Shown: positions 1-64,000 of the stretch, one piece after another
Position numbering within the stretch: the first letter of the stretch is position 1
Layout of the letters: the number at the start of each line of letters is the position of its first letter
Source of the DNA: Cellulomonas shaoxiangyii
Lineage (GTDB): Bacteria; Actinomycetota; Actinomycetes; Actinomycetales; Cellulomonadaceae
Assembly (NCBI RefSeq): GCF_004798685.1
Contig: NZ_CP039291.1
Coordinates: forward strand, 2,418,001 to 2,482,000
Direction: 5' to 3'
DNA length: 64,000 bases
Position numbers and translations under genes: made by a program
Notes under the pieces: generated by a model
What the model was told of the DNA's origin: nothing
The model's database searches: none
The model's input: the letters and a program-made list of their open reading frames with translations, nothing else

Positions 1-784
1 CGAGGGCGGCGTCGCCCGCGAGCCCGTACGGCAGGCCCGCGGCGTCGCCCTCGTCGGTGCACACGACGCGCAGGACACGCTCCGCCAGGCCGGCGTCCTC
101 GAGGTCGTGCTGCGCGAGCGTCGTCCGCACCAGGCTCGCGAAGCCGCCGGCTCCGCCGACCGGGTCGCGCGCGTAGACGCGGACGAGCCGCGCGCACAGC
201 CAGGCGGCGGACTCGTCGACCGCCGCGTCGCCGGCGAGCGTCCCGCGCGGCAGGCGCCACAGCACCTCGTCGGCGCGCAGGACGAGGGCCATGAGCGGGT
301 CGGCGGGCGGGCCGAGCGCCCGCCACACCGCGGCCAGGTCGGCCGCTCCGGTGCGCTGCAGGCGGTCGTTGATCAGCAGGTCGCTCCACAGGTTGGCGAC
401 CGGTCCGACCAGCCGGTCCTGGTCCACGAGACCTGCCCGCACGCGCGCCGCGATCCGCACGCGCGTGCGGTGGTCCACCGGGGACAGCAGGTGGTGGCCG
501 ACCTCGTGCGCGAGGACCGCGACGGCGTGGTCGGCCAGGCCGCGCGCCACGGCGTCGGCGAGGTCCACATGCACCTCGACCCGCCGGCCGTCGTACCAGG
601 CGAAGGAGCCGACGTCGGGGGCGTCGTCCGTGTGCAGCACGGGCGCGTGCATGCGCGACGCGCGGCCCCACGCGGCGAGCGCGTCGGGCCACGCCGCACG
701 CCAGCGGTCGGCGACGGCGTCGAGGTCGGGGCCGTCGCCGGGGGCGCGCGCGCCGCGCGCCGGCGCCGTGGCGTCCGCGCTCAT
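1..784 (-). CDS. HExxH metallopeptidase-like partner of a MoxR ATPase (C-terminus off the window)
   Basis: About 261 residues are visible before the left edge. The N-terminal 30 residues are Ala/Pro-rich; a zincin-type motif HEVGHH lies at residues 93-98, preceded by a hydrophobic strand and followed by a helical segment with charged residues, as in VWA/MoxR-associated metallopeptidase-like proteins. No signal peptide or membrane segment is seen, so it probably acts in the cytoplasm. The ATG overlaps the stop of the upstream gene (ATGA), so it is translationally coupled to the bpX-like gene and the MoxR ATPase. A VWA domain could lie in the missing part or in the next gene, but nothing here shows it. 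The substrate is unknown; the catalytic role is inferred only from HExxH. Confidence 0.6.
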   Translation of the reverse strand, partial: MSADATAPARGARAPGDGPDLDAVADRWRAAWPDALAAWGRASRMHAPVLHTDDAPDVGSFAWYDGRRVEVHVDLADAVARGLADHAVAVLAHEVGHHLLSPVDHRTRVRIAARVRAGLVDQDRLVGPVANLWSDLLINDRLQRTGAADLAAVWRALGPPADPLMALVLRADEVLWRLPRGTLAGDAAVDESAAWLCARLVRVYARDPVGGAGGFASLVRTTLAQHDLEDAGLAERVLRVVCTDEGDAAGLPYGLAGDAAL

Positions 785-1623
785 GCGGCCCGGCCCTGCG
801 GCGCCGTGCGCACGACGTCGAGCGCGTAGGAGTGGGCCCGGCTGACGAGCACGACGTCCGCGGGGCCGGCGGGGGCGGGGACCACGCCGGTGACGGTGTC
901 GGACCAGGGCACCGGGAGCGCCGCGGGCACCGGCGGCTCCCGGCGCGCGGGCACGGTCGCGTCGCCCGCGGGGCCGGGCTCGGTCGTGAGCTCGGCGTCG
1001 AGCGCGACGACCGCGGACCCGTGCACGTCCGCGACCACCGCCCACCGCCGCCCGTCCGCGAGCGCGAGCCACCCCGAGGGTCCGCCGGGCACGGCGCGCG
1101 GCAGCCCGACCCACGGCCCGCCCAGCGGCAGGAACCCGCCGACGCGCGCGACGACCCCGGGGTCGGTCGCCGCACCGGGCCACCACCACCGGTCGGCCCG
1201 GTGCCGCTCCAGCACGGTCGCGACGTCGACGTCGCCCGGCAGTGCCAGGAGCGGGCCCGCGAGCTCCGCGGGCAGGTGCGCGGCCGCGTCGAGCGCGGCG
1301 TCGCGGTACCGGACGAGGCCGCAGCGCCACGCGGCGACGAGCATCGCGCCACGCACGTGCACCGGGTCCGCGGGTGCCGGCGCCGCGGCCACCAGCCCGG
1401 CCCACCGCTCGACGGGGACCCGCCGGCCGACGACCGCCGCGGCGGCGACGCACGCGTCGACCACCGCGTCGGGGTGCGCGTCCCACCAGCCGCGCAGCAG
1501 CGGCAGCGCGCGCAGCACGGCGGCGCGCTGCGGGTGGTCCCCGGCCCAGCGTCCGCGGGCCACCAGGTCCAGCGTCACGCGCACGACGGGGAGCGTGCGG
1601 CGGGCGTCACCGGTGGCCGCCAC
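781..1623 (-). CDS. Uncharacterised protein of the MoxR operon; possible frameshift at its N-terminus
   Basis: I do not recognise the family with certainty. The visible 280 residues are Ala/Trp-rich helices (about 1-130), then a beta-rich half with repeated strand-turn patterns (about 150-270). Its position between a MoxR ATPase and a metallopeptidase is where MoxR ternary systems carry a bpX-type protein; that link is inference. The start is unclear. The same frame stays open, with protein-like codons, up to the end of the MoxR gene but has no ATG or GTG there. A GTG at 1769 overlaps the MoxR stop (GTGA) and leads in the -1 frame to a G-rich run near 1738-1745; one extra G there would join both frames into a protein about 48 residues longer. 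The downstream neighbour overlaps by ATGA. Confidence 0.6.
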   Translation of the reverse strand: MAATGDARRTLPVVRVTLDLVARGRWAGDHPQRAAVLRALPLLRGWWDAHPDAVVDACVAAAAVVGRRVPVERWAGLVAAAPAPADPVHVRGAMLVAAWRCGLVRYRDAALDAAAHLPAELAGPLLALPGDVDVATVLERHRADRWWWPGAATDPGVVARVGGFLPLGGPWVGLPRAVPGGPSGWLALADGRRWAVVADVHGSAVVALDAELTTEPGPAGDATVPARREPPVPAALPVPWSDTVTGVVPAPAGPADVVLVSRAHSYALDVVRTAPQGRAA

Positions 1624-1765
1624 GACCGGCTCGAGCTCGGCCAGCGCGGCTCGGACGGCGGATCCGCTCGCGCCGGCGGCGGCCGCGCGCCGCAGCCACC
1701 CGTCGACCGTGCCGGCGTGGTCGCGCAGAACCCGCCCGAGCGGAGCGTCGGGTCCGGCGCGGTGG

Positions 1766-3373
1766 TCACGCGCCGCTCCAGCGCAGCCAGTCGAGGTAGG
1801 CGGAGTACCGCTGGTGGGCGTACTTCAACGCGAGCGCGTCCTCCCACACGTCGCCGTGCAGCTTGGTGGTCGACTGCCAGCGGGCGAGCAGGCCCTCCAC
1901 GTGCGCGAGGCGCGCGCGGACGGTCCGCTCGTCGACGCCGTCGAGGCCCCGCGCGAGCTCGGCCAGCACGTCGCCGACCGGGTCGTCGCCGTCGAGGCCG
2001 GCGGTGTCGTACTGGCGGCACGCCGCGTCGAACATGTCGCGGACCCACGACACGCGGTCCGTGCGCAGCGGCTCGCGCTCGGGGTCGTCGAACGCCGGTG
2101 CCTGCAGGTCCGGCTGGAGCTTGTCGTGCAGCACGAAGGGCAGCACGCCGCGCAGGTCGTCGAGCGTGACCTCGGCGTTGCCGCGGAAGTACGCCATCGC
2201 CTTCGCGTAGGCGATGAGCGACTGCAGCGCGCGCACCGACAACCCGTTGAGCGTCTGCGCGCCGACGTCCTGCGTGCGGTCCCGTCCGTCGTCCGCCGCG
2301 GCCAGCAGGTGCGGATCCACACCGGCGAGGCGCGCCGTGTCCTTGGTGCGGTACTCCAGCTGCCACGCGGCGCGCTCCAGCAGCTCGAGCTGCGCGGCGA
2401 AGTGCTCGAGGCGGCGCCGCACGGGCGCGGGGAACGGCACCCGCAGCACCTCGGCGTGCAGGCGGTCGTGCTCGTCGGCGTCGAACACGATGCCGGGCGG
2501 CACGTTCTCCTCGGGACGCAGCCGGCGCTCGGCGCGCGTCACGAGGTCGCCGAGGAACCGGCTGTTGAACGACAGCGCCTTGACGACCACGTCGATCCGG
2601 TCGCGCAGGGCGTCGACGACCTGGAACGTCCCCCCGCCCGCGTCGTCGTTGGCGGTGAGGTACCAGGCGGACGCACCCGTCTCGTAGATCTGGTCGAACA
2701 CCTCGACGTAGCCGTCCGCGAGGACCGTCAGCAGCGCCGACTGCGTGCGGGTGGGGATGCGGTTGTACTCGTCGACGATCTTCACGCGCATGCCCAGCCA
2801 CGAGCGCCACGCGACGTCGATGTCCGACAGCCTCTCGGCGCCGATGAGGTCGCGCGGCAGCGGCGTCCCGAACATGTCCTGCACCGTCAGCTGCGGGTGC
2901 CCGTGCTGCATGGCGCGGCGCACGTCGCGCACCGGGTAGCCGGCGATGACGCCCATGAGGACGGCCGAGGCGGTCTTGCCGCGACCCGGCCCGCCGACCA
3001 GCAGGCAACGGCCCCGCACCGCGAACGTGAGCAGCGGCAGCAGGACGAACGACGAGTACGACTGGTCGGTCGGCAGCTCGACGGCCGCCCGCGAGTCGCC
3101 GACGCGGTAGGTCGTGCGCGGGCGCGCCGCGTCGTGGAACTCGAGGTCGTAGTGCGGGCTGATGATCGCGTGGTTGACCATCCAGAAGTACGCCTGGCGC
3201 AGCTTCTCGTCGAGCGGGGTGCCGGCCGGTGCCGCGGAGCCCACGGACGCGTCGGCGAACAGGTGCGCGACGTCCAGCGCGACGTCGGCGCCGTGGCGGG
3301 AACGTGCGCCCGCCCTGGTCGGGGCCGCGGAGACGTGGGTCAGGCCGGGGTCGCCGGCGGGCTCGTCGCTCAC
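1766..3373 (-). CDS. MoxR-type AAA+ ATPase
   Basis: 535 residues. The AAA+ core has Walker A GGPGRGKT at about 127-134, a Walker B/DExx equivalent DEYN at 201-204 and a sensor-1 stretch YLTAND some 45 residues later. This is the MoxR style (VDEYNR rather than DDAA). The C-terminal third is helical and charged, larger than in minimal MoxR proteins (about 320 aa), as in MoxR members that work with VWA and other partner proteins. MoxR ATPases act as chaperones that remodel or load metal into partners. The start is the GTG overlapping the nadR stop (GTGA); its own stop overlaps a GTG for the next gene. It is likely cotranscribed with pnuC-nadR upstream and the metallopeptidase downstream. Confidence 0.8.
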   Translation of the reverse strand: MSDEPAGDPGLTHVSAAPTRAGARSRHGADVALDVAHLFADASVGSAAPAGTPLDEKLRQAYFWMVNHAIISPHYDLEFHDAARPRTTYRVGDSRAAVELPTDQSYSSFVLLPLLTFAVRGRCLLVGGPGRGKTASAVLMGVIAGYPVRDVRRAMQHGHPQLTVQDMFGTPLPRDLIGAERLSDIDVAWRSWLGMRVKIVDEYNRIPTRTQSALLTVLADGYVEVFDQIYETGASAWYLTANDDAGGGTFQVVDALRDRIDVVVKALSFNSRFLGDLVTRAERRLRPEENVPPGIVFDADEHDRLHAEVLRVPFPAPVRRRLEHFAAQLELLERAAWQLEYRTKDTARLAGVDPHLLAAADDGRDRTQDVGAQTLNGLSVRALQSLIAYAKAMAYFRGNAEVTLDDLRGVLPFVLHDKLQPDLQAPAFDDPEREPLRTDRVSWVRDMFDAACRQYDTAGLDGDDPVGDVLAELARGLDGVDERTVRARLAHVEGLLARWQSTTKLHGDVWEDALALKYAHQRYSAYLDWLRWSGA

Positions 3374-4548
3374 GCGTCGGAGTGTGGCACGCGGTCGGTC
3401 GTTGCCCCGGGCAGCGCAGCCCGGGTGTCGCGCGCCCCCGTGCGCGCCCCGACGACGCGACCGTCGACGATCCGCACCGCGTCCCCGCCGAGGTGCACGA
3501 CGTCCCCGTTGGCCTGCGGCATCGGGTCGGCGAGCGGTCGCGGCGTCGCGAGCAGCGGGCGCACGAGCGCGGCCGCCGCCTCGAGCCGGGTCGCGCGGTC
3601 GCCCCGCAGCTCGACCCACGGGGCGCCGCCGGCCGCCGCCTGGTCGGCGAGCACCTCCCGGAACCGGTCCTGCATCGCGTGCCGGACGTGCTCGCCGTCG
3701 CGCAGGCCGTCCTGCACGAACGGGATCTCGTCGCCCGTGAGCAGGTACAGGTCGGGCACGCGCGCCGCCGCGAGCGCGCGGACGCTGGGCGAGGGCGTGC
3801 CGACGTAGCGCTCGTGCCAGAGCGTCGTGGCCAGGACGTCGGTGTCGCAGACGAGCAGCGGGACGGGCGTGCGGCGGGCCGCGTCGTCCTCCCGGCGGGC
3901 CTGCTCGCGCGCGACCAGGTCGAACTCGGCCGTGTGCCACGGGGCGTCGAGGCCGCCGGGACGCTCCGCCGACCACTCGCGGCCGAACTCCGCGACGGCC
4001 GGCAGCCCGAACAGGGCCGTGAGGTCCTCCGCGAGCGTCGTCGTGCCGGTCGACTCGGCGCCGGTCACGACGACACGGCGCACGTACCAGGCGCGCACGG
4101 GCGCCGGCAGGGCCCACCAGTGCGCGGCCGGGTCGGCCCGCACGGCCGTGCCCGAGACCGGCACGCCCCGGCGTCCCGGGTCGGCCTGGAGCCACGTCGC
4201 GCCGAGGCGCCGGGCGAGCTCCGCGCCGTACGCGTCGGACGTCGCGACGGCGTCGACGGGCGCGTCGAGCAGCGACCGCATCACGGCGACGTGCGCGTCC
4301 CACGCGGCCGGGTCGGCGTAGTCCACCGGTGCGTCGTCGAGGCCGTGCACGACGTGCGCGGTCGGCAGCTCCTCGCGCAGCCACGCGGCGCGGGTCTCGG
4401 CCGGCAGCGACTCCGCCGACGACGCGAGCACCTGCACGGTCACGCGGTCGCACCGCGCGAGGGCGTGCCGGACCAGGGCGAGGTGGCCGGCGTGCGGCGG
4501 GTAGAACTTGCCGATCACGAGGCCGTGGCGGTACCGCCGCTCGCTCAC
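3370..4548 (-). CDS. nadR: Bifunctional NadR-like nicotinamide-nucleotide adenylyltransferase / ribosylnicotinamide kinase
   Basis: 392 residues. The N-terminal nucleotidyltransferase domain begins GKFYPPHAGH (about 13-22; the GxFxPxHxGH motif) and has an SGTAVR stretch, the counterpart of ISxTxxR, near residue 136. The C-terminal P-loop kinase domain starts near residue 165 with GAESTGTTT, where the usual Walker A lysine is replaced by threonine. As I recall, this form is common in actinobacterial NadR-like proteins. Together the domains phosphorylate nicotinamide riboside and adenylate NMN to NAD+. No N-terminal HTH repressor domain is present, unlike enterobacterial NadR. It overlaps pnuC upstream and the MoxR gene downstream by GTGA, so NAD-precursor salvage and the MoxR module appear to share one message. 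Confidence 0.85.
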   Translation of the reverse strand: MSERRYRHGLVIGKFYPPHAGHLALVRHALARCDRVTVQVLASSAESLPAETRAAWLREELPTAHVVHGLDDAPVDYADPAAWDAHVAVMRSLLDAPVDAVATSDAYGAELARRLGATWLQADPGRRGVPVSGTAVRADPAAHWWALPAPVRAWYVRRVVVTGAESTGTTTLAEDLTALFGLPAVAEFGREWSAERPGGLDAPWHTAEFDLVAREQARREDDAARRTPVPLLVCDTDVLATTLWHERYVGTPSPSVRALAAARVPDLYLLTGDEIPFVQDGLRDGEHVRHAMQDRFREVLADQAAAGGAPWVELRGDRATRLEAAAALVRPLLATPRPLADPMPQANGDVVHLGGDAVRIVDGRVVGARTGARDTRAALPGATTDRVPHSDA

Positions 4549-5156
4549 GCGGGCACGCCGGGCGCCGCCGTCGCCGGCGCGGCGTCGTCCTCCTGCGACC
4601 CGGTCCGCAGGTCCCGCGACCACGCGCGCCAGCCCTGCACGCACAGCGCGATGAGCAGCACGTACAGGGCCGCGGTCAGGTACAGCCCGAGGCTCAGGTA
4701 GAGGCCGATCAGCAGCACGTCGGTGACGATCCACACCGCCCAGCTGCCCACCCACTTGCGGCCGAGCATGAGCTGCGCGACGAGGCTCAGCGCGGTCGTC
4801 CCGCCGTCCCACAGCGGCTGGACGGAGGCGCCCGTCGCGTCGAGCACGCGCGCGAGCGCGACGGTGCCGAGCACCACCACGACCGCGGCGACGGGCCACA
4901 CGGCGCGCGGCGTGCGCCGCACGGGCAGCGTCGAGCGGTCGGGGCCGCCGCGGACCCACCAGTACCAGCCGAGCGCGCCGAGCACGAGGTAGACGACCTG
5001 CAGGGCGGCGTTCGCGCCGATGCCCGCCTGCCAGAACAGCACGACGAACACGAGGTTGTTGGCGATGCCGACCGGGAAGTTCGCGACGTGCTGCCGAGCC
5101 GCCAGCCACACGCACGCGGCGCCCGTCACGAACCCGATGACCTCGACCCAGTCCAC
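4545..5156 (-). CDS. pnuC: PnuC-type nicotinamide riboside transporter
   Basis: 203 residues with about seven hydrophobic segments. It has the aromatic-rich PnuC signature (WYWW near residue 78) and the early VGIANN stretch lining the substrate path. PnuC facilitates uptake of nicotinamide riboside; the downstream NadR kinase traps it. I placed the start at the GTG at 5156, which opens directly into the first membrane segment. A longer form from 5198 adds 14 residues with no signal-like character. First gene of the coupled chain; its promoter must lie in the 60 bp shared with the divergent MerR gene. Confidence 0.85.
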   Translation of the reverse strand: MDWVEVIGFVTGAACVWLAARQHVANFPVGIANNLVFVVLFWQAGIGANAALQVVYLVLGALGWYWWVRGGPDRSTLPVRRTPRAVWPVAAVVVVLGTVALARVLDATGASVQPLWDGGTTALSLVAQLMLGRKWVGSWAVWIVTDVLLIGLYLSLGLYLTAALYVLLIALCVQGWRAWSRDLRTGSQEDDAAPATAAPGVPA

Positions 5157-5217
5157 GGTCGCAGAGGCTAGCCCGGCGCGGACCGGACGCCCGTGCACGA
5201 CCCTCCGTCCGGCGGGG

Positions 5218-5248
5218 TTGACCTTGACGCGGCGTCAACTCCTACCGT
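5218..5248 (+). promoter_or_regulatory. MerR-type promoter with 19-bp spacer and operator dyad
   Basis: A -35 TTGACC (5218-5223) and a -10-like TACCGT (5243-5248) are separated by 19 bp. The spacer contains the dyad TTGACG-CGG-CGTCAA (5224-5238). An over-long spacer with an internal dyad is the classic promoter that MerR-family activators untwist. It sits 50 bp upstream of the MerR gene starting at 5298, so autoregulation is expected. Confidence 0.75.
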
Positions 5249-5297
5249 GGAGCGAGTCCGCCGAGGGGCGGGCACGGACGAGCGGGAGGGAGGAGCC

Positions 5298-6053
5298 GTG
5301 GAGGCGTCCATCCAGGAGGTGGCGCGGCTGACCGGCACGACCAGCCGCACGCTGCGCCACTACGACGCGGTCGGGCTGCTGCAGCCCAGCCGCGTCGGCC
5401 GGAACGGGTACCGCTGGTACGACGACGACGCGCTCGTGCGCCTCCAGCGCATCCTCCTGCTGCGCGACCTGGGGCTCGGGCTCACCGAGATCCGGCGCGT
5501 CCTCGACCGGGAGACCGACGAGGCGGCGGCCCTGCGCCGCCACCTCGCCCGGCTCCGCGCCGAGCAGGACCGCCTGGCCCGCCAGGCGGCGTCCGTGCAC
5601 CGCACGCTCACCGCACGAGAGAACGGAGCAGGGCTCATGGCCGCAGACATCTTCGACGGCTTCGACCACACGCAGTACCGGGAGGAGGTGGAGCAGCGCT
5701 GGGGCGCCGAGGCGTACGCCGCGTCGGACGCCTGGTGGCGCGGCCTGTCCGACGCCGACCGCGCGGGGTGGAAGGCCGAGACCGAGCGGCTCGGCGCCGA
5801 CTGGGCGGCGGCCGCGCGGTCGGGCGTCGACCCGACGTCCGACGAGGCGCAGGAGCTCGCGCGGCGGCACGTCGCCTGGCTCGGCTCGGTCCCCGGCACG
5901 CCGGGGCACGGCGCGTCGCCCGTCGCCGCGTACGTGACCGGGCTGGCCGACATGTACGTCGCCGACCCGCGCTTCGCGGCGAGCTACGGCGGCGAGGAGG
6001 GGGCGACGCTCGTCCGCGACGCGCTGCACGCGTACGCCGCACGCCACCTCTGA
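5298..6053 (+). CDS. MerR-family regulator with TipAS-like effector domain
   Basis: 251 residues. Residues 1-70 form the MerR winged helix (SRTLRHYDAVGLLQP, then NGYRWY); residues 75-115 are the dimerising coiled coil. Residues 120-250 match the TipAS antibiotic-recognition fold, with a FDGFDHTQY start and an alternating Trp/acidic pattern (EEVEQRWG, AWWRGLS). TipA-type regulators bind thiopeptides or other amphipathic drugs and activate their own gene and efflux genes. The GTG at 5298 is preceded by GGAGGGAGGAG. The two-gene ABC exporter converges on it across a shared terminator, so it may not control that exporter directly. Confidence 0.85.
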   Translation: MEASIQEVARLTGTTSRTLRHYDAVGLLQPSRVGRNGYRWYDDDALVRLQRILLLRDLGLGLTEIRRVLDRETDEAAALRRHLARLRAEQDRLARQAASVHRTLTARENGAGLMAADIFDGFDHTQYREEVEQRWGAEAYAASDAWWRGLSDADRAGWKAETERLGADWAAAARSGVDPTSDEAQELARRHVAWLGSVPGTPGHGASPVAAYVTGLADMYVADPRFAASYGGEEGATLVRDALHAYAARHL

Positions 6054-6115
6054 CCGCGCCGGTGACCGCGCGCGGTCGTCCACCGCGGTGACGCACCCCG
6101 GCGCACCGGAGCAGC

Positions 6116-6149
6116 GTGGCCCCGCCCGTCCTGCGACGGGCGGGGCCAC
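6116..6149. terminator. Bidirectional hairpin terminator between convergent genes
   Basis: A perfect 15-bp stem (6116-6130 with 6135-6149) with loop CTGC lies between the 3' ends of the MerR gene (+) and the ABC exporter gene (-). Confidence 0.8.
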
Positions 6150-6154
6150 GCACG

Positions 6155-7999
6155 TCAGGTGCTGCGCAGGGACTCCTGCCACTGCGCGTGCAGCGAGGCG
6201 AACCGGCCGCCGTGCGCGACCAGCTGCTCGGGGCTGCCGTCCTCGACGACCCGGCCGTCATCGACCACGAGCACGCGGTCGGCGTGCATGACGGTCGAGA
6301 GACGGTGCGCGATGACGACGGCCGTGCGCCCGGTGAGGAGCGTGCGCAGGCCCTCCTGGACGAGCTGCTCCCCGGGGATGTCCAGCGAGCTCGTCGCCTC
6401 GTCGAGGACGAGGACGGCCGGGTCGGCGAGGAACGCGCGCGCGAACGACACGAGCTGCCGCTGCCCCGCGGACAGCCGCACGCCGCGGGTGTCGACGCCG
6501 GTGTCGTAGCCCTCGGGCAGGGCCGCGATCAGGTCGTGCACGCCGACCGCGCGCGCGGCGGCCTCGATCTCGGCGGGCGTCGCGTCCGGACGGCCCAGCG
6601 CGATGTTCGCGCCCACCGACCCGGAGAACAGGTACGCCTCCTGCGTCACCATGACGACGGCCCGGCGCAGGTCCACCGGGTCGAGGTCGCGCAGGTCCAC
6701 GCCGTCGAGGCGCACCGCGCCCTCGCGGGGGTCGTAGAACCGGGCCAGCAGCTTGGCGACGGTCGACTTGCCCGCACCGGTCTCGCCGACCAGCGCGACG
6801 GTCTGCCCGGCCGGCAGGTGCAGGTCGAGGTGCGGCAGCACCGTGGGGCCGGTGCCGTAGCCGAACTCCACGCCGTCGAAGCGCACGTCGCCCGTCGCGG
6901 CCGGGAGGCGCACCGGCCGCTCGGGGTCCGGCACGGTGGGCTCCTCGGCGAGCAGCGCCGACAGCTTCTCGAGCGCCGCCGTCGCGGACTGGAAGCTGTT
7001 GTAGAACATGCCGATCTGGGCGAGGGGGGCGAAGAACCGCCGGGCGTAGAGCACCGCCGCGACGAGCACCCCGACGGCCATGTCGCCGTCGAGCACGCGC
7101 AGGCCGCCGACGAGCAGCACCCCGGCGACCGTGACGTTGCCGATGAGCACGAGTCCGGTGTCGAAGACGCCGTTGACCCGGATCGCCTCCGCGTTGGCCT
7201 CGCGGTACTCCTCGGTGAGGTCGTCGTAGACCTCGGCGACCTGCGTCTCGCGCCGGAACGCCTGGACCGCGCGGATGCCGGTCATCGTCTCGACGAACCG
7301 CACGATCACCCGCGCGACCGCGGTCCGGCTGCGCCGGTACTGCGCCTGCGAGCGGACCTGGAACCAGCGCGTGAGCAGCACGCCCGGCACGACCGCGACG
7401 AGGAGGACCCCGCCGCTGCGCCAGTCGAGCAGCACGAGGCTGGCCGCCGTGAACACCATGGCGAGGCCGCTCGCGGCGAGCGTGGTGACGCCGCCGTCGA
7501 GCAGCTCGCGCAGGGCCTCGACGTCGGAGGTCTGCCGCGAGATGACGCGGCCGGACGTGTAGCGCTCGTGGAACTCGAGGCTGAGGCGCTGGGTGTGCCG
7601 GAACACGCGCCGGCGCAGGTCCAGCAGCACGGCCTGGCTGACGCGCGCGGCGAACCGCACGGTCGCGGCGGTCAGCACGCCCGCGACGAGCGCCGCGACG
7701 GCGTACGCGGCGGCCGTGGTCAGCAGCGGGGCGGCGTCGCCGTCGCGCAGGGCGGGCAGGCCGCGGTCGATGCCGAGGGCGACCAGCGCCGGGCCGGCGA
7801 CGAGCGCGAGCTGCGCCCCGACGACCACGAGCGCCGTCCCCCACACGCGGCGGGAGACCGGGCGCAGCAGCGACCCGAGCAGGGCCAGCGAGCGGCGCCG
7901 CACGTCGCGCGGGTGCAGCGCGAGGTCGCCGTCCTCGTCGTGGGTGGCGTCCGGGCGCGGCGACCCCGCGGCCGGCGGGCGGGGGGCGGTCGTGCTCAT
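6155..7999 (-). CDS. ABC exporter half-transporter, second subunit of a heterodimer
   Basis: 614 residues: a six-helix transmembrane domain (about 45-330), then an ATPase with Walker A GETGAGKS (near 405), signature LSAGQ and Walker B VLVLDEATSS with a catalytic Glu. The signature reads LSAGQ rather than LSGGQ, common in one half of heterodimeric exporters. The ATG overlaps the stop of the upstream half-transporter (ATGA). The pair resembles the lipid/multidrug exporters of actinobacteria (BmrCD/TM287-288 type). Substrate unknown. Confidence 0.85.
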   Translation of the reverse strand: MSTTAPRPPAAGSPRPDATHDEDGDLALHPRDVRRRSLALLGSLLRPVSRRVWGTALVVVGAQLALVAGPALVALGIDRGLPALRDGDAAPLLTTAAAYAVAALVAGVLTAATVRFAARVSQAVLLDLRRRVFRHTQRLSLEFHERYTSGRVISRQTSDVEALRELLDGGVTTLAASGLAMVFTAASLVLLDWRSGGVLLVAVVPGVLLTRWFQVRSQAQYRRSRTAVARVIVRFVETMTGIRAVQAFRRETQVAEVYDDLTEEYREANAEAIRVNGVFDTGLVLIGNVTVAGVLLVGGLRVLDGDMAVGVLVAAVLYARRFFAPLAQIGMFYNSFQSATAALEKLSALLAEEPTVPDPERPVRLPAATGDVRFDGVEFGYGTGPTVLPHLDLHLPAGQTVALVGETGAGKSTVAKLLARFYDPREGAVRLDGVDLRDLDPVDLRRAVVMVTQEAYLFSGSVGANIALGRPDATPAEIEAAARAVGVHDLIAALPEGYDTGVDTRGVRLSAGQRQLVSFARAFLADPAVLVLDEATSSLDIPGEQLVQEGLRTLLTGRTAVVIAHRLSTVMHADRVLVVDDGRVVEDGSPEQLVAHGGRFASLHAQWQESLRST

Positions 8000-9879
8000 C
8001 GCGCCACCTCCGTGGGCTCGCCGCGCCGGAGCGGCTCGTCCGCGTCGTCGGGAACACTCCCCGGCCGGCTGTCCGGGCCGCCCTCGGCCGTGAGCACGTA
8101 GCGGTAGTGCGGGTGCGTCGCGAGCAGGTCCCCGTGCCGCCCGACGCCCGTGACCCGGCCGTCCTCGAGCACGGCGACGCGGTCGGCGAGCGCGACGGTC
8201 GACGTGCGGTGCGCGACGACGAGCGTGGTCGTGCCGGTGAGCATGCGCCGCAGCCCGGCGGTGACCTCGGCCTCGGTCGCGACGTCGAGCGCCGAGAGGG
8301 GGTCGTCCAGCACGAGGACCCGGGGCCGGCCGGCGATCGCCCGCGCCAGCGCGACGCGCTGACGCTGGCCGCCGGACAGCGACAGCCCCTCCTCGCCGAT
8401 GACGGTGTCGAGCCCGGCCGGGAGGCGGCGCACGAAGGCGGCCCGGGCCACGTCGAGGGCCTCGTCCACGAGCGCGTCCGTCTCGGCGGCGGACATCCGC
8501 GCGAGCTCCTCCTCCGGCACGCCCATCAGCACGTTGTCGCGCACGGACGCGGAGAACAGGATCGGGTCCTCGAACGCGACGGACACGGCGCTGCGCAGGT
8601 CGCGGCGCGTCAGGTCCCGCACGTCCACGCCGTCGAGCCGGACTGCACCGCCCGTGACGTCGTAGAGCCGCGGGACGAGCTGCAGCAGGGTCGTCTTGCC
8701 GCTGCCGGTGAGGCCGACGAGCGCCATCGTCTCCCCCGGCTCGAGCACGAGGTCGACGCCGCGGAGCACCTCGGCCTCCTGGGCGCCGTGCGCGAACCGG
8801 ACGCCGGCGAGCTCCACGCGGGAGCCGCCCGCCGGTGCGGGCGGCAGCGCCACCGGGTGCTGCGGGTCGCGCACCGCCGGTGCCGTGTCCATGACCTCGA
8901 AGAACCGGTCGGTGCCGGCGCGGGCGTCGAGCGTCATCGCGAGCAGCTGGCCGAGGCTCTCCACCGGGCGGTTCATCACGGCCGCCGTGGCGAAGAACGC
9001 CACGAGCGCGCCGACGCTCACGCGGTCGGACGCCGCGAGCCACACGCCCAGGCCGAGCGCGATCGCCAGCGTGGTCTCGGGGATCCACGCCAGGGCGAAC
9101 GACATGCGCGACTGCGCGCGCGCCTTGTCGAGCTCCGTCTCGCGCAGGCCGTCGGCGAGGCGCGCGAAGTCGTCGAGCGCGTCCTCGCCGCGGCCGAACG
9201 CCTTGAGCACGCGGATGCCGTGCACGGACTCCTCGACCGACGTGGCGAGGTCGCCCGCCTGGTCGCGGGCCCGCCGCGCCACGACCTTGTAGTCCTGCCG
9301 GAACGCGAAGCCGAGCCACACCACCGGCAGGGCGCCCGCCAGGTAGACCAGCCCCAGCAGCGGGCTCGTGGCGATCATCAGGCCCGCACCGACGAGCACG
9401 GTGGTCGCGGAGACGACGAGCTGGACGAGCCCGAAGACCATCCACCGCCGCACGGTGTGCAGGTCGCCCATCGACCGCTGCAGCAGCTGCCCGCCGGACC
9501 AGCGGTCGTGGAACGCGACCGGCAGGTCCAGCAGGTGGCGGAACAGGTCGGTGCGCATGTTCCGCTCGACGCCCGTGCCCGGCGTGGCGATGAGCGCGCG
9601 GCGGCACCAGACGAGGAACGCCTCGAGCACGCCGAGCGCGAGCACGAGCAGCGCGGCGTTCACGACCGCCGACCGGTTGCCGTCCGTGAGGAGCGGCCCG
9701 TTGACGACCCCGCGCAGCACCTGCGGCACCGCGAGGGCGAGCAGGCTCGCGGCGAGGGTCGCGAGGCCGCCCGCGACGACGCGCGGCACGGCGGGTCGCG
9801 CCCAGCGGATCAGGCGCGCGAGCGCCCGGGTGGTCGAGACGGACCCGCTGGTCGGAGCGGGTGTGGAGGGGGTGGGCAC
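7996..9879 (-). CDS. ABC exporter half-transporter, first subunit of a heterodimer
   Basis: 627 residues: a TMD of about six helices (30-330) and an NBD with Walker A GLTGSGKT, signature LSGGQRQR and Walker B VLVLDDPLSALD. The residue after Walker B Asp is Asp (LDD) instead of Glu, the usual mark of the degenerate site in a heterodimeric exporter; the partner encoded downstream keeps Glu. I chose GTG 9879, which gives a short Pro/Thr-rich leader before the first helix. A start at 9945 would add 22 unlikely residues. Confidence 0.85.
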   Translation of the reverse strand: MPTPSTPAPTSGSVSTTRALARLIRWARPAVPRVVAGGLATLAASLLALAVPQVLRGVVNGPLLTDGNRSAVVNAALLVLALGVLEAFLVWCRRALIATPGTGVERNMRTDLFRHLLDLPVAFHDRWSGGQLLQRSMGDLHTVRRWMVFGLVQLVVSATTVLVGAGLMIATSPLLGLVYLAGALPVVWLGFAFRQDYKVVARRARDQAGDLATSVEESVHGIRVLKAFGRGEDALDDFARLADGLRETELDKARAQSRMSFALAWIPETTLAIALGLGVWLAASDRVSVGALVAFFATAAVMNRPVESLGQLLAMTLDARAGTDRFFEVMDTAPAVRDPQHPVALPPAPAGGSRVELAGVRFAHGAQEAEVLRGVDLVLEPGETMALVGLTGSGKTTLLQLVPRLYDVTGGAVRLDGVDVRDLTRRDLRSAVSVAFEDPILFSASVRDNVLMGVPEEELARMSAAETDALVDEALDVARAAFVRRLPAGLDTVIGEEGLSLSGGQRQRVALARAIAGRPRVLVLDDPLSALDVATEAEVTAGLRRMLTGTTTLVVAHRTSTVALADRVAVLEDGRVTGVGRHGDLLATHPHYRYVLTAEGGPDSRPGSVPDDADEPLRRGEPTEVAR

Positions 9880-9979
9880 CGGTGCAGCGTAAGCACGCGC
9901 GCCGACATCGCACCCGGCGGTGTCCGGATGCTGAGCCGACCTCACCTGTCGACGCGGTGCCGCCCGGGGGCGGGGCGCC

Positions 9980-10744
9980 TCAGCCCTGCGTGCGGGCGAT
10001 CGTCGTGTTGTTGGCCTGCGCGCGCGGACGCACCACCAGCAGGTCCACGTTCACGTGCGCCGGCCGCGTGAGCGCCCAGGCGATCGCGTCGGCGACGTCG
10101 TCCGCGACGAGCGGCTCGTAGCCCGCGTACACCTGGGCCGCGCGATCGGCGTCGCCGTCGAAGCGCACGAGCGAGAACTCCTCGGTCGCGACGGCGCCCG
10201 GCGCGATCTCGATGACGCGGATCGGCTCGCCGACGATCTCCCAGCGCAACGTCTCGCTGAGCATCCGCTCGCCGTGCTTGGCCGCGGTGTACCCCGCGCC
10301 GCCGGGGTAGGCGCCGTGCGCCGCGGTGGACGTCACGACGACGACGTCGCCGGCGCCGCGCTCGCGCAGCAGGGGCAGCACGCCCTGCGTCACGCGCAGG
10401 GTGCCGAGCACGTTCAGCTCGTACATGGCGCGCCACTGGGCGACGTCGGCCGACGCGACCGGGTCGAGCCCGAACGCCCCGCCCGCGTTGTTCACCACGG
10501 CGTCCACGCCGCCGGTGTCGCGCACGTGCGCGACCAGTGCGGCGACGTCCGCGTCCTGCGTCACGTCCGCGACGAACGTCGTGGCGCCGGTCTCCGCGGC
10601 GAGCGCGTCCAGCCGGTCGGCGCGACGGGCGGTGGCGACCACGTCCCAGCCGTCCGCGCGCAGGCGGCGCACGGTGGCGGCGCCGATGCCGGACGAGGCG
10701 CCCGTGACCAGGGCGCGGCGGGGACGGTCGACGGGCGTCGTCAT
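9980..10744 (-). CDS. Short-chain dehydrogenase/reductase (SDR)
   Basis: 254 residues, classical SDR: cofactor motif TGASSGIG (about 16-23), NNAGG near 87, catalytic Ser in VVVTSTAAHG (near 138) and YTAAKHGE (Tyr and Lys near 151/155). It resembles the YdfG/serine 3-dehydrogenase-like NADP group; substrate unknown. The ATG at 10744 has an AGGAG about 8 bp upstream. It is 100 bp upstream of the exporter genes on the same strand and may be cotranscribed. Confidence 0.8.
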   Translation of the reverse strand: MTTPVDRPRRALVTGASSGIGAATVRRLRADGWDVVATARRADRLDALAAETGATTFVADVTQDADVAALVAHVRDTGGVDAVVNNAGGAFGLDPVASADVAQWRAMYELNVLGTLRVTQGVLPLLRERGAGDVVVVTSTAAHGAYPGGAGYTAAKHGERMLSETLRWEIVGEPIRVIEIAPGAVATEEFSLVRFDGDADRAAQVYAGYEPLVADDVADAIAWALTRPAHVNVDLLVVRPRAQANNTTIARTQG

Positions 10745-10859
10745 GCGGGCTCCTGAGGTGCGGCGGGGCGCGACGGGCGGTGGCGCAGCGCGGGACGGCG
10801 CCGCGCCCGAGCATCGCACCTGTCACGGGCGCGCGCGGGACGGACCACGGGGCCGCCGG

Positions 10860-10923
10860 TTGCGTGCACCCCCCGTGCGGTGCCTAGGGTGGCGCCTCGG
10901 AACCCGGCCCCTGATGGCCGGGT
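10860..10923 (+). promoter_or_regulatory. Possible promoter and leader hairpin of the F420-0-type importer operon
   Basis: TTGCGT (10860-10865) and TAGGGT (10885-10890), spacer 19 bp, precede an 8-bp stem (10902-10909 with 10916-10923, loop CCTGAT) in the 107-bp leader before the ATG at 11030. I looked for cobalamin and TPP riboswitch cores and saw none. Confidence 0.35.
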
Positions 10924-11029
10924 GGCACCGCCCCGGGCTGGGACGGTCCTCCGCGACGCGACGTGCGCCGACTCCCACCCCCACCGCGCCCGACGGCGTG
11001 CGCGGCGCCTCGCCACCCCGGAGACCCCG

Positions 11030-12046
11030 ATGCCCCCGCGCGCCCGCACCCTGCTCGTCACCGCCCTGCTGCCCGTCGCCGCCCTCACCGCGTGCGCCGA
11101 CGGGAGCGCCACCTCCCCCGCCACGCCGTCGGGCGGCTCGTCGTCCGCCGCGGCCTCGCCGACGGCCGGCTACCCCGTGACCGTGGACAACTGCGGCACC
11201 GAGGTCACGCTCGAGCGGGCGCCCGAGCGCATCGTCACGATCAAGTCCTCGACCACGGAGATGGTCGCCGCCCTGGGCCTGGCCGACCGGCTCGTCGGCA
11301 CGGCCTTCAGCGACGGCCCCCCGCCCGAGGCGTGGGCGGACGCCCTCGCCGACGTGCCCGTCCTGTCGGACAAGGTGCCCGGCCAGGAGGCGCTGCTCGA
11401 GGTCGAGCCGGACTTCGTCTACGCCGGCTGGGAGTCGAACTTCGCGCCCGACGCGGCGGGCGACCGGGCGACGCTGGCGCAGCTCGGCATCGGCACCTAC
11501 GTGTCGCCGGCCGCGTGCAAGGAGGAGGGCTTCCAGCCCGACCCGCTGACGTTCGAGGCGGTCTTCAAGGAGATCCGCCAGACCGGTGCCCTGCTCGGCG
11601 CGCCCGACGCGGCCGAGGACGTGGTCGCCGAGCAGCAGGCGACGCTCGACGCGGTGGAACCGCTCGACGGCCCCACGGCCGTGTGGTGGTCGTCCGGCAC
11701 GGACACCCCGTATGTCGGCGCGGGCATCGGCGCACCGCAGATGATGCTCGAGGCCGCGGGCATGACCAACGTCTTCGCCGACGTGCACGACACGTGGTCC
11801 TCGGTCGGCTGGGAGCAGGTCGTCGCGGCGGACCCTGACGTGCTGGTCCTCGTCGACTCGGCGTGGAACACCGCGGACGCCAAGAAGGCGGCGCTCGCGG
11901 CCAACCCCGCGACCGCGCAGCTCACCGCGGTGCGCGAGGGCCGCTACGCCGTCGTCCCGTTCGCCGCCTCCGAGGCGGGCGTGCGCAACGCCGACACGGT
12001 GGCGGACCTCGTCGACCAGGTGCGGGCGCTGGGCGTCGGCGCGTGA
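11030..12046 (+). CDS. Proposed coenzyme F420-0 ABC importer, substrate-binding lipoprotein
   Basis: 338 residues with an N-terminal lipoprotein signal (ALTAC, Cys near residue 20), then a low-complexity Ser/Thr/Pro linker and a class III binding fold (BtuF/FepB type: ERIVTIKSSTTEMVAALG at the first lobe, DPDVLVLVDS in the second). Alone it could be read as a haem, B12 or siderophore binder. The adjoining permease, ATPase, cofD remnant and cofC match the gene neighbourhood of the family proposed to import F420-0; that assignment is known only as a computational proposal. The ATG at 11030 is chosen because it opens the signal peptide. Confidence 0.7.
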   Translation: MPPRARTLLVTALLPVAALTACADGSATSPATPSGGSSSAAASPTAGYPVTVDNCGTEVTLERAPERIVTIKSSTTEMVAALGLADRLVGTAFSDGPPPEAWADALADVPVLSDKVPGQEALLEVEPDFVYAGWESNFAPDAAGDRATLAQLGIGTYVSPAACKEEGFQPDPLTFEAVFKEIRQTGALLGAPDAAEDVVAEQQATLDAVEPLDGPTAVWWSSGTDTPYVGAGIGAPQMMLEAAGMTNVFADVHDTWSSVGWEQVVAADPDVLVLVDSAWNTADAKKAALAANPATAQLTAVREGRYAVVPFAASEAGVRNADTVADLVDQVRALGVGA

Positions 12047-12058
12047 CGCGCCGCTGAC

Positions 12059-13096
12059 GTGACACCCGTGGACCGTCCTCCCCTGCGCCCGCCCCTGGTG
12101 CTGCTGCTCGCCGTAGGGCTCGCCCTGCTCGTCGTCAGCCTGCTCGTCACCGTGACGATCGGTCCCGCGGACCTGTCCGTCGCGGAGGTCGCGCGCGCGG
12201 TCGGCGGCCACCTGGGGCTGCCCGTGGCGGACGTGTCCCGGCTGCACGACGCGATCGTGTGGGACCTGCGCCTGCCCCGCGTGCTCACGGCGGCGGCCGT
12301 CGGGGCGGGTCTCGCCGTCTCGGGCGCGGTCATGCAGTCCCTCACGCGCAACCCGCTGGCGGACCCGTACCTGCTCGGGCTGTCGTCGGGGGCGTCGCTC
12401 GGGGCGGTCGCGGTGCTCGTGGTCGGCGTGGCGGTGCTGCTGCCGGTGGCGGCGTTCGCGGGCGCGCTGGCCGCGCTGGTCGCGACCCTGACGCTCGCGC
12501 GCACGAGCGGCACCCTCACACCGTCGCGCGCCGTGCTCGCGGGCCTCGCGGTGTCGCAGCTCGCGGCCGCGGGGACGTCGTTCGTCATCTTCTGGAGCGC
12601 GACCGGCGACTCCTACCGGGAGATCCTGTCGTGGCTCATGGGGTCCCTCGCCGGCGCGACGTGGTCGTCGGTCGCGATCGCGGGCGGCGGGCTCGTGGTG
12701 GTCGGGTCGGTGCTCGTGGCGGCGGCGACGCGGCTCGACGCGTTCGCGTTCGGGGATACGTCCGCCGCGGCGCTCGGCATCGCGGTCGACCGCACGCGCT
12801 GGACGCTCATGACGCTCGTCGCCCTGCTGACGGGCGCGATGGTCGCGGTCAGCGGCGCGATCGGGTTCGTCGGGTTGATCCTCCCGCACGCGGTCTCCGT
12901 GGTGACCGGGCCGGCGCACCGGCGCCTGCTGCCCGTCGCGGCGGTCACGGGGGCGGTGTTCCTGGTGTGGGCGGACACGCTCGCGCGCACCGTGTTCGAC
13001 CCGCGGGAGCTGCCGGTCGGCATCGTCACGGCGCTCATCGGCGTGCCGGTCTTCGCGGTGCTGCTGCGCCGGGGGCGGGGGACGGCGTGGAGCTGA
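12059..13096 (+). CDS. Proposed coenzyme F420-0 ABC importer, permease (FecCD family)
   Basis: 345 residues with about nine to ten hydrophobic helices. It carries the FecCD/BtuC landmarks: an early LRLPRVLTAAAVGAGLAVSG segment, NPLADPYLLG, and the coupling region GAIGFVGLILPH near residue 265. It starts with GTG 12 bp after the binding-protein stop; its own end overlaps the ATPase start by 10 bp. Confidence 0.8.
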   Translation: MTPVDRPPLRPPLVLLLAVGLALLVVSLLVTVTIGPADLSVAEVARAVGGHLGLPVADVSRLHDAIVWDLRLPRVLTAAAVGAGLAVSGAVMQSLTRNPLADPYLLGLSSGASLGAVAVLVVGVAVLLPVAAFAGALAALVATLTLARTSGTLTPSRAVLAGLAVSQLAAAGTSFVIFWSATGDSYREILSWLMGSLAGATWSSVAIAGGGLVVVGSVLVAAATRLDAFAFGDTSAAALGIAVDRTRWTLMTLVALLTGAMVAVSGAIGFVGLILPHAVSVVTGPAHRRLLPVAAVTGAVFLVWADTLARTVFDPRELPVGIVTALIGVPVFAVLLRRGRGTAWS

Positions 13097-13890
13097 GGAT
13101 CGACGGCGTCGCGACGCGCCTGGGCGGCCGGTGGGTCGTCGACGGCATCGACGCCACTCCCCCGCCCGGCGCGCTCACGGGCCTGCTCGGGCCCAACGGC
13201 GCGGGCAAGACGACGCTGCTGCGCCTGGTCGCCGGGCTCCTGCCACCGGAGCGCGGCGCGGTGCTCGTCACCGACCCGGACGCGCCGTCCGGCGCGCCCG
13301 CCGTCCCCGTGCACGCCCTGCCCCGCCGCCGCCGCGCCCGGCACGTCGCGCTCCTCGAGCAGGAGTCGAACGCGACCGTCCCGCTCAGCGTGCGCGAGGT
13401 CGTCGCGCTCGGGCGCATCCCGTACCGCTCGCTGTGGGGCACGGACGTCGACGACGGCGCCGTCGACCGCGCGCTCGGCGCCGCGTCGGCCGCGCACCTG
13501 GCCGACCGCGCCTGGTCGACGCTCTCCGGCGGCGAGCGCCAGCGCGTGCAGATCGCGCGCGCGCTCGCGCAGGAGCCGGACCTGCTGCTGCTCGACGAGC
13601 CCACGAACCACCTCGACGTCAGCGCCCAGCTCTCGCTGCTCGCGTTCGTCCGCGACCTCGGCGTCACCACCGTCGCGGCGCTGCACGACCTCAACCTCGC
13701 CGCGGCGTTCTGCACGCACGTGCTGGTGCTGTCCGAGGGCCGGCTCGCTGCGGCGGGCGCGCCGGCGGACGTCCTGACGCCCGCGCTGCTGCGCGCCGTC
13801 TACCGGGTGGAGGCGGAGGTGCTGCGGCACCCGACCACCGGGCGCCCGGTGATCGCGCTGACCGGCGGCAGCGCGGAGGCAGACCGGTGA
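13087..13890 (+). CDS. Proposed coenzyme F420-0 ABC importer, ATP-binding subunit
   Basis: 267 residues: Walker A GPNGAGKT (near 36), signature LSGGERQR, Walker B LLLLDEPTNHLD and switch His in ALHDLNLA, as in FecE/BtuD-type importers. The GTG start lies within the permease gene. Its stop overlaps a GTG (GTGA) that opens the cofD remnant, so coupling runs from the importer into the F420 genes. Confidence 0.8.
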   Translation: MELRIDGVATRLGGRWVVDGIDATPPPGALTGLLGPNGAGKTTLLRLVAGLLPPERGAVLVTDPDAPSGAPAVPVHALPRRRRARHVALLEQESNATVPLSVREVVALGRIPYRSLWGTDVDDGAVDRALGAASAAHLADRAWSTLSGGERQRVQIARALAQEPDLLLLDEPTNHLDVSAQLSLLAFVRDLGVTTVAALHDLNLAAAFCTHVLVLSEGRLAAAGAPADVLTPALLRAVYRVEAEVLRHPTTGRPVIALTGGSAEADR

Positions 13891-14084
13891 GGGTCACCGT
13901 GCTGTCGGGCGGCGTCGGCGGCGTGCTGGACGCGTGGCTCGTCGACGACGCGGACGCCTCCGCCGTGCCCGCGCTGCGCTCGGACGGCTGGACGGTCGCG
14001 GCCGCGCCGACCCTCATGACGGACGTCCCGGCGACCGCCGCGATCGCCGCCCGCGCCCTGGCCCTCGTGGACCGCCTGCCGTGA
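13887..14084 (+). pseudogene. cofD: Internally deleted cofD (fbiA) remnant, still in frame
   Basis: 65 codons. Residues 1-12 (VRVTVLSGGVGG) are the N-terminus of 2-phospho-L-lactate transferase CofD/FbiA. From residue 13 the text jumps to the CofD C-terminus: VLDAWLVDDADA, then a PTLMTD motif and a terminal helix. I compared this with my memory of mycobacterial FbiA, which has GGVGGARF at its start and ILDCWLV with PLLMTD at its end, about 320 residues in all. Some 250-260 central residues, holding the FO- and GDP-binding parts, are missing. The frame, the GTGA overlap with the ATPase gene and the GTGA overlap with cofC are kept. A catalytically active product is not credible. Assembly collapse is the main alternative to a real deletion. 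Confidence 0.8.
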
Positions 14085-14722
14085 CCGGCTGGTGGGTCGT
14101 CGTCCCGGTCAAGGACGCCCGCCGCGGCAAGACGCGCCTCGCCGGCGTCCTGGACGACGCCGCGCGCACGGCGTTGGTGCGGTCGATGGCGCTGGACACG
14201 CTCGCCGCCGTGCTGGCCGCTCCCTCGGTGGCCGGCGCCGTCCTCGTCACGGCCGACCGCGACCTCGCCGCGGCCGCCCCGGGGCTCGGCGTGGTGCCGC
14301 TCGACGAGCCCGCCGCCGCCGCCGCGACGCACGCCGGCGAGGCCGGCCTGGACGCGGCCGTGCTCGCGGGCGCCGCGCACGCGCGCGGCCTGGCCCCGCA
14401 CGCGCCCGTCGCCGTGGTCCTGGGCGACCTGCCGCGCCTCGACCCCACGGACCTCGACGCGGCCCCGGCGTCGGCGGCGGGGCACGCTCGGGCCCACGTG
14501 CCCGACGCGGCGGGCACCGGCACGACGCTCCTGACCGCGAGCACGGGACGCACCCTGCGACCCCGGTTCGGGGCCGGCTCGTCGCACCGCCACGCGGCGG
14601 CCGGGCACGTCCGCCTCGACGTCCCGCGGTCCTCGTCGCTCCGCCACGACGTGGACCACCCCGCCGACCTCGTCCTCCTCGCAGGTCAGGACGCCTGGCC
14701 GTCCGCGCTGCCCGAGAAGTAG
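14081..14722 (+). CDS. cofC: 2-phospho-L-lactate (or phosphoenolpyruvate) guanylyltransferase CofC/FbiD
   Basis: 213 residues. CofC landmarks are present in order: PVKDARRGKTRL near the start (nucleotide-binding loop), LVTAD, GDLPRLDP (metal-binding), a GTGTT loop, FGAGSSHRH and a terminal LRHDVDHPADL. It activates phospholactate or PEP with GTP for transfer to FO by CofD. The protein looks intact although its partner gene immediately upstream is only a remnant. The GTG overlaps the remnant stop. The 3' end overlaps the convergent TetR gene by 37 bp. Confidence 0.85.
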   Translation: MTGWWVVVPVKDARRGKTRLAGVLDDAARTALVRSMALDTLAAVLAAPSVAGAVLVTADRDLAAAAPGLGVVPLDEPAAAAATHAGEAGLDAAVLAGAAHARGLAPHAPVAVVLGDLPRLDPTDLDAAPASAAGHARAHVPDAAGTGTTLLTASTGRTLRPRFGAGSSHRHAAAGHVRLDVPRSSSLRHDVDHPADLVLLAGQDAWPSALPEK

Positions 14723-15369
14723 TCGATCAGGCCCGACCGCACCTGCAGGTAGAGCGAGCGCGTCGAGGTCCCCTCGCCGCGCACGGCCCGGCGTGCCCAC
14801 TCGTCGTAGGCCAGCCGCACGGAGGTGCCGATCGCGGTGACCACGGTCCGGGCGCGGATCTCGTCGACGTGGGGCGGGTCGCCGGCGCGCAGGACGAGGG
14901 TGGTGAGCTCCTGCACGTGCTCGTCCTCGAGGGCGAGGGCGCGGGCGAGCAGGCCCGGGTCGGCGAGGACCAGGCGACGCACCCGCAGGACGCGGGCGTG
15001 GCCCTCGGGGGGATCCGCGTCGAAGGCGTCGATCTGCGCGAGGTAGGCCTGCTCGATCGCGCGGATGACCGTGGGTGCCGTCTGGTCGACGGCACGCACG
15101 CGCGCGACGAGCCGTTCCATGGCGTCGTCGTCGACGAAGAGGGCGTTCTCCTTCGTCACCGCGTGGCGGTAGAAGGTGCGCGGGGCGATGCCGGCGGCGT
15201 CGGCGATCGCCTCGCACGTGGTGGCAGAGACCCCCTGGCGCTCGAAGAGGTCGAGCGCGGCGTCGGCGATGGCGCGCCGCGTCTCGCGGCGGCGCTGCTC
15301 CCGCGGGCCGTCGTGGGCGCGGGAGGCGTCGCGGGCGCCGTGGGCGTCACGCTGCCGGTCGTCGAGCAT
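14686..15369 (-). CDS. TetR-family repressor
   Basis: 227 residues with an N-terminal TetR helix-turn-helix: RRAIADAALDLFERQGV, then TTCEAIADAAGIAPRTFYRH at about 45-64, and an all-helical ligand domain. It is divergent from an MFS drug-efflux gene with a palindromic operator between them, the standard repressor/pump pair. ATG 15369 was chosen over GTG 15375, two codons upstream. The 3' end runs antisense into cofC. Confidence 0.85.
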   Translation of the reverse strand: MLDDRQRDAHGARDASRAHDGPREQRRRETRRAIADAALDLFERQGVSATTCEAIADAAGIAPRTFYRHAVTKENALFVDDDAMERLVARVRAVDQTAPTVIRAIEQAYLAQIDAFDADPPEGHARVLRVRRLVLADPGLLARALALEDEHVQELTTLVLRAGDPPHVDEIRARTVVTAIGTSVRLAYDEWARRAVRGEGTSTRSLYLQVRSGLIDYFSGSADGQAS

Positions 15370-15400
15370 CCGCACAGTGTCACATCACGTGGACCGATAT

Positions 15401-15415
15401 TGGCAGTGACTGCCA
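15401..15415. promoter_or_regulatory. TetR operator dyad
   Basis: TGGCAGT-G-ACTGCCA, a perfect 7-bp-arm dyad in the 120-bp divergent region, flanked by near-symmetric ATAT and TAT. It overlaps a TTGGCA that could be a -35 for the MFS gene. Confidence 0.65.
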
Positions 15416-15489
15416 TATGCTGCCGCCGGCGGTGTGCGACTCCTCAGGCGTGCCGTCCCGACCTCCGCCCTGCCGACAGAAAGCCCTTC

Positions 15490-16968
15490 ATGACGCTCGA
15501 GCACGACCGCCCGACCGCACCGCTCCCCGCGCCCGGCGGCCCCGCGCCCCGCACCGGACCCGTGATCGCCCTCCTCGTGGCGTCCGCCTTCGTCGTGGTC
15601 CTCAACGAGACGATCATGGGTGTCGCCCTGCCGCGGCTCATGGTCGACCTGGAGATCACCGCGGCGACCGGGCAGTGGCTGACCACCGGCTTCCTGCTGA
15701 CCATGGCGATCGTCATCCCCTGCACCGGCTTCCTGCTGGCCCGGTTCCCGCTGCGCAGGCTGTTCTTCACCGCGATGTCGCTCTTCGCCGCCGGGACCCT
15801 CGTCGCCGCGCTCGCTCCCGGCTTCGAGATGCTGCTCGCCGGGCGCGTGGTGCAGGCGTCCGGCACCGCGATCATGATGCCGCTGCTGTTCACGACCGTG
15901 CTCAACGTCGTGCCGGCGACCCACCGTGGGCGGATGATGGGCGTCATCTCGATCGTCATCGCCGTCGCCCCGGCGATCGGCCCGACGGCCGCCGGCGCCA
16001 TCCTGTCGGCGCTGGACTGGCGCTGGATGTTCTGGCTCGTGCTCCCCGTCGCGCTCCTCGCCCTCGCTCTCGGCGCCGTGTGGGTGCGCGACGTCACCGA
16101 GACCTCCCCCGCGTCGTTCGACCTGCCCTCCGCGGTGCTCGCCGCGCTCGGCTTCGGCGGGCTCATCTACGGGCTGAGCCTCATCGGCGAGTCGGCGTCG
16201 GGTCACGCACCGGTCCCGGTCTGGATCCCGCTCACGGTCGGGGTCGTCGCGCTCGCCGTGTTCGTGCGGCGCCAGCTGTCGCTGCAGCGGACGGACTCCG
16301 CGTTCCTCGACCTGCGGACCTTCACCTCGCGCTCCTTCAGCCTCGCCGTCGTGCTCGTCGTCGTCGTGATGTCGGCGCTCTTCGGCTCGCTCATCCTCCT
16401 GCCGCTGTACCTGCAGCAGGCGCTCGTGCTCGACACGCTCACGGTCGGCCTGATGATGCTGCCCGGCGGTGTCCTCATGGGCGTGATCGCACCGGTCGTC
16501 GGGTCGCTCTTCGACCGCTTCGGGCCGCGGCCGCTCGTCCTGCCGGGCATGGTCGTCGCGGCGGCCGCGCTGTGGGGCATGACCACGTTCGGCACGGACA
16601 CCGAGATCTGGTGGATCGTGCTCGTGCACATGACCCTCAACCTGGGGCTGGGCTTCGTCTTCACCCCGCTGCTCACGTCGGCGCTCGGGTCGCTGCCGCG
16701 CGCCCTGTACTCCCACGGCAGTGCGATCACGAGCACCCTGCAGCAGGTCGCCGGCGCCGCCGGCACCGCCCTGTTCGTCACGCTCATGTCCGTCGGGGCC
16801 GCCGGTGCGGCCACCGCGGGCGCCGACCCCGCCGAGGCGATGACCGCCGGCGTGCACGACGCGTTCGTCCTCGGCGCGGTCATCGCCAGCGTCGCCGTCG
16901 TGCTCACGCTCTTCGTGCGCAGGCCGGCCGAGGTCGACGAGGCACGCCCCGAGCTCGTCGTCCACTAG
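15490..16968 (+). CDS. DHA2-type MFS multidrug efflux transporter
   Basis: 492 residues and about 14 hydrophobic segments, as expected for the DHA2 family (EmrB/LmrB). Family features include ETIMGVALPRLMVDL in helix 1, GRVVQASGTAIMMPLL (motif C-like region) and RGRMMG between helices 4 and 5. It pumps drugs out by proton antiport; substrates are not predictable. The ATG at 15490 lies before a 25-residue hydrophilic, Pro-rich leader. Control by the divergent TetR protein through the 15401 dyad is likely. Confidence 0.85.
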   Translation: MTLEHDRPTAPLPAPGGPAPRTGPVIALLVASAFVVVLNETIMGVALPRLMVDLEITAATGQWLTTGFLLTMAIVIPCTGFLLARFPLRRLFFTAMSLFAAGTLVAALAPGFEMLLAGRVVQASGTAIMMPLLFTTVLNVVPATHRGRMMGVISIVIAVAPAIGPTAAGAILSALDWRWMFWLVLPVALLALALGAVWVRDVTETSPASFDLPSAVLAALGFGGLIYGLSLIGESASGHAPVPVWIPLTVGVVALAVFVRRQLSLQRTDSAFLDLRTFTSRSFSLAVVLVVVVMSALFGSLILLPLYLQQALVLDTLTVGLMMLPGGVLMGVIAPVVGSLFDRFGPRPLVLPGMVVAAAALWGMTTFGTDTEIWWIVLVHMTLNLGLGFVFTPLLTSALGSLPRALYSHGSAITSTLQQVAGAAGTALFVTLMSVGAAGAATAGADPAEAMTAGVHDAFVLGAVIASVAVVLTLFVRRPAEVDEARPELVVH

Positions 16969-16998
16969 GGGAACCACCTCGACGACCGCGTCCGGACG

Positions 16999-17037
16999 CC
17001 GGCCGGGCGGTGCGGCCAGCGCCCACCGCCCGGCCGG
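16999..17037 (+). terminator. Hairpin after the MFS gene
   Basis: A 13-bp perfect GC stem (16999-17011 with 17025-17037) with a 13-nt loop, 31 bp after the stop. No T-run follows, as usual in this genome. Confidence 0.6.
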
Positions 17038-17209
17038 GTGTCCGCGGTGACGACGAGGTCGCCGTGGGTCGGTCCACGTCGTCGCGGTCGAGGACGACCG
17101 GTGTGTCCGGCCCGGGTGTGTCGAGCAGTCGGTGACAGGCTTCGTCGACGGGTGCCCTCCGGCAGCCGACGGAGTCCCCTCCGGCGTCGCCGGCAGACGA
17201 GGAGCATCG

Positions 17210-17989
17210 ATGGCCTGGAGCACGAGCGAGCTCGCCCACCTGGCGGGGACGACCGTCAACACGATCCGGCACTACCACCGGATCGGGCTCCTGGACGAGC
17301 CCGACCGCAGGTACAACGGCTACAAGAAGTACGGCGTGCCGCACCTGGTGCGCCTGCTGCAGATCCGGCGCCTCGTCGAGCTGGGTGTGCCGCTCTCCGA
17401 GGTCGACGGGGTGGCCGAGAGCACGAGCGCGGCGGACAGGCTGCTCGAGGTGGACGCCGACCTCGCGGCGAGGGTCGAACGCCTGCAGCACGCCCGGGCC
17501 GAGATCGCGGCGATCCTGAGCAACGGTGCACCGGCCGACGTGCCCGCCGGGTTCGCGTCCGTCGCGGAGCACCTGTCGCAGGCCGACCGGTCCGTCCTCC
17601 ACATCTACTCGAAGCTCTACGACGAGGAGGCGATGGCGGACCTGCGGGACATGGTCGAGGAGGACGCCCAGGTCGGGGACGTCGGCAAGGAGCTCGACGC
17701 GCTGCCGCCCGACGCGGACGAACCGACGCGGCAGCGGCTCGCGGAACAGCTCGCGCAGGGCATCGCGCGCAACCTCGTCGACTACCCGTGGCTCAGCGAC
17801 CCGGCGGGCCACCTGGCGACGAGCCGGCGCGTCGCCCAGGAGACGTTCCTCGAGGCGGTCATGGAGCTGTACAACCCCGCCCAGCGTGACGTCCTGACCC
17901 GCGCCGGCCTGCTCGGGCACCGGCTCGCGCAGGCGGTCCTGGCGGCCCGCGACGACCCCGGCCGGACGGGCCCGCCCGCGACCGCTTGA
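17210..17989 (+). CDS. MerR-family regulator
   Basis: 259 residues. The MerR winged helix is at 1-70 (TSELAHLAGTTVNTIRHYHRIGLLDEP, NGYKKYG), followed by a coiled-coil linker and an all-helical C-terminal domain of about 140 residues with no cysteine pair, so a metal sensor is unlikely. The ATG has GAGGAG 5 bp upstream. It is 78 bp before the small multidrug-export family gene and probably regulates it or is cotranscribed with it. Confidence 0.8.
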   Translation: MAWSTSELAHLAGTTVNTIRHYHRIGLLDEPDRRYNGYKKYGVPHLVRLLQIRRLVELGVPLSEVDGVAESTSAADRLLEVDADLAARVERLQHARAEIAAILSNGAPADVPAGFASVAEHLSQADRSVLHIYSKLYDEEAMADLRDMVEEDAQVGDVGKELDALPPDADEPTRQRLAEQLAQGIARNLVDYPWLSDPAGHLATSRRVAQETFLEAVMELYNPAQRDVLTRAGLLGHRLAQAVLAARDDPGRTGPPATA

Positions 17990-18067
17990 CCCTGTTCCGA
18001 CAACACGGTGTCCCCTCGGGTCGTGATCGAGAACCGCTCGATCCACGACCCGCAAGGAGACGACATC

Positions 18068-18652
18068 ATGACCCCTCTCCAGGAGCTCATCAGCAGGTTC
18101 CAGGAGCTCGTGGCCCAGGTGCCCGAGATCTTCCAGCCCTTCATCGTCGTGCTCGCCGGCGCGGTGCCGTTCGTCGAGGGTGAGCTCGCCGCGATGGTCG
18201 GCCTCGTCGCCGGCCTTCATCCCGTCGTCGCGGGCGTCGCCGCAGCCACCGGGAACTTCCTCTCCGTGGCCCTCGTGGTGGCACTCACCGCACGGGCTCG
18301 CACGGCGGTCGTCCACCGGAGCAGGACCCGCGTGGGCGCGACAGTCGGCGGCTCGGGCACGCCGGGGTCCGCAGACGTCGGGACCGTCGACGCGTTCGGC
18401 GAGCCGGCGCCGACCCAGCCGCTGTCGAGGGGCCGCCAGCGCGTCCAGACGTGGCTCGTGCGCTTCGGCGTCCCGGGAGCGAGCATCCTCGGCCCGCTCG
18501 CGATCCCGACGCAGTTCACCACGGCGATCCTCGTCGCCGGCGGGGCGTCCCGCCGCTGGGTGCTGCTGTGGCAGGCGGTCGCGATCGCCCTGTGGACGAC
18601 CGTGTCGACGGTGTCGGTCTGGGCCGCACTCACCTACGTCGTGGGGGTCTGA
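18068..18652 (+). CDS. Small multidrug-export family membrane protein
   Basis: 194 residues with four to five hydrophobic segments: FIVVLAGAVPFVEGELAAMVG near the start, a central hydrophilic loop of about 55 residues, then GPLAIPTQFTTAILVAGGASR and a terminal helix. The PFVEGE and GPL/PTQFTTAI motifs fit the Sm_multidrug_ex family, related to DedA/SNARE-associated proteins. Function is not proven for the family. Strong Shine-Dalgarno AAGGAG before ATG 18068. Confidence 0.65.
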   Translation: MTPLQELISRFQELVAQVPEIFQPFIVVLAGAVPFVEGELAAMVGLVAGLHPVVAGVAAATGNFLSVALVVALTARARTAVVHRSRTRVGATVGGSGTPGSADVGTVDAFGEPAPTQPLSRGRQRVQTWLVRFGVPGASILGPLAIPTQFTTAILVAGGASRRWVLLWQAVAIALWTTVSTVSVWAALTYVVGV

Positions 18653-18767
18653 CCGACATGGCACAGCGGGCCGAGCACCCAGCGCAGCGATGTCGCCGTC
18701 GCCGCCGCGGCCACCAGGGCCGCGGCGGCGCACGCACGCCGGAACCGGAGGACACCCAGGAGGAGAC

Positions 18768-19412
18768 ATGGCACGCACGAACGGGACGGTGCAGCCCGGG
18801 GACGGGCACGCGCTCACGCCCTACCGCTGGTGGCAGCTGTTCACCCGCTCCCTCTTCCACCTGGACCTGACGGGCCCGGCCGGTGCACGGCAGACCTGGT
18901 CCGTCGACGTCCGCCACGGCGGCGACGACGACGGCGAGGTGCGGGCGCGCCTCTACGTCGACGGTCTGCACCACGCCCGAGCGACGCTCCCCGCCGCGTT
19001 CCCGGTGCCGGGAGGCACCATCGAGGTCGCGGCCAGCGGGTACGGGCTCCGGCGTATCCAGTACGTGGCCGCCGACGGTTCGGCGCGGCAGCTCGTGCCC
19101 GACCCGGCCTCAGGCGAAGGTCGCCGTGCCCACCTCGACAGGACCCGCCCGGCGCTGAGCCGGGCCCTCGCACTCACGTCGGTGGGCGTGCTGCTCGTCG
19201 CGCTCGTGCTCGGCGTCCCGCAGATCGTGGAGCAGCTCACGCAGATCCCGCCCGTGGCGCAGACCATCGGTGTGTGGGTCAGCCCGCTCCGGCTGCCGGA
19301 CGCGCTGAACATCTCGCTCGTGGTGGCCACGATCGCCGCGAGCACCGAGCGCGGGCTCCGGCTGCGCTACAGCCGGGTCCTCGACGGCGGCTTCTTCGGC
19401 GGCGGCGAGTAG
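18768..19412 (+). CDS. Unknown membrane protein with a soluble N-terminal domain
   Basis: 214 residues; family not recognised. Residues 1-125 are soluble and beta-rich (RQTWSVDVRHGGDDDGEVRA, ARLYVDGLHHARATLPA), residues 137-160 are one strong membrane helix (ALALTSVGVLLVALVLGV), and a weaker hydrophobic stretch near 185-200 may be a second. It begins RWWQLFTRSLFHLDL, suggesting an amphipathic start. The ATG has AGGAGG. It follows the small multidrug-export gene by 115 bp on the same strand; a joint role is possible but unsupported. Confidence 0.6.
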   Translation: MARTNGTVQPGDGHALTPYRWWQLFTRSLFHLDLTGPAGARQTWSVDVRHGGDDDGEVRARLYVDGLHHARATLPAAFPVPGGTIEVAASGYGLRRIQYVAADGSARQLVPDPASGEGRRAHLDRTRPALSRALALTSVGVLLVALVLGVPQIVEQLTQIPPVAQTIGVWVSPLRLPDALNISLVVATIAASTERGLRLRYSRVLDGGFFGGGE

Positions 19413-19719
19413 CGACCCGGCGTCGACGCCGCTGCGGGTCGGTACGGCCAGCGCGCCCGCAGGTCCTCGGCGCTGCTGCCGGGGATGCCGCCGGTCCGTG
19501 CGGCGACGACGAGGGCGTCGGCGGGCTCGTGGGGCTCCACCGCGGTGCCGCCCGCACCCCCCGACCGGTCCGCGCGCCCCGCATCCTCGTCAACGACTAC
19601 GCGGGATGCCGGCTGAGGACGAAGCACTGCCGGGTCGTGTGATCGGGGGGCTCGTCCACGACCCGGCAGTGCACCTCGTACGAACGCGGTCGACCCCGGG
19701 GCCGACGGCGTTCGTCGTC
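19413..19719. other. Intergenic region between convergent genes
   Basis: 307 bp with no credible gene. It contains the perfect inverted repeat at 19624-19672 and otherwise only GC-rich sequence without clear promoters. Confidence 0.5.
19624..19672. repeat. Perfect 16-bp inverted repeat, probable terminator
   Basis: Arms 19624-19639 and 19657-19672 are exact reverse complements (GCACTGCCGGGTCGTG), loop 17 nt. It lies 48 bp beyond the stop of the minus-strand dehydrogenase gene and so probably ends the sugar-acid operon. The length and perfection of the arms are unusual compared with other terminators here. Confidence 0.6.
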
Positions 19720-20805
19720 TCAGTCCGCCCGTCCCTCCCACGGGGCGGGGACGCCGACCGCGGCGGCGAGCGCCTCGAGCGACGCCCGGACGTCGTCCGG
19801 CAGGGGGACCCCGTCGGACACGGCCCGGTCGTGATGGCGCCACTCGAGCTGGCCGGGGTGCAGCACCTCGTCCGAGCCGTCGGCCAGCGGCACGCCGTGG
19901 AGCCGGTCGAGGAACCCGTCGACCCGGTCCGCGTAGGGTGCCGCGCCGCCCAGGAGCGCCGGGTCGACCACGACGAACACGTGCGAGACGTCGTTCGGCC
20001 GGTCCATGTCGAAGAGCCAGCTCGGCACCTGGTCCGACGTCGGCGCGTCGGCGAGCACCCCGGTCAGGGCGTCGACCAGCAGCGCCAGACCGTAGCCCTT
20101 GTGCGCGGCCATCGGCATCATCGCGCCCTCGTCCGGGTAGCGGGAGGGGTCGGTCGTGGGCCGGCCGGACCCGTCGACGATCCACCCCTCAGGGACGCTC
20201 GACCCCTCGTCCCGCGCCTTGACGACCTTGAGCGAGGCCACGGCGCTGAGCGCGACGTCGAACATCACCGGGCGATGCGTCTCGCCCGCGGGCAGCGCGT
20301 AGGCGAGCGGGTTGTTGCCGATCACCTTGCCGCGGGCACCGGGGACCGTCATGTTCGGGTCCACGTTGCTCGCGGTGATCCCGATCATGCCTGCCTCGGC
20401 AGCCATGAGCGCGTACATGCCGGCGGCACCGTAGTGGGTGGAGCGGCGCACGACGACGATGGCGACACCGAAGACCCTCGCCTTCTCGATCGCCGTCCGC
20501 ACGGCCGTCACCCCGCTGACCATGCCCAGCCCGTTGCGCCCGTCGAGCAGCGCGAAGGCCGGCCCGTCGACGAGGGCCACCGGCTCGGCGTCGAGGTCCA
20601 ACGCTCCACGGCGCGCCTTCTCGATGTACCCGCCGAGGTTCTTGAGCCCGTGCGAGTGGATCCCGAACGTCTCCGTGCGGGTGAGGACCTGTGCCGTCAT
20701 CTCGGCCCGCTCGCGGCTCGCGCCGGCCGCGACCAGGCAGTCGACGGCGAACCGCTCCAGGTCGGTCGCGGGGACCAGGAGGGAGTTGCTCGTGGAGGTG
20801 CTCAC
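19720..20805 (-). CDS. Malate/L-lactate/ureidoglycolate dehydrogenase family oxidoreductase (YiaK-like)
   Basis: 361 residues of the Ldh_2 family, NAD(P)H 2-oxoacid reductases with a unique fold. Typical segments: SHGLKNLGGYIEKARRG (catalytic His near residue 51), VVRRSTHYGAAGMYALMA near 125, ITASNVDPNM, and AAHKGYGLALLVDALTGVL near 245. YiaK, which reduces 2,3-diketo-L-gulonate, is a member and is likewise encoded with a TRAP transporter, so a sugar-acid 2-keto substrate is plausible here. GTG 20805 overlaps the SDR stop (GTGA). Last gene of the operon. Confidence 0.8.
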   Translation of the reverse strand: MSTSTSNSLLVPATDLERFAVDCLVAAGASRERAEMTAQVLTRTETFGIHSHGLKNLGGYIEKARRGALDLDAEPVALVDGPAFALLDGRNGLGMVSGVTAVRTAIEKARVFGVAIVVVRRSTHYGAAGMYALMAAEAGMIGITASNVDPNMTVPGARGKVIGNNPLAYALPAGETHRPVMFDVALSAVASLKVVKARDEGSSVPEGWIVDGSGRPTTDPSRYPDEGAMMPMAAHKGYGLALLVDALTGVLADAPTSDQVPSWLFDMDRPNDVSHVFVVVDPALLGGAAPYADRVDGFLDRLHGVPLADGSDEVLHPGQLEWRHHDRAVSDGVPLPDDVRASLEALAAAVGVPAPWEGRAD

Positions 20806-21569
20806 ATCGTCATCCCGCCGTCGATGACCAGGACGGACCCGGTCATGTAGCCGACCTCCGGGGACGCGGCGAACGCGATCGCGTGGGCGATCTCGCTCGG
20901 GTACCCCAGCCGCCCGATCGGCTGACGCCCCACGAACGCCTGCTCGGCCGCGGCCGGGTCCGGAGCGCTGGCGATCTTCTGCTCGATCGCCGGAGTCATG
21001 GTGGTGCCCGGGCACACGCAGTTCACCCGGATGTTCTCGCCGATGTGGTCGGCCGCCATCGACCGGGTCAGGGCCACGACGGCACCCTTGGTCGCGGCGT
21101 ACGCGGCCCGGTCCGTGTGGCCCTTGATCGCCGCCACGGAACCGGTGTTGACGATCACGCCACCGCCGTTCTGGCGCATCGCCGGCACCGCGGCCCGGGA
21201 CATGCTGAACACGCCCTTGACGTTCACCGCCAGCATCGTGTCGAGCGCCTCGTCGGACGTGGTCTCGACGGTTCCGGGGAGCACCACCCCGGCGTTGTTG
21301 ACGAGCACGTCGAGCCCGCCGAGCTCGCCGACCGTGGTCTCCACCACGGTGCGGCAGGCCTCGGGGTCGGAGACGTCACCGGGCACGAACAGGGCGCGTC
21401 CGCCGGCGGCGACGATCTCGTCGACCGTCTCCTGTCCCCCGTGCGCGGCGCCCTCGAGCGCGTTCACGACGACGGCGGCACCGTGGCGGGCGAGCAGGAG
21501 GGCGGTCTCCCGACCGATGCCCGCACCTGCCCCCGTGACGATGACCCGTCTTCCTTCGAAGTTGAGCAC
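20802..21569 (-). CDS. SDR-family sugar-acid/alcohol dehydrogenase
   Basis: 255 residues, classical SDR: TGAGAGIG (about 11-18), NNAGV, catalytic Ser in NTGSVAAIKG, YAATKGA (Tyr/Lys) and the C-terminal GSVLVIDGGMT typical of gluconate 5-dehydrogenase and 3-oxoacyl reductase-like enzymes. The TRAP transporter and a 2-keto-acid reductase on either side favour a sugar-acid substrate. GTG 21569 has AAGGA about 10 bp upstream. Confidence 0.8.
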   Translation of the reverse strand: MLNFEGRRVIVTGAGAGIGRETALLLARHGAAVVVNALEGAAHGGQETVDEIVAAGGRALFVPGDVSDPEACRTVVETTVGELGGLDVLVNNAGVVLPGTVETTSDEALDTMLAVNVKGVFSMSRAAVPAMRQNGGGVIVNTGSVAAIKGHTDRAAYAATKGAVVALTRSMAADHIGENIRVNCVCPGTTMTPAIEQKIASAPDPAAAEQAFVGRQPIGRLGYPSEIAHAIAFAASPEVGYMTGSVLVIDGGMTM

Positions 21570-21580
21570 AGCGTTGGTCC

Positions 21581-22861
21581 TTAGGTGTAGAGGAGGCCCG
21601 GCAGCCACGTCGCGATGCCCGGCACGAGGATGAGGAGGACGATCAGCGCGATGAGCGCGAGGAACAGGTACTTCGAGTGCTTGAAGTACTCGGAGACCGT
21701 CGTCTTGAAGCTCTGGCACACGATGAGCATCACGATGCCGACAGGTGGGGTGAGCAGCCCGAGCGTCAGGGTGAGGACCATGACGATGCCGAAGTGGATC
21801 GGGTCCAGGCCCACCTGCTGGGCGACGGGGACGAGCATCGTCGTGAGCAGGAGGATGAGGACGGTCGAGTCCATGAACATCCCGGCGATGAGCAGCGCCA
21901 CCACGAGGATCGCCATGATCGCGATCGGGTTCTCGGTGATGCCGAGGAGCACACTCATGATCTGCTGCGGGACCCGGTCCCAGGTGAGGCCGTAGGCCCA
22001 CATACCGGAGACGGCGATGAGGAACATGATCATGCCGACGTCGGTCATCGTGGACCGCAGGGCGCGCTGGAACTTCTCCCACGTCAGCTCGCGGTAGGCG
22101 AAGAGGCCGACGGCGAGGCCGTACACGACGGCGAAGGCACCCGCCTCCGACGGCGTGAAGAGCCCGAAGCGGAGCCCGAGGATGAGGATCACCGGGAACA
22201 GCAGCGCCCAGATGCTCTGGACCCCCTTGCGCGCGACCTCACCGGCGGGCGTTCGCGTCGCGCGCTCCGGCGGGTAGCCACGGCGGCGTGCGGTGAGGGA
22301 GATCGCCCCCATGAGCATGATCGTCATGAGGATGCCGGGGATGATCCCCGCAGCGAAGAGCTGCCCGATCGAGACCTCGCCGAGCGTCCCGTAGAGGATC
22401 AGGCCGGTCCCGGGCGGGACCATCGTGACGATGATCGAGGTCGTCCCGACGACGCCCGCGGAGAAGCCGGGCTGGTAGCCCCGCGCCGTCATGCTCGGGC
22501 CCAGGACGCGGCTGAACATCGTCGCGTCGCCGATGGCCGAGCTGGTGACGCCGCCCATCATGAACGAGCTCACGGCACCGACGTGACCCAGCCCGGCACG
22601 CATGTGACCGGTGAGCGCCGAGGCGAAGTCCATGAGACGCCGGGTCATGCCCGTCTCGTTGAGGCAGTTCCCCGCGAGCACGAAGAGCGGGATGGCGAGC
22701 ATCGCGAAGTTCTGCGTCTGGGTGAGGGTGACCTGCGCCGGGATGGTGAGGTTCAGCGTCTCCTGGGAGAGGAAGAAGACGAACCCCGAGATCCCGATGG
22801 CGAAGGCGATGGGCATCCCGATCGCGACGAGCACCAGGAAGATGACGAAGACGAGCGTCAT
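21581..22861 (-). CDS. dctM: TRAP transporter large permease (DctM/YiaN)
   Basis: 426 residues with 11-12 hydrophobic segments and the DctM repeats: QNFAMLAIPLFVLAGNCLNETGMTRRL, MGGVTSSAIGDATMF, GTTSIIVTMVPPGTGLILYG and PPVGIVMLIVCQ near the end. It couples Na+ flow to uptake of a carboxylate delivered by DctP. The ATG overlaps the small-permease stop. Confidence 0.9.
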   Translation of the reverse strand: MTLVFVIFLVLVAIGMPIAFAIGISGFVFFLSQETLNLTIPAQVTLTQTQNFAMLAIPLFVLAGNCLNETGMTRRLMDFASALTGHMRAGLGHVGAVSSFMMGGVTSSAIGDATMFSRVLGPSMTARGYQPGFSAGVVGTTSIIVTMVPPGTGLILYGTLGEVSIGQLFAAGIIPGILMTIMLMGAISLTARRRGYPPERATRTPAGEVARKGVQSIWALLFPVILILGLRFGLFTPSEAGAFAVVYGLAVGLFAYRELTWEKFQRALRSTMTDVGMIMFLIAVSGMWAYGLTWDRVPQQIMSVLLGITENPIAIMAILVVALLIAGMFMDSTVLILLLTTMLVPVAQQVGLDPIHFGIVMVLTLTLGLLTPPVGIVMLIVCQSFKTTVSEYFKHSKYLFLALIALIVLLILVPGIATWLPGLLYT

Positions 22862-23409
22862 CGGGTCACCTCCCGCTGGGCGCGGACGACGCCGCGGAGC
22901 TTGTGGCACGACGTGTAGAGCATGAGCAGGCACCCGACGGGCACCGCGAGCGTGACCCACGAGTAGCTGAGCCACGGCAGGCCGCTGAAGCTGCGGTCCG
23001 ACGTCGTCTGCACGAGCTGGAGGCCCGTGACGACCATCGCCGCGAGGAACACGATGATGAGGACCCAGTTCAGGACCGCGAGGCCGCGCTGGACGCCCGC
23101 CGGGAACCGCTCGGCGAGGATCCCGATGTTGACCATCTTGTCGCGGCGCAGTGCGATGTCCGCGCTGACGAAGACGGTCCAGGCGAAGGCGAAGGTCGCC
23201 AGGTCGACGGCCCACGAGACGGGGCTGCCGGCCGTGCGCGCGATGGCCGAGACGAGGACGAGAACCGTCATGAGCACCAGGAACACCTGGGCGACCCTGA
23301 CCTCGACCCGGTCGAGCGCGTGGTAGAACCCGCGCCCGACCGGTGCCGCACCCTCGTCCGTCTCCTCGGCGCCGGCCCCGTGCGGGCCGCGGGGAGGAGT
23401 CGTGCTCAT
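22858..23409 (-). CDS. dctQ: TRAP transporter small permease (DctQ/YiaM)
   Basis: 183 residues. After a 40-residue hydrophilic leader come four membrane helices, with the DctQ-type FAFAWTVFVSADIALRRDKMVNI stretch (aromatic then charged) near 75-97. It forms the membrane complex with DctM. ATGA overlaps on both sides. Confidence 0.85.
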   Translation of the reverse strand: MSTTPPRGPHGAGAEETDEGAAPVGRGFYHALDRVEVRVAQVFLVLMTVLVLVSAIARTAGSPVSWAVDLATFAFAWTVFVSADIALRRDKMVNIGILAERFPAGVQRGLAVLNWVLIIVFLAAMVVTGLQLVQTTSDRSFSGLPWLSYSWVTLAVPVGCLLMLYTSCHKLRGVVRAQREVTR

Positions 23410-24434
23410 GACTTGTCGATCTCCGACCAGATGGCCTGCTTGACCTCCGTGAGGCCGAGGGTCTCGTACGCCGCCTCGCCGGCCTCCTGGAAGGCCTCGA
23501 CGTCCGGGTTCTCGTTGACCGTCAGCCCGGCGTCGACCAGCTCCTGCCGGATGGTCTCGATCTCGGACTCCATGGTCTCGGACGCCGCGAGACCCGCCTT
23601 GTCCGCCTCCTCGACCAGGATCTCCTGGTACTCCGTGGGCAGGGAGTTGAACCAGTCGGCGCTCACGACCTCGAAGTTGATGAGGAGGATGTGCCCCGTC
23701 TCGGTCGCGTGCGAGAGGACCTCGTTGAGCTTGCCGCCCGGGATGTTCGCGTAGACCAGCTCGGCGCCGTCGATGGCGCCCTGCTGGATGCCGGAGTACA
23801 TCTCTCCGAAGCCCATCGCGACGGGCTCGGCGCCGAGCGCGCGGATCGACTCCTGCCAGATCGGCGACCCGGGGGTCCGGATGCGCAGGCCCGCGAGGTC
23901 GTCGGGGTTGTTGATCTCCTTGTTGGTGAAGAAGTGCCGGTGCGTCTGGACCCAGTTGAAGGACAGGACCTTCAGGCCCTCCTCCTCCTCGAGCTGGGTC
24001 AGCATCTCCTGGACGGTCTCGCTCTCCTGGAGCCGCTGCACCTCGTCGAGGTCCTCGACGAAGTACGGCCCGTTCATGACCGCGAGGTCCTCGACGTACA
24101 TGCCGAGGCGTGCGGAGTCGGTGTTCTGGCCGACGTTCGCACCCGTGCGGGCCTGCTCGATGATGTCCTCCTCGACACCGAGCTGGCCGGCGGGGTAGAC
24201 GTCGATCGTCAGGCCGCCGTCGGTCCGCTCCTCGACGGCCTCCGCCCAGGCCGTGAAGCCGGCGTGGAACGGCTCGCTCTCGGCGAGGACGTGGTTGAAG
24301 CGGAGGTTGTACTTCTCCCCCTCGGCGTCGCCACTCGCCTCGCCGCCACCCGCGGTGCCGCTGCAGGCGACGAGGGCGAGTGCGATGGCCCCGCTCGCAA
24401 TAGGTACTACCAGTGAGTGCTTGCGACGCTGCAT
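23406..24434 (-). CDS. dctP: TRAP transporter solute-binding lipoprotein (DctP/YiaO)
   Basis: 342 residues with a lipoprotein signal (VACSG, Cys near residue 25), then the DctP fold: LRFNHVLAESEPFHAG, a GLRIRTPGSPIWQES segment with the ligand-carboxylate-binding Arg, and GEMYSGIQQGAIDGAE. ATG 24434 has AAGGAA upstream. First gene of the operon dctP-dctQ-dctM-SDR-Ldh_2, all tightly spaced or overlapping. Ligand probably a sugar acid by context. Confidence 0.9.
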   Translation of the reverse strand: MQRRKHSLVVPIASGAIALALVACSGTAGGGEASGDAEGEKYNLRFNHVLAESEPFHAGFTAWAEAVEERTDGGLTIDVYPAGQLGVEEDIIEQARTGANVGQNTDSARLGMYVEDLAVMNGPYFVEDLDEVQRLQESETVQEMLTQLEEEEGLKVLSFNWVQTHRHFFTNKEINNPDDLAGLRIRTPGSPIWQESIRALGAEPVAMGFGEMYSGIQQGAIDGAELVYANIPGGKLNEVLSHATETGHILLINFEVVSADWFNSLPTEYQEILVEEADKAGLAASETMESEIETIRQELVDAGLTVNENPDVEAFQEAGEAAYETLGLTEVKQAIWSEIDKS

Positions 24435-24762
24435 GCTGGTTCCTTTTCTACGTGATGGGCACCGGGGCCGAGGTGGCTCACCGACCCGCTCAGGCTGCTG
24501 GGAGAGCGCCCGGTTCATCCCGCTCCGCGCTGCGATGCGTCAGAGTCCTGCCTAGTCACACTCATATATCCGCCGCGACAGCGATGTCGCCCGACGTCAC
24601 TGAGCCGGTGGCCGGTGGGCCGGTCGACGCACCGGACGGCCGACGACGGTGGGCGCGCCGAGAATGCTGACACATGAGCCGCCGGTCGGCAACGTAATCC
24701 CATTAAGGTCACCCGCGACCGCAGGCGGGCACGCCGGTGGACGGACGAGCGGGTGCGCGCGC
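24435..24762 (-). promoter_or_regulatory. Upstream region of the TRAP operon with operator-like dyad
   Basis: 328 bp without a gene. On the minus strand the -10-like GATATA/TATATG (24564-24570) is preceded by the 16-bp dyad GCGACA-GCGA-TGTCGC (24575-24590), which would fall between -35 and -10. It is a plausible site for the FadR-type regulator encoded next door. A second AT-rich stretch at about 24690-24715 could hold another promoter. Confidence 0.45.
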
Positions 24763-25500
24763 TCAGGCGCGGCGGGCGGCCACAGCCGGGCTCACGACGG
24801 TCGAGTCGGGCAGCACGAGCTCGGCGCGGACGCGCGTCACGAGACTGCGGCAGCAGACCTCCGCCGCCTCGGGCATGCGTGCCGCCACGGCGCGCGCGGT
24901 GGTGTCGTGGTGGTCGAGGACCTCGCCGACGGGCACCTGCGGCGAGTAGCCGTGCCGCGTCCTGCCCACGAGGACCGCCTCGACCACGCCGTCGAGCGCA
25001 GCCAGCATCTCGTTGCCGCTCGCGCGCAGCAGCGTCTGGTGCCAGCCGACGTCGGCGCGCAGGTACTCCTCACTCTCGCCGAGCCCTCGCCCGCCCATGT
25101 CGCGCAGCGCCTCGGTGAGCTCGAGCAATCGCTCGCGCTGCTCGTCCGAGGCGTTGAGCGCCGCGAGGCGAGCCGCCGTCGGCTCGACCGCGATGCGCAG
25201 GTCGAGGAGCGACCGGAGCTGCGCCTCCCGGCCGGGCCCGGCGAGGCGCCACTCGATCACGCGGGGGTTGAGCACGTCCCAGTGGCTCTCGTCCGCGACG
25301 ATCAGCCCGACGCGCCGCCGCACCTCCACCATCCCGAGGGACTCGAGCAGGCGCATCGCCTCACGCGCCACCGTCCGCGAGATCCCGAACTCCGCCTCGA
25401 TGTCCGCGAGGTTGACGATCTCGCCGGGGCCCAGCGCGCGACTCACCAGTCGCTGCCCGAGGACGTCGGTGACGTGGGTGTGCATCAGGGCCGACGCCAT
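24763..25500 (-). CDS. FadR-subfamily GntR transcriptional regulator
   Basis: 245 residues. The winged helix at 8-75 has EFGISRTVAREAMRLLESLGMVEVRRRVG; the C-terminal FCD all-helical domain has the metal/ligand residues in DVGWHQTLLRASGN and a later DHHD. FadR-type regulators with FCD domains usually sense sugar acids such as gluconate or glucuronate, matching the flanking genes. It probably represses the TRAP operon and the divergent reductase gene. ATG 25500 follows a GGAGGGG; the GTG one codon upstream is an alternative. Confidence 0.85.
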   Translation of the reverse strand: MASALMHTHVTDVLGQRLVSRALGPGEIVNLADIEAEFGISRTVAREAMRLLESLGMVEVRRRVGLIVADESHWDVLNPRVIEWRLAGPGREAQLRSLLDLRIAVEPTAARLAALNASDEQRERLLELTEALRDMGGRGLGESEEYLRADVGWHQTLLRASGNEMLAALDGVVEAVLVGRTRHGYSPQVPVGEVLDHHDTTARAVAARMPEAAEVCCRSLVTRVRAELVLPDSTVVSPAVAARRA

Positions 25501-25583
25501 CACGCCCCTCCGTCTCTCACCGGTCGAGCCCACTCGGCCCACCGAACTAGGCTATCGGCCATGCTCGCCGGGGAGACGACGCC

Positions 25584-26945
25584 GTGACGCCACCGCTCAA
25601 CCGCGACGACCACGGACGCCCGGTCGCCCCCGTGAGGATCGTGCACCTGGGGCTGGGCAACTTCGCCCGCGCGCACCAGTTCTGGTACACGGAGCACGCG
25701 CCCGACGCCGGCGACTGGGGGGTCGCGGCGTTCACCGGACGCCGGCCGGACGCGGCCGACCAGCTGCGCGGCCAGGACGGCCTGTACTCCCTGATCACGC
25801 GCGGCGAGGACCGCGAGGACATCGAGGTCGTCTCGGCGATCTCCGCCCTCCACGCCTCCGCCGAGCACGACGCGTTCCTGGCACACCTGGCCCACCCCGA
25901 CGTCCGCGTCGTCACCACGACCGTGACCGAGGCGGGCTACCTCCGCGGCGCCGACGGCGGCCTCCACCTCGGGGACGCGGCGGTGGCCGCGGACCTCGCC
26001 GCCGTCTCGCACGACCGCGGCGCCGCGGCGCGGACCGTCCCGGTCCGGCTCGCCGCCGGCCTCGACGCCCGGCGCCGGGCGGGTGCCGGCAGCCTCACGG
26101 TGGTCCCCTGCGACAACCTCTCGCACAACGGCGCCGTCCTGGCGCGCGTCGTCCTGGACGCCGCCGAGCACATCGACCCCGCTCTCGCCGAGTGGATCGG
26201 CGGCTCCGTCTCCTGGGTCACGTCGATGGTCGACCGCATCACGCCCGCGACCACCGACCAGGACCGGGCCGACGTGGCGGCGGCACGCGGCTACGTCGAC
26301 GCCTCACCCGTGTCCACGGAGCCGTTCTCCGAGTGGGTGCTCGCCGGGGCGTTCCCCGGCGGTCGGCCGGACTGGGAGGCCGCCGGGGCGCTCGTCGTCG
26401 ACGACGTCGCGCCCTTCGAGGAGCGCAAGCTCCGCATGCTCAACGGCGCACACTCCCTCATGGCGTACGGGGCGTCGGTGCGCGGCCACCGCACGGTCGC
26501 CGAGGCCATCGCGGACCCCGTGGTCCGCAGCTGGGTCGAGGAGTGGTGGGCGGCCACCGCACGGCACCTGACGGTGCCGACCGACGACTACCGGGCCGCA
26601 CTCCTCGAGCGGTTCTCGAACGCCCGCATCCAGCACCTGCTCGCGCAGATCGCGGCCGACGGCTCTCAGAAGCTGCCCGTCCGCGTGATCCCCGTCGTCC
26701 GTGCCGAGCTCGAGGCCCGCAGCGCCGGCGCCGACGGCGCGCTGCGGCCCGTCGCGGCATGGGTCCAGCACCTCCGCGGCCACGGCGCCCCCGTGCAGGA
26801 CGCCGGCCTGCCGGAGTCCCTCGTCACGCCGGCCTCCGACCTCGAGGACGCCGTGACGACCGTCCTGCGGCACCTCGCGCCGGACCTCGCCGCCGAGCGA
26901 GCCGTGGTGGACCGGGTCACGACGCTCGCCCGCGAGATCGCCTGA
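25584..26945 (+). CDS. Mannitol dehydrogenase family protein, fructuronate/mannonate oxidoreductase-like
   Basis: 453 residues of the polyol-specific long-chain dehydrogenase family. The N-terminal NAD domain has IVHLGLGNFARAHQ (about 18-31); the catalytic region has PCDNLSHNG, WVTSMVDRITPATT, and KLRMLNGAHSLMAYG with the catalytic Lys near 279. UxuB/UxaB-type enzymes reduce fructuronate or tagaturonate. With the adjoining TRAP transporter this suggests hexuronate use. Divergent from the FadR-type regulator with 83 bp between starts. No uxaC or uxuA is in the window. Confidence 0.85.
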   Translation: MTPPLNRDDHGRPVAPVRIVHLGLGNFARAHQFWYTEHAPDAGDWGVAAFTGRRPDAADQLRGQDGLYSLITRGEDREDIEVVSAISALHASAEHDAFLAHLAHPDVRVVTTTVTEAGYLRGADGGLHLGDAAVAADLAAVSHDRGAAARTVPVRLAAGLDARRRAGAGSLTVVPCDNLSHNGAVLARVVLDAAEHIDPALAEWIGGSVSWVTSMVDRITPATTDQDRADVAAARGYVDASPVSTEPFSEWVLAGAFPGGRPDWEAAGALVVDDVAPFEERKLRMLNGAHSLMAYGASVRGHRTVAEAIADPVVRSWVEEWWAATARHLTVPTDDYRAALLERFSNARIQHLLAQIAADGSQKLPVRVIPVVRAELEARSAGADGALRPVAAWVQHLRGHGAPVQDAGLPESLVTPASDLEDAVTTVLRHLAPDLAAERAVVDRVTTLAREIA

Positions 26946-26971
26946 CCCACGGGTCTCGGCATGCTGACTCG

Positions 26972-27068
26972 GCCCTCGCTCCGCAGTCACCGAGGCCCAG
27001 CCGGCCCCGGATCCCACCGGTCACCGTCCGGGGCAGGAGGTATTCCTCACCCGAGGCCGCGAGACGGA
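26972..27068 (-). repeat. 97-bp direct repeat copy A: fragment of the gene end at 30187
   Basis: By hand alignment about 85 of 97 bases match 30191-30287 without gaps, in the same orientation. Translated on the minus strand it gives SGEEYLLPRTVTGGIRGRLG, matching SGEEYVLRRSVAGEIRGRLG at the end of the gene at 30187-30615. The ancestral stop is lost and no upstream part of the gene is present, so this is a detached 3' fragment. Confidence 0.75.
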
Positions 27069-27206
27069 ACCGCGGCTTTCGCTCCGCTGACCGGCGGCAC
27101 GCGCTCCCAGGGCGCCTCCGTCGCGCCCGTCGGACCGCTTCCCGCAGCGTCGGGGCCGCAGCGCGGGCCCGACGCACACGGACCACGGACCACGGACCAC
27201 GGACCG
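27069..27206. repeat. Spacer with four tandem 7-bp repeats
   Basis: CACGGAC is repeated four times exactly at 27177-27204, ending two bases before the next gene's stop. No gene is seen in the rest. Confidence 0.6.
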
Positions 27207-27821
27207 TCAGACGGTGAGCGGGTACCCGACGAACTCGAGGGCCTCGACCACATGCCGCCGGACGAGGTCGGACGGACCATCCGCGATGGCACGATGGATG
27301 ACCTGCTTCGCGAGCTCGGCGTCGGCCGGCACGAGCTGTCCGTACGCGAGGAGATCCAACGCGGCCTTGGCACGTCCGAACTGCTCCAGGTCCGGCGTAT
27401 CGGGTGACATGCGCACGCGGTGCTCAAGCAGGACAAGAAGAAGATCGCGGTGGCTCGTGACCGACTCGACGAATGGCAGCGTGTGGGCACGGAAGTCCTC
27501 GCTGAACGCCTCTAGCTGTCCCGCGACGCCCATCTCGTACCGGTCCGTCCCCCGCTGAAAGGACTGGTGGAACGCGAAGAGCCCCATCGCGATCCTGCCG
27601 TTCTTCACAGCTGTCCCCGGGTTGGCGAACGTGACGATCCAGTCGTACTCCGGCCCTGTGCCGGCCTGCGGGTTCGGGTACTTCACCAACGACACCTGGC
27701 ACGGGATCGGCCGGGCCCTGGCCGCGTCGTTCTTCGTCGCCTCAAAATCGCGCGCGACGAGTTCGTACACACACGACCGGACAGCGCTCGCAATGGCGCG
27801 CCGGTGCACCGCCTCACCCAT
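27207..27821 (-). CDS. Unknown protein, candidate immunity partner of the nuclease-toxin-like ORF
   Basis: 204 residues, no recognised family. Two parts: residues 1-75 with a beta-rich core (CQVSLVKYPNPQ, EYDWIVTFANPGTAVKNGRIAMGLF), and residues 85-204 all helical (a leucine run LLLVLLEHRV near 127-136). Soluble, no signal. ATG 27821 has a good GGAGG. It starts 55 bp after the stop of the restriction-fold toxin-like ORF, the position of an immunity gene; that function is inference. Base composition is clearly less GC-rich than the core genes. Confidence 0.55.
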   Translation of the reverse strand: MGEAVHRRAIASAVRSCVYELVARDFEATKNDAARARPIPCQVSLVKYPNPQAGTGPEYDWIVTFANPGTAVKNGRIAMGLFAFHQSFQRGTDRYEMGVAGQLEAFSEDFRAHTLPFVESVTSHRDLLLVLLEHRVRMSPDTPDLEQFGRAKAALDLLAYGQLVPADAELAKQVIHRAIADGPSDLVRRHVVEALEFVGYPLTV

Positions 27822-27875
27822 GGCCGGACCTCCTGCTCAATGACGTCGGGCGAGCTTCCCCCGAACGCGGGCACG

Positions 27876-28229
27876 CTATCGCACCCTCCTGTACGACACG
27901 ACGCCAGTGCTGCTAACGCGGTAGGCCCAGAGCTCACCTCGCTTGTTTGCAGCTCGCTCGTACCGGGCGAGCTGGCGCACGCCGCGCGCGATCACTCGTG
28001 GATTGTCGGGTTTGAGCTCAACCGGGCGCCCTAGCCGAGTGGCGTCGGGAATTCCTCGAAGGCCGGTCCCAGGGTCAATACCGACGCGCCCTGACCAGTA
28101 AACCTGGCGCGCCATGTCGCGCACGAAACGCTGATGCACCTGCTGCCGAGGCCCTTGGACGCTGACCGGCGGATGTGACCACCGCAGGCACTGTCGCGGC
28201 TTCCTCGATGAGTACCGAAGGCGCGGCAA
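27876..28229 (-). pseudogene. Nuclease-toxin-like C-terminal domain (restriction-endonuclease fold), truncated
   Basis: 117 codons. The last 70 residues read like the C-terminal toxin domain of polymorphic toxins: a GIPDATRLGRPVELKPDNPR stretch with the D...ExK pattern of PD-(D/E)xK nucleases, then a helix GVRQLARYERAA and two terminal strands. The N-terminal 45 residues look poor and there is no delivery or repeat domain upstream. It is probably the detached tip of a larger toxin gene, or an orphan cassette. No convincing start codon context. Confidence 0.5.
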
Positions 28230-28717
28230 GTCCGACGCCCAGCCCTGAAGCTGCCCCCCTCAGATGAGTTCAGCTCCTTGGTGATCAGACTGCCTCGGTG
28301 TCGACACTTCCGCCGTCTACTCAAGCTTGGCGGAGGCGCTGCACCGCCGCCGCAACCCGCTGGTCGTCACGAACGGGGACGTCGGCGTTACCAGCTCGCG
28401 AGCAGTGGACGGAACGGCCCCGCGTCACCAGAGCCCACGGCGGCGGCCATGACCAGGGATGCCTCTCCGGGCCACTCGAGAACAGCCTTCTCCAGTCGAC
28501 CCGGCCCTTGCTCTGTGACCGATCGACGCTCCTGCAGCGGTTCGCGCACCGGACTGCGGGCGTGCCGTACCGACGCTCGGGTCCGGTGGGGCGCCATCGC
28601 CGGGTCCGCTGGTAATCACGCCGGTGACGCTGCCGACCAAACGCCGGGCGACCAGTCGCGCGCGTACCGGCCGGGCGGAGGGGAACTCCGACGCGAGACG
28701 ACGAGAACGCCGCACCG
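28230..28717 (-). pseudogene. Decayed coding sequence, frames interrupted
   Basis: 488 bp with no intact gene. On the minus strand protein-like fragments appear in different frames: about 28390-28500 gives a stretch EKAVLEWPGEASLVMAAAVG, and 28321-28380 gives VRDDQRVAAAVQRLRQA ending in TGA. They look like the pieces of one or two frameshifted genes of the toxin/immunity type; I cannot name them. Confidence 0.35.
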
Positions 28718-29170
28718 CTACCCGGCCGCCACGGATCCCGGTGCCACCAGCCACTCCCTGACCCGGAGCGCCGACGCGCGGACCCGCCGCGGCGTGTCCG
28801 CCGAGAAGCGCAGCTCGTACGGCACGGCACGGCCGACGACGTCGAGCGCCACCATCGAGACGAGACGCGAGTCGCTGAAGCGGGTGGCGAATCCGGAGTA
28901 GCTGATCGGTCGGGCATCCGAGATCACGCGTCGGGGAGCGCGATACGTACGGAGCCACGACCGGACGACGACGTCGTCCTCACGTAAGTAGCACCCGACC
29001 ACGCAAGCGCGCGCAGCGAGCGCAAGAGCGATGGCAAGAAGCGTGAGAGGCAGCGGCGCCAGGAGTTCGGCCGAGCTTGCGACGGCAATCGCAAGCAGCA
29101 GTTCGAGGAGAAGCCCGAAGAAGACTGCTGCACGACCGAGTCCGACGTCAGGCCGCCGCACTGCTCTCAT
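28718..29170 (-). CDS. Small membrane protein with PH-like domain
   Basis: 150 residues: two adjacent membrane helices (about 12-33 and 36-55), then a basic beta-rich domain (DDVVVRSWLRTYRAPRRVI ... SYSGFATRF) ending in one helix. This two-TM plus bacterial PH-like layout fits the bPH_6 group of actinobacterial envelope proteins; the assignment is by architecture only. ATG 29170 is chosen as it opens just before the helices. Role unknown. Confidence 0.55.
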   Translation of the reverse strand: MRAVRRPDVGLGRAAVFFGLLLELLLAIAVASSAELLAPLPLTLLAIALALAARACVVGCYLREDDVVVRSWLRTYRAPRRVISDARPISYSGFATRFSDSRLVSMVALDVVGRAVPYELRFSADTPRRVRASALRVREWLVAPGSVAAG

Positions 29171-29485
29171 CGCCACCGCTTCCCGATCTCGTAGACATTG
29201 ACACCTCGTACCACAGTCCGGTCGTGACCGGCGGATGGCGCGGTACGCCGCCGCCAACTACGCCCCGGCTACCGCGGTCCCCGCCTCGCCCATCGCGGTT
29301 GCCGAGCGTACGCAGCGGCGGAGACAGCGTCGCGCGCGGGGCCGATCGCTCCCCGGGAGAGAGGGCGCTTTCTGGATGCGCTTCGCGACTGCAACCATAA
29401 CTGCGGGCACCTTCGCCCCGAAGGGTCACAGCACGAGTTGTGCGCCTTGCCTCGCGGGGCCCTCGCACCGCCTCCCGGCGGTGAT
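29171..29485. other. Intergenic region in the accessory block
   Basis: 315 bp, less GC-rich than the flanks. Open frames here lack coding character and ribosome-binding sites. It probably holds the promoter of the small PH-like gene on the minus strand, but no clear -35/-10 pair stands out. Confidence 0.4.
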
Positions 29486-30181
29486 TCACTTCAGGAGAGC
29501 CTCGCGGAGGATGAACCACTCACCGGGATCGAAGTCGCGCTCGTACAGGAGCACCCAGTCCTGGCCGGGCCCGAACGACATCCCCTCGCCACGCAGCGCA
29601 CGGATCGTCAGGGCGAGGACGGCGTTGTTCTCCTCCAACGCGCGTAGTACGGGCGCGTCCGCCTCGGATCGTTGCAGCACCAGCTGGGTCGCCCCGTGGT
29701 CGAACGTGTTCTGCCGCCAGTCCACCCCGTCGACGAACCCGACGCCGTAGACCTGGCGGAAGTCGTTGCCGACCACACGAACGCGGCCGCTCGCGGTGAA
29801 GTTGCCGTCCCACGTGCCCGAGAACACGCAGCCCGTCACGCTGAGGCCGAAGGCTGTGCCCGTGGCGACCTTCACGTCGACGTCGAGGAGCGTGCACTCG
29901 TCCAGCGTGCAGTGGGCGTCGAGCCCGCGGGTCGCCAGCCCGGAGAAGTCGCACCGCCGGAACGTCGACGCCGTGTCCTTCCCGAGGGCGACCGTCCCCA
30001 GCGCCCTCCAGAACGACTCCTCGCCCGACACGATGAGGCTCGACCACCGGATGCGTCGGCAGTCCGCGTCCTCGACGAGCGCCTTCCCGTGCAGGTACAG
30101 CGAGTCGCCCCTCGTGCCGGCGTAGTCGGCGACGTTCACGACCGAGGCACGCCTCTCGCGCCGTGAATCACGCGGCGGCAT
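29486..30181 (-). CDS. Pentapeptide/beta-helix-like protein of unknown function
   Basis: 231 residues. From about 35 to 170 the chain has irregular short repeats of the pattern seen in right-handed beta-helix and degenerate pentapeptide proteins (FRRCDFSGLATRGLDAHCTL, DECTLLDVDVKV, VTGCVFSGTWDGNFTASG, VVGNDFRQVYG). The last 60 residues are helical. No signal or membrane segment. It starts 5 bp after the stop of the gene at 30187 and is surely its operon partner; both may be a toxin/immunity or two-gene immunity unit, which is inference. Confidence 0.55.
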   Translation of the reverse strand: MPPRDSRRERRASVVNVADYAGTRGDSLYLHGKALVEDADCRRIRWSSLIVSGEESFWRALGTVALGKDTASTFRRCDFSGLATRGLDAHCTLDECTLLDVDVKVATGTAFGLSVTGCVFSGTWDGNFTASGRVRVVGNDFRQVYGVGFVDGVDWRQNTFDHGATQLVLQRSEADAPVLRALEENNAVLALTIRALRGEGMSFGPGQDWVLLYERDFDPGEWFILREALLK

Positions 30182-30186
30182 GACGA

Positions 30187-30615
30187 CTAAGCCCTCGCTC
30201 GACGGCCACCGAGACCCAGCCGGCCCCGGATCTCACCGGCCACCGACCGGCGCAGGACGTATTCCTCACCTGAGTCCGCGAGACGGACCGCGCGTGTCCG
30301 GCGGCCTCCCCGTGCCGCGACCGCCACCCCTCCTTCGGTCAGATGGGTGACTGCCAGGCGAACATGGAGAGCGACGATCCGCCTCACGTCCTCGGGCGGC
30401 GTCTCCTCCTCGAAACGGTCCAAGGAGAAACCGCCGTCGATCTCGAGGGAGAACCACCTGTCGCCCGGTGTGCTGACGACGGCCCAACGTTCGGGAGCAG
30501 CGGCTCGGCGCAGCCGGAGGTAGGCCACGTCCCCACGTGTCCCGACCTCCGAGGAGAGACCGCCGACGCGGGGTGCGAGTTCTGCGAGGAGATCCTCTGT
30601 CGCGCCGTTACCCAT
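30187..30615 (-). CDS. Unknown small protein; parent of the 97-bp repeat
   Basis: 142 residues, no recognised family. Residues 1-85 contain alternating strands (EVGTRGDVAYLRLRRA, RWAVVSTPGDRWFSLEID) and a helix with VRRIVALHVRLAVTHLTEGG. The last 35 residues (SGEEYVLRRSVAGEIRGRLG) are duplicated as a fragment at 26972. ATG 30615 is used; upstream codons in frame are poor. The mixed strand/helix layout resembles small immunity proteins, but the match is only by style. Confidence 0.5.
   Translation of the reverse strand: MGNGATEDLLAELAPRVGGLSSEVGTRGDVAYLRLRRAAAPERWAVVSTPGDRWFSLEIDGGFSLDRFEEETPPEDVRRIVALHVRLAVTHLTEGGVAVAARGGRRTRAVRLADSGEEYVLRRSVAGEIRGRLGLGGRRARA
30191..30287 (-). repeat. 97-bp direct repeat copy B, inside the gene at 30187
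   Basis: Partner of 26972-27068, same orientation, 12 mismatches by hand count. The two copies bracket about 3.1 kb of accessory genes. Confidence 0.75.
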
Positions 30616-30805
30616 TCCGTTGACCCCAGATTCTCCATGAGGTGCTGCTCGAACACTGTGAACACGCGGCGTCACGGGACTGCCGTCGGCACCCGAGGGC
30701 GTGTGTCCGCGCACTCTCACTCGTCGAGCGGCATCGTCGCACCTTCCCCTCCGCCGTGTACGGCGATCTCCATGACCGTGCGCCCTCACTCGCCCCCCTG
30801 GGTCC

Positions 30806-31183
30806 TCACCCACGTCCACCCGTCGCCGCGCCGGGGCTGCGACCGGCCTCGACCAGCGTCCCCGCCAGCTCGTGCGGCTCCACCTCGACCCCCCGCGCCC
30901 GCATGCCCGACCAGTCGACGCCGACGCGCAGCCCGTCGCGGCCGAGCCCGGGCAGCCAGCGCGCGAGGAACGCCTCCAGGTCGACCGGCTCGGGCACGAG
31001 GCGGCGGTCGGCGGGTGCGCGCCGTGTCACGGTCGCGGCGAGGGACCGGCCGGACCAGAACGGCATCGCGCCGCGCCCGCCGTCCGCACCCGCCACCGAG
31101 ACGTAGCCGTCGCCGTCGCGCAGCACCCACACGCACCCGGCCGCGACGGCGGCGACGCAGAACGCGCCCACGCTCGCGCTCAC
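30806..31183 (-). CDS. DUF2750 domain protein
   Basis: 125 residues. DUF2750-type sequence: GCVWVLRDGDGYVSVAG, AMPFWSGRSLAATVT, then FLARWLPGLGRDGLRVGVDW and an E/P/H-rich end. Function of the family is not known. The GTG overlaps the stop of the upstream gene (GTGA), so the two are coupled. Confidence 0.7.
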   Translation of the reverse strand: MSASVGAFCVAAVAAGCVWVLRDGDGYVSVAGADGGRGAMPFWSGRSLAATVTRRAPADRRLVPEPVDLEAFLARWLPGLGRDGLRVGVDWSGMRARGVEVEPHELAGTLVEAGRSPGAATGGRG

Positions 31184-31617
31184 GCCCGCTCCACCGGCGC
31201 CTCCCCCAGCCTCGCGCGCGTGCGCCGGTACCCCGGCAGCGAGCCCGCGAGCCGGTCCAGCCAGGCGCCGCCGGGCCCACCGGTGAAGCCGTCGCCGGCG
31301 CCGTCCTCGAGCCACGACCCGGACGCCAGCCGCCCGATGCGCCACCGTACGAGCCACAGGTCGCCCGCGACGGCCGCGGCGAGCAGCCGCACGACCGTGC
31401 CAACGCTCGCGTCGTGCGTCTCGAAGCCGTGCCCGTGCGGCTCCACGAGGACGGCCCAGCAGCCGTCGAGGTCCTCCGCCTCCACGGTCCACCCGTGGCG
31501 CGGCACGGCCACGCGCCACAGAGGCCCGTCCCAGTGCTCCTCGACAAGGTCGTCCGGCCAGCGCCGCAGCACCTGCTCGCGCAGGGCGACGACGCGGGCG
31601 GCCCTCAGCGACTCCAC
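31180..31617 (-). CDS. Unknown protein coupled to the DUF2750 gene
   Basis: 145 residues, family not recognised. Trp-rich in the first half (LRRWPDDLVEEHWDGPLWRV, GWTVEAEDLDGCWAVLVEPH), helical in the second. No signal or membrane segment. GTG 31617 is the longest clear start but has no close Shine-Dalgarno; a GGAGGAGG lies about 30 bp upstream. Its stop overlaps the DUF2750 start. Confidence 0.6.
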   Translation of the reverse strand: MESLRAARVVALREQVLRRWPDDLVEEHWDGPLWRVAVPRHGWTVEAEDLDGCWAVLVEPHGHGFETHDASVGTVVRLLAAAVAGDLWLVRWRIGRLASGSWLEDGAGDGFTGGPGGAWLDRLAGSLPGYRRTRARLGEAPVERA

Positions 31618-31755
31618 CGTCGGCGCCGGGACCGGGTGGGCCGGTCCTCCTCCTGCGTCATACCGCCCCCTGACTCGTGTTCAGCACCGCTCCGACCGAT
31701 GCGCGGTCGCCAGTGTGCCGGGGACCGGCTGCCCGCGGTAGCACGGTGCGCGAGG

Positions 31756-32337
31756 ATGACCCGTATGGCGCTGTGGATGACGGGTGACGAGGCGGCGGAC
31801 CGACTGCTCGACGAGGACCCCTTCGCACTCCTCCTCGGGATGCTCCTCGACCAGCAGGTCGCGATGGAGACGGCCTTCGCGGGGCCGGCGAAGATCGCCG
31901 ACCGACTCGGCGACCTCGACCCCCGGCACGTCGCCGACGCCGACCCCGACGCGTTCGCCGCGCTCTGCGCGACGCCGCCGGCGGTGCACCGCTACCCCGG
32001 GTCGATGGCGGGCCGCATCCAGGCGGTCGCGCGCGCCGTCGTGGACGAGTACGACGGGGACGTCACCCGCCTGTGGACCGACGGCGACCCGGACGGCGCC
32101 ACCGTCCTCAAGCGGCTGAAGGCCCTGCCCGGGTTCGGCGACCAGAAGGCGCGCATCTTCCTGGCCCTGCTCGGCAAGCAGCGCGGCGTGACCCCCGCCG
32201 GGTGGCGCGAGGCGGCCGGGGCGTACGGCGAGGAGGGCGCGCGCCGGTCGATCGCCGACGTCACGGACCTGACGTCGCTCGGCGAGGTGCGCGAGACCAA
32301 GCGTGCCGCCAAGGCAGCCGCCCGCGCGGCACGCTGA
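31756..32337 (+). CDS. HhH-GPD-type base-excision repair protein
   Basis: 193 residues. Begins MALWMTGDEAADRLL, then GMLLDQQVAMETAF (start of the HhH-GPD fold). A helix-hairpin-helix is seen in LKALPGFGDQKARIFLALLG (about 125-144), but the usual catalytic Lys/Asp of OGG/EndoIII is not evident. This short actinobacterial form is annotated as HhH-GPD repair protein; its lesion is unknown. ATG 31756; a second ATG three codons on is possible. Confidence 0.75.
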   Translation: MTRMALWMTGDEAADRLLDEDPFALLLGMLLDQQVAMETAFAGPAKIADRLGDLDPRHVADADPDAFAALCATPPAVHRYPGSMAGRIQAVARAVVDEYDGDVTRLWTDGDPDGATVLKRLKALPGFGDQKARIFLALLGKQRGVTPAGWREAAGAYGEEGARRSIADVTDLTSLGEVRETKRAAKAAARAAR

Positions 32338-32458
32338 ACCGCGCCGCCCGTCCCCCTTCGTCGCCGCCGGCGCCCGTCCCCCTCCGTCGCGCGGCGGACC
32401 CGCGGACCCGTCTCGCGGCCGAGGCGGTGCCCGGTCGTCGTTGGCGAGGATGTCCCCC

Positions 32459-33682
32459 ATGACGACGTCCCCGCCGCCGCCCGCCGTCGCGCCGCCCGCG
32501 CCGGCGCCGCAGGTCACGCCCGTCCCGGCCGCCGAGCGCGCCGTCGCGCCCGACGTCGCGCGCGGGCTCGCGCTGCTGGGCATCGCGATCGCGAACGCGG
32601 TCGGCCACCTGTGGGGCGTCGCGACCGGCCCCGGCGGGCGCCCGGTCGACGGGTCCACGCTCGACCGCATCGTCGACGGGGTCGTCGCGCTGTTCGTCGA
32701 CCGGCGCACCATGCCGATGTTCGCGCTGCTCTACGGGTACGGGATCGGGGTCGTCGTGCGCCGCCGCGCGGCGGCGTGGGTGCCCTGGCCCGCCTGCCGC
32801 GCCGACCTGCTGCGCCGCGCCGGCTGGCTCGTCGCGTTCGGCGTCGCGCACATCGTGCTGCTGTGGGAGGGCGACATCCTCGCCACCTACGGCCTCACCG
32901 GGCTGCTGGCGGTCGCGTTCGTCCGCGTGCCGGGCCGCGTGCTCGCCGTGGTCGCCGTGGTGACGCTCCTGCTCTCGGGCCTCCTCAACGGCGCGCTCGA
33001 GTCGCTCTCCCTCCTCTCCGGCGGGGAGGCGGCGGGGCTCGAGGGCGCCGAGACGTCCCCCTGGGTGGCGCTGCTGGTGCGCCTCGCGGCGCTCCTCGTC
33101 GCGCCCCTGGGCGTGCTCGTCGCGCTCCCGCTCGTCCTCGCCGGCCTGTGGGCCGCGCGCCGCTCGGTCCTCGAGCGACCGGCCGAGCACCTGCCGCTCC
33201 TGCGCCGCTGGGCGCTCGGCGGGCTCGCCGTCAGCGTGGTCGGCGGGCTCCCGATGGCGCTCGCGGTCGCCCGCGTCTGGGAGCCGTCGCCGGCGCAGCT
33301 GTTCTGGCCCGGGACGCTGCACATGGTCTCCGGGGCGTTCGGCGGCGTCGCGTTCGCGGCGCTCGTCGCCTGGGTCGTCGCGGCGCGCGGCACGACGCTC
33401 ACGACGCTGGGCCCGGTGGGACGCGCGCTGCGCGCCGTCGGGACGCGCTCCCTCTCCTGCTACCTGCTGCAGTCCGTGCTGTTCGTCGTGCCGCTCGCCG
33501 CCTGGACGCTCGGCCTCGGGCAGCACCTGTCGTCCGCGCAGGTCGTGGCCTGGGCCGTCGGGGTGTGGCTCGTCACGGTGGCGTTCGCCGTCGTCCTCGA
33601 GCGGTCGGGGCGCCGCGGGCCGGTGGAGGCGGTCTACCGCCGCCTCGTCTACCGGTCGCCCGCGCCCGCTCCCGCCCGCTGA
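32459..33682 (+). CDS. DUF418 family membrane protein
   Basis: 407 residues with about nine to ten membrane helices. Hallmarks: DVARGLALLGIAIANAV near the start, RRTMPMFALLYGYGIG, FGVAHIVLLWEGDILATYGL near residue 130 and SLSCYLLQSV near 325. Related to acyltransferase-like membrane proteins; function unknown. ATG 32459 chosen for its GAGG 9 bp upstream; ATG 32450 is also in frame. Confidence 0.8.
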   Translation: MTTSPPPPAVAPPAPAPQVTPVPAAERAVAPDVARGLALLGIAIANAVGHLWGVATGPGGRPVDGSTLDRIVDGVVALFVDRRTMPMFALLYGYGIGVVVRRRAAAWVPWPACRADLLRRAGWLVAFGVAHIVLLWEGDILATYGLTGLLAVAFVRVPGRVLAVVAVVTLLLSGLLNGALESLSLLSGGEAAGLEGAETSPWVALLVRLAALLVAPLGVLVALPLVLAGLWAARRSVLERPAEHLPLLRRWALGGLAVSVVGGLPMALAVARVWEPSPAQLFWPGTLHMVSGAFGGVAFAALVAWVVAARGTTLTTLGPVGRALRAVGTRSLSCYLLQSVLFVVPLAAWTLGLGQHLSSAQVVAWAVGVWLVTVAFAVVLERSGRRGPVEAVYRRLVYRSPAPAPAR

Positions 33683-33760
33683 GCACCCCGCGCGCGCCGG
33701 GCGCCGGGCGCCGATCGCCGGGCGCAGGGCGCCGGGACAAGGCCGGGACGGACCCGCCGG

Positions 33761-34561
33761 TCAGCGCTCCTCGGCGGCGAGCGCGTCCTTCCAGCCCTGC
33801 GCGTACGCCTCCGCGGACCCCTGGTGGAACATGTCGTCGGGGCCGGTGCGGACCAGCAGGCGCGCGCCCGGACCGTCGTCGTCCGTCACCACGTGGCCGA
33901 GGCCGCGCACCACGGCGACGGGACGCCCCGACGCCTTGCCCTTGACGAGCTCGGCGGCGCTCGCGACCTCGTCGGCCACGGCGGCGACGGTCATCGTCAG
34001 CGGGCGGCCGAACGTGTCGAGCTGCCCGCGCAGGTCGTCGAGCACCTGCACGCCCGCGGCGCCGATCGCGAGGTCCGTCACGCCCTGCCGCCACGGCCGC
34101 CCGGCGGTGTCCGTGACCAGCACCCCGATCCGCACGCCGAACGCCGCCGCCAGCCCCGCCCGCAGCGCGCGCGCCGACGCGTCGGGGTCCACCGGCAGCA
34201 GCAGCACCGTGCCCTCGGGGGTGTTCGACGCGTCGACCCCGGCCGCCGCCATGACCAGGCCGAGGTGGTTCTCGACGATCCGGGTGACCCCGCCCGGATG
34301 CTCGCGTGTCGCGACCACCCGCACCGTCTCGTCGGTGATCGCCCGCTCGCGGTCGTCGGCGGCGACCACGCGCCCCTCGGCCTTGGAGACGACCTTGCTG
34401 GTGACCACGAGCACGTCCCCGTCGGCGAGCGCGTGCGACGGCTCCGCGTCCGCGTCCGTGCGCAGCGCCGCCGTGAGCAGCGCGACGAGATCGTCCCCGG
34501 GGACGACCTCCGGCACGCCGTCGGGCGCCCAGACGCGCAGCTCGCCCACCCCTGCGGTCAC
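33761..34561 (-). CDS. cofE: Coenzyme F420-0:L-glutamate ligase CofE
   Basis: 266 residues. CofE landmarks: a Val/Pro-rich opening ([14 protein letters not shown]), [21 protein letters not shown] (about 44-64), [17 protein letters not shown], the [20 protein letters not shown] motif (about 127-146) with metal/GTP residues, and [13 protein letters not shown]. It adds gamma-linked glutamates to F420-0. The C-terminal FMN-reductase domain of FbiB is absent. GTG 34561 overlaps the stop of the F420-dependent dehydrogenase (GTGA). Together with the F420-0-type importer 20 kb away this fits salvage of F420-0. Confidence 0.9.
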
Positions 34562-35559
34562 CGCGCCAGCTTCGGCAGCACGTCGCGCCCGAAGACCTCG
34601 ATCCACTCGCGCTGGTTGCGGCCGACGTTGTGCAGGTAGATGCGGTCGAAGCCGAGGTCGACGTACTTCTGGATCTCGGCGCGGTGCACGTCCGGGTCGG
34701 CGGAGATCACCATGCGGCCGGTGAAGTCCTCGGGCCGCACGAGCTTGGCCATCTGCTCGAAGTCGAACGGCGAGCGGATGTCGGCCTTGGGGAACTTCAT
34801 GCCGCCGTTGGGCCACTCGTGCATCGCGTTGGCGAGCGCCTGCTCGTCGGTCTCGGCCCACGAGAGGTGCAGCTGCAGGACCTTCGGCATGGTGTCCGGG
34901 TCCTTGCCGGCCTCGCGCGCACCGTCGGCGAACTTGCCGAACAGGCCGGAGATCTTCTCCAGCGGCGCGCCGACCGTGATGATCCCGTCCGCGTGCTTGC
35001 CGGTGCGCTTGGCGGTGACCGGGCCGGCGGTCGCCACGAGGATCTCGGGCGCCTCCTCCGGCATCGTCCACAGGCGCGTCGACTCGAGCTTGTAGAACTG
35101 CCCGGCGTGCTTGACGTCCTTGCCCGCGAGCGACGACGAGAACAGCTTCTTGATGACCTCGATGGCCTCGAACATGCGGTTGATGCGCTCGGGCGCCTCG
35201 GGCCAGTACCCCGCCACGACGTGCTCGTTCAGGGCCTCGCCGGACCCGAGCCCGAGCCAGTGCCGCCCGGGGTACATCGCCGCGAGCGTCGCGGAGGCCT
35301 GGGCCACCATCGCGGGGTGCCAGCGGAACGTCGGCGCCGTCACGCCCGGGCCCATGTCGCCGCTGGTGCGCTCACCGATCGCGGTCAGCACGTTCCACAC
35401 GAACGACGACTGCCCCTGTGCGGGCACCCACGGCTGGAAGTGGTCGGCGGCCATCACGCCGGAGAACCCGTTCCCCTCGGCGTACGCCGACAGCTCGACC
35501 GCCTCGCGCGGGTGGAACTGCTCCAGCATCGCCGCGTACCCGATCGTCAACCCCGACAC
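34558..35559 (-). CDS. F420-dependent glucose-6-phosphate dehydrogenase-family oxidoreductase (LLM fold)
   Basis: 333 residues of the luciferase-like F420-dependent family. Features: [20 protein letters not shown] (about 36-55), the [14 protein letters not shown] [16 protein letters not shown] near 100-113, and [18 protein letters not shown] near 172. FGD and its relatives hydride-transfer from a substrate to F420. The exact substrate is uncertain: the family also contains hydroxymycolic acid and other dehydrogenases. Coupled to cofE downstream. Confidence 0.85.
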
Positions 35560-35654
35560 GTGGTGCCCTCTCGCTGGTGTTCTGGTGCGCCGTCGAGCCT
35601 AACCCCGCCCCGGCGCGGCGCACGCGGCGGGGCGGGGCGGCGCCGGGCACCCGT

Positions 35655-35670
35655 CCTGAAGCGATTCAGG
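35655..35670. promoter_or_regulatory. LacI-type operator before the sugar dehydrogenase
   Basis: CCTGAA-GCGA-TTCAGG, a dyad with CG at its centre, as LacI/GalR-family operators have (compare the CelR-type site of cellulolytic actinobacteria). It lies 70 bp upstream of ATG 35741. No LacI regulator is encoded in the window. Confidence 0.55.
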
Positions 35671-35740
35671 GAGCCGCGGGGATTGCCAGGCCGGGCGCCG
35701 ACCGACCATCGTCGAGCGCACGCGCCCGAGAGGACCCACG

Positions 35741-37900
35741 ATGACGCCCGCGACGCCCCCCGCCCGCCTGCTCGCGCACTCCCACCGCCCACGCCCCCGG
35801 CACGCCCGGCTCCTCGCAGGCCTCGTGGCCGCGGCCCTGGCGGTGCTCCTCGTCCCGGCCGCGGCGGGCCCTGCGGCCGCGGCGACCGTCGAGCCCGGCC
35901 GCTGGTACGTCCTCGTGAACCGGGCCAGCGGCAAGGCGCTGGACGTCGCGGGGTCCGCCACGACCGAGGGCGCGGCGATCGTGCAGCGGACGCGCGACGA
36001 CCGGACGTCCCAGCAGTGGCGGTTCGTGGCGGCCGGGGACGGCTGGTACCGCCTCCAGGCCCGCCACTCCGGCAGGGCCCTCGACATCACGGGCGCCTCC
36101 AGGGCCGACGGGGCCCGTGCGGTCCAGTGGACGGACCGGTCCGCGGCCCACCAGCAGGTCCGCCTCGCCGACTCCGCCGGGGGCTACGTGCGGCTGGTGG
36201 TCCGGCACAGCGGCAAGGCGCTCGACGTCCTGAACGCCTCGCTGGCCGACGGTGCGCCGGTCGTCCAGTGGACGGACCGCGGGCAGACGAACCAGCAGTG
36301 GCAGCTCGTCCCGCTCGGCGCGTCCACGGACACCTCCGCCCCCACCCCGCCCGGAGGGCTGCGCACCACGGGCCTGACGTGCACCGCCGTCACGCTGTCG
36401 TGGACCGCCTCGACCGACAACGTGGGCGTGGCCGCCTACGACATCTACCACGACGGTCAGCAGATGACCTCGGTGCCCGGCACCGCCACGTCGGCCGTCC
36501 TCACGCTGTCGCCGGGAGTCACCTGGGGCATGTACGTCAACGCCCGGGACGCCGCCGGCAACGTGTCCCAGGCGAGCCCGACGCTCGAGCTCACGGTGCC
36601 GCCGTGCCAGACCGACACCGCAGCGCCCACGACCCCGACGGGGGTCACCGCGAGCGCGGACGGCACGTCCGCGACCGTGCGCTGGACCGCGTCCACCGAC
36701 GACGTGGGCGTCACCGGGTACGAGGTGCTGCGCGGCGGCGTGGTCGTGGGGACGGTCCCCGGGTCCGCCACGTCGTTCGTCGACGCCGGCCTCGCCGCCG
36801 GGACGGCGTACTCCTACGCCGTGCGCGCCCGGGACCAGGCGGGCAACCGCTCGCCCGCCTCGGCGGCCGTCACCGTCACCACCGGCGCCACGTGCACCGG
36901 CGCGGGCGTGATCTGCTCCGTCCGCCAGGTCGCGACGGACCGCGACCTGCCCTGGGGCCTCGTCGAGCTGCCCGACGGATCCGTGCTGTACGGCCGGCGC
37001 GACGCGGGCCGCGTCGTCCGCCTCGACCCCGCGACGGGCACCACGACCGTCGTCGCGGGCACCTTCCCGGGCATGGCCGGGACCGACGGCGAGGGCGGGC
37101 TCATGGGCCTGGCCGTCGCGCCGGACTTCGCCACCGACCCGTGGCTGTACGTCATGCACACCACCGCCACGGACAACCGCGTGGTGCGCGTCCGGTACGT
37201 CGACGGCGCCCTCTCGGGCACGCCGCAGGTGCTGGTCCAGGGCATCCCGCGGAACAAGTACCACAACGGCGGCCGGCTGCGCTTCGGGCCCGACGGCATG
37301 CTGTACGTCGCGACGGGCGACGGCCAGAACCCGCAGTGGGCGCAGGACACCGCGAACCTCGCCGGCAAGGTGCTGCGGATCCACCCCGACGGGCGCGTGC
37401 CGGCCGACAACCCGTTCGGCAACGCGGTGTGGAGCTACGGGCACCGCAACCCGCAGGGCCTGGCGTTCGACTCCCGCGGCCGGCTGTGGCAGCAGGAGTT
37501 CGGCAACTCCCTCATGGACGAGACCAACCTCGTGGTGCGCGGCGGCAACTACGGGTGGCCGCAGTGCGAGGGCACCAGCGGGAGCTGCTCGGACGCCGGT
37601 CTGGTGGCGCCGAAGCTGACGATGTCGACCGCGGCGGCGTCGTGCTCCGGCATCGCGGTCGTCGGCGACTCCCTGTGGATCGCGTGCCTGCGCGGCACCC
37701 GGCTGTACCGCGCGACGATCACGGCGGACGGCTCCCTCACGGGGGTGCAGTCGCTGCTCCAGGGCACCTACGGGCGGCTGCGGACGGTGGAGCCGAGCGC
37801 CGACGGCGGCCTGTGGGTCACGACGAGCACGCGGGGCGACAAGGACTCCGTGGCGAACAACAGCGACGAGCGGATCCTGAAGATCACGCTCGGGCGCTGA
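35741..37900 (+). CDS. Secreted glucose/sorbosone dehydrogenase-type protein with ricin-B lectin and two FN3 domains
   Basis: 719 residues. Signal peptide 1-48 (basic start, hydrophobic core LLAGLVAAALAVLLVPAAAG, AAA cleavage). Residues 50-195 form a ricin-B-type trefoil with three repeats, each carrying ALDV/ALDI and a QQW or QQV element. Two fibronectin III domains follow at about 198-286 and 291-382, each with SWTASTDNVG-like or RWTASTDDVG signatures. The GSDH beta-propeller fills 395-719 (DRDLPWGLVELPDGSVL, NKYHNGGRLRFGPDGMLYV, WSYGHRNPQGLAFD with the catalytic-His region, GGNYGWPQCEG). It would oxidise sugars outside the cell using PQQ, tethered to glycan by the lectin. No PQQ synthesis genes are in the window. 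Confidence 0.85.
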   Translation: MTPATPPARLLAHSHRPRPRHARLLAGLVAAALAVLLVPAAAGPAAAATVEPGRWYVLVNRASGKALDVAGSATTEGAAIVQRTRDDRTSQQWRFVAAGDGWYRLQARHSGRALDITGASRADGARAVQWTDRSAAHQQVRLADSAGGYVRLVVRHSGKALDVLNASLADGAPVVQWTDRGQTNQQWQLVPLGASTDTSAPTPPGGLRTTGLTCTAVTLSWTASTDNVGVAAYDIYHDGQQMTSVPGTATSAVLTLSPGVTWGMYVNARDAAGNVSQASPTLELTVPPCQTDTAAPTTPTGVTASADGTSATVRWTASTDDVGVTGYEVLRGGVVVGTVPGSATSFVDAGLAAGTAYSYAVRARDQAGNRSPASAAVTVTTGATCTGAGVICSVRQVATDRDLPWGLVELPDGSVLYGRRDAGRVVRLDPATGTTTVVAGTFPGMAGTDGEGGLMGLAVAPDFATDPWLYVMHTTATDNRVVRVRYVDGALSGTPQVLVQGIPRNKYHNGGRLRFGPDGMLYVATGDGQNPQWAQDTANLAGKVLRIHPDGRVPADNPFGNAVWSYGHRNPQGLAFDSRGRLWQQEFGNSLMDETNLVVRGGNYGWPQCEGTSGSCSDAGLVAPKLTMSTAAASCSGIAVVGDSLWIACLRGTRLYRATITADGSLTGVQSLLQGTYGRLRTVEPSADGGLWVTTSTRGDKDSVANNSDERILKITLGR

Positions 37901-37966
37901 CCCGGCGGCCGGCTCGCGGCTCGCGCCTCCCTCGGGGGCGGCGCGTCCGCGGGCCCGCCGTCGGGT

Positions 37967-38989
37967 TCACGGGTGCACGGTCGCCGGGCGTTCGCCGGGA
38001 GTCGGCGCCGTGTCGGCGGCGGGCGCGGTGCCGGCGGCGGGCGCCGGGGCGGTTCCCGCGCCGACGTCGCGGTCGGCGCCCCGGCGCACGACCGCGACCC
38101 CGAGGACGACGAGCGCGGCGCCGACGACCTGCACGCCGCGCGGCGCCTCGGCGAGCAGCACCCACGCCAGCAGCACGGCGAAGAGCACCTCGGACAGCGC
38201 GAGGAAGGACGCGACGCGCTCCCCCAGCAGCCGCACCGACACGGCGGACACGCCGTAGGCGAGCGCGGTGGGCACGACCCCGACGACGGCGAGCGGCACG
38301 GCCCAGTGCACCGTCGCGCCGAGCACCTCGACCCGCACGTCGGGCGCCGCGAGCGGCAGCACGCCCACGAGCGCGAGCACCGCGACCGTCACGGCGCCGA
38401 CCGCCATCGCGGCGCCGGCGAGCGTGACGGGCGGCAGCGCGAGCGGCCGCGCGGTGAGGGCGAAGTACGCCGCGTTGCCGACGGCGGCGCCGAGGGCGAA
38501 CAGCAGCCCCACGGGGTCGAGCGCGAGCGACCCCGTGACGTCGAGCACGAGCACGAGGCCGCCCATGGCGAGCGCCGCCCCGACGAGGGTCGTGCGCGAC
38601 GGCGCCCGGCGCGTGCGCGCCCAGCCCCACAGGACGAGCAGCAGCGGCCCGGTGTACTCGACCAGCAGCGCGACGGCGACGGGCAGCCGGTCCACCGCGA
38701 GGAAGTACAGCGTGGAGGCGCCCGCGACGCCGAGCAGCCCGAGCCCGACGACGGTGGCGGCGTCGGCGCGCAGCGCGGACCAGCGTCCGTGCAGGGCCCA
38801 CAGCGCGGGGCCGGCCAGGAGCAGGGCCCCCAGCGTGAGGCGCACGAGGATCGCCGCCCCCGGCGACCACCCCGCGGCGAGCAGCGGCTTGACCACCGGC
38901 CCGCTCGTGGCGAACGCGAGGGCGGCCAGCAGCCCCGCGGCGATCCCTGCGCTGCGCGCACGCGTGCCCTGCACGTCGTCTCCCGACAC
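37967..38989 (-). CDS. EamA/DMT-superfamily transporter
   Basis: 340 residues with ten hydrophobic segments in two EamA halves (LLAALAFATSGPVVKPLLAAGW; then LFALGAAVGNAAYFALTARPL). The end of each half has the typical EYTGPLLLVLWGW and LSEVLFAVLLAWVLLAE motifs. Likely a metabolite or amino-acid exporter. A 35-residue Ala/Pro-rich tail follows the last helix. GTG start; convergent with the sugar dehydrogenase. Confidence 0.8.
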   Translation of the reverse strand: MSGDDVQGTRARSAGIAAGLLAALAFATSGPVVKPLLAAGWSPGAAILVRLTLGALLLAGPALWALHGRWSALRADAATVVGLGLLGVAGASTLYFLAVDRLPVAVALLVEYTGPLLLVLWGWARTRRAPSRTTLVGAALAMGGLVLVLDVTGSLALDPVGLLFALGAAVGNAAYFALTARPLALPPVTLAGAAMAVGAVTVAVLALVGVLPLAAPDVRVEVLGATVHWAVPLAVVGVVPTALAYGVSAVSVRLLGERVASFLALSEVLFAVLLAWVLLAEAPRGVQVVGAALVVLGVAVVRRGADRDVGAGTAPAPAAGTAPAADTAPTPGERPATVHP

Positions 38990-39132
38990 CCCGGCCCGCG
39001 CGACGCGGGCGGACGGACGCGGCGCCCGGCGGTCGTCGCGACGAGGCGGTCCCGCGCCCCGGGATCGCCGGTGTCAGGGGTCATCCGCTCCTATGCTCAT
39101 GACGCTACGGCCTCGTCCCGACAGGAGTCAAC

Positions 39133-39690
39133 GTGCCTTTCGCCCATGACACGGAGGCGAACCTCCGGGCCGCCGCGGACCTGGTCAACACGGCGCGGCG
39201 GCTCGACGGCACCGACGCCCTGACGACCCCCGAGGACCTGCGCGCCTTCCGCACCCGCTGGCGCTACACCGGGCGCCACGACGGCGACGCGGCCGAGCTC
39301 GCCGCCGTGCGCCGGGCCCGCACGCGCGTCGGCGCGCTCTGGGCCGCGGACCGGGACGCGGCGGCCGACCAGGTCAACGCGATGCTGCGCGACGCCGACG
39401 CGGTACCCTCCCTCGCCCGGCACGACCACATGGACTGGCACCTGCACGCGACCGCGGACGACGCGCCGCTCGCGTCGGTCGTGCTCGCCGAGACGGCCCT
39501 CGCCGCCGCGGACCTCGTGCGCTCCGACGAGTGGGACCGCATGGGCACGTGCGCCGCGGAGGACTGCGACGCCGTGCTCCTGGACCTGTCGCGCAACCGG
39601 TCCCGACGGTTCTGCGACGTCAACGGGTGCGCGAACCGGGCGCACGTGGCCGCCTACCGGGCGCGCCGCGCCGCACGCACCGACGCCTGA
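39133..39690 (+). CDS. CGNR zinc-finger / ABATE-domain regulator
   Basis: 185 residues. The N-terminal 130 residues form the helical ABATE domain (DLVNTARRLDGTDALTTPEDL). The C-terminal CGNR-type zinc finger has CAAEDCDAVLLDLSRNRSRRFCD with a later NGCANRAHVAAYRAR, i.e. four Cys plus the NR motif (residues about 139-178). This family is thought to be DNA-binding. GTG 39133 has AGGAG. Divergent from the DMT exporter, which it may control. Confidence 0.8.
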   Translation: MPFAHDTEANLRAAADLVNTARRLDGTDALTTPEDLRAFRTRWRYTGRHDGDAAELAAVRRARTRVGALWAADRDAAADQVNAMLRDADAVPSLARHDHMDWHLHATADDAPLASVVLAETALAAADLVRSDEWDRMGTCAAEDCDAVLLDLSRNRSRRFCDVNGCANRAHVAAYRARRAARTDA

Positions 39691-39789
39691 CCCGGCCGCC
39701 ACGGGCCCCCGGCCGGCCGGTCCGCGGCCGCACACGGGGCGCCGGCGCGGCGTAGGGACGTCGCGGTACGCGTGGAAAGATGTGTGCCC

Positions 39790-42450
39790 ATGACCGACCT
39801 GACCGCACGTGCCGATGCCCCGACGAGCGCGCCCGCCCGCCAGGTACCGGACAAGGTCACCGTCGACGGGCTCGAGGAGCGCTGGGACGGCGCCTGGACG
39901 GCGGCCGGCACGTACTCCTTCGACCGCTCGCAGGAGCGCGCGCAGGTCTACTCCATCGACACCCCGCCGCCCACGGTGTCCGGCTCGTTGCACGTGGGCC
40001 ACGTCTTCTCGTACACGCACACCGACGTCGTGGCGCGCTACCGCCGCATGCGTGGGTACGAGGTGTTCTACCCGATGGGCTGGGACGACAACGGCCTGCC
40101 GACCGAGCGGCGCGTGCAGAACTACTACGGCGTGCGCTGCGACCCGTCCCTCCCGTACGACCCGGACTTCACCCCGCCGCACGAGGGCACGGACGGCAAG
40201 GCGGTCAAGCCGGGCGACCAGGTGCCGGTCTCGCGCCGGAACTTCATCGAGCTGTGCGAGCGGCTCTCCGCGCAGGACGAGCAGCAGTTCGAGCACCTGT
40301 GGCGCCGGCTCGGCCTCTCCGTCGACTGGTCGATGACCTACCAGACGATCGGCAGCACGGCCCGGGCCGTGTCGCAGCGCGCGTTCCTGCGCAACCTCGA
40401 GCGCGGCGAGGCCTACCAGGCCGAGGCGCCCGGCCTGTGGGACGTCACGTTCCAGACGGCGGTCGCGCAGGCCGAGCTCGAGGCGCGCGACTACCCCGGC
40501 GCGTTCCACAAGGTCGCGTTCCACCGCCCCGACGGCGAGGCCGTCGTCATCGAGACCACGCGCCCGGAGCTGCTGCCGGCGTGCGTCGCCCTCATCGCCC
40601 ACCCGGACGACGAGCGCTACCAGCACCTGTTCGGCACCACCGTGACGAGCCCCCTGTTCGGCGTCGAGCTCCCCGTCCTGGCGCACCCGGCCGCGGAGCC
40701 CGACAAGGGCGCCGGCATCGCGATGTGCTGCACGTTCGGCGACCTCACCGACGTGCAGTGGTGGCGCGAGCTGCGCCTGCCCACGCGGTCGGTGGTCGGC
40801 CGCGACGGCCGCGTGCTGCGCGACACCCCGGAGTGGATCGCCACCGAGGCCGGCCGCGCGCGCTACGCGGAGATCGCCGGCAAGACCACCTTCTCGGCAC
40901 GTGAGGCCCTCGTCGCCGCGCTGCGCGAGTCCGGCGACCTGCTCGGCGAGCCCGTCGCCACGCAGCGCAAGGCGAACTTCTACGAGAAGGGTGACAAGCC
41001 CCTCGAGATCGTCACCAGCCGGCAGTGGTACCTGCGCAACGGCGGCCGGGACGAGGCCCTGCGCACGGCCCTGCTCGCCCGCGGCCAGGAGCTCGGCTTC
41101 CACCCGGACTTCATGCGGGTGCGCTACGACAACTGGGTCGGCGGCCTCAACGGCGACTGGCTCGTCTCGCGCCAGCGCTTCTTCGGCGTGCCGTTCCCGG
41201 TCTGGTACCCGCTCGACGAGGACGGGCAGCCGCGCTACGACGCGCCGATCGTCCCGGACGAGGCGGCCCTGCCCGTCGACCCGACGAGCGACGTCCCGCC
41301 GGGGTACGCGGCGGAGCAGCGCGGCGTGGCGGGCGGCTTCGTCGCCGACCCCGACGTCATGGACACCTGGGCGACGAGCTCGCTGACGCCGCAGATCGTC
41401 TGCGGGTGGCTCGACGACCCCGACCTGTTCGCCCGCACGTTCCCGATGGACCTGCGCCCCCAGGGTCAGGACATCATCCGCACCTGGCTGTTCTCGTCGG
41501 TCGTGCGCGCCCACCTGGAGAACGGGTCCCTCCCGTGGACCGACGCCGCGATCAGCGGCTGGATCCTCGACCCCGACCGCAAGAAGATGAGCAAGTCCAA
41601 GGGCAACGTCGTGACGCCGCTGGCCCTGCTCGAGGAGCACGGCTCGGACGCGGTGCGCTACTGGGCCGCCTCGGCCCGCCTGGGCACCGACGCGGCCTTC
41701 GAGGTCGGCCAGATGAAGATCGGCCGCCGCCTGGCGATCAAGGTCCTCAACGCGAGCAAGTTCGTGCTCTCGTTCGGCGCGGCCGACGAGCCGGTCCTGC
41801 TCGACCCGGCCCTCGTCACCGAGACGCTCGACCGCGCGATGCTCGCCGGGCTCGCCCAGGTCGTCGAGACCGCGACCGCGGCGCTCGAGTCCTACGACCA
41901 CACCCGGGCCCTGGAGACCACCGAGACGTTCTTCTGGACGTTCTGCGACGACTACCTCGAGCTGGTCAAGGACCGTGCGTACGGTGCCGGCGCCGCGGCC
42001 GGCGACGTGCCGGCCGCGACGGCGTCGGCACGCGCCGCGCTCGGCATCGCGCTCGACACGCTGCTGCGCCTGTTCGCCCCCGTGCTGCCGTTCGCGACCG
42101 AGGAGGTCTGGTCCTGGTGGCGCGAGGGCACGGTGCACCGTGCGCCGTGGCCGACGGCCGAGCCGCTGCGCGCGGCGGCCGGTGACGCGGACGCCGGCGT
42201 GGTCACCGCGGCGGGCGCCGCGCTCGCCGCGCTGCGCAAGGTGAAGTCCGAGGCGAAGGCGTCGATGCGCACGCCGATCGAGCACGCGGTGCTCGCGGTG
42301 CCCGCCGCGCTGCGGGCGGCCGTGGAGGTCGCCCTCGACGACGTCCGCTCGGCGGGCCGCGCCACGGGCACGCTCGAGCTCGTGGACGCGGAGGACGAGA
42401 CGCTCGTCGCGCGTGACGCCCGGCTCGGCGAGGCGGTCGCGCGGACCTGA
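39790..42450 (+). CDS. valS: Valyl-tRNA synthetase, short archaeal/rickettsial-like type
   Basis: 886 residues, class I. HIGH-like motif HVGH at about 68-71, then GWDDNGLPTERRVQNYYGVRC; a large CP1 editing insertion (about 190-380, with IETTRPELLPACVALIAHP); KMSKS loop KKMSKSKGN at 598; anticodon-binding helical domain to about 800. The C-terminal part lacks the long coiled-coil tRNA arm of typical bacterial ValS, and the signature around DNGLPTERR is that of the archaeal/rickettsial-type enzymes also found in some actinobacteria. It charges tRNA-Val. ATG 39790 after GGAAAG. Confidence 0.9.
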   Translation: MTDLTARADAPTSAPARQVPDKVTVDGLEERWDGAWTAAGTYSFDRSQERAQVYSIDTPPPTVSGSLHVGHVFSYTHTDVVARYRRMRGYEVFYPMGWDDNGLPTERRVQNYYGVRCDPSLPYDPDFTPPHEGTDGKAVKPGDQVPVSRRNFIELCERLSAQDEQQFEHLWRRLGLSVDWSMTYQTIGSTARAVSQRAFLRNLERGEAYQAEAPGLWDVTFQTAVAQAELEARDYPGAFHKVAFHRPDGEAVVIETTRPELLPACVALIAHPDDERYQHLFGTTVTSPLFGVELPVLAHPAAEPDKGAGIAMCCTFGDLTDVQWWRELRLPTRSVVGRDGRVLRDTPEWIATEAGRARYAEIAGKTTFSAREALVAALRESGDLLGEPVATQRKANFYEKGDKPLEIVTSRQWYLRNGGRDEALRTALLARGQELGFHPDFMRVRYDNWVGGLNGDWLVSRQRFFGVPFPVWYPLDEDGQPRYDAPIVPDEAALPVDPTSDVPPGYAAEQRGVAGGFVADPDVMDTWATSSLTPQIVCGWLDDPDLFARTFPMDLRPQGQDIIRTWLFSSVVRAHLENGSLPWTDAAISGWILDPDRKKMSKSKGNVVTPLALLEEHGSDAVRYWAASARLGTDAAFEVGQMKIGRRLAIKVLNASKFVLSFGAADEPVLLDPALVTETLDRAMLAGLAQVVETATAALESYDHTRALETTETFFWTFCDDYLELVKDRAYGAGAAAGDVPAATASARAALGIALDTLLRLFAPVLPFATEEVWSWWREGTVHRAPWPTAEPLRAAAGDADAGVVTAAGAALAALRKVKSEAKASMRTPIEHAVLAVPAALRAAVEVALDDVRSAGRATGTLELVDAEDETLVARDARLGEAVART

Positions 42451-42484
42451 GTCGACGCGCCCGGTCGGGCGCTGCCGCACCGAC

Positions 42485-42508
42485 GGCCCGGGACCCAGGT
42501 CCCGGGCC
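42485..42508 (+). terminator. Hairpin terminator of valS
   Basis: GGCCCGGGAC pairs with GTCCCGGGCC (42485-42494 with 42499-42508), 4-nt loop, 34 bp after the valS stop. Confidence 0.65.
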
Positions 42509-42519
42509 GGGACGATTCT

Positions 42520-42546
42520 GTATAACCATGCTGGTGCACGTATACT
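42520..42546 (+). promoter_or_regulatory. AT-rich promoter/operator of the amino-acid importer
   Basis: An AT island in a GC-rich background: TATACT at 42541-42546 is a near-consensus -10, and GTATA (42520-42524) mirrors TATAC (42541-42545) across 16 bp. The mirror repeat overlapping the -10 suggests a repressor site. The ATG of the binding protein is 30 bp further. Confidence 0.45.
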
Positions 42547-42575
42547 CATCCGCGCTCCAGCACGGAAGGAAACCC

Positions 42576-43373
42576 ATGCGTCACCTGCTGCCCACCACCG
42601 CCCTCGTCGCGGCGGCCGCCCTCGCCCTCGGTGCCTGCTCCGGCGGGCTCGGCTCCGACGAGGCGTCCCCCGCGGCCACCGACGGCGTCGCCCTGGTCGA
42701 GCCCGGCACGCTCACGGTCTGCACCAACCCGCCGTTCGAGCCCTTCGAGTACGAGGACGAGAGCGGCGAGATCGTCGGCCTCGACATGGACATCGCGCGG
42801 GAGGTGGCCGAGGACCTGGGCGTCGAGCTCGCGGTGAAGGTCACGCCGTTCGACACCATCCAGTCCGGCACCGACCTCGACACGGGCACGTGCGACATCG
42901 TCGCGTCGGGGCTGACCATCACCGAGGAGCGCCAGGCGAAGTTCGACTTCTCCGACCCGTACTTCGACGCCGACCAGGGCCTGCTCGTGCCGGCGGGCTC
43001 CGACCTCTCGACGGTGGAGTCGCTCGCCGACAAGCGCGTCGGCGTGCAGCTCGCCACCACCGGCGAGACCTGGGCGACCGAGGAGGGCCTCGAGACGGTC
43101 CAGTTCGAGGACCTGGGCCTTCAGGTCCAGGCCCTGACGACCGGCCAGGTCGACGCCGTCGTCAACGACATCGCGGTGCTCGGCCCGTGGATCGACGAGG
43201 GCTTCGAGGTCGCCGCCACGTTCCCGACGGGCGAGCAGTACGGCCTCGGCGTCAAGAAGGGCAACACCGCCCTGCTCGAGGAGATCAACTCCACCCTCGT
43301 GCGCATCGCCGGCGACGGCACGTACGAGGAGATCTACACCACGCACATCGGCACCGCGCCCGACGAGGGCTGA
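42576..43373 (+). CDS. Polar amino-acid ABC importer, binding lipoprotein
   Basis: 265 residues with a lipoprotein signal (LGACSGG, Cys near residue 20). SBP_bac_3 fold: LTVCTNPPFEPFEYEDESG, GLDMDIAREVAEDLGV, the ITEERQAKFDFSDPY signature (about 113-127) and YGLGVKKGN. Ligands in this family are polar or basic amino acids or opines. ATG 42576 follows GGAAGGAAA. First gene of a three-gene operon. Confidence 0.85.
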   Translation: MRHLLPTTALVAAAALALGACSGGLGSDEASPAATDGVALVEPGTLTVCTNPPFEPFEYEDESGEIVGLDMDIAREVAEDLGVELAVKVTPFDTIQSGTDLDTGTCDIVASGLTITEERQAKFDFSDPYFDADQGLLVPAGSDLSTVESLADKRVGVQLATTGETWATEEGLETVQFEDLGLQVQALTTGQVDAVVNDIAVLGPWIDEGFEVAATFPTGEQYGLGVKKGNTALLEEINSTLVRIAGDGTYEEIYTTHIGTAPDEG

Positions 43374-43380
43374 CGCCCGT

Positions 43381-43422
43381 GACGGGCGGGCGCGCCGGTG
43401 CTGCACCGGGTGCCCGCCCGTC
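43381..43422 (+). terminator. Intercistronic two-step hairpin after the binding-protein gene
   Basis: GACGGGCGGGC (43381-43391) pairs with GCCCGCCCGTC (43412-43422), and inside it CCGGTG pairs with CACCGG. Such a structure usually stabilises or attenuates so that more binding protein than permease is made. Confidence 0.6.
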
Positions 43423-43466
43423 GCCGTGACAGCCCGCGACGGACGGCCCACCGCGACGGAGACCGC

Positions 43467-44306
43467 ATGACCACCGCACAGCAGACCCTCGAGATGCCGC
43501 CGGGCCGGCGGCGCATGAGCCCCCGCCGGCGCGCCCAGGTGGTGCGCGGCGTCCAGTACGGCGTGCTCGTCGTCGCGGTGCTCGTGATCGCGCTCCTCAC
43601 GGACTGGTCGCGGGTGGGCGACCAGCTGTTCAACCCCGCGGTCGCCGCCGACCTCGCCGCGAAGCTCCCGATCGGCGTGCTCAACACGCTCAGGTACACG
43701 CTGGGGGCGTTCGCCGTCGGGCTCCCCCTCGGGGCGCTCCTGGCGTTCATGAAGCTGTCGTCGGTCGCGGTCTACCGCGCGATCGCCACCGTGTGGATCG
43801 AGTTCTTCCGCGGCATCCCCGCCCTGCTCGTCGTGCTGTCGGTCGGCTACGCGGTCCCGATCGCGTTCGGCGTGTCCATCCCGTCCGTGCTCGCCAAGGC
43901 GTCGATCGCGCTCGGTGTCGTCGCGTCCGCGTACATCGCCGAGACGCTGCGCGCCGGCATCCAGGCGGTCCCGGCGGGGCAGATCGAGGCGGCCCGGTCC
44001 CTCGGCATGTCGCACACGCGGACGATGCTGCAGGTCGTGGCCCCGCAGGCGTTCCGGATCGTCCTGCCGCCCATGACCAACGAGATCATCCTGCTCACGA
44101 AGGACACCTCGCTGGTCTTCCTCGTCGGGCTCACGCTCGCGGAGTACGACATCACCAAGATCGGCCGCGACGCGCTGAACTCCGCCGCGGGCGGCCTCAC
44201 GGCCCTGTTCGTGACCGGCGCCTGCTACCTCCTCATCACCCTGCCGCTGGGCTGGCTCACCCGCCGCCTCGAGCGCCGCACCGGCACGAAGGGACGCCGC
44301 GCATGA
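43467..44306 (+). CDS. Polar amino-acid ABC importer, permease
   Basis: 279 residues with five membrane helices after a 35-residue basic leader. HisM/GlnP family: [38 protein letters not shown], and the EAA loop [23 protein letters not shown] (about 174-196). ATGA overlap with the ATPase gene. Confidence 0.85.
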
Positions 44307-45091
44307 GCCGGCCCGTCGTCACGATCTCCGGCCTGCACAAGTCGTTCGGCCCGCGCGAGGTGCTGCGGGGCATCGACCTCGAGGTCGCCGCCGGCGAGGT
44401 CGTCTGCATCATCGGCCCGTCCGGGTCGGGCAAGTCGACGCTGCTGCGCTGCGTCAACCTGCTCGAGCAGCCGACCGCGGGGCGCATCGACCTGCTCGGC
44501 GTCGAGGTGACCGACCCCGACGTCGACATCGACCGGGTGCGGACCCACGTCGGCATGGTGTTCCAGCAGTTCAACCTGTTCAGCCACCGCAGCGTCCTCG
44601 ACAACTGCACGATGGCCCAGCGCACCGTTCTGCGCCGCTCGCGCGAGGAGGCCGAGCGGGCCGCGCTCGCCAACCTCGAGCGCGTCGGCCTGGCGGACCG
44701 TGCGCAGGCGATGCCCGCGCAGCTGTCGGGCGGCCAGCAGCAGCGCGTCGCCATCGCCCGCGCGCTGTCGATGGACCCGCAGCTCATGCTGTTCGACGAG
44801 CCCACGTCCGCGCTCGACCCCGAGCTGGTCGGTGACGTCCTCGGCGTCATGCGCGACCTCGCCGACGCCGGCATGACCATGCTGGTCGTCACGCACGAGA
44901 TGGCGTTCGCCCGCGAGGTCGGCGACCGCGTCGTGTTCATGGACGAGGGCCAGATCGTCGAGGTGGGCCCCGCGGGCCGGGTGATCGGCGACCCGCAAGA
45001 GCCGCGCACGCGGGAGTTCCTCCAGCGGGTGCTCGACCCGACGCACCGCCACGACGCGTCCGGCACCGCGGGAGCGCCCCCGCAGGTCTAG
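44303..45091 (+). CDS. Polar amino-acid ABC importer, ATP-binding protein
   Basis: 262 residues: Walker A GPSGSGKS (near 39), [11 protein letters not shown]-loop, signature LSGGQQQR, Walker [13 protein letters not shown] and H-switch VVTHEMAFA. The [15 protein letters not shown] forms are typical of GlnQ/HisP. Last gene of the importer operon. Confidence 0.9.
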
Positions 45092-45128
45092 GGTCGAGCC
45101 ACCCCTCGCCGCCGTCCCGGAGCCGACC

Positions 45129-46937
45129 ATGCCCGAGTCCCACTCCCCCGCCCTCGTCCCCGCCGACCCCGGGGCGTCGATCCCCCGGATGCTCGCCGCC
45201 CGCCTGGCGCGCGACGCCCGCGGCACGTTCATCGAGCGGCAGGCCGCCCTCGGCGGGCTGTGGCAGCCCGTCACCGTCGAGGCGTTCGTCGCCGAGGTGA
45301 CCGCCGTCGCCAAGGGCATCATCGCCTCGGGCGTCGAGCCCGGCGACCGCGTCGCGATCATGTCCCGTACCCGGTACGAGTGGACGCTCGTCGACTTCGC
45401 CGTGTGGGCCGCGGGTGCGGTGGGCGTGCCGGTGTACGAGACGTCGTCCCCCGAGCAGGTGCGCTGGATCGCCTCCGACTCCGGCGTGCGCATGGCGGTC
45501 GTCGAGACGCCCGCCCACGCGGCCACCGTCACCCTGGTGCGCGACGACCTCCCCGGTCTCCGGGAGGTGCTCGTGCTCGACGAGGGCGCCGTGACCACGC
45601 TCGTGCAGCGCGGCACCGACCTCACGGACGAGGACGTCGCCCGGCGCTGGCGCGCGACGCGCGCGGACGACCTCGCGACCGTGATCTACACGTCGGGCAC
45701 CACCGGGCGCCCCAAGGGTGTCGAGCTCACGCACGGCAACTTCGTGGAGCTGGTCCGCAACGGCGCCGTCGGCCTGGGCGAGGTCGTCTCCAAGCCCACG
45801 TCGCGCACGCTGCTGTTCATGCCGCTCGCCCACGTCTTCGCGCGGTTCATCCAGGTGCTGTGCGTCGAGTCGGGCGCGGTCCTCGGGCACACGCCGGACA
45901 CCCGCAACCTGCTGCCGGACCTCGCGTCGTTCCAGCCGACGTTCGTGCTGGCCGTGCCGCGGGTCTTCGAGAAGGTCTACAACTCCGCCGAGCAGAAGGC
46001 CGGGACCGGCGGCAAGCTGCGCCTGTTCCGGTGGGCCGCCAAGGTGGCCATCGCCTACTCCCGCGCGCTGGACACCCCGGCCGGTCCGGGTGCCGCCCTG
46101 ACGGCGCAGCACCGGCTGGCGGGTGCGCTCGTGCACAAGCGCCTGCGCGCCGCGCTGGGCGGCCGTGCGGAGTTCGCCGTGTCCGGCGGCGCGCCGCTCG
46201 GTGAGCGGCTCGGCCACTTCTACCGCGGCATCGGCGTGCACGTCCTCGAGGGGTACGGCCTCACGGAGACCACGGCGGCGACCGCCGTGAACCGGCCCGA
46301 GCTCACGAAGATCGGGACGGTCGGCCCGGCGTTCCCGGGCGCCTCGCTGCGCGTCGACGACGACGGCCAGATCTGGGTGAAGGGCCCGCACGTCTTCCGG
46401 GGCTACCGCCACCAGGCCGAGGCGACCGCCGAGGTGCTCGTCGACGGGTGGTTCAAGACCGGCGACCTCGGGACGCTCGACGAGGACGGCTGCCTGCGGA
46501 TCACCGGCCGCAGCAAGGAGATCATCGTCACCGCCGGCGGCAAGAACGTCGCCCCCGCGGCGCTCGAGGACCGGCTGCGCGGGCACCCGCTCGTGAGCCA
46601 GGTCGTCGTCGTCGGTGACCAGCGTCCCTTCATCGGCGCGCTCGTCACCCTCGACGCCGAGATGCTCCCCGGGTGGCTCGCGTCGCACGGCCTGCCGCCC
46701 ATGGACGTCGTCACGGCGTCGACGCACCCGCAGGTCCTCCAGGCGCTCGACCGCGCCGTCGACCGCGCGAACGAGTCCGTGTCCCGGGCGGAGTCCATCC
46801 GCAAGATCCGCGTGCTGACGATGGACTTCACCGAGGCCAACGGCTACCTCACGCCGTCGCTGAAGGTGAAGCGCGCGAAGGTGCTCGCCGACCTCGCGGC
46901 CGACGTCGACGCGCTGTACGTCGACACCCGCGACTGA
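45129..46937 (+). CDS. Long-chain acyl-CoA synthetase (FadD15-like)
   Basis: 602 residues of the AMP-forming ligase family. P-loop-like YTSGTTGRPKG at 187-197; linker motif near 370 (GYGLTETTAA, then 440s with GWFKTGDLG) and C-terminal ITGRSKEIIVTAGGKNVAP with the catalytic-Lys segment at the end (ANGYLTPSLKVKR). The TSGTTGRPKGVELTHGN and GGAPLGERLGHFYRGIG forms match FadD15-type fatty acid ligases. Activates fatty acids for lipid metabolism. 37 bp after the importer operon but no functional link is evident. Confidence 0.85.
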   Translation: MPESHSPALVPADPGASIPRMLAARLARDARGTFIERQAALGGLWQPVTVEAFVAEVTAVAKGIIASGVEPGDRVAIMSRTRYEWTLVDFAVWAAGAVGVPVYETSSPEQVRWIASDSGVRMAVVETPAHAATVTLVRDDLPGLREVLVLDEGAVTTLVQRGTDLTDEDVARRWRATRADDLATVIYTSGTTGRPKGVELTHGNFVELVRNGAVGLGEVVSKPTSRTLLFMPLAHVFARFIQVLCVESGAVLGHTPDTRNLLPDLASFQPTFVLAVPRVFEKVYNSAEQKAGTGGKLRLFRWAAKVAIAYSRALDTPAGPGAALTAQHRLAGALVHKRLRAALGGRAEFAVSGGAPLGERLGHFYRGIGVHVLEGYGLTETTAATAVNRPELTKIGTVGPAFPGASLRVDDDGQIWVKGPHVFRGYRHQAEATAEVLVDGWFKTGDLGTLDEDGCLRITGRSKEIIVTAGGKNVAPAALEDRLRGHPLVSQVVVVGDQRPFIGALVTLDAEMLPGWLASHGLPPMDVVTASTHPQVLQALDRAVDRANESVSRAESIRKIRVLTMDFTEANGYLTPSLKVKRAKVLADLAADVDALYVDTRD

Positions 46938-46958
46938 CGACCGGCCCAGGCACGCCGC

Positions 46959-46986
46959 CGGCGCGGGCCCACCCGGGCCCGCGCCG
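46959..46986. terminator. Bidirectional terminator between convergent genes
   Basis: 12-bp stem CGGCGCGGGCCC (46959-46970) with 46975-46986, loop ACCC, between the acyl-CoA ligase (+) and the Vms1-like gene (-). Confidence 0.7.
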
Positions 46987-47009
46987 TCGCGCCGTGCGGC
47001 GGGGTGCGG

Positions 47010-48206
47010 TCAGATGACGTTGTGGATGCGGCCGCTGTCGGCCGACTGGCTGAGCACCGACTCGCGCGGCGTCGACTCGTCGCTCCACCGCAGGAGCGCC
47101 CCGACGCCGTCGACGAGGTCGACCGCGCCCTCGTCCGCGAACGTCAGGCCCGCGTCCTGCCCCACGGCCGCGCGCACCAGCGCCACGTCCGCGGGCATCT
47201 GCCGCGCACCGTCGGCGACGCCGATCGTGGCCAGGTCGTCCTTGCCGAGCGTGAGCTCGAGCGGACCGTCCCCGACCCAGAGCTGCCGGTCGGCGAGCCG
47301 CCCCGGGCTGCCGGCCGGCGGCTCGCCGAGCACGAGCTCCGACACCTGACCCCGCTGCAGCACGGCGACCACGTCGGCGAGGGACGTCACCGCCTCCTCC
47401 TCGCGGCCCTGCTCCTGGCGGAACCGGTCGAGCACGGCCTCGCGCCGGCGGGCGCGGTACTCGGTCAGCACCGCGTCGAGGCGCTCGTGGAACGCCGCCT
47501 CGTTGACGCCCTCGGCCCGGGACCCGCCGGGCACCTCGACGAGCACCTCCCGGACCTCCTGGCCGACCGCGTCCTTGAGCAGCGCCACCGCGCGCACGTC
47601 CCCGGTGAGGACCACCAGCTCGGGCTTGCGCTCGGTCACCTGCCGGTCGAGGTCGGCCGCGACGACGTCCACGTTGCGCTCCCACGAGTCCTGCACGCGC
47701 TGCTGCCAGCGGCGGTGCGCCCAGCCGCCGCCCTGGACCTTGTGCATCTCGTCGTGGTCGCCCTCGACGGCCTCGCTGTCCACCCCGAGCGGCCCGGCAC
47801 CGTCGGTCCACGTCAGGTCCGCGCCCTGGCGGTTGAGCTCCACGAGCAGGAACCGCGTCGCCTCGTCCGCCGCCCGCGCTGCCGGCAGCAGCAGCGGCAC
47901 CGGCCCGCACGCCGCGGTCGACTGCGCCGGGGGCTCGGTGAGCAGGCGGTCGACGAGGACCTCGCGCGCGTCGGCCACGAGCACGCGCCCGTGCGGCCCC
48001 ACGGCGTGCGTGGGGCGGGCCACGAGCTCGTCCAGCAGGGCGAGCACCTGCGTCGGCGAGCCGTCGTGCTCGAGCTGACGGCGCAGCACCTTCCAGCGGG
48101 ACTGCACGTCTGCCGCCCCCGTCGCATCGTCATGCGTGGCGTCGAGGTACACGGTGGTGAAGGGCGCCGAGCGCCCCAGCAGCGGCTTGAGCCAGTGCAG
48201 GTCCAT
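47010..48206 (-). CDS. Vms1/Ankzf1-like (baeRF, Rv2629-type) peptidyl-tRNA hydrolase family protein
   Basis: 398 residues with an eRF1-domain-2-like core as in Rv2629 and Vms1. It opens [22 protein letters not shown] and has [19 protein letters not shown] (about 207-225) and [21 protein letters not shown] (about 270-290). The eukaryotic relative Vms1 cleaves peptidyl-tRNA on stalled ribosomes; the role of the actinobacterial family is less certain (Rv2629 is dormancy-linked). ATG 48206. Confidence 0.75.
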
Positions 48207-48358
48207 CAGGCAGGTCTCCTCGCGTCGGGGTCCCGTCCGGGCATCGGTGCCCCGGCCGCCCGAACGGGTCTGACCCCTCCACCATCCGCCAGCGGGGACG
48301 GACCCGCCACCGCGCGGACGCGAGCCGTCACCCGCGAGGCGGACGCGACCGCGCCGGC

Positions 48359-48711
48359 TCAGGCGTGCCCGACGCTCGCGTCCTGCGCGGTCGCCTGCGT
48401 GCTGCCCGTGTGCGCGTGGTCCTGGGCGATCGCCTCGTGGTGGCGGATGACCTCCTCGACGATGAAGGCGAGGAACTTCTCCGCGAACACCGGGTCGAGG
48501 TCCGCGTCCTGCGCGAGCGCGCGCAGCCGGGCGACCTGCGCGGCCTCACGGCCCGGGTCGGACGGGGGCAGGTCGAGCTGCGCCTTGAGCAGACCCACCT
48601 GCTGCGTGGCCTTGAAGCGCTCGGCGAGCAGGTGCACGAGCGCCGCGTCGATGTTGTCGATGGTCCGGCGGAGCCGGGCGAGATCCGGCGGGACGGGCGC
48701 GGGCAGGTCGC

Positions 48712-48715
<4 letters not shown>
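48359..48715 (-). CDS. Chorismate mutase (AroQ type)
   Basis: 118 residues, all helical: [35 protein letters not shown] in helix 1 (Arg of the active site), [24 protein letters not shown], and [18 protein letters not shown] in helix 3. It converts chorismate to prephenate for Phe/Tyr. The C-terminus has a 20-residue polar tail. Its GTG overlaps the clpX stop (GTGA), so it is translated with the protease chaperone. The coupling looks like genomic economy rather than shared function. Confidence 0.85.
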
Positions 48716-49989
<1,274 letters not shown>

Positions 49990-50121
49990 GTGGGTCCCCT
50001 TCCTCGGGTGGCCCCGCCGTGCGGCGGGAGCCGTTGCTCGTGCACACCCGCCCCGGGGAGTCACGTTCCCCCATTGCACACCACGGGGGCTCCCGTGTCA
50101 GCCGAACGGGTGGGGCGGGTC

Positions 50122-50147
50122 GCGGCGTGTCCTGGGCGACACGCCGC
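50122..50147. terminator. Hairpin in the clpP2-clpX gap
   Basis: 10-bp stem (50122-50131 with 50138-50147), 6-nt loop, between the clpP2 terminator and clpX. It may be a second terminator or a clpX leader structure. Confidence 0.45.
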
Positions 50148-50195
50148 CGCGACGCTCCCCGTAACACGGGGCGGCGTCGTGGATGCCGGACGGAC

Positions 50196-50229
50196 GTCCG
50201 GCCCCGACGCGAGGGCGTCGGGGCCGGAC
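50196..50229 (-). terminator. Terminator of the clpP1-clpP2 operon
   Basis: 15-bp perfect stem (50196-50210 with 50215-50229), loop GAGG, 7 bp after the clpP2 stop. Confidence 0.8.
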
Positions 50230-50235
50230 GGTGCG

Positions 50236-50937
50236 TCACTCGGCGGCGGGCTGCACCACCGTGGGCTGCACGCCCTTGCGGCTCGCGAGCACCTGGTCGA
50301 CGATCCCGTACTCCGCGGCCTGCGCGGCCGTCAGGATCTTGTCGCGCTCGATGTCCACCCGGACCTGCTCGATCGGGCGGCCCGTGTGGTGCGCGAGCGC
50401 CTGCTCGAGCCACTCGCGGATGCGGATGAGCTCGTTGGCGTGGATCTCGATGTCGGACGCCTGCGCGTAGCCGCCGCCCTCCATCGCGGGCTGGTGGATC
50501 AGCACGCGCGCGTTCGGCAGCGCCAGGCGCTTGCCCGGCGAGCCGGCCGCGAGCAGCACGGCCGCCGCCGAGGCGGCCTGCCCGAGGCAGACCGTCTGGA
50601 TGTGCGGCTTGATGTACTGCATCGTGTCGTAGATCGCCGTCAGCGCCGTGAACGAGCCGCCGGGCGAGTTGATGTAGAGGGTGATGTCGCGGTCCGGGTC
50701 GGTCGACTCCAGGACCAGCAGCTGCGCCATCACGTCGTCCGCCGAGGCGTCGTCCACCTGCACGCCGAGGAAGATGATGCGGTCCTCGAACAGCTTGGTG
50801 TACGGGTCCTGGCGCTTGTAGCCGTAGGCCGTGCGCTCCTCGAACTGCGGCAGCACGTACCGGCCCGTGGGGGACGCGGGTGCCGTGCCGCCGGCCAGGC
50901 GCCCGGCGCGGGCGATGAACTGGGACTCCATGCTCAC
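50236..50937 (-). CDS. clpP2: ClpP protease subunit ClpP2
   Basis: 233 residues. Catalytic Ser in GQAASAAA (near 130), His in [10 protein letters not shown] (near 155), Asp in the VRVDIERDK region. The longer N-terminus ([20 protein letters not shown]) and the GQAASAA signature mark the ClpP2 paralogue. Forms the mixed ClpP1P2 barrel. GTG 50937 is favoured over ATG 50931 because AGGAG sits 7 bp upstream of it. Confidence 0.9.
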
Positions 50938-50977
50938 GAAGGTTCTCCTCGCTGGTTCTCTGCGGGTCGCCCGGCCG

Positions 50978-51637
50978 TCAGGCCGAGGTCCCGGTGCCGT
51001 CGGGCGCGCCGTCGGCGTCGGGGGCGGTGCCCCCGCCGCCCGTGACCGAGCCGGCGCTGCTGACCACGTGGTCGATGAAGCCGTACTCGAGCGCCTCCGG
51101 CGCCGTGAACCAGCGGTCACGGTCGGAGTCGGCGTTGATCTGCTCGACGCTCCTGCCCGTCTGCTCGGCGATCAGCTCGGCCAGCACCTTCTTCATGTGC
51201 AGGATGAGCTGCGCGTTGATGCGCACGTCGGTGGCGGTGCCGCCGATGCCGCCCGAGGGCTGGTGCATCATGACGCGCGCGTGCGGGGTGGCGTAGCGCT
51301 TGCCCTTGGCGCCGGACGACAGCAGGAACTGCCCCATCGAGGCGGCCATGCCCATCGCGATCGTGGCGACGTCCGGCTTGATGTACTGCATCGTGTCGTA
51401 GATCGCCATGCCGGCCGTGATCGACCCGCCGGGCGAGTTGATGTAGAGCCAGATGTCCTTGTCGGGGTCCTCCGCGGCCAGCAGCATCATCTGCGCGCAG
51501 ATGGCGTTGGCGTTCTCGTCGCGGACCTCGGACCCGAGCCAGATGATCCGCTCACGGAGCAGACGGTTGTAGATGCTGTCGTTGAGGCCGAGTCCTACGG
51601 ACTCCGCCCGTGCGATGGCCGGGACCTGCTCGTTCAC
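50978..51637 (-). CDS. clpP1: ClpP protease subunit ClpP1
   Basis: 219 residues. Ser in GMAASMGQ (near 98), His in [11 protein letters not shown] (near 123), Asp in DSDRDRWF. It starts with VNEQ and has a Gly/Asp/Ala-rich tail of about 20 residues. GTG 51637 with AAGGAG 5 bp upstream. Precedes clpP2 by 40 bp in the same operon. Confidence 0.9.
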
Positions 51638-51805
51638 GAAGGCTCCTTCGTCTGGCTGCGTCGTGCGGCGGGCCGGTGCGGTGCTCGTGCACGTCCGGCC
51701 GTGCGTTGCAGCGACCCTAACGCCCGGACCAGCCGCGACACGTCCCGCCGCCGCGTCGTTTCGCTGTCGGCGCAGCGGCGTCGCCGGGATGCCACCCGGG
51801 ACGCA

Positions 51806-51840
51806 CGACGGCCCCGCGACGTGGTGTCGCGGGGCCGTCG
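51806..51840 (-). terminator. Terminator of tig
   Basis: 15-bp perfect stem (51806-51820 with 51826-51840), loop GTGGT, 17 bp after the tig stop. Confidence 0.8.
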
Positions 51841-51857
51841 GCTGCGTGCGGTGGTGC

Positions 51858-53252
51858 TCAGGCCTTGGCGTCCTGCTCGCCGGCCTCGTCGGCGACGGGC
51901 TGCGCCTGCGCGTCCTCGGCGGCGCCCGCCTCGGTCTCGGCCTGCTCGACCGCTGCGTCGTCCTCGTCGGAGCCGATGAACTCCGACAGGTCCACCGTGG
52001 CACCCGACTGCTCGGTGACGGTGATGCGGCGCAGGGCGACGGCCAGGGCCTTGGAGCGGGCGACCTCCGCGACCATCGCCGGGATCTGGCCCTGCTCGTC
52101 CAGCGTGCGGATGAACGTGTTCGGGTCCATGCCGTACTGGCGGGACGCGTTCACGAGGTAGTCGATGAGCTCGCCCTGGCCCACCTTGACCCCGAGCTGC
52201 TCGGCGAGCGTGTCGAGGAGGATCTGGTTGCGCAGCGCGGTCTGCGCCTGCTCCGTCACCTCGGCACGGTGCTCGTCGTCCTCCAGGCGGCCCTCGCCCT
52301 CGAGGTGGCGGTGCACCTCGGCCTCGACGACGCCCGACGGCACGGGGATCTCGACGGCCTCGACGAGCTGCTCGAGCAGCAGGTCGCGGGCCTGCACGGC
52401 CTGGTTGGACGCCTTGATGCGGGCGGCCTGCTCGCGCAGGTCGGCCGTGAGCTCGTCCAACGTGTCGAACTCGCTCGCGAGCTGCGCGAACTCGTCGTCG
52501 GCGTCGGGCAGCTGGCGCTCCTTGACGGCCGTCGCGGTCACGGAGACCTGCGCCTGCTCGCCCGCGCGCTCGCCGCCGGCGAGCGCCGTCTCGAACGTCG
52601 TGGACTCGCCCGACGACAGGCCGGTGAGCGCCTCGTCGAGGCCCTCCAGCATGTTGCCGGAGCCGATCTGGTAGCTCACGCCGGAGACCTGGTCGACCTG
52701 CTCGTCGCCGATCGTCGCGGTCAGGTCGAGGACGACGTAGTCCCCCTCGACGGCGGGGCGGTCGACACCGACCAGCGAGCCGAAGCGCTCGCGCAGCGCG
52801 TCCAGGCGGCCCGTGACGTCCTCGTCGTCCACGGCGACGTCGTCGACCGTGACCGACAGGCCGTCGAGCGCGGGCAGCGTGATCTCCGGGCGCACCTCGA
52901 CCTCGGCGGTGAAGTGCAGCTCGCCGTCCTCGCCCTGCGGCGCGGCGGACAGGCCGGGGACCTTCGTCACCTGCACGTCCGGCTGGCCCAGCGGGCGCAG
53001 CTCGTTCTCGCGCACGGCCTCGGCGTAGAAGCCGGACAGGCCCTCGTTGATCGCGTGCTCCAGCACGGCGGGGCGACCCACGCGCTGGTCGATGATGCGC
53101 GGCGGCACCTTGCCCTTGCGGAAGCCCGGCACCGTCACCTGCTCCGCGATGTGCTTGTACGCGTGGTCGATGCTCGGCTTGAGCTCGTCGTACGTCACCT
53201 CGACGGTCAGCTTGACCTTGGTCGGATCCAGGGTCTCGACGGCGCTCTTCAC
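51858..53252 (-). CDS. tig: Trigger factor
   Basis: 464 residues. Ribosome-binding loop [15 protein letters not shown] (about 42-56, signature GFRKGK), PPIase domain around 160-245 ([11 protein letters not shown] ... [20 protein letters not shown]), then the helical chaperone arms and a 45-residue acidic Ala/Glu/Asp-rich tail typical of actinobacteria. Start GTG 53252 after GGGAGA. Stands upstream of the clpP operon as in other actinobacteria. Confidence 0.95.
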
Positions 53253-53529
53253 TTCGATGGTCTCCCACTGGTCATGGCCATGCGCCGGCGGGTCCGACGG
53301 GCTGGCACGGTCGGCGCGCCGGTTGGGCGCGCGGTTCGGGCGCTGGTGTCGCGGGCGGCAGCGCGCAGCTGGCAGAGCAGCACAGCACCGGCGCACTCGC
53401 GACCCTCGATGCTACGTCACCGCGCCGATCGGCCCCAAAGCGGGGCCGGCGACCGCCGGGCGGCACGCCTGGCGTGGTCCGGCGTCGGCGCCGTGGTCGG
53501 TCCATGGTCGGGCCGTGGCCGGGCCGTGG

Positions 53530-53603
53530 TCGGGATGGCGGGATTCGAACCCGCGACCTTCCGCTCCCAAAGCGGACGCGCTACCAACCTGCGCCACATC
53601 CCG
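53530..53603 (-). tRNA. tRNA-Pro (UGG)
   Basis: Cloverleaf on the minus strand: acceptor CGGGATG/CATCCCG, D-arm GCGC-AGGTTGGTA-GCGC, anticodon stem TCCGC/GCGGA with loop TTTGGGA (anticodon TGG), T-arm GCGGG-TTCGAAT-CCCGC, discriminator A. CCA is not encoded. Stands between tig and tRNA-Gly. Confidence 0.95.
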
Positions 53604-53766
53604 TGGGCGCACGTCCGGCGCCCTGCCGACGACGGTGGACCCGCCTCGGTGCGCCCGCCCGTGCGCGTCGCGCCCGGTGGCACCCGCTACCCTGGGTGCC
53701 GCGGTCCGAGGGCCGCCGGTCCCGCTGCACGTCACAGGTGCGGGCACGGCGACGCGGCGGACCTGC

Positions 53767-53837
53767 GCGGACGTAGCTCAATGGTAGAGCCCCAGTCTTC
53801 CAAACTGGCTACGCGGGTTCGATTCCCGTCGTCCGCT
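53767..53837 (+). tRNA. tRNA-Gly (UCC)
   Basis: Acceptor GCGGACG/CGTCCGC, D-arm with AATGGTA, anticodon stem CCAGT/ACTGG with loop CTTCCAA (anticodon TCC), T-arm CGGG-TTCGATT-CCCG, discriminator T. CCA not encoded. Confidence 0.95.
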
Positions 53838-53971
53838 CCGACGCCCGTCCCGGTGCCCGAACCCGCACCGTCCGTCCTGCCCACCGCGCCACGACGCCCG
53901 CGCGCGCCGCCCCCGGTCCGCGGCTCCGCCCCCGTTTCCGTCTGCGGCCCGCGCGTGCTGAGGTAGCGCCC

Positions 53972-54619
53972 GTGACGACGACGTTCCTGCGCCCCGGCGA
54001 CCGCGTGCTCCTGACCGGCGACTCCATCACCGAGTGGGGGCGCGACCGCGACGACCCGACGAGCCTCGGCCACGGGTACGCCGGCGTCGTTGCCGCGCTG
54101 GCCGGTGCCCGGCTGCCGGAGCACGACCTGGAGTTCCTCAACCGCGGCGTCGGGGGCGACACGGCGCGGCTGCTGCGCGAGCGCTGGGACGTCGACGGCC
54201 TCGCGCTCGAGCCGACCGTCGTGTCGGTGCTGATCGGCGTCAACGACACGTGGCGGCGGTTCGCGGGCGGCACGGTGACGACGGCCGAGGAGTACGAGGA
54301 GCACCTGCGCGCCGTCCTCACCTCGGCGCGGGAGCGCCTCGACGCCCGGCTCGTGCTGATCGAGCCGTTCGTGGTCCCCGTGACGCCCGAGCAGCACCTG
54401 TGGCGCGCGGACCTGGACCCGCGCATCGCCGTCGTGCGCCGGGTCGCGGCCGAGCTGCGCGCGGTGCTCGTGCCCGCCGACGGCCTGGTCGCGGCGGCCG
54501 CCGTGCGCACCTCGCCGGAGCGGTGGGCGTACGACGGCGTGCACCCGACGCCCGCCGGGCACGGCCTGCTCGCCGAGGCGTGGCTGAGCGCGGTCGGCGC
54601 CCTGCCCGGCGCCGCCTGA
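53972..54619 (+). CDS. SGNH/GDSL-type esterase
   Basis: 215 residues. SGNH blocks: TGDSITEWG (Ser near 17), FLNRGVGGDTAR (Gly), VVSVLIGVNDTW (Asn near 92) and the C-terminal DGVHPTPAGH with catalytic Asp/His near 190. No signal peptide, so probably an intracellular esterase or acetyl-hydrolase. GTG 53972 chosen as it opens the fold. Confidence 0.85.
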   Translation: MTTTFLRPGDRVLLTGDSITEWGRDRDDPTSLGHGYAGVVAALAGARLPEHDLEFLNRGVGGDTARLLRERWDVDGLALEPTVVSVLIGVNDTWRRFAGGTVTTAEEYEEHLRAVLTSARERLDARLVLIEPFVVPVTPEQHLWRADLDPRIAVVRRVAAELRAVLVPADGLVAAAAVRTSPERWAYDGVHPTPAGHGLLAEAWLSAVGALPGAA

Positions 54620-54633
54620 CCCGCACGACACGT

Positions 54634-54652
54634 CCGGCGCGGCCCGCGCCGG
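54634..54652 (+). terminator. Weak hairpin after the esterase gene
   Basis: 7-bp stem CCGGCGC/GCGCCGG (54634-54640 with 54646-54652), loop of 5, 15 bp after the stop. Confidence 0.4.
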
Positions 54653-54686
54653 GCACGCCGCGCGGGCGTCGATCCGCGGACGACCT

Positions 54687-54726
54687 TTGCGGGGGCGCCC
54701 TGCGCCCGCTACGGTCGGGCCGACCG
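54687..54726 (+). promoter_or_regulatory. Promoter and operator dyad of the cysteine operon
   Basis: TTGCGG (54687-54692) and TACGGT (54710-54715) with a 17-bp spacer. The perfect dyad CGGTCGG-G-CCGACCG (54712-54726) covers the -10 and start site, a good repressor position. The leader ORF starts 78 bp further on. Confidence 0.6.
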
Positions 54727-54803
54727 GCGCCTCGTGCACCGGTCACACGCCACGACACCGGGGGGCGGGCCCACGCGCCGCGCCCCGACCGACGAGGAGA
54801 GCG

Positions 54804-54872
54804 ATGAGCGCGCACCACGCCGCCGCCGCCCCCGTCCTGCGCGCCCGCACGGCGTGCTGTCGCTGTCGGTAG
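54804..54872 (+). CDS. Cysteine-rich leader peptide upstream of cysK
   Basis: 22 residues; the C-terminus is CCRCR (three Cys in four codons) directly before the stop. The ATG follows GAGGAGA. Ends 226 bp before cysK. Actinobacteria are known to have cysteine-codon uORFs that sense Cys-tRNA by ribosome stalling and control translation or transcription of sulfur genes. Here the stop codon overlaps the 5' arm of a long hairpin, so a stall at the Cys codons would change its folding. Encoded before the cysteine synthase pair, which fits that control. Confidence 0.75.
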
Positions 54873-54938
54873 AGCGCTGGCTGCCCGCGCGCCCCACGGC
54901 GCGCACCCGCACCCGCACCACCCCGTGCGCCAGCGCTC
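54872..54938 (+). promoter_or_regulatory. Attenuator-like hairpin after the Cys leader
   Basis: GAGCGCTGGC (54872-54881) pairs exactly with GCCAGCGCTC (54929-54938); inside, GCGCGCC (54887-54893) pairs with GGCGCGC (54898-54904). The outer stem starts on the last base of the leader stop codon. Confidence 0.6.
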
Positions 54939-55098
54939 GCCCCGGCAGGCCGTCGTCCGGCACCCCGCCCGTTCCTCCCGCACGATGGGACCGACCGGCG
55001 CGCGGCCCGCACCCCGCACCACCCGTCGCGGCCCCCGCGACCGCAGCCCCGCACCGTCCCCCACTGCCGCCCGCGGCGGCCCCGACCGAAGAGGAACC

Positions 55099-56034
<936 letters not shown>

Positions 56035-56040
56035 CACCGC

Positions 56041-56074
56041 CGCCCGGCCGCCGTCCCACCACGGCGGCCGGGCG
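56041..56074 (+). terminator. Hairpin between cysK and cysE
   Basis: 14-bp perfect stem (56041-56054 with 56061-56074), loop CCCACC, 6 bp after the cysK stop. It should reduce but need not abolish cysE read-through. Confidence 0.6.
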
Positions 56075-56120
56075 TCGTCATCCCGCGTCCCCACGCGACC
56101 CCCGCCGACGGAGCTACCCC

Positions 56121-56705
56121 ATGCGACACCTGACCGACTTCCTGCGCGTGCTGCGCGACGACCTCGACGCGGCGCACGGTCACGACCCCGCGGCGCGCTC
56201 GCTCCTCGAGGTGGCGCTCGGCTACCCGGGCGTGCACGCGATCTGGGTGTACCGGCTGGCGCACCGCATGTGGCAGGTGGTGCCGCTGCGGCTGCCCGCG
56301 CGGCTCCTCTCGCAGGCGGCACGTGCCGCGACGGGCGTCGAGATCCACCCCGCCGCACGCATCGGCGCGCGCCTGTTCATCGACCACGGCATGGGCGTGG
56401 TGATCGGCGAGACGGCCGAGGTCGGGGACGACGTCGTCCTGTTCCACGGCTCGACGCTCGGCGGCAAGGCCATGCGGCGCGGCAAGCGCCACCCCACGCT
56501 CGGTGACCGCGTGGTCGTCGGCGCGGGCGCGAAGGTGCTCGGGCCGGTGTGGATCGGCGACGGTGCGCAGGTCGGCGCGAACGCGGTCGTCATCACGGAC
56601 GTCCCGGCCGGTGCGATCGCCGTCGGCGTGCCCGCGCAGGTGCGGCGCCGGCCGCTCGCGGCGCCGTTCGACGCCGAGGTCGACGACCCCGCGATCTTCA
56701 TCTGA
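56121..56705 (+). CDS. cysE: Serine O-acetyltransferase
   Basis: 194 residues of the short CysE/EpsC type: a helical N-domain ([30 protein letters not shown]), then a left-handed beta-helix with hexapeptide repeats ([55 protein letters not shown]). Catalytic His in [10 protein letters not shown]. It makes O-acetylserine from serine and acetyl-CoA and partners CysK. The C-terminal residues (DDPAIFI) end with Ile, as the CysK-binding tail does. Confidence 0.9.
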
Positions 56706-56819
56706 CGCACCACGTCGCTCGGGCGTCGCCCTGCCCGTCGGCGGCGACGGGCGGTTCACCTCGCCGGGCCCTGCCCGGGCCGGGGTGCACGTCGTCGTCC
56801 CGGCGCGGCCGCACCAGGG

Positions 56820-56849
56820 TTGTTATAGATGTTGCGTAACTACTAGACT
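56820..56849 (+). promoter_or_regulatory. Promoter of the GntR gene; leaderless start
   Basis: TTGTTA (56820-56825), 18-bp spacer, TAGACT (56844-56849). The GTG start at 56856 lies 7 bp after the -10, where transcription would begin. GTTA and TAAC (about 56822-56840) mirror each other and may be the regulator's own site. Confidence 0.6.
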
Positions 56850-56855
56850 GGCACC

Positions 56856-57209
56856 GTGCTCTTCCGCATCGACACCGCCTCCGGCGAGCCGCTGTACGCG
56901 CAGCTCGCCGACCAGGTCCGCTCCGGCGTGGCGCGCGGCGACCTGCGCGCGGGCGAGCGGCTGCCGTCGGCCCGCGAGCTCGCCGCCGCCCTGGACGTCA
57001 ACCTGCACACCGTGCTGCACGCCTACCAGGACCTGCGCGACGAGGGCGTGATCGAGCTGCACCGCGGACGCGGGGCGGTCGTCGCGGCCCGCGCGGGCGG
57101 CGACTGGGACGAGCTGCACGACGCCGTCGGCCGGGTGGCCCAGGTCGCCCGGCGGCTCGGCGTCGCACCCGAGACCGTGACCACCCTCGTCAAGGAGGCC
57201 CTGCGATGA
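56856..57209 (+). CDS. GntR-family regulator, YtrA/YhcF type
   Basis: 117 residues: winged helix 1-75 (PLYAQLADQVRSGVARGDLRAGERLPSARELAAALDVN and GVIELHRGRGAVV) and a short helical tail, as in the YtrA subfamily that represses adjacent membrane-protein genes. The stop overlaps the ATG of the next gene (ATGA). Its mRNA appears leaderless. Confidence 0.85.
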   Translation: MLFRIDTASGEPLYAQLADQVRSGVARGDLRAGERLPSARELAAALDVNLHTVLHAYQDLRDEGVIELHRGRGAVVAARAGGDWDELHDAVGRVAQVARRLGVAPETVTTLVKEALR

Positions 57210-58213
57210 CCGCCGGCCGCACCCTCGCCACCGACGCCCGGCCGACCACGCACCGCCTCGCGTCGGTGCTGCTGTGCGCCGTCGCCCCGCTCGTGATCGC
57301 CGCGGCCGCCGCGGTGGTCGCCCTGTCGTGGGCGCCGGAGCTGCCCTCCCCCGTCGCGACGCACTGGGGCCCCTCGGGCCCCGACGGGTTCGGCTCCGTC
57401 ACCGGACTCGTGGTCGGCACAACAGTGGTCACGCTGGTGCTGGCCGCCGCCGCCACCGCGCTCGCCCTGGCGGTCGACCGCCAGGTCACCGCGCGCCGGA
57501 TGTCTGCGGGCCTGGCCACCGGGGTGGCCGCCGCCCTCGCCACGGTGCTCCTGGGCACGCTGCACGCGCAGCGCGGGCTCGCCGACGCCCGGGACGCGGG
57601 CGGCGTCGGCGCGACCGTCGCCGCCATGGTCGCCGTGGGCCTCCTCGCCGGGTGCCTCGCCGCCTGGGCCACGCCGGGTGACACCCCGCTGCCCGCGGGC
57701 GGCGGGGTGGACCCCGCGGCCCCCCGCGTCCCGCTCGCCGCGCACGAGCGCGCCGCGTGGACACGGACGGCCACCGGCCGGCCGGGGATCGTGATCGGCG
57801 GCACCGCCGTCGTGCTGGTCACCGGCGCCGCCCTCGCGACCCGGACCCCCGGGCTCCTGGCGCTGGTCGCCGCCCTCGTCGCCCTCCTGGGCTGCATGAC
57901 GGTGTTCCGCGTCCGGGTCGACGCGCACGGCCTCACCGCACGGTCGGCGCTCGGCTGGCCGGCGCTGCACGTCCCGCTCGAGGAGGTCGAGGCGGCGCGC
58001 GTCGTCGACGTGCACCCCCTGCGCGACTTCGGCGGCTGGGGCTACCGCATCAGCCTCGGCGGCCGCGTCGGCGTCGTGCTGCGCCGGGGCGAGGCCGTCG
58101 AGGTGCACCGCAGCGGGGACCGCGTCGTGGTCGTGACGGTCGACGACGCCGCGACGGGCGCGGCGCTGCTCAACACGCTGGCCGACCGGTCCCGGAGCGC
58201 TGCCCCCGAGTAG
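57206..58213 (+). CDS. DUF1648-type membrane protein
   Basis: 335 residues with five to six membrane helices: one near 20-42, an extracytoplasmic loop with ELPSPVATHWGPSGPDGFGS (DUF1648 signature), helices near 68-88, 100-118 and 132-152, two more near 190-230, and a soluble beta-rich domain from 240 to 335 (VRVDAHGLTARSALGWP, GYRISLGGRVGVVLRRGEAV). Function unknown; regulated by the coupled GntR. Confidence 0.8.
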   Translation: MTAGRTLATDARPTTHRLASVLLCAVAPLVIAAAAAVVALSWAPELPSPVATHWGPSGPDGFGSVTGLVVGTTVVTLVLAAAATALALAVDRQVTARRMSAGLATGVAAALATVLLGTLHAQRGLADARDAGGVGATVAAMVAVGLLAGCLAAWATPGDTPLPAGGGVDPAAPRVPLAAHERAAWTRTATGRPGIVIGGTAVVLVTGAALATRTPGLLALVAALVALLGCMTVFRVRVDAHGLTARSALGWPALHVPLEEVEAARVVDVHPLRDFGGWGYRISLGGRVGVVLRRGEAVEVHRSGDRVVVVTVDDAATGAALLNTLADRSRSAAPE

Positions 58214-58271
58214 CGTGGCCGCTCGTGCGCCGGCGGACGGGCGGTGCGTCGACGGCGACGGAGGACCACGG

Positions 58272-59363
58272 ATGCGGCTGGGCTACCACACGGGCTACTG
58301 GTCGGCGGGTCCGCCGCCCGGCGCGCGCGAGGCGGTCCACGCCGCCGACGCGCTCGGCCTCGACTCGGTGTGGACGGCCGAGGCGTACGGGTCGGACGCC
58401 TTCACCCCGCTGGCGTGGTGGGGCGCCGGCACGCGCCGCGTCCGGCTCGGCACCGCGATCGCGCAGATGTCCGCACGCACCCCCACCGCCACCGCGATGG
58501 CGGCCCTCACGCTCGACCACCTCTCGGGCGGACGGTTCGTGCTCGGGCTCGGTGCGTCCGGGCCGCAGGTCGTCGAGGGGTGGTACGGGCAGCCGTACCC
58601 CCGGCCGCTCGCCCGCACGCGCGAGTACGTCGCCGTCGTCCGGCAGGTCCTGGCCCGCGAGGCGCCCGTCCGGTTCGACGGCGAGTTCTACCGCCTCCCG
58701 TTGCCGGCCGACGAGGGTGCCGGCCTCGGCAAGGCCCTGCGGTCCACGGTGCACCCGCTGCGCGCCGACCTCCCGATCCACCTGGCCGCCGAGGGGCCGA
58801 AGAACGTCGCGCTCGCGGCCGAGGTCGCGGACGGCTGGCTGCCGCTCTTCTACTCCCCGCGCATGGACGCCGAGTACCGCACGCGGCTCGCGGACGGCTT
58901 CGCGCGGCGGTCCCCTGCACTGCGGCCCGCCGCCGCGTTCGAGGTGGTCGCGACCGTGCCGGTCGTGCTCGCGGGGTCCGTCGAGGAGGCCGCCGACGTC
59001 GTGCGGCCGTTCGTCGCGCTGTACGCGGGCGGCATGGGAGCCAAGGGCGCGAACTTCCACCGCGACGTCCTGGACCGCCTCGGCTACGCCGAGGCCTGCG
59101 ACGAGGTCCAGGCGCACTTCCTGGCGGGCGACCGGGCCCGCGCGGCCGCCGCCGTGCCGACCGAGCTCGTGCGGGACGTCGCGCTGGTCGGCACGGAGCA
59201 CGACGTGCGGGCCCAGCTGCCCACCTGGCGGGAGACGGCCGTGACGACCGTGCTCGCCCAGGCGGACGCGCGCACGCTGCCGCGGCTCGCCGACCTGTGG
59301 GCGGAGAGCGGCGCCGACGCCGCCGCGCCCGCACGCCCCGACGCGGGGCCGTCCGCGGGCTGA
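58272..59363 (+). CDS. LLM-class F420-dependent oxidoreductase
   Basis: 363 residues, TIM-barrel luciferase-like. MRLGYHTGYW start, GLDSVWTAEAYGSDAFTPLAW (about 29-49), TRRVRLGTAIAQMSARTPT (about 54-72), GGRFVLGLGASGPQVVEGWYG (about 90-110), and HLAAEGPKNVALAAEVADG. This form belongs to the F420-dependent branch in actinobacteria; FMN cannot be excluded by eye. Substrate unknown. Confidence 0.8.
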   Translation: MRLGYHTGYWSAGPPPGAREAVHAADALGLDSVWTAEAYGSDAFTPLAWWGAGTRRVRLGTAIAQMSARTPTATAMAALTLDHLSGGRFVLGLGASGPQVVEGWYGQPYPRPLARTREYVAVVRQVLAREAPVRFDGEFYRLPLPADEGAGLGKALRSTVHPLRADLPIHLAAEGPKNVALAAEVADGWLPLFYSPRMDAEYRTRLADGFARRSPALRPAAAFEVVATVPVVLAGSVEEAADVVRPFVALYAGGMGAKGANFHRDVLDRLGYAEACDEVQAHFLAGDRARAAAAVPTELVRDVALVGTEHDVRAQLPTWRETAVTTVLAQADARTLPRLADLWAESGADAAAPARPDAGPSAG

Positions 59364-59429
59364 GCCAGGAGGTCCGGCGGCGGCGGGGGCCGTCCGCCTC
59401 GTTCCGCGCGCCCGGAGGACGGACGTGCA

Positions 59430-59497
59430 TTGCCGCCGTGGCGGAGGTCTGGCTAGAGTGCGTCCGAGACGTGGTCACCGCGTCTCATGATGTGAGA
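59430..59497 (+). promoter_or_regulatory. Promoter and 5'-UTR dyads of the sulfonate importer operon
   Basis: TTGCCG (59430-59435) and TAGAGT (59454-59459), spacer 18 bp. Just downstream, GAGACG (59466-59471) pairs with CGTCTC (59481-59486), and TCTCA-TGATG-TGAGA (59483-59497) forms a second dyad that competes for the same bases. Confidence 0.55.
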
Positions 59498-59524
59498 AGC
59501 CACCGACGGACGAAGGAGGACGCG

Positions 59525-59617
59525 ATGACCGCCACCCGCGCGCTCACCTCCTCCGCGACCGTCATGTGCCGGTGCTGTCGGTCGTGCTGCCGCACGCCCC
59601 GCACCGGCGCCCGCTGA
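59525..59617 (+). CDS. Cysteine-rich leader peptide of the sulfonate importer operon
   Basis: 30 residues; MCRCCRSCC at 14-22 gives five Cys in eight codons. ATG follows AAGGAGG. It ends 102 bp before the ATP-binding gene. It has no homology to a functional protein and matches a cysteine-sensing uORF, like the one before cysK. Its last codons lie in the 5' arm of a hairpin, so ribosome position at the Cys codons would determine folding. It links importer expression to cysteine supply. Confidence 0.75.
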   Translation: MTATRALTSSATVMCRCCRSCCRTPRTGAR

Positions 59618-59658
59618 CCCCCAGCGCGCCGACCCGCCCCCGCGGGTCTCCGCCGGTG
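59602..59658 (+). promoter_or_regulatory. Attenuator-like hairpin after the second Cys leader
   Basis: CACCGGCG (59602-59609), within the last leader codons, pairs with CGCCGGTG (59651-59658). Inside it, GACCCGC (59631-59637) pairs with GCGGGTC (59642-59648) around CCCC. Confidence 0.55.
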
Positions 59659-59719
59659 CCCGCCCCTCGCGGGTGCCCGGCCCCCCGGACGCCCGCGCCC
59701 TGCCCCCCGGGACGTCCCC

Positions 59720-60568
59720 ATGGCCCTCACCACCCCGGCCCGCCCGCGCGCCGACCGCCCCGCGCACGGCGTCGTGCTGCAGGACGTGCACCGCACGTTC
59801 GCGACGCCCTCCGGCGCGCGGCCCGTCCTGCGCGCCGTCGACGTCGAGCTGGACGCGGGCGAGATCGTCGCCCTCGTCGGCCCGTCCGGCTGCGGCAAGT
59901 CGACGCTCCTGCGCCAGGTCAGCGGGCTGGACACACCCGACGGGGGCCGCGTGCTGCTCGACGGCACGCCCGTGACGGGCATCGACCGCCGCACCGCCGT
60001 GGCGTTCCAGGAGCCCCGCCTGCTGCCGTGGCGCACGCTGGCGCAGAACGTCGCGCTCGGGCTGCCGGCGGGCACGCCCAAGGACGCCGGTCGCGCCCGC
60101 GTCGCGGAGCTGCTGCGGCTGGTGGGGCTCGAGGAGTCGGCCCGGCTGCGGCCGCGGCAGGTCTCCGGCGGCATGGCCCAGCGCGCGTCGCTGGCGCGCG
60201 CGCTCGCCCGCAACCCCGGCGTGCTCCTGCTCGACGAGCCGTTCGGCGCGCTCGACGCGCTCACCCGCCTGCGCATGCAGGACCTGCTGCTCGACGTGCA
60301 CGCCGCCGAGCCGGCGACGGTCGTCCTGGTCACCCACGACGTCGAGGAGGCGCTCTACCTCGCCGACCGCGTGCTGCTGCTGCGGTCGCTCGGCGCCGGG
60401 CCGGACGACGAGCCGAGCGTCGCACGCGTGATCGACGTGCCGGGCAGCCGCCCCCGCGACCGCGCCGACCAGCGCCTCGCGGAGCTGCGCGCCGAGCTCC
60501 TCGAGGGCCTCGGCGTCGCGACGCACCACGTCCGCGCCGCCGACGCCGACGGCCACCACTCGATCTGA
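59720..60568 (+). CDS. ssuB: Sulfonate/taurine-type ABC importer, ATP-binding protein
   Basis: 282 residues: Walker A GPSGCGKS (near 54), Q-loop VAFQEPRLLPWRTLAQNV, signature VSGGMAQR, Walker B VLLLDEPFGALDALTR and H-switch VTHDVEEALYLADRV. The FQEPRLLPW and DEPFGALDALTR forms are typical of the SsuB/TauB/NrtD group. Substrate assigned by the Cys leader and neighbours. Confidence 0.8.
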   Translation: MALTTPARPRADRPAHGVVLQDVHRTFATPSGARPVLRAVDVELDAGEIVALVGPSGCGKSTLLRQVSGLDTPDGGRVLLDGTPVTGIDRRTAVAFQEPRLLPWRTLAQNVALGLPAGTPKDAGRARVAELLRLVGLEESARLRPRQVSGGMAQRASLARALARNPGVLLLDEPFGALDALTRLRMQDLLLDVHAAEPATVVLVTHDVEEALYLADRVLLLRSLGAGPDDEPSVARVIDVPGSRPRDRADQRLAELRAELLEGLGVATHHVRAADADGHHSI

Positions 60569-60626
60569 CCCACCCCACCCCCTCCCCTCCCCCGGCCGCC
60601 CGGCCGGGCTCCCCGAAGGACCACCG

Positions 60627-61691
60627 ATGACCCTGCGCACCACGGACCTGCACCGGCCCGCCGCCGCCACCGCCCTCGCCCTGGCGACCGCCCTGGCGCT
60701 GGCGGGCTGCGTGCCCGGCGAGGGCTCGGCCCCGGCGGCCGCCGACCCGACCGCCGCGTCGAGCGACGACGCCGGCTGGAGCACCGACACGCTCGACATC
60801 GACTTCGCCACGTACAACCCGCTCAGCCTGGTCATCAAGGAGCAGGGCTGGCTCGAGGAGACGCTGGGCGACGACGTCACCGTCACCTGGGTGCAGTCCG
60901 CCGGCTCGAACAAGGCGAACGAGGCCCTGCGCGCCGGTGCGGTCGACGTCGGCTCGACGGCCGGCTCGGCCGCGCTGCTCGCGCGGTCCAACGGCTCGCC
61001 GATCCGCACGATCGACATCTACTCCCAGCCGGAGTGGGCGGCGATCGTCGTGCCGGCCGGCTCCGACATCACGTCGGTCGCGGACCTCGCCGGCACGTCC
61101 GTCGCCGCGACCAAGGGCACCGACCCCTACTTCTTCCTGCTGCAGGCGCTCGGCGAGGCGGGCGTGCCGCTCGACCAGGTCGAGGTGCAGAACCTCCAGC
61201 ACGCCGACGGCCGCACCGCGCTGGAGCAGGGCTCCGTCGCGGCGTGGTCCGGGCTCGACCCGATCATGGCCGCGAGCGAGGCCGAGTCCGGCACGCAGCT
61301 GATCTACCGCAACGTCGACTTCAACTCCTACGGGTTCCTCAACGCGACGGAGGAGTTCCTCGAGACCAGCCCCGACGTGGCGCAGGTCGTCGTCGACACC
61401 TACGAGAAGGCGCGCGCCTGGGCCCAGGAGAACCCGGACGAGGTCGTCGCGATCCTCGCCGAGGTGGCCGGCATCGACCCCGCCGTCGCCGCCCGCGTCA
61501 TCGGGGAGCGCACGAACCTCGCGGTCGACCCGGTCCCGGGCGACGCGCAGCGCGAGGTGCTCGAGGTCGTCGGGCCCATCTTCGTCGAGTCCGGCGACGT
61601 GGCGAGCCAGGACGACATCGACCGCGCGCTCGACGAGCTCTTCGAGCCCACGTACGCCCAGGACGCCGACCCGGCCCGCGTCGACGGCTGA
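60627..61691 (+). CDS. ssuA: Sulfonate/aliphatic-acid ABC importer, substrate-binding lipoprotein
   Basis: 354 residues with lipoprotein signal (ALAGCVPG, Cys near residue 28). NMT1/SsuA-like fold: IDFATYNPLSLVIKEQGWLEETLG, WVQSAGSNKANEALRAGAVDVGSTAGSAALLA, and a GTSVAATKGTDPYFFLLQAL hinge. It binds a sulfonate in the best-studied relatives. The C-terminal 30 residues are Asp-rich. No sulfonate monooxygenase (SsuD) is in the window. Confidence 0.8.
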   Translation: MTLRTTDLHRPAAATALALATALALAGCVPGEGSAPAAADPTAASSDDAGWSTDTLDIDFATYNPLSLVIKEQGWLEETLGDDVTVTWVQSAGSNKANEALRAGAVDVGSTAGSAALLARSNGSPIRTIDIYSQPEWAAIVVPAGSDITSVADLAGTSVAATKGTDPYFFLLQALGEAGVPLDQVEVQNLQHADGRTALEQGSVAAWSGLDPIMAASEAESGTQLIYRNVDFNSYGFLNATEEFLETSPDVAQVVVDTYEKARAWAQENPDEVVAILAEVAGIDPAVAARVIGERTNLAVDPVPGDAQREVLEVVGPIFVESGDVASQDDIDRALDELFEPTYAQDADPARVDG

Positions 61692-61697
61692 CCCCCA

Positions 61698-61726
61698 CCG
61701 CGGCGCCCCCCGGCGGGGCGCCGCGG
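61698..61726 (+). terminator. Intercistronic hairpin between ssuA and ssuC
   Basis: 12-bp perfect stem CCGCGGCGCCCC (61698-61709) with 61715-61726, loop of 5, 7 bp after the ssuA stop. It probably raises binding-protein yield relative to the permease. Confidence 0.6.
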
Positions 61727-61759
61727 CACCTACCCCCTCCTCGTCCCCCGGGAGCAGTC

Positions 61760-62665
61760 ATGTCCGAGCACGTCGCCGGCGTCGGCGCCGGCCCCGTCAC
61801 CGACCGGGCCGGCCGGCCGCTGCGCGCGCTGAACCCGTTCGACGCCGCACGCGGCGCCGACGCGGTGCCCGCGGCCGGGCCGGCGCCCGCGGCGCGCCCG
61901 CGCGGCTTCTGGTCGCGCCCGGTCGTGCGCGTGGTCGGCGGCGCGCTGCTGCCGGTGCTGCTGCTCGCGGTCTGGCACGCCGTGACGACGGGCGGCCTCG
62001 TCCCGCCCTACCAGCTCCCCGCGCCCGCGGCGGTGTGGGGCGCGGCCGGGGACCTGCTCGCGCGCGGCGACCTGCAGACGCACGTGGCGATCTCGGTGCA
62101 GCGCGTGCTCGTCGGGTTCGTCGTCGGCGCGGGCGTCGGGCTGGTCCTGGGGTCGCTCGTCGGCCTGTCCCGGGCCGCCGACGTGCTCCTCGCGCCGCTG
62201 CTCGGCGCGGTGCGCGCGGTGCCGTCGCTCGCGTGGGTGCCGCTCCTCATCCTGTGGCTGAAGATCGGTGAGGAGTCGAAGGTGACGCTCATCGCGATCG
62301 GCGCGTTCTTCCCGGTCTACACCACCGTCGCGGCCGCGCTCCGCCACGTGGACCCGCAGCTCGTGGAGGCGGGCCGTGCGTTCGGCCTGCGCGGCGTGCG
62401 GCTCCTGCAGAGGGTGCAGCTGCCCGCCGTGCTGCCCTCGGTGCTGGCCGGGCTGCGGCTCGCGCTCGCGCAGGCGTGGCTGTTCCTCGTCGCGGCCGAG
62501 CTCATCGCGTCGTCGATGGGCCTCGGCTTCCTGCTCAACGACTCCCAGCAGAACGGCCGCGTCGACCGCATCCTGCTCGCGATCGTGCTGCTCGCGCTGC
62601 TCGGCAAGCTGTCCGACTCCCTCGTCGCCCTGGGCGAGCGGACCCTGCTGCGGAGGTACGCATGA
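61760..62665 (+). CDS. ssuC: Sulfonate/taurine-type ABC importer, permease
   Basis: 301 residues. After a 45-residue cytoplasmic leader come six membrane helices with the SsuC/TauC landmarks: a short VPSLAWVPLLILWLKIGEESK stretch (near 152-172) and the EAA loop EAGRAFGLRGVRLLQRVQLPAVLPS (about 202-226). ATG 61760 with GGAG upstream. The stop overlaps the start of the acyl-CoA ligase gene. Confidence 0.8.
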   Translation: MSEHVAGVGAGPVTDRAGRPLRALNPFDAARGADAVPAAGPAPAARPRGFWSRPVVRVVGGALLPVLLLAVWHAVTTGGLVPPYQLPAPAAVWGAAGDLLARGDLQTHVAISVQRVLVGFVVGAGVGLVLGSLVGLSRAADVLLAPLLGAVRAVPSLAWVPLLILWLKIGEESKVTLIAIGAFFPVYTTVAAALRHVDPQLVEAGRAFGLRGVRLLQRVQLPAVLPSVLAGLRLALAQAWLFLVAAELIASSMGLGFLLNDSQQNGRVDRILLAIVLLALLGKLSDSLVALGERTLLRRYA

Positions 62666-64000
62666 GCACGATCACGGCCCTGCAGACCGAGACCCGCACC
62701 TACGCGCCGCCCGCGGACCTCGCGGCGGCCGCGAACGTCGGTCCCGACGCGTGGGAGCGGGCGGACGCCGACCCCGTGGCGTTCTGGGAGGACGCGGCGC
62801 GCCGGCTGCGGTGGGACGCGCCATGGCACACCGCGCACACGTGGGCACCCCCGGTCCCCGCGCCCGGCGGCGGGGACGACGCGCTCACGGTGCCCGAGGC
62901 GCGGTGGTTCCTCGGCGGGCGGCTCAACGTCGCCGTCAACTGCGTGGACCGGCACGTCGACGCGGGGCGCGGGGACGTCGTCGCGCTGCACGTCGAGGGC
63001 GAGCGCGGCGACCGGCGCACCCTGACCTACGCCGACCTGCAGCGCGAGGTGTCCCGTGCGGCGAACGCGCTGACGGCGCTGGGGATCGGACCGGGCGACC
63101 GCGTCGTCGTCTACCTGCCGGTGCTCGCCGAGACGGTGGTCGTGACGCTCGCGATCGCGCGCGTCGGCGCGGTGCACTCGCTCGTGTTCGGGGGGTTCTC
63201 CGCCGAGGCGCTGCGGTTCCGCGTGCAGGACACGGGCGCGAAGCTGCTGGTCACGAGCGACGGCCAGGTGCGGCGCGGCACCGACGTGGAGGTGAAGTCC
63301 ACCGCCGACGCGGCCGTCGCGGGCCTCGACCACGTCGAGCACGTGCTCGTCGTGCGCCGCACCGGGCAGGACGTGCCCTGGACCGACGGGCGCGACGTCT
63401 GGTGGCACGACGTCGTCGACACCGCACCGGACGTGCACGAGGCCGAGTCGTTCGACGCCGAGCACCCGCTGTTCGTCATCTACACCTCGGGCACCACGGG
63501 CAGGCCCAAGGGCCTCGTGCACACCTCCGGCGGGTACCTGACGCACGCCGCCTGGTCGCACTGGGCGGCCTTCGACCACAAGCCGGACGACGTGCACTGG
63601 TGCACCGCCGACCTCGCGTGGGTCACGGCGCACACGTACGTGCTCTACGGGCCGCTCGCGAACGGCGCGACGCAGGTCATCTACGAGGGCGTCCCGGACG
63701 CCCCGCACCGGGCCCGGCACCTCGAGGTGATCGAGCGGTACGGCGTCACGACGTACTACACCGCGCCGACGCTGATCCGGACGTTCATGACCTGGTTCGG
63801 CGACGACCTCCCGGTCCGCGCGGACGGCGTGCCCCACGACCTGTCGACCATCCGCCTGCTCGGCACCGTCGGCGAGGCGGTCAACCCCGAGGCGTGGGTG
63901 TGGTTCCGGCGCACGTTCGGCGCCGACCGCGCGCCGGTCGTCGACACCTGGTGGCAGTCGGAGACGGGCGCCGCGATGATCGCGCCGCTGCCCGGGGTCA
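62662..64000 (+). CDS. acsA: Acetyl-CoA synthetase-type AMP-forming ligase (cut by the right edge)
   Basis: 446 residues visible. Acs-type N-terminus with ADPVAFWEDAARRLRWDAPW near residue 36, the ACAS_N block WFLGGRLNVAVNCVDRHV (about 83-100), the A3-like YTSGTTGRPKGLVHTSGGYL (near 274-292), and WCTADLAWVTAHTYVLYGPL at 313-332, ending in WWQSETG. These are the AcsA/propionyl-CoA synthetase features; the acetate-pocket Trp lies in WWQSETG. It activates acetate or a similar small carboxylate. Its ATG overlaps the ssuC stop (ATGA), so it belongs to the importer operon under the Cys leader. Confidence 0.8.
   Translation, partial: MSTITALQTETRTYAPPADLAAAANVGPDAWERADADPVAFWEDAARRLRWDAPWHTAHTWAPPVPAPGGGDDALTVPEARWFLGGRLNVAVNCVDRHVDAGRGDVVALHVEGERGDRRTLTYADLQREVSRAANALTALGIGPGDRVVVYLPVLAETVVVTLAIARVGAVHSLVFGGFSAEALRFRVQDTGAKLLVTSDGQVRRGTDVEVKSTADAAVAGLDHVEHVLVVRRTGQDVPWTDGRDVWWHDVVDTAPDVHEAESFDAEHPLFVIYTSGTTGRPKGLVHTSGGYLTHAAWSHWAAFDHKPDDVHWCTADLAWVTAHTYVLYGPLANGATQVIYEGVPDAPHRARHLEVIERYGVTTYYTAPTLIRTFMTWFGDDLPVRADGVPHDLSTIRLLGTVGEAVNPEAWVWFRRTFGADRAPVVDTWWQSETGAAMIAPLPGV

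Follow-up and report, generated by a model that had tools for sequence, protein, structure and literature searches.

How does an F420 operon come to hold, in the place of cofD, a reading frame of only 65 codons, and where would such a cell obtain its F420? This question is raised by Cellulomonas shaoxiangyii, from which a stretch of 64,000 nucleotides (the window) was analysed; the genome that bears it is referred to as G000 and the compared genomes by further G-numbers, with G206 as the sister and G187 as the next relative. The operon lies on the forward strand in the order substrate-binding protein, permease, ATPase, stub, cofC. Its first three genes encode a putative F420-0 ABC transporter, namely, the substrate-binding protein (11030..12046; TIGR03868, 463.9 bits, cut-off 392.4; start set by inspection at a lipoprotein-like Met), the permease (12059..13096; TIGR03869, 531.7 bits, cut-off 437.35), and the ATPase (13087..13890; TIGR03873, 379.1 bits, cut-off 372.4; start codon also picked by inspection). 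All three score above the curated cut-offs of this importer cassette, in agreement with a preliminary description of the DNA that had placed an importer of the proposed F420-0 type here. Behind them follow the stub, a micro-cofD (cofD/fbiA; 13887..14084, + strand), and an intact cofC/fbiD (14081..14722, + strand; TIGR03552, 131.4 bits, cut-off 105), the product of which retains the GDLP and DVD segments with their acidic residues when aligned to FbiD (6bwg). Convergent with cofC, and overlapping its end by 37 bases, is a gene for a TetR-type regulator (14686-15375, - strand), whose top-scoring NCBIfam model is MftR, at 68 bits and thus well below the cut-off of 224.9.

Other F420-related genes are found in the window as well. 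The gene for the coenzyme F420-0:L-glutamate ligase, cofE (33761..34540, - strand; TIGR01916, 228 bits, cut-off 180.65; start not fixed), adjoins a gene for an LLM-class oxidoreductase of the F420_G6P family (34558..35559, - strand; TIGR03557, 282.1 bits, cut-off 210.4), which scores higher against the FMN-dependent TIGR03885 (303.6 bits) yet stays below the cut-off of that model (398.7). This pair (33761-35559, - strand) lies about 19 kb from cofC. Elsewhere in G000, two PF04075 matches exceed the cut-off of 22 (169.4 and 29.9 bits). Among plasmid records, none covers 80% of the operon (best 7%), and a scan of viral contigs yielded no relative of cofC.

The stub ORF has a GTG start, 65 codons, and a TGA stop. 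Its residues 1-12 read VRVTVLSGGVGG and its residues 13-65 VLDAWLV...LVDRLP. The CofD of the sister genome (327 aa) reads MRVTVLSGGVGG, then ARF...RRADGG, then VLDAWLV...LVDRLP, and the stub corresponds to the two outer segments: the head matches residues 1-12 of this protein, and the tail is identical to it at 48 of 53 residues (90.6%). A custom CofD profile built from 55 relatives aligns with the tail over positions 274-328 of 328 (69.8 bits; E 4.9e-22, in a small search set), and the NCBIfam CofD model TIGR01819 detects the tail alone (15.7 bits, E 0.0058), without reaching its cut-off of 257.45; the Pfam search of the stub gave no match. The 12-residue head is below the usable size for profile models and was assigned by identity and position. 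In both G206 (a 370-contig assembly, 78% complete) and G187, which the importer tree places as relatives of G000 with node supports of 0.976 and 1.0, a 327-residue CofD occupies the equivalent place in the operon, with 4-base overlaps on either side (ATGA and GTGA). In G000, the stub start overlaps the ATPase stop (13888-13890) and the stub stop overlaps the GTG start of cofC at 14081, each by the four bases GTGA. The ORF has the features of a cofD deletion remnant in that both its ends are homologous to, and collinear with, CofD/FbiA (the 2-phospho-L-lactate / phosphoenolpyruvate transferase; 6uvx, 3c3d), at an orthologous position in the operon. The earlier reading of the ORF as an in-frame fusion of both CofD ends with the centre deleted, frame and both overlaps being kept, is thereby borne out; its 12-residue head stands, and the tail, given as about 50 residues, is corrected to 53.

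Compared to the CofD of G206, 262 codons (786 bp) are missing from the stub, i.e., residues 13-274. In mycobacterial FbiA (PMC7253369), Asp45 and Asp57 are metal ligands, and the loops 69-102, 145-189, and 239-254 form GDP/FO binding regions; in the alignment to 6uvx, the deleted residues span all of these. Having lost its sites for metal, GDP, and FO, the stub cannot be the transferase and, unlike CofD/FbiA, is not an enzyme. The deletion junction (13916..13923, + strand) reads CGGCGGCG. The left breakpoint corresponds to GTC GGC GG followed by T in G206 and G in G187, and the right one to GAC GGC GGC GTG; a common run of 6 bases, CGGCGG, is seen by inspection in G206 and G187, and of 8 bases in G160. 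This agrees with the proposal that the join lies in GGC/GTC-GGC repeats able to support a microhomology deletion, since the repeat of 6-8 bases falls within Gly-Gly codons that are in the same phase in both copies. A scripted count in one fixed register yields a single base in G206 and G187, owing to their different codon 12; in the same register, at least 6 shared bases were counted in 18 of the 36 scorable full cofDs, and GGC at codon 12 in 30 of 36, the remaining 19 of 55 full cofDs having been left out as they are without the searched motif. For random breakpoints in the G206 cofD, at least 6 shared bases arise in 0.8% of draws and at least 8 in 0.16%. The cofD centre would have been lost by a deletion between in-phase Gly-Gly codon runs, leaving both ends in frame. 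In the G206 cofD, 237 of 383 six-base repeat pairs at least 300 bp apart are in phase, as are 44 of 58 eight-base pairs, and with the codon runs in phase at both ends, selection is unnecessary to account for the kept frame and overlaps.

The preliminary description had suggested that the frame was kept so that the stub couples cofC translation. In a stronger form, the stub would be maintained by selection as a leader peptide or a brief coupling cistron through which ribosomes leaving the ATPase gene reach cofC, with only an in-frame deletion being tolerated. Coupling through the stub is possible, and the intact frame and GTGA overlaps, the conserved tail residues, and an intact cofC under no raised dN/dS on the G000 branch are all consistent with selection for it. 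However, the overlaps are ancestral, as G206 and G187 carry ATGA and GTGA at the same places, and the in-phase Gly codons favour an in-frame outcome by themselves. Moreover, the stub occurs in no other genome searched, CofC without CofD has no known use, and cofC was found above the cut-off in 0 of 14 compared genomes that have the importer and CofE without CofD. Selection for coupling is therefore considered improbable.

Substitution patterns bear on the age of the deletion. In a three-way comparison with G206 and G187, codon changes in the stub tail that are private to G000 are few (5 synonymous and 1 nonsynonymous, versus 9 and 2 in G206). The deletion may thus be young or the tail may be constrained, the numbers being too small to separate the two; a tail without signs of neutral decay also fits a constrained peptide. 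Relaxation of cofC was considered and rejected, as branch arithmetic gives a dN/dS of about 0.24 for G000, 0.33 for G206, and 0.26 for G187. The G000 cofC has 18 private residue changes versus 12 in G206, and its synonymous distances are raised too.

Another reading is that the 65-residue protein has a function of its own, e.g., as a partner of CofC or a binder of a deazaflavin. Both the GGVGG segment near the N-terminus and the conserved tail are retained, and an mBio 2022 paper (PMC8764529) mentions that CofC might channel its product to CofD, but the core of the protein is gone, and no full micro-CofD is found elsewhere in the protein collection searched. The single-sequence AlphaFold model of the stub is too poor to be used (mean pLDDT 49.5, pTM 0.26), which is weak evidence either way. 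Such a function appears extremely improbable.

Whether the allele is real was judged from the assembly and from sequence collections. G000 is a single contig of 3,909,366 bases with a completeness of 100. A search of 5.8 billion proteins gave 6 matches (from 39 candidates), of which the window's own protein is the only full micro-CofD; the other five have 53-109 residues, the longest contigs bearing them measure 698-1,295 bases, and they were set aside as probable contig-end fragments rather than stubs shared by other genomes. The same micro-cofD, which the preliminary description had suggested looking for in relatives, is found neither in the other genomes among the 81 of the genus nor in any other genome of the protein collection. 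That collection lists two contigs for the stub protein; one has the length of this genome, and the second could duplicate the same genome record. An identical partial CofC (residues 84-213, without a start) is present on a separate contig of 68,275 bases, which indicates that a second assembly probably exists; this assembly would presumably bear the stub too. No intact same-species allele is seen, since among the 120 listed of 6,105 matches no intact CofD has a near-identical tail (best listed 48/53). An artefact of assembly or clone, with the strain actually having a full cofD, might be suspected from the high G+C content, and an error limited to the sequenced clone would be compatible with the assembled sequence. 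Against this, the genome is a single contig with a completeness of 100, the stub protein is counted on two contigs, the partial CofC points to a probable second assembly, no near-identical intact tail is among the 120 matches listed, and the breakpoints lie in no long repeat, 8-base repeats not being expected to collapse in assembly. The stub is very probably real, and an artefact very improbable.

A second full cofD and the genes for FO synthesis (fbiC/cofG-cofH) were looked for elsewhere in G000, with CofH as the proxy for FbiC. No further CofD and no CofH/FbiC were found; as to cofD, TIGR01819 gives just one 19.6-bit match (genome positions 1739535-1739681), and the stub protein matches itself alone.

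The 81 genus genomes, in which FbiC was again marked by CofH alone, place this gene set in context. The importer permease exceeds its cut-off in 73 of them, CofE in 76, and CofC in 56. CofD matches other than the stub occur in 59 genomes: 55 are full-length and beside the importer (55 of 73), mostly in FbiC-less genomes, and two are at importer-less loci (G176 and G178); the cofD locus was read in all of the 59 but G156 and G197, and four weak CofD matches (E 0.003-0.01) were dropped. CofH matches are limited to four genomes (G102, G115, G176, and G202; 284-303 bits in frames of 803-884 residues), all below the model cut-off of 374 bits, with matches under 50 bits dropped; three of these (G102, G115, and G202) also have the importer. 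Consequently, CofD without CofH is found in 55 genus genomes, 50 of them with CofC above the cut-off; in G152, G169, G183, and G210 CofC is partial, split, or below the cut-off, and in G155 the match is weak. Fourteen genomes (G127, G131, G144, G148, G151, G163, G164, G171, G172, G191, G195, G208, G211, and G212) have the importer and CofE and neither CofD nor CofC, and G188, G189, G190 (67% complete), and G199 (61% complete) are without CofD, CofE, the importer, or CofC above the cut-off. The fragmented assemblies G175, G166, and G192 were excluded from the clean losses. CofC above the cut-off without CofD is seen only in G000, apart from the 410-contig assembly of G192, which is interrupted at this locus.

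The clean cofC/cofD-less relatives (e.g., G131, G148, and G163) resemble G000 in that FbiC and CofD were not found and the importer and CofE are present, but G000 keeps cofC and both cofD ends, whereas these relatives show no trace of them within up to 4.5 kb following the ATPase gene. This stretch was searched with profiles for remnants in every genome besides G000 that has no full CofD there (17 genomes); only the truncated CofD of G166 was found, the best other CofD match being 1.6 bits. On the importer tree (73 tips), the minimum for cofD loss, that of G000 counted in, is 6 changes by Fitch or 9 losses by Dollo; G166 and G192 were treated as undecided, and the node of G163/G173/G204 is weak (0.416). 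In-frame internal-deletion pseudogenes generally have microhomology at their ends, a kept frame, and untouched neighbours, and structurally the stub is in no way different. It represents ordinary gene decay, and its value is that of an intermediate step of a loss which seems to have recurred within one genus.

The CofD of FbiC-less genomes is a more interesting result than the stub itself. A genome with CofD and without CofH must receive FO from outside the cell, unless it has an FO synthase of an unknown kind, which puts the label of the proposed "F420-0" importer in doubt. That F420-0 is the importer substrate is a database proposal, which the TIGR03868 description reportedly bases on the occurrence of the cassette in several genomes with cofE alone. 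The retention of CofD by 55 FbiC-less Cellulomonas genomes suggests FO salvage, and the 14 genomes with the importer and CofE and without CofC and CofD suggest uptake of F420-0 or F420; the simplest reading of these gene patterns would be one importer family handling both FO and F420-0. In CofD-bearing Cellulomonas, the substrate may accordingly be FO, or FO and F420-0. The genus comparison makes the substrate of the importer testable. A literature search covering mainly freely accessible papers gave no title that deals with salvage of FO through this importer, and in a word search of a FEMS review (PMC8498797) the terms "salvage", "uptake", "auxotroph", and "Cellulomonas" were absent.

The same pattern extends to the family. 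Among 150 genomes, the importer binding protein exceeds its cut-off in 130 and CofD in 109, and CofH matches above 200 bits occur in 23, of which 7 exceed the model cut-off; 96 genomes gave no CofH match. In a cross-table compiled by hand from the match lists, all 23 genomes with CofH have CofD and 17 have the importer; the 127 without CofH comprise 79 with CofD and the importer, 34 with the importer only (including G000 and the incomplete G133, which has pieces of CofD and CofH), 7 with CofD only, and 7 with neither. Thus, 86 of the 109 CofD-bearing family genomes are without a CofH match above 200 bits, and 79 of these 86 have the importer. The seven genomes with CofD and without CofH or the importer above the cut-off are G009, G034, G051, G067, G090, and G100 (genus g10) and G107 (g9). 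Together with G178 of the genus survey, in which CofD, CofC, and CofE are present with no CofH match and no importer above the cut-off, they suggest that there may be a further way of entry for FO.

These surveys alter the view that one operon displays both the loss of de novo F420-0 synthesis and the gain of import. The CofD step is indeed lost, but an importer present in 73 of 81 genus genomes is no recent gain, and the scarcity of CofH (4 of 81) makes it very probable that FO synthesis had disappeared well ahead of the cofD deletion, so that the loss of de novo synthesis as such is not what is seen here. Judging from gene distribution, the importer is older than the deletion, and FbiC was very probably already absent when the deletion took place. 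A wider, tentative scheme, given somewhat less than even odds, is that most Cellulomonas and much of the family make no FO and scavenge the deazaflavins of their neighbours via an importer of FO and F420-0, CofC and CofD being a dispensable module for upgrading the FO so obtained, lost repeatedly; G000 would then be in the middle of a switch from FO to F420-0 scavenging, its cofD recently deleted and its cofC still in place.

For the locus itself, it is concluded with a probability of roughly 0.8 that the stub is a young cofD pseudogene, that F420 comes most likely from imported F420-0 or tailed F420, and that cofC is a relic. Since the known CofD reaction is lost, the cell should not convert FO to F420-0. 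G000, in which no FbiC is found, still has the importer and CofE, together with one or more quinone reductases of the F420H2 type, which makes import of F420-0 or tailed F420 the most likely source. In such an import-dependent state, at which the 14 relatives seem to have arrived by losing both cofC and cofD, cofC could still be translated by coupling through the stub stop overlap, and it should be useless and on its way out. G000 appears caught between states, with cofD dead and cofC intact. Alternatively, the strain may be abandoning F420 altogether, with the importer, cofE, and cofC to follow; G188 and G189, and the incomplete G190 and G199, could be the end point of such a course. This is unlikely, as the importer, CofE, and F420-type enzymes are intact in G000, and the three importer genes have branch dN/dS values of about 0.11-0.16 (by arithmetic).

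Lastly, further irregular cofD loci were observed in the genus. In G166, a 410-contig draft, the CofD at L247 (+ strand, 2932-3777 on) ends at about residue 274, with unrelated sequence after it; this is the zone of the right breakpoint of the stub, and the locus of the close relative G192 is broken nearby as well. In G203 (L241, 6846-8361), whose assembly is 7% contaminated, an intact cofD has, downstream of it, a second C-terminal CofD piece of about 75 residues, flanked by a partial and a full reversed cofC. Contig 5 of G177 (L266, 3205-3330 and 5858-5992) carries an orphan CofD tail of 42 residues and a weak match to a cofC tail (38 bits), far from the operon.
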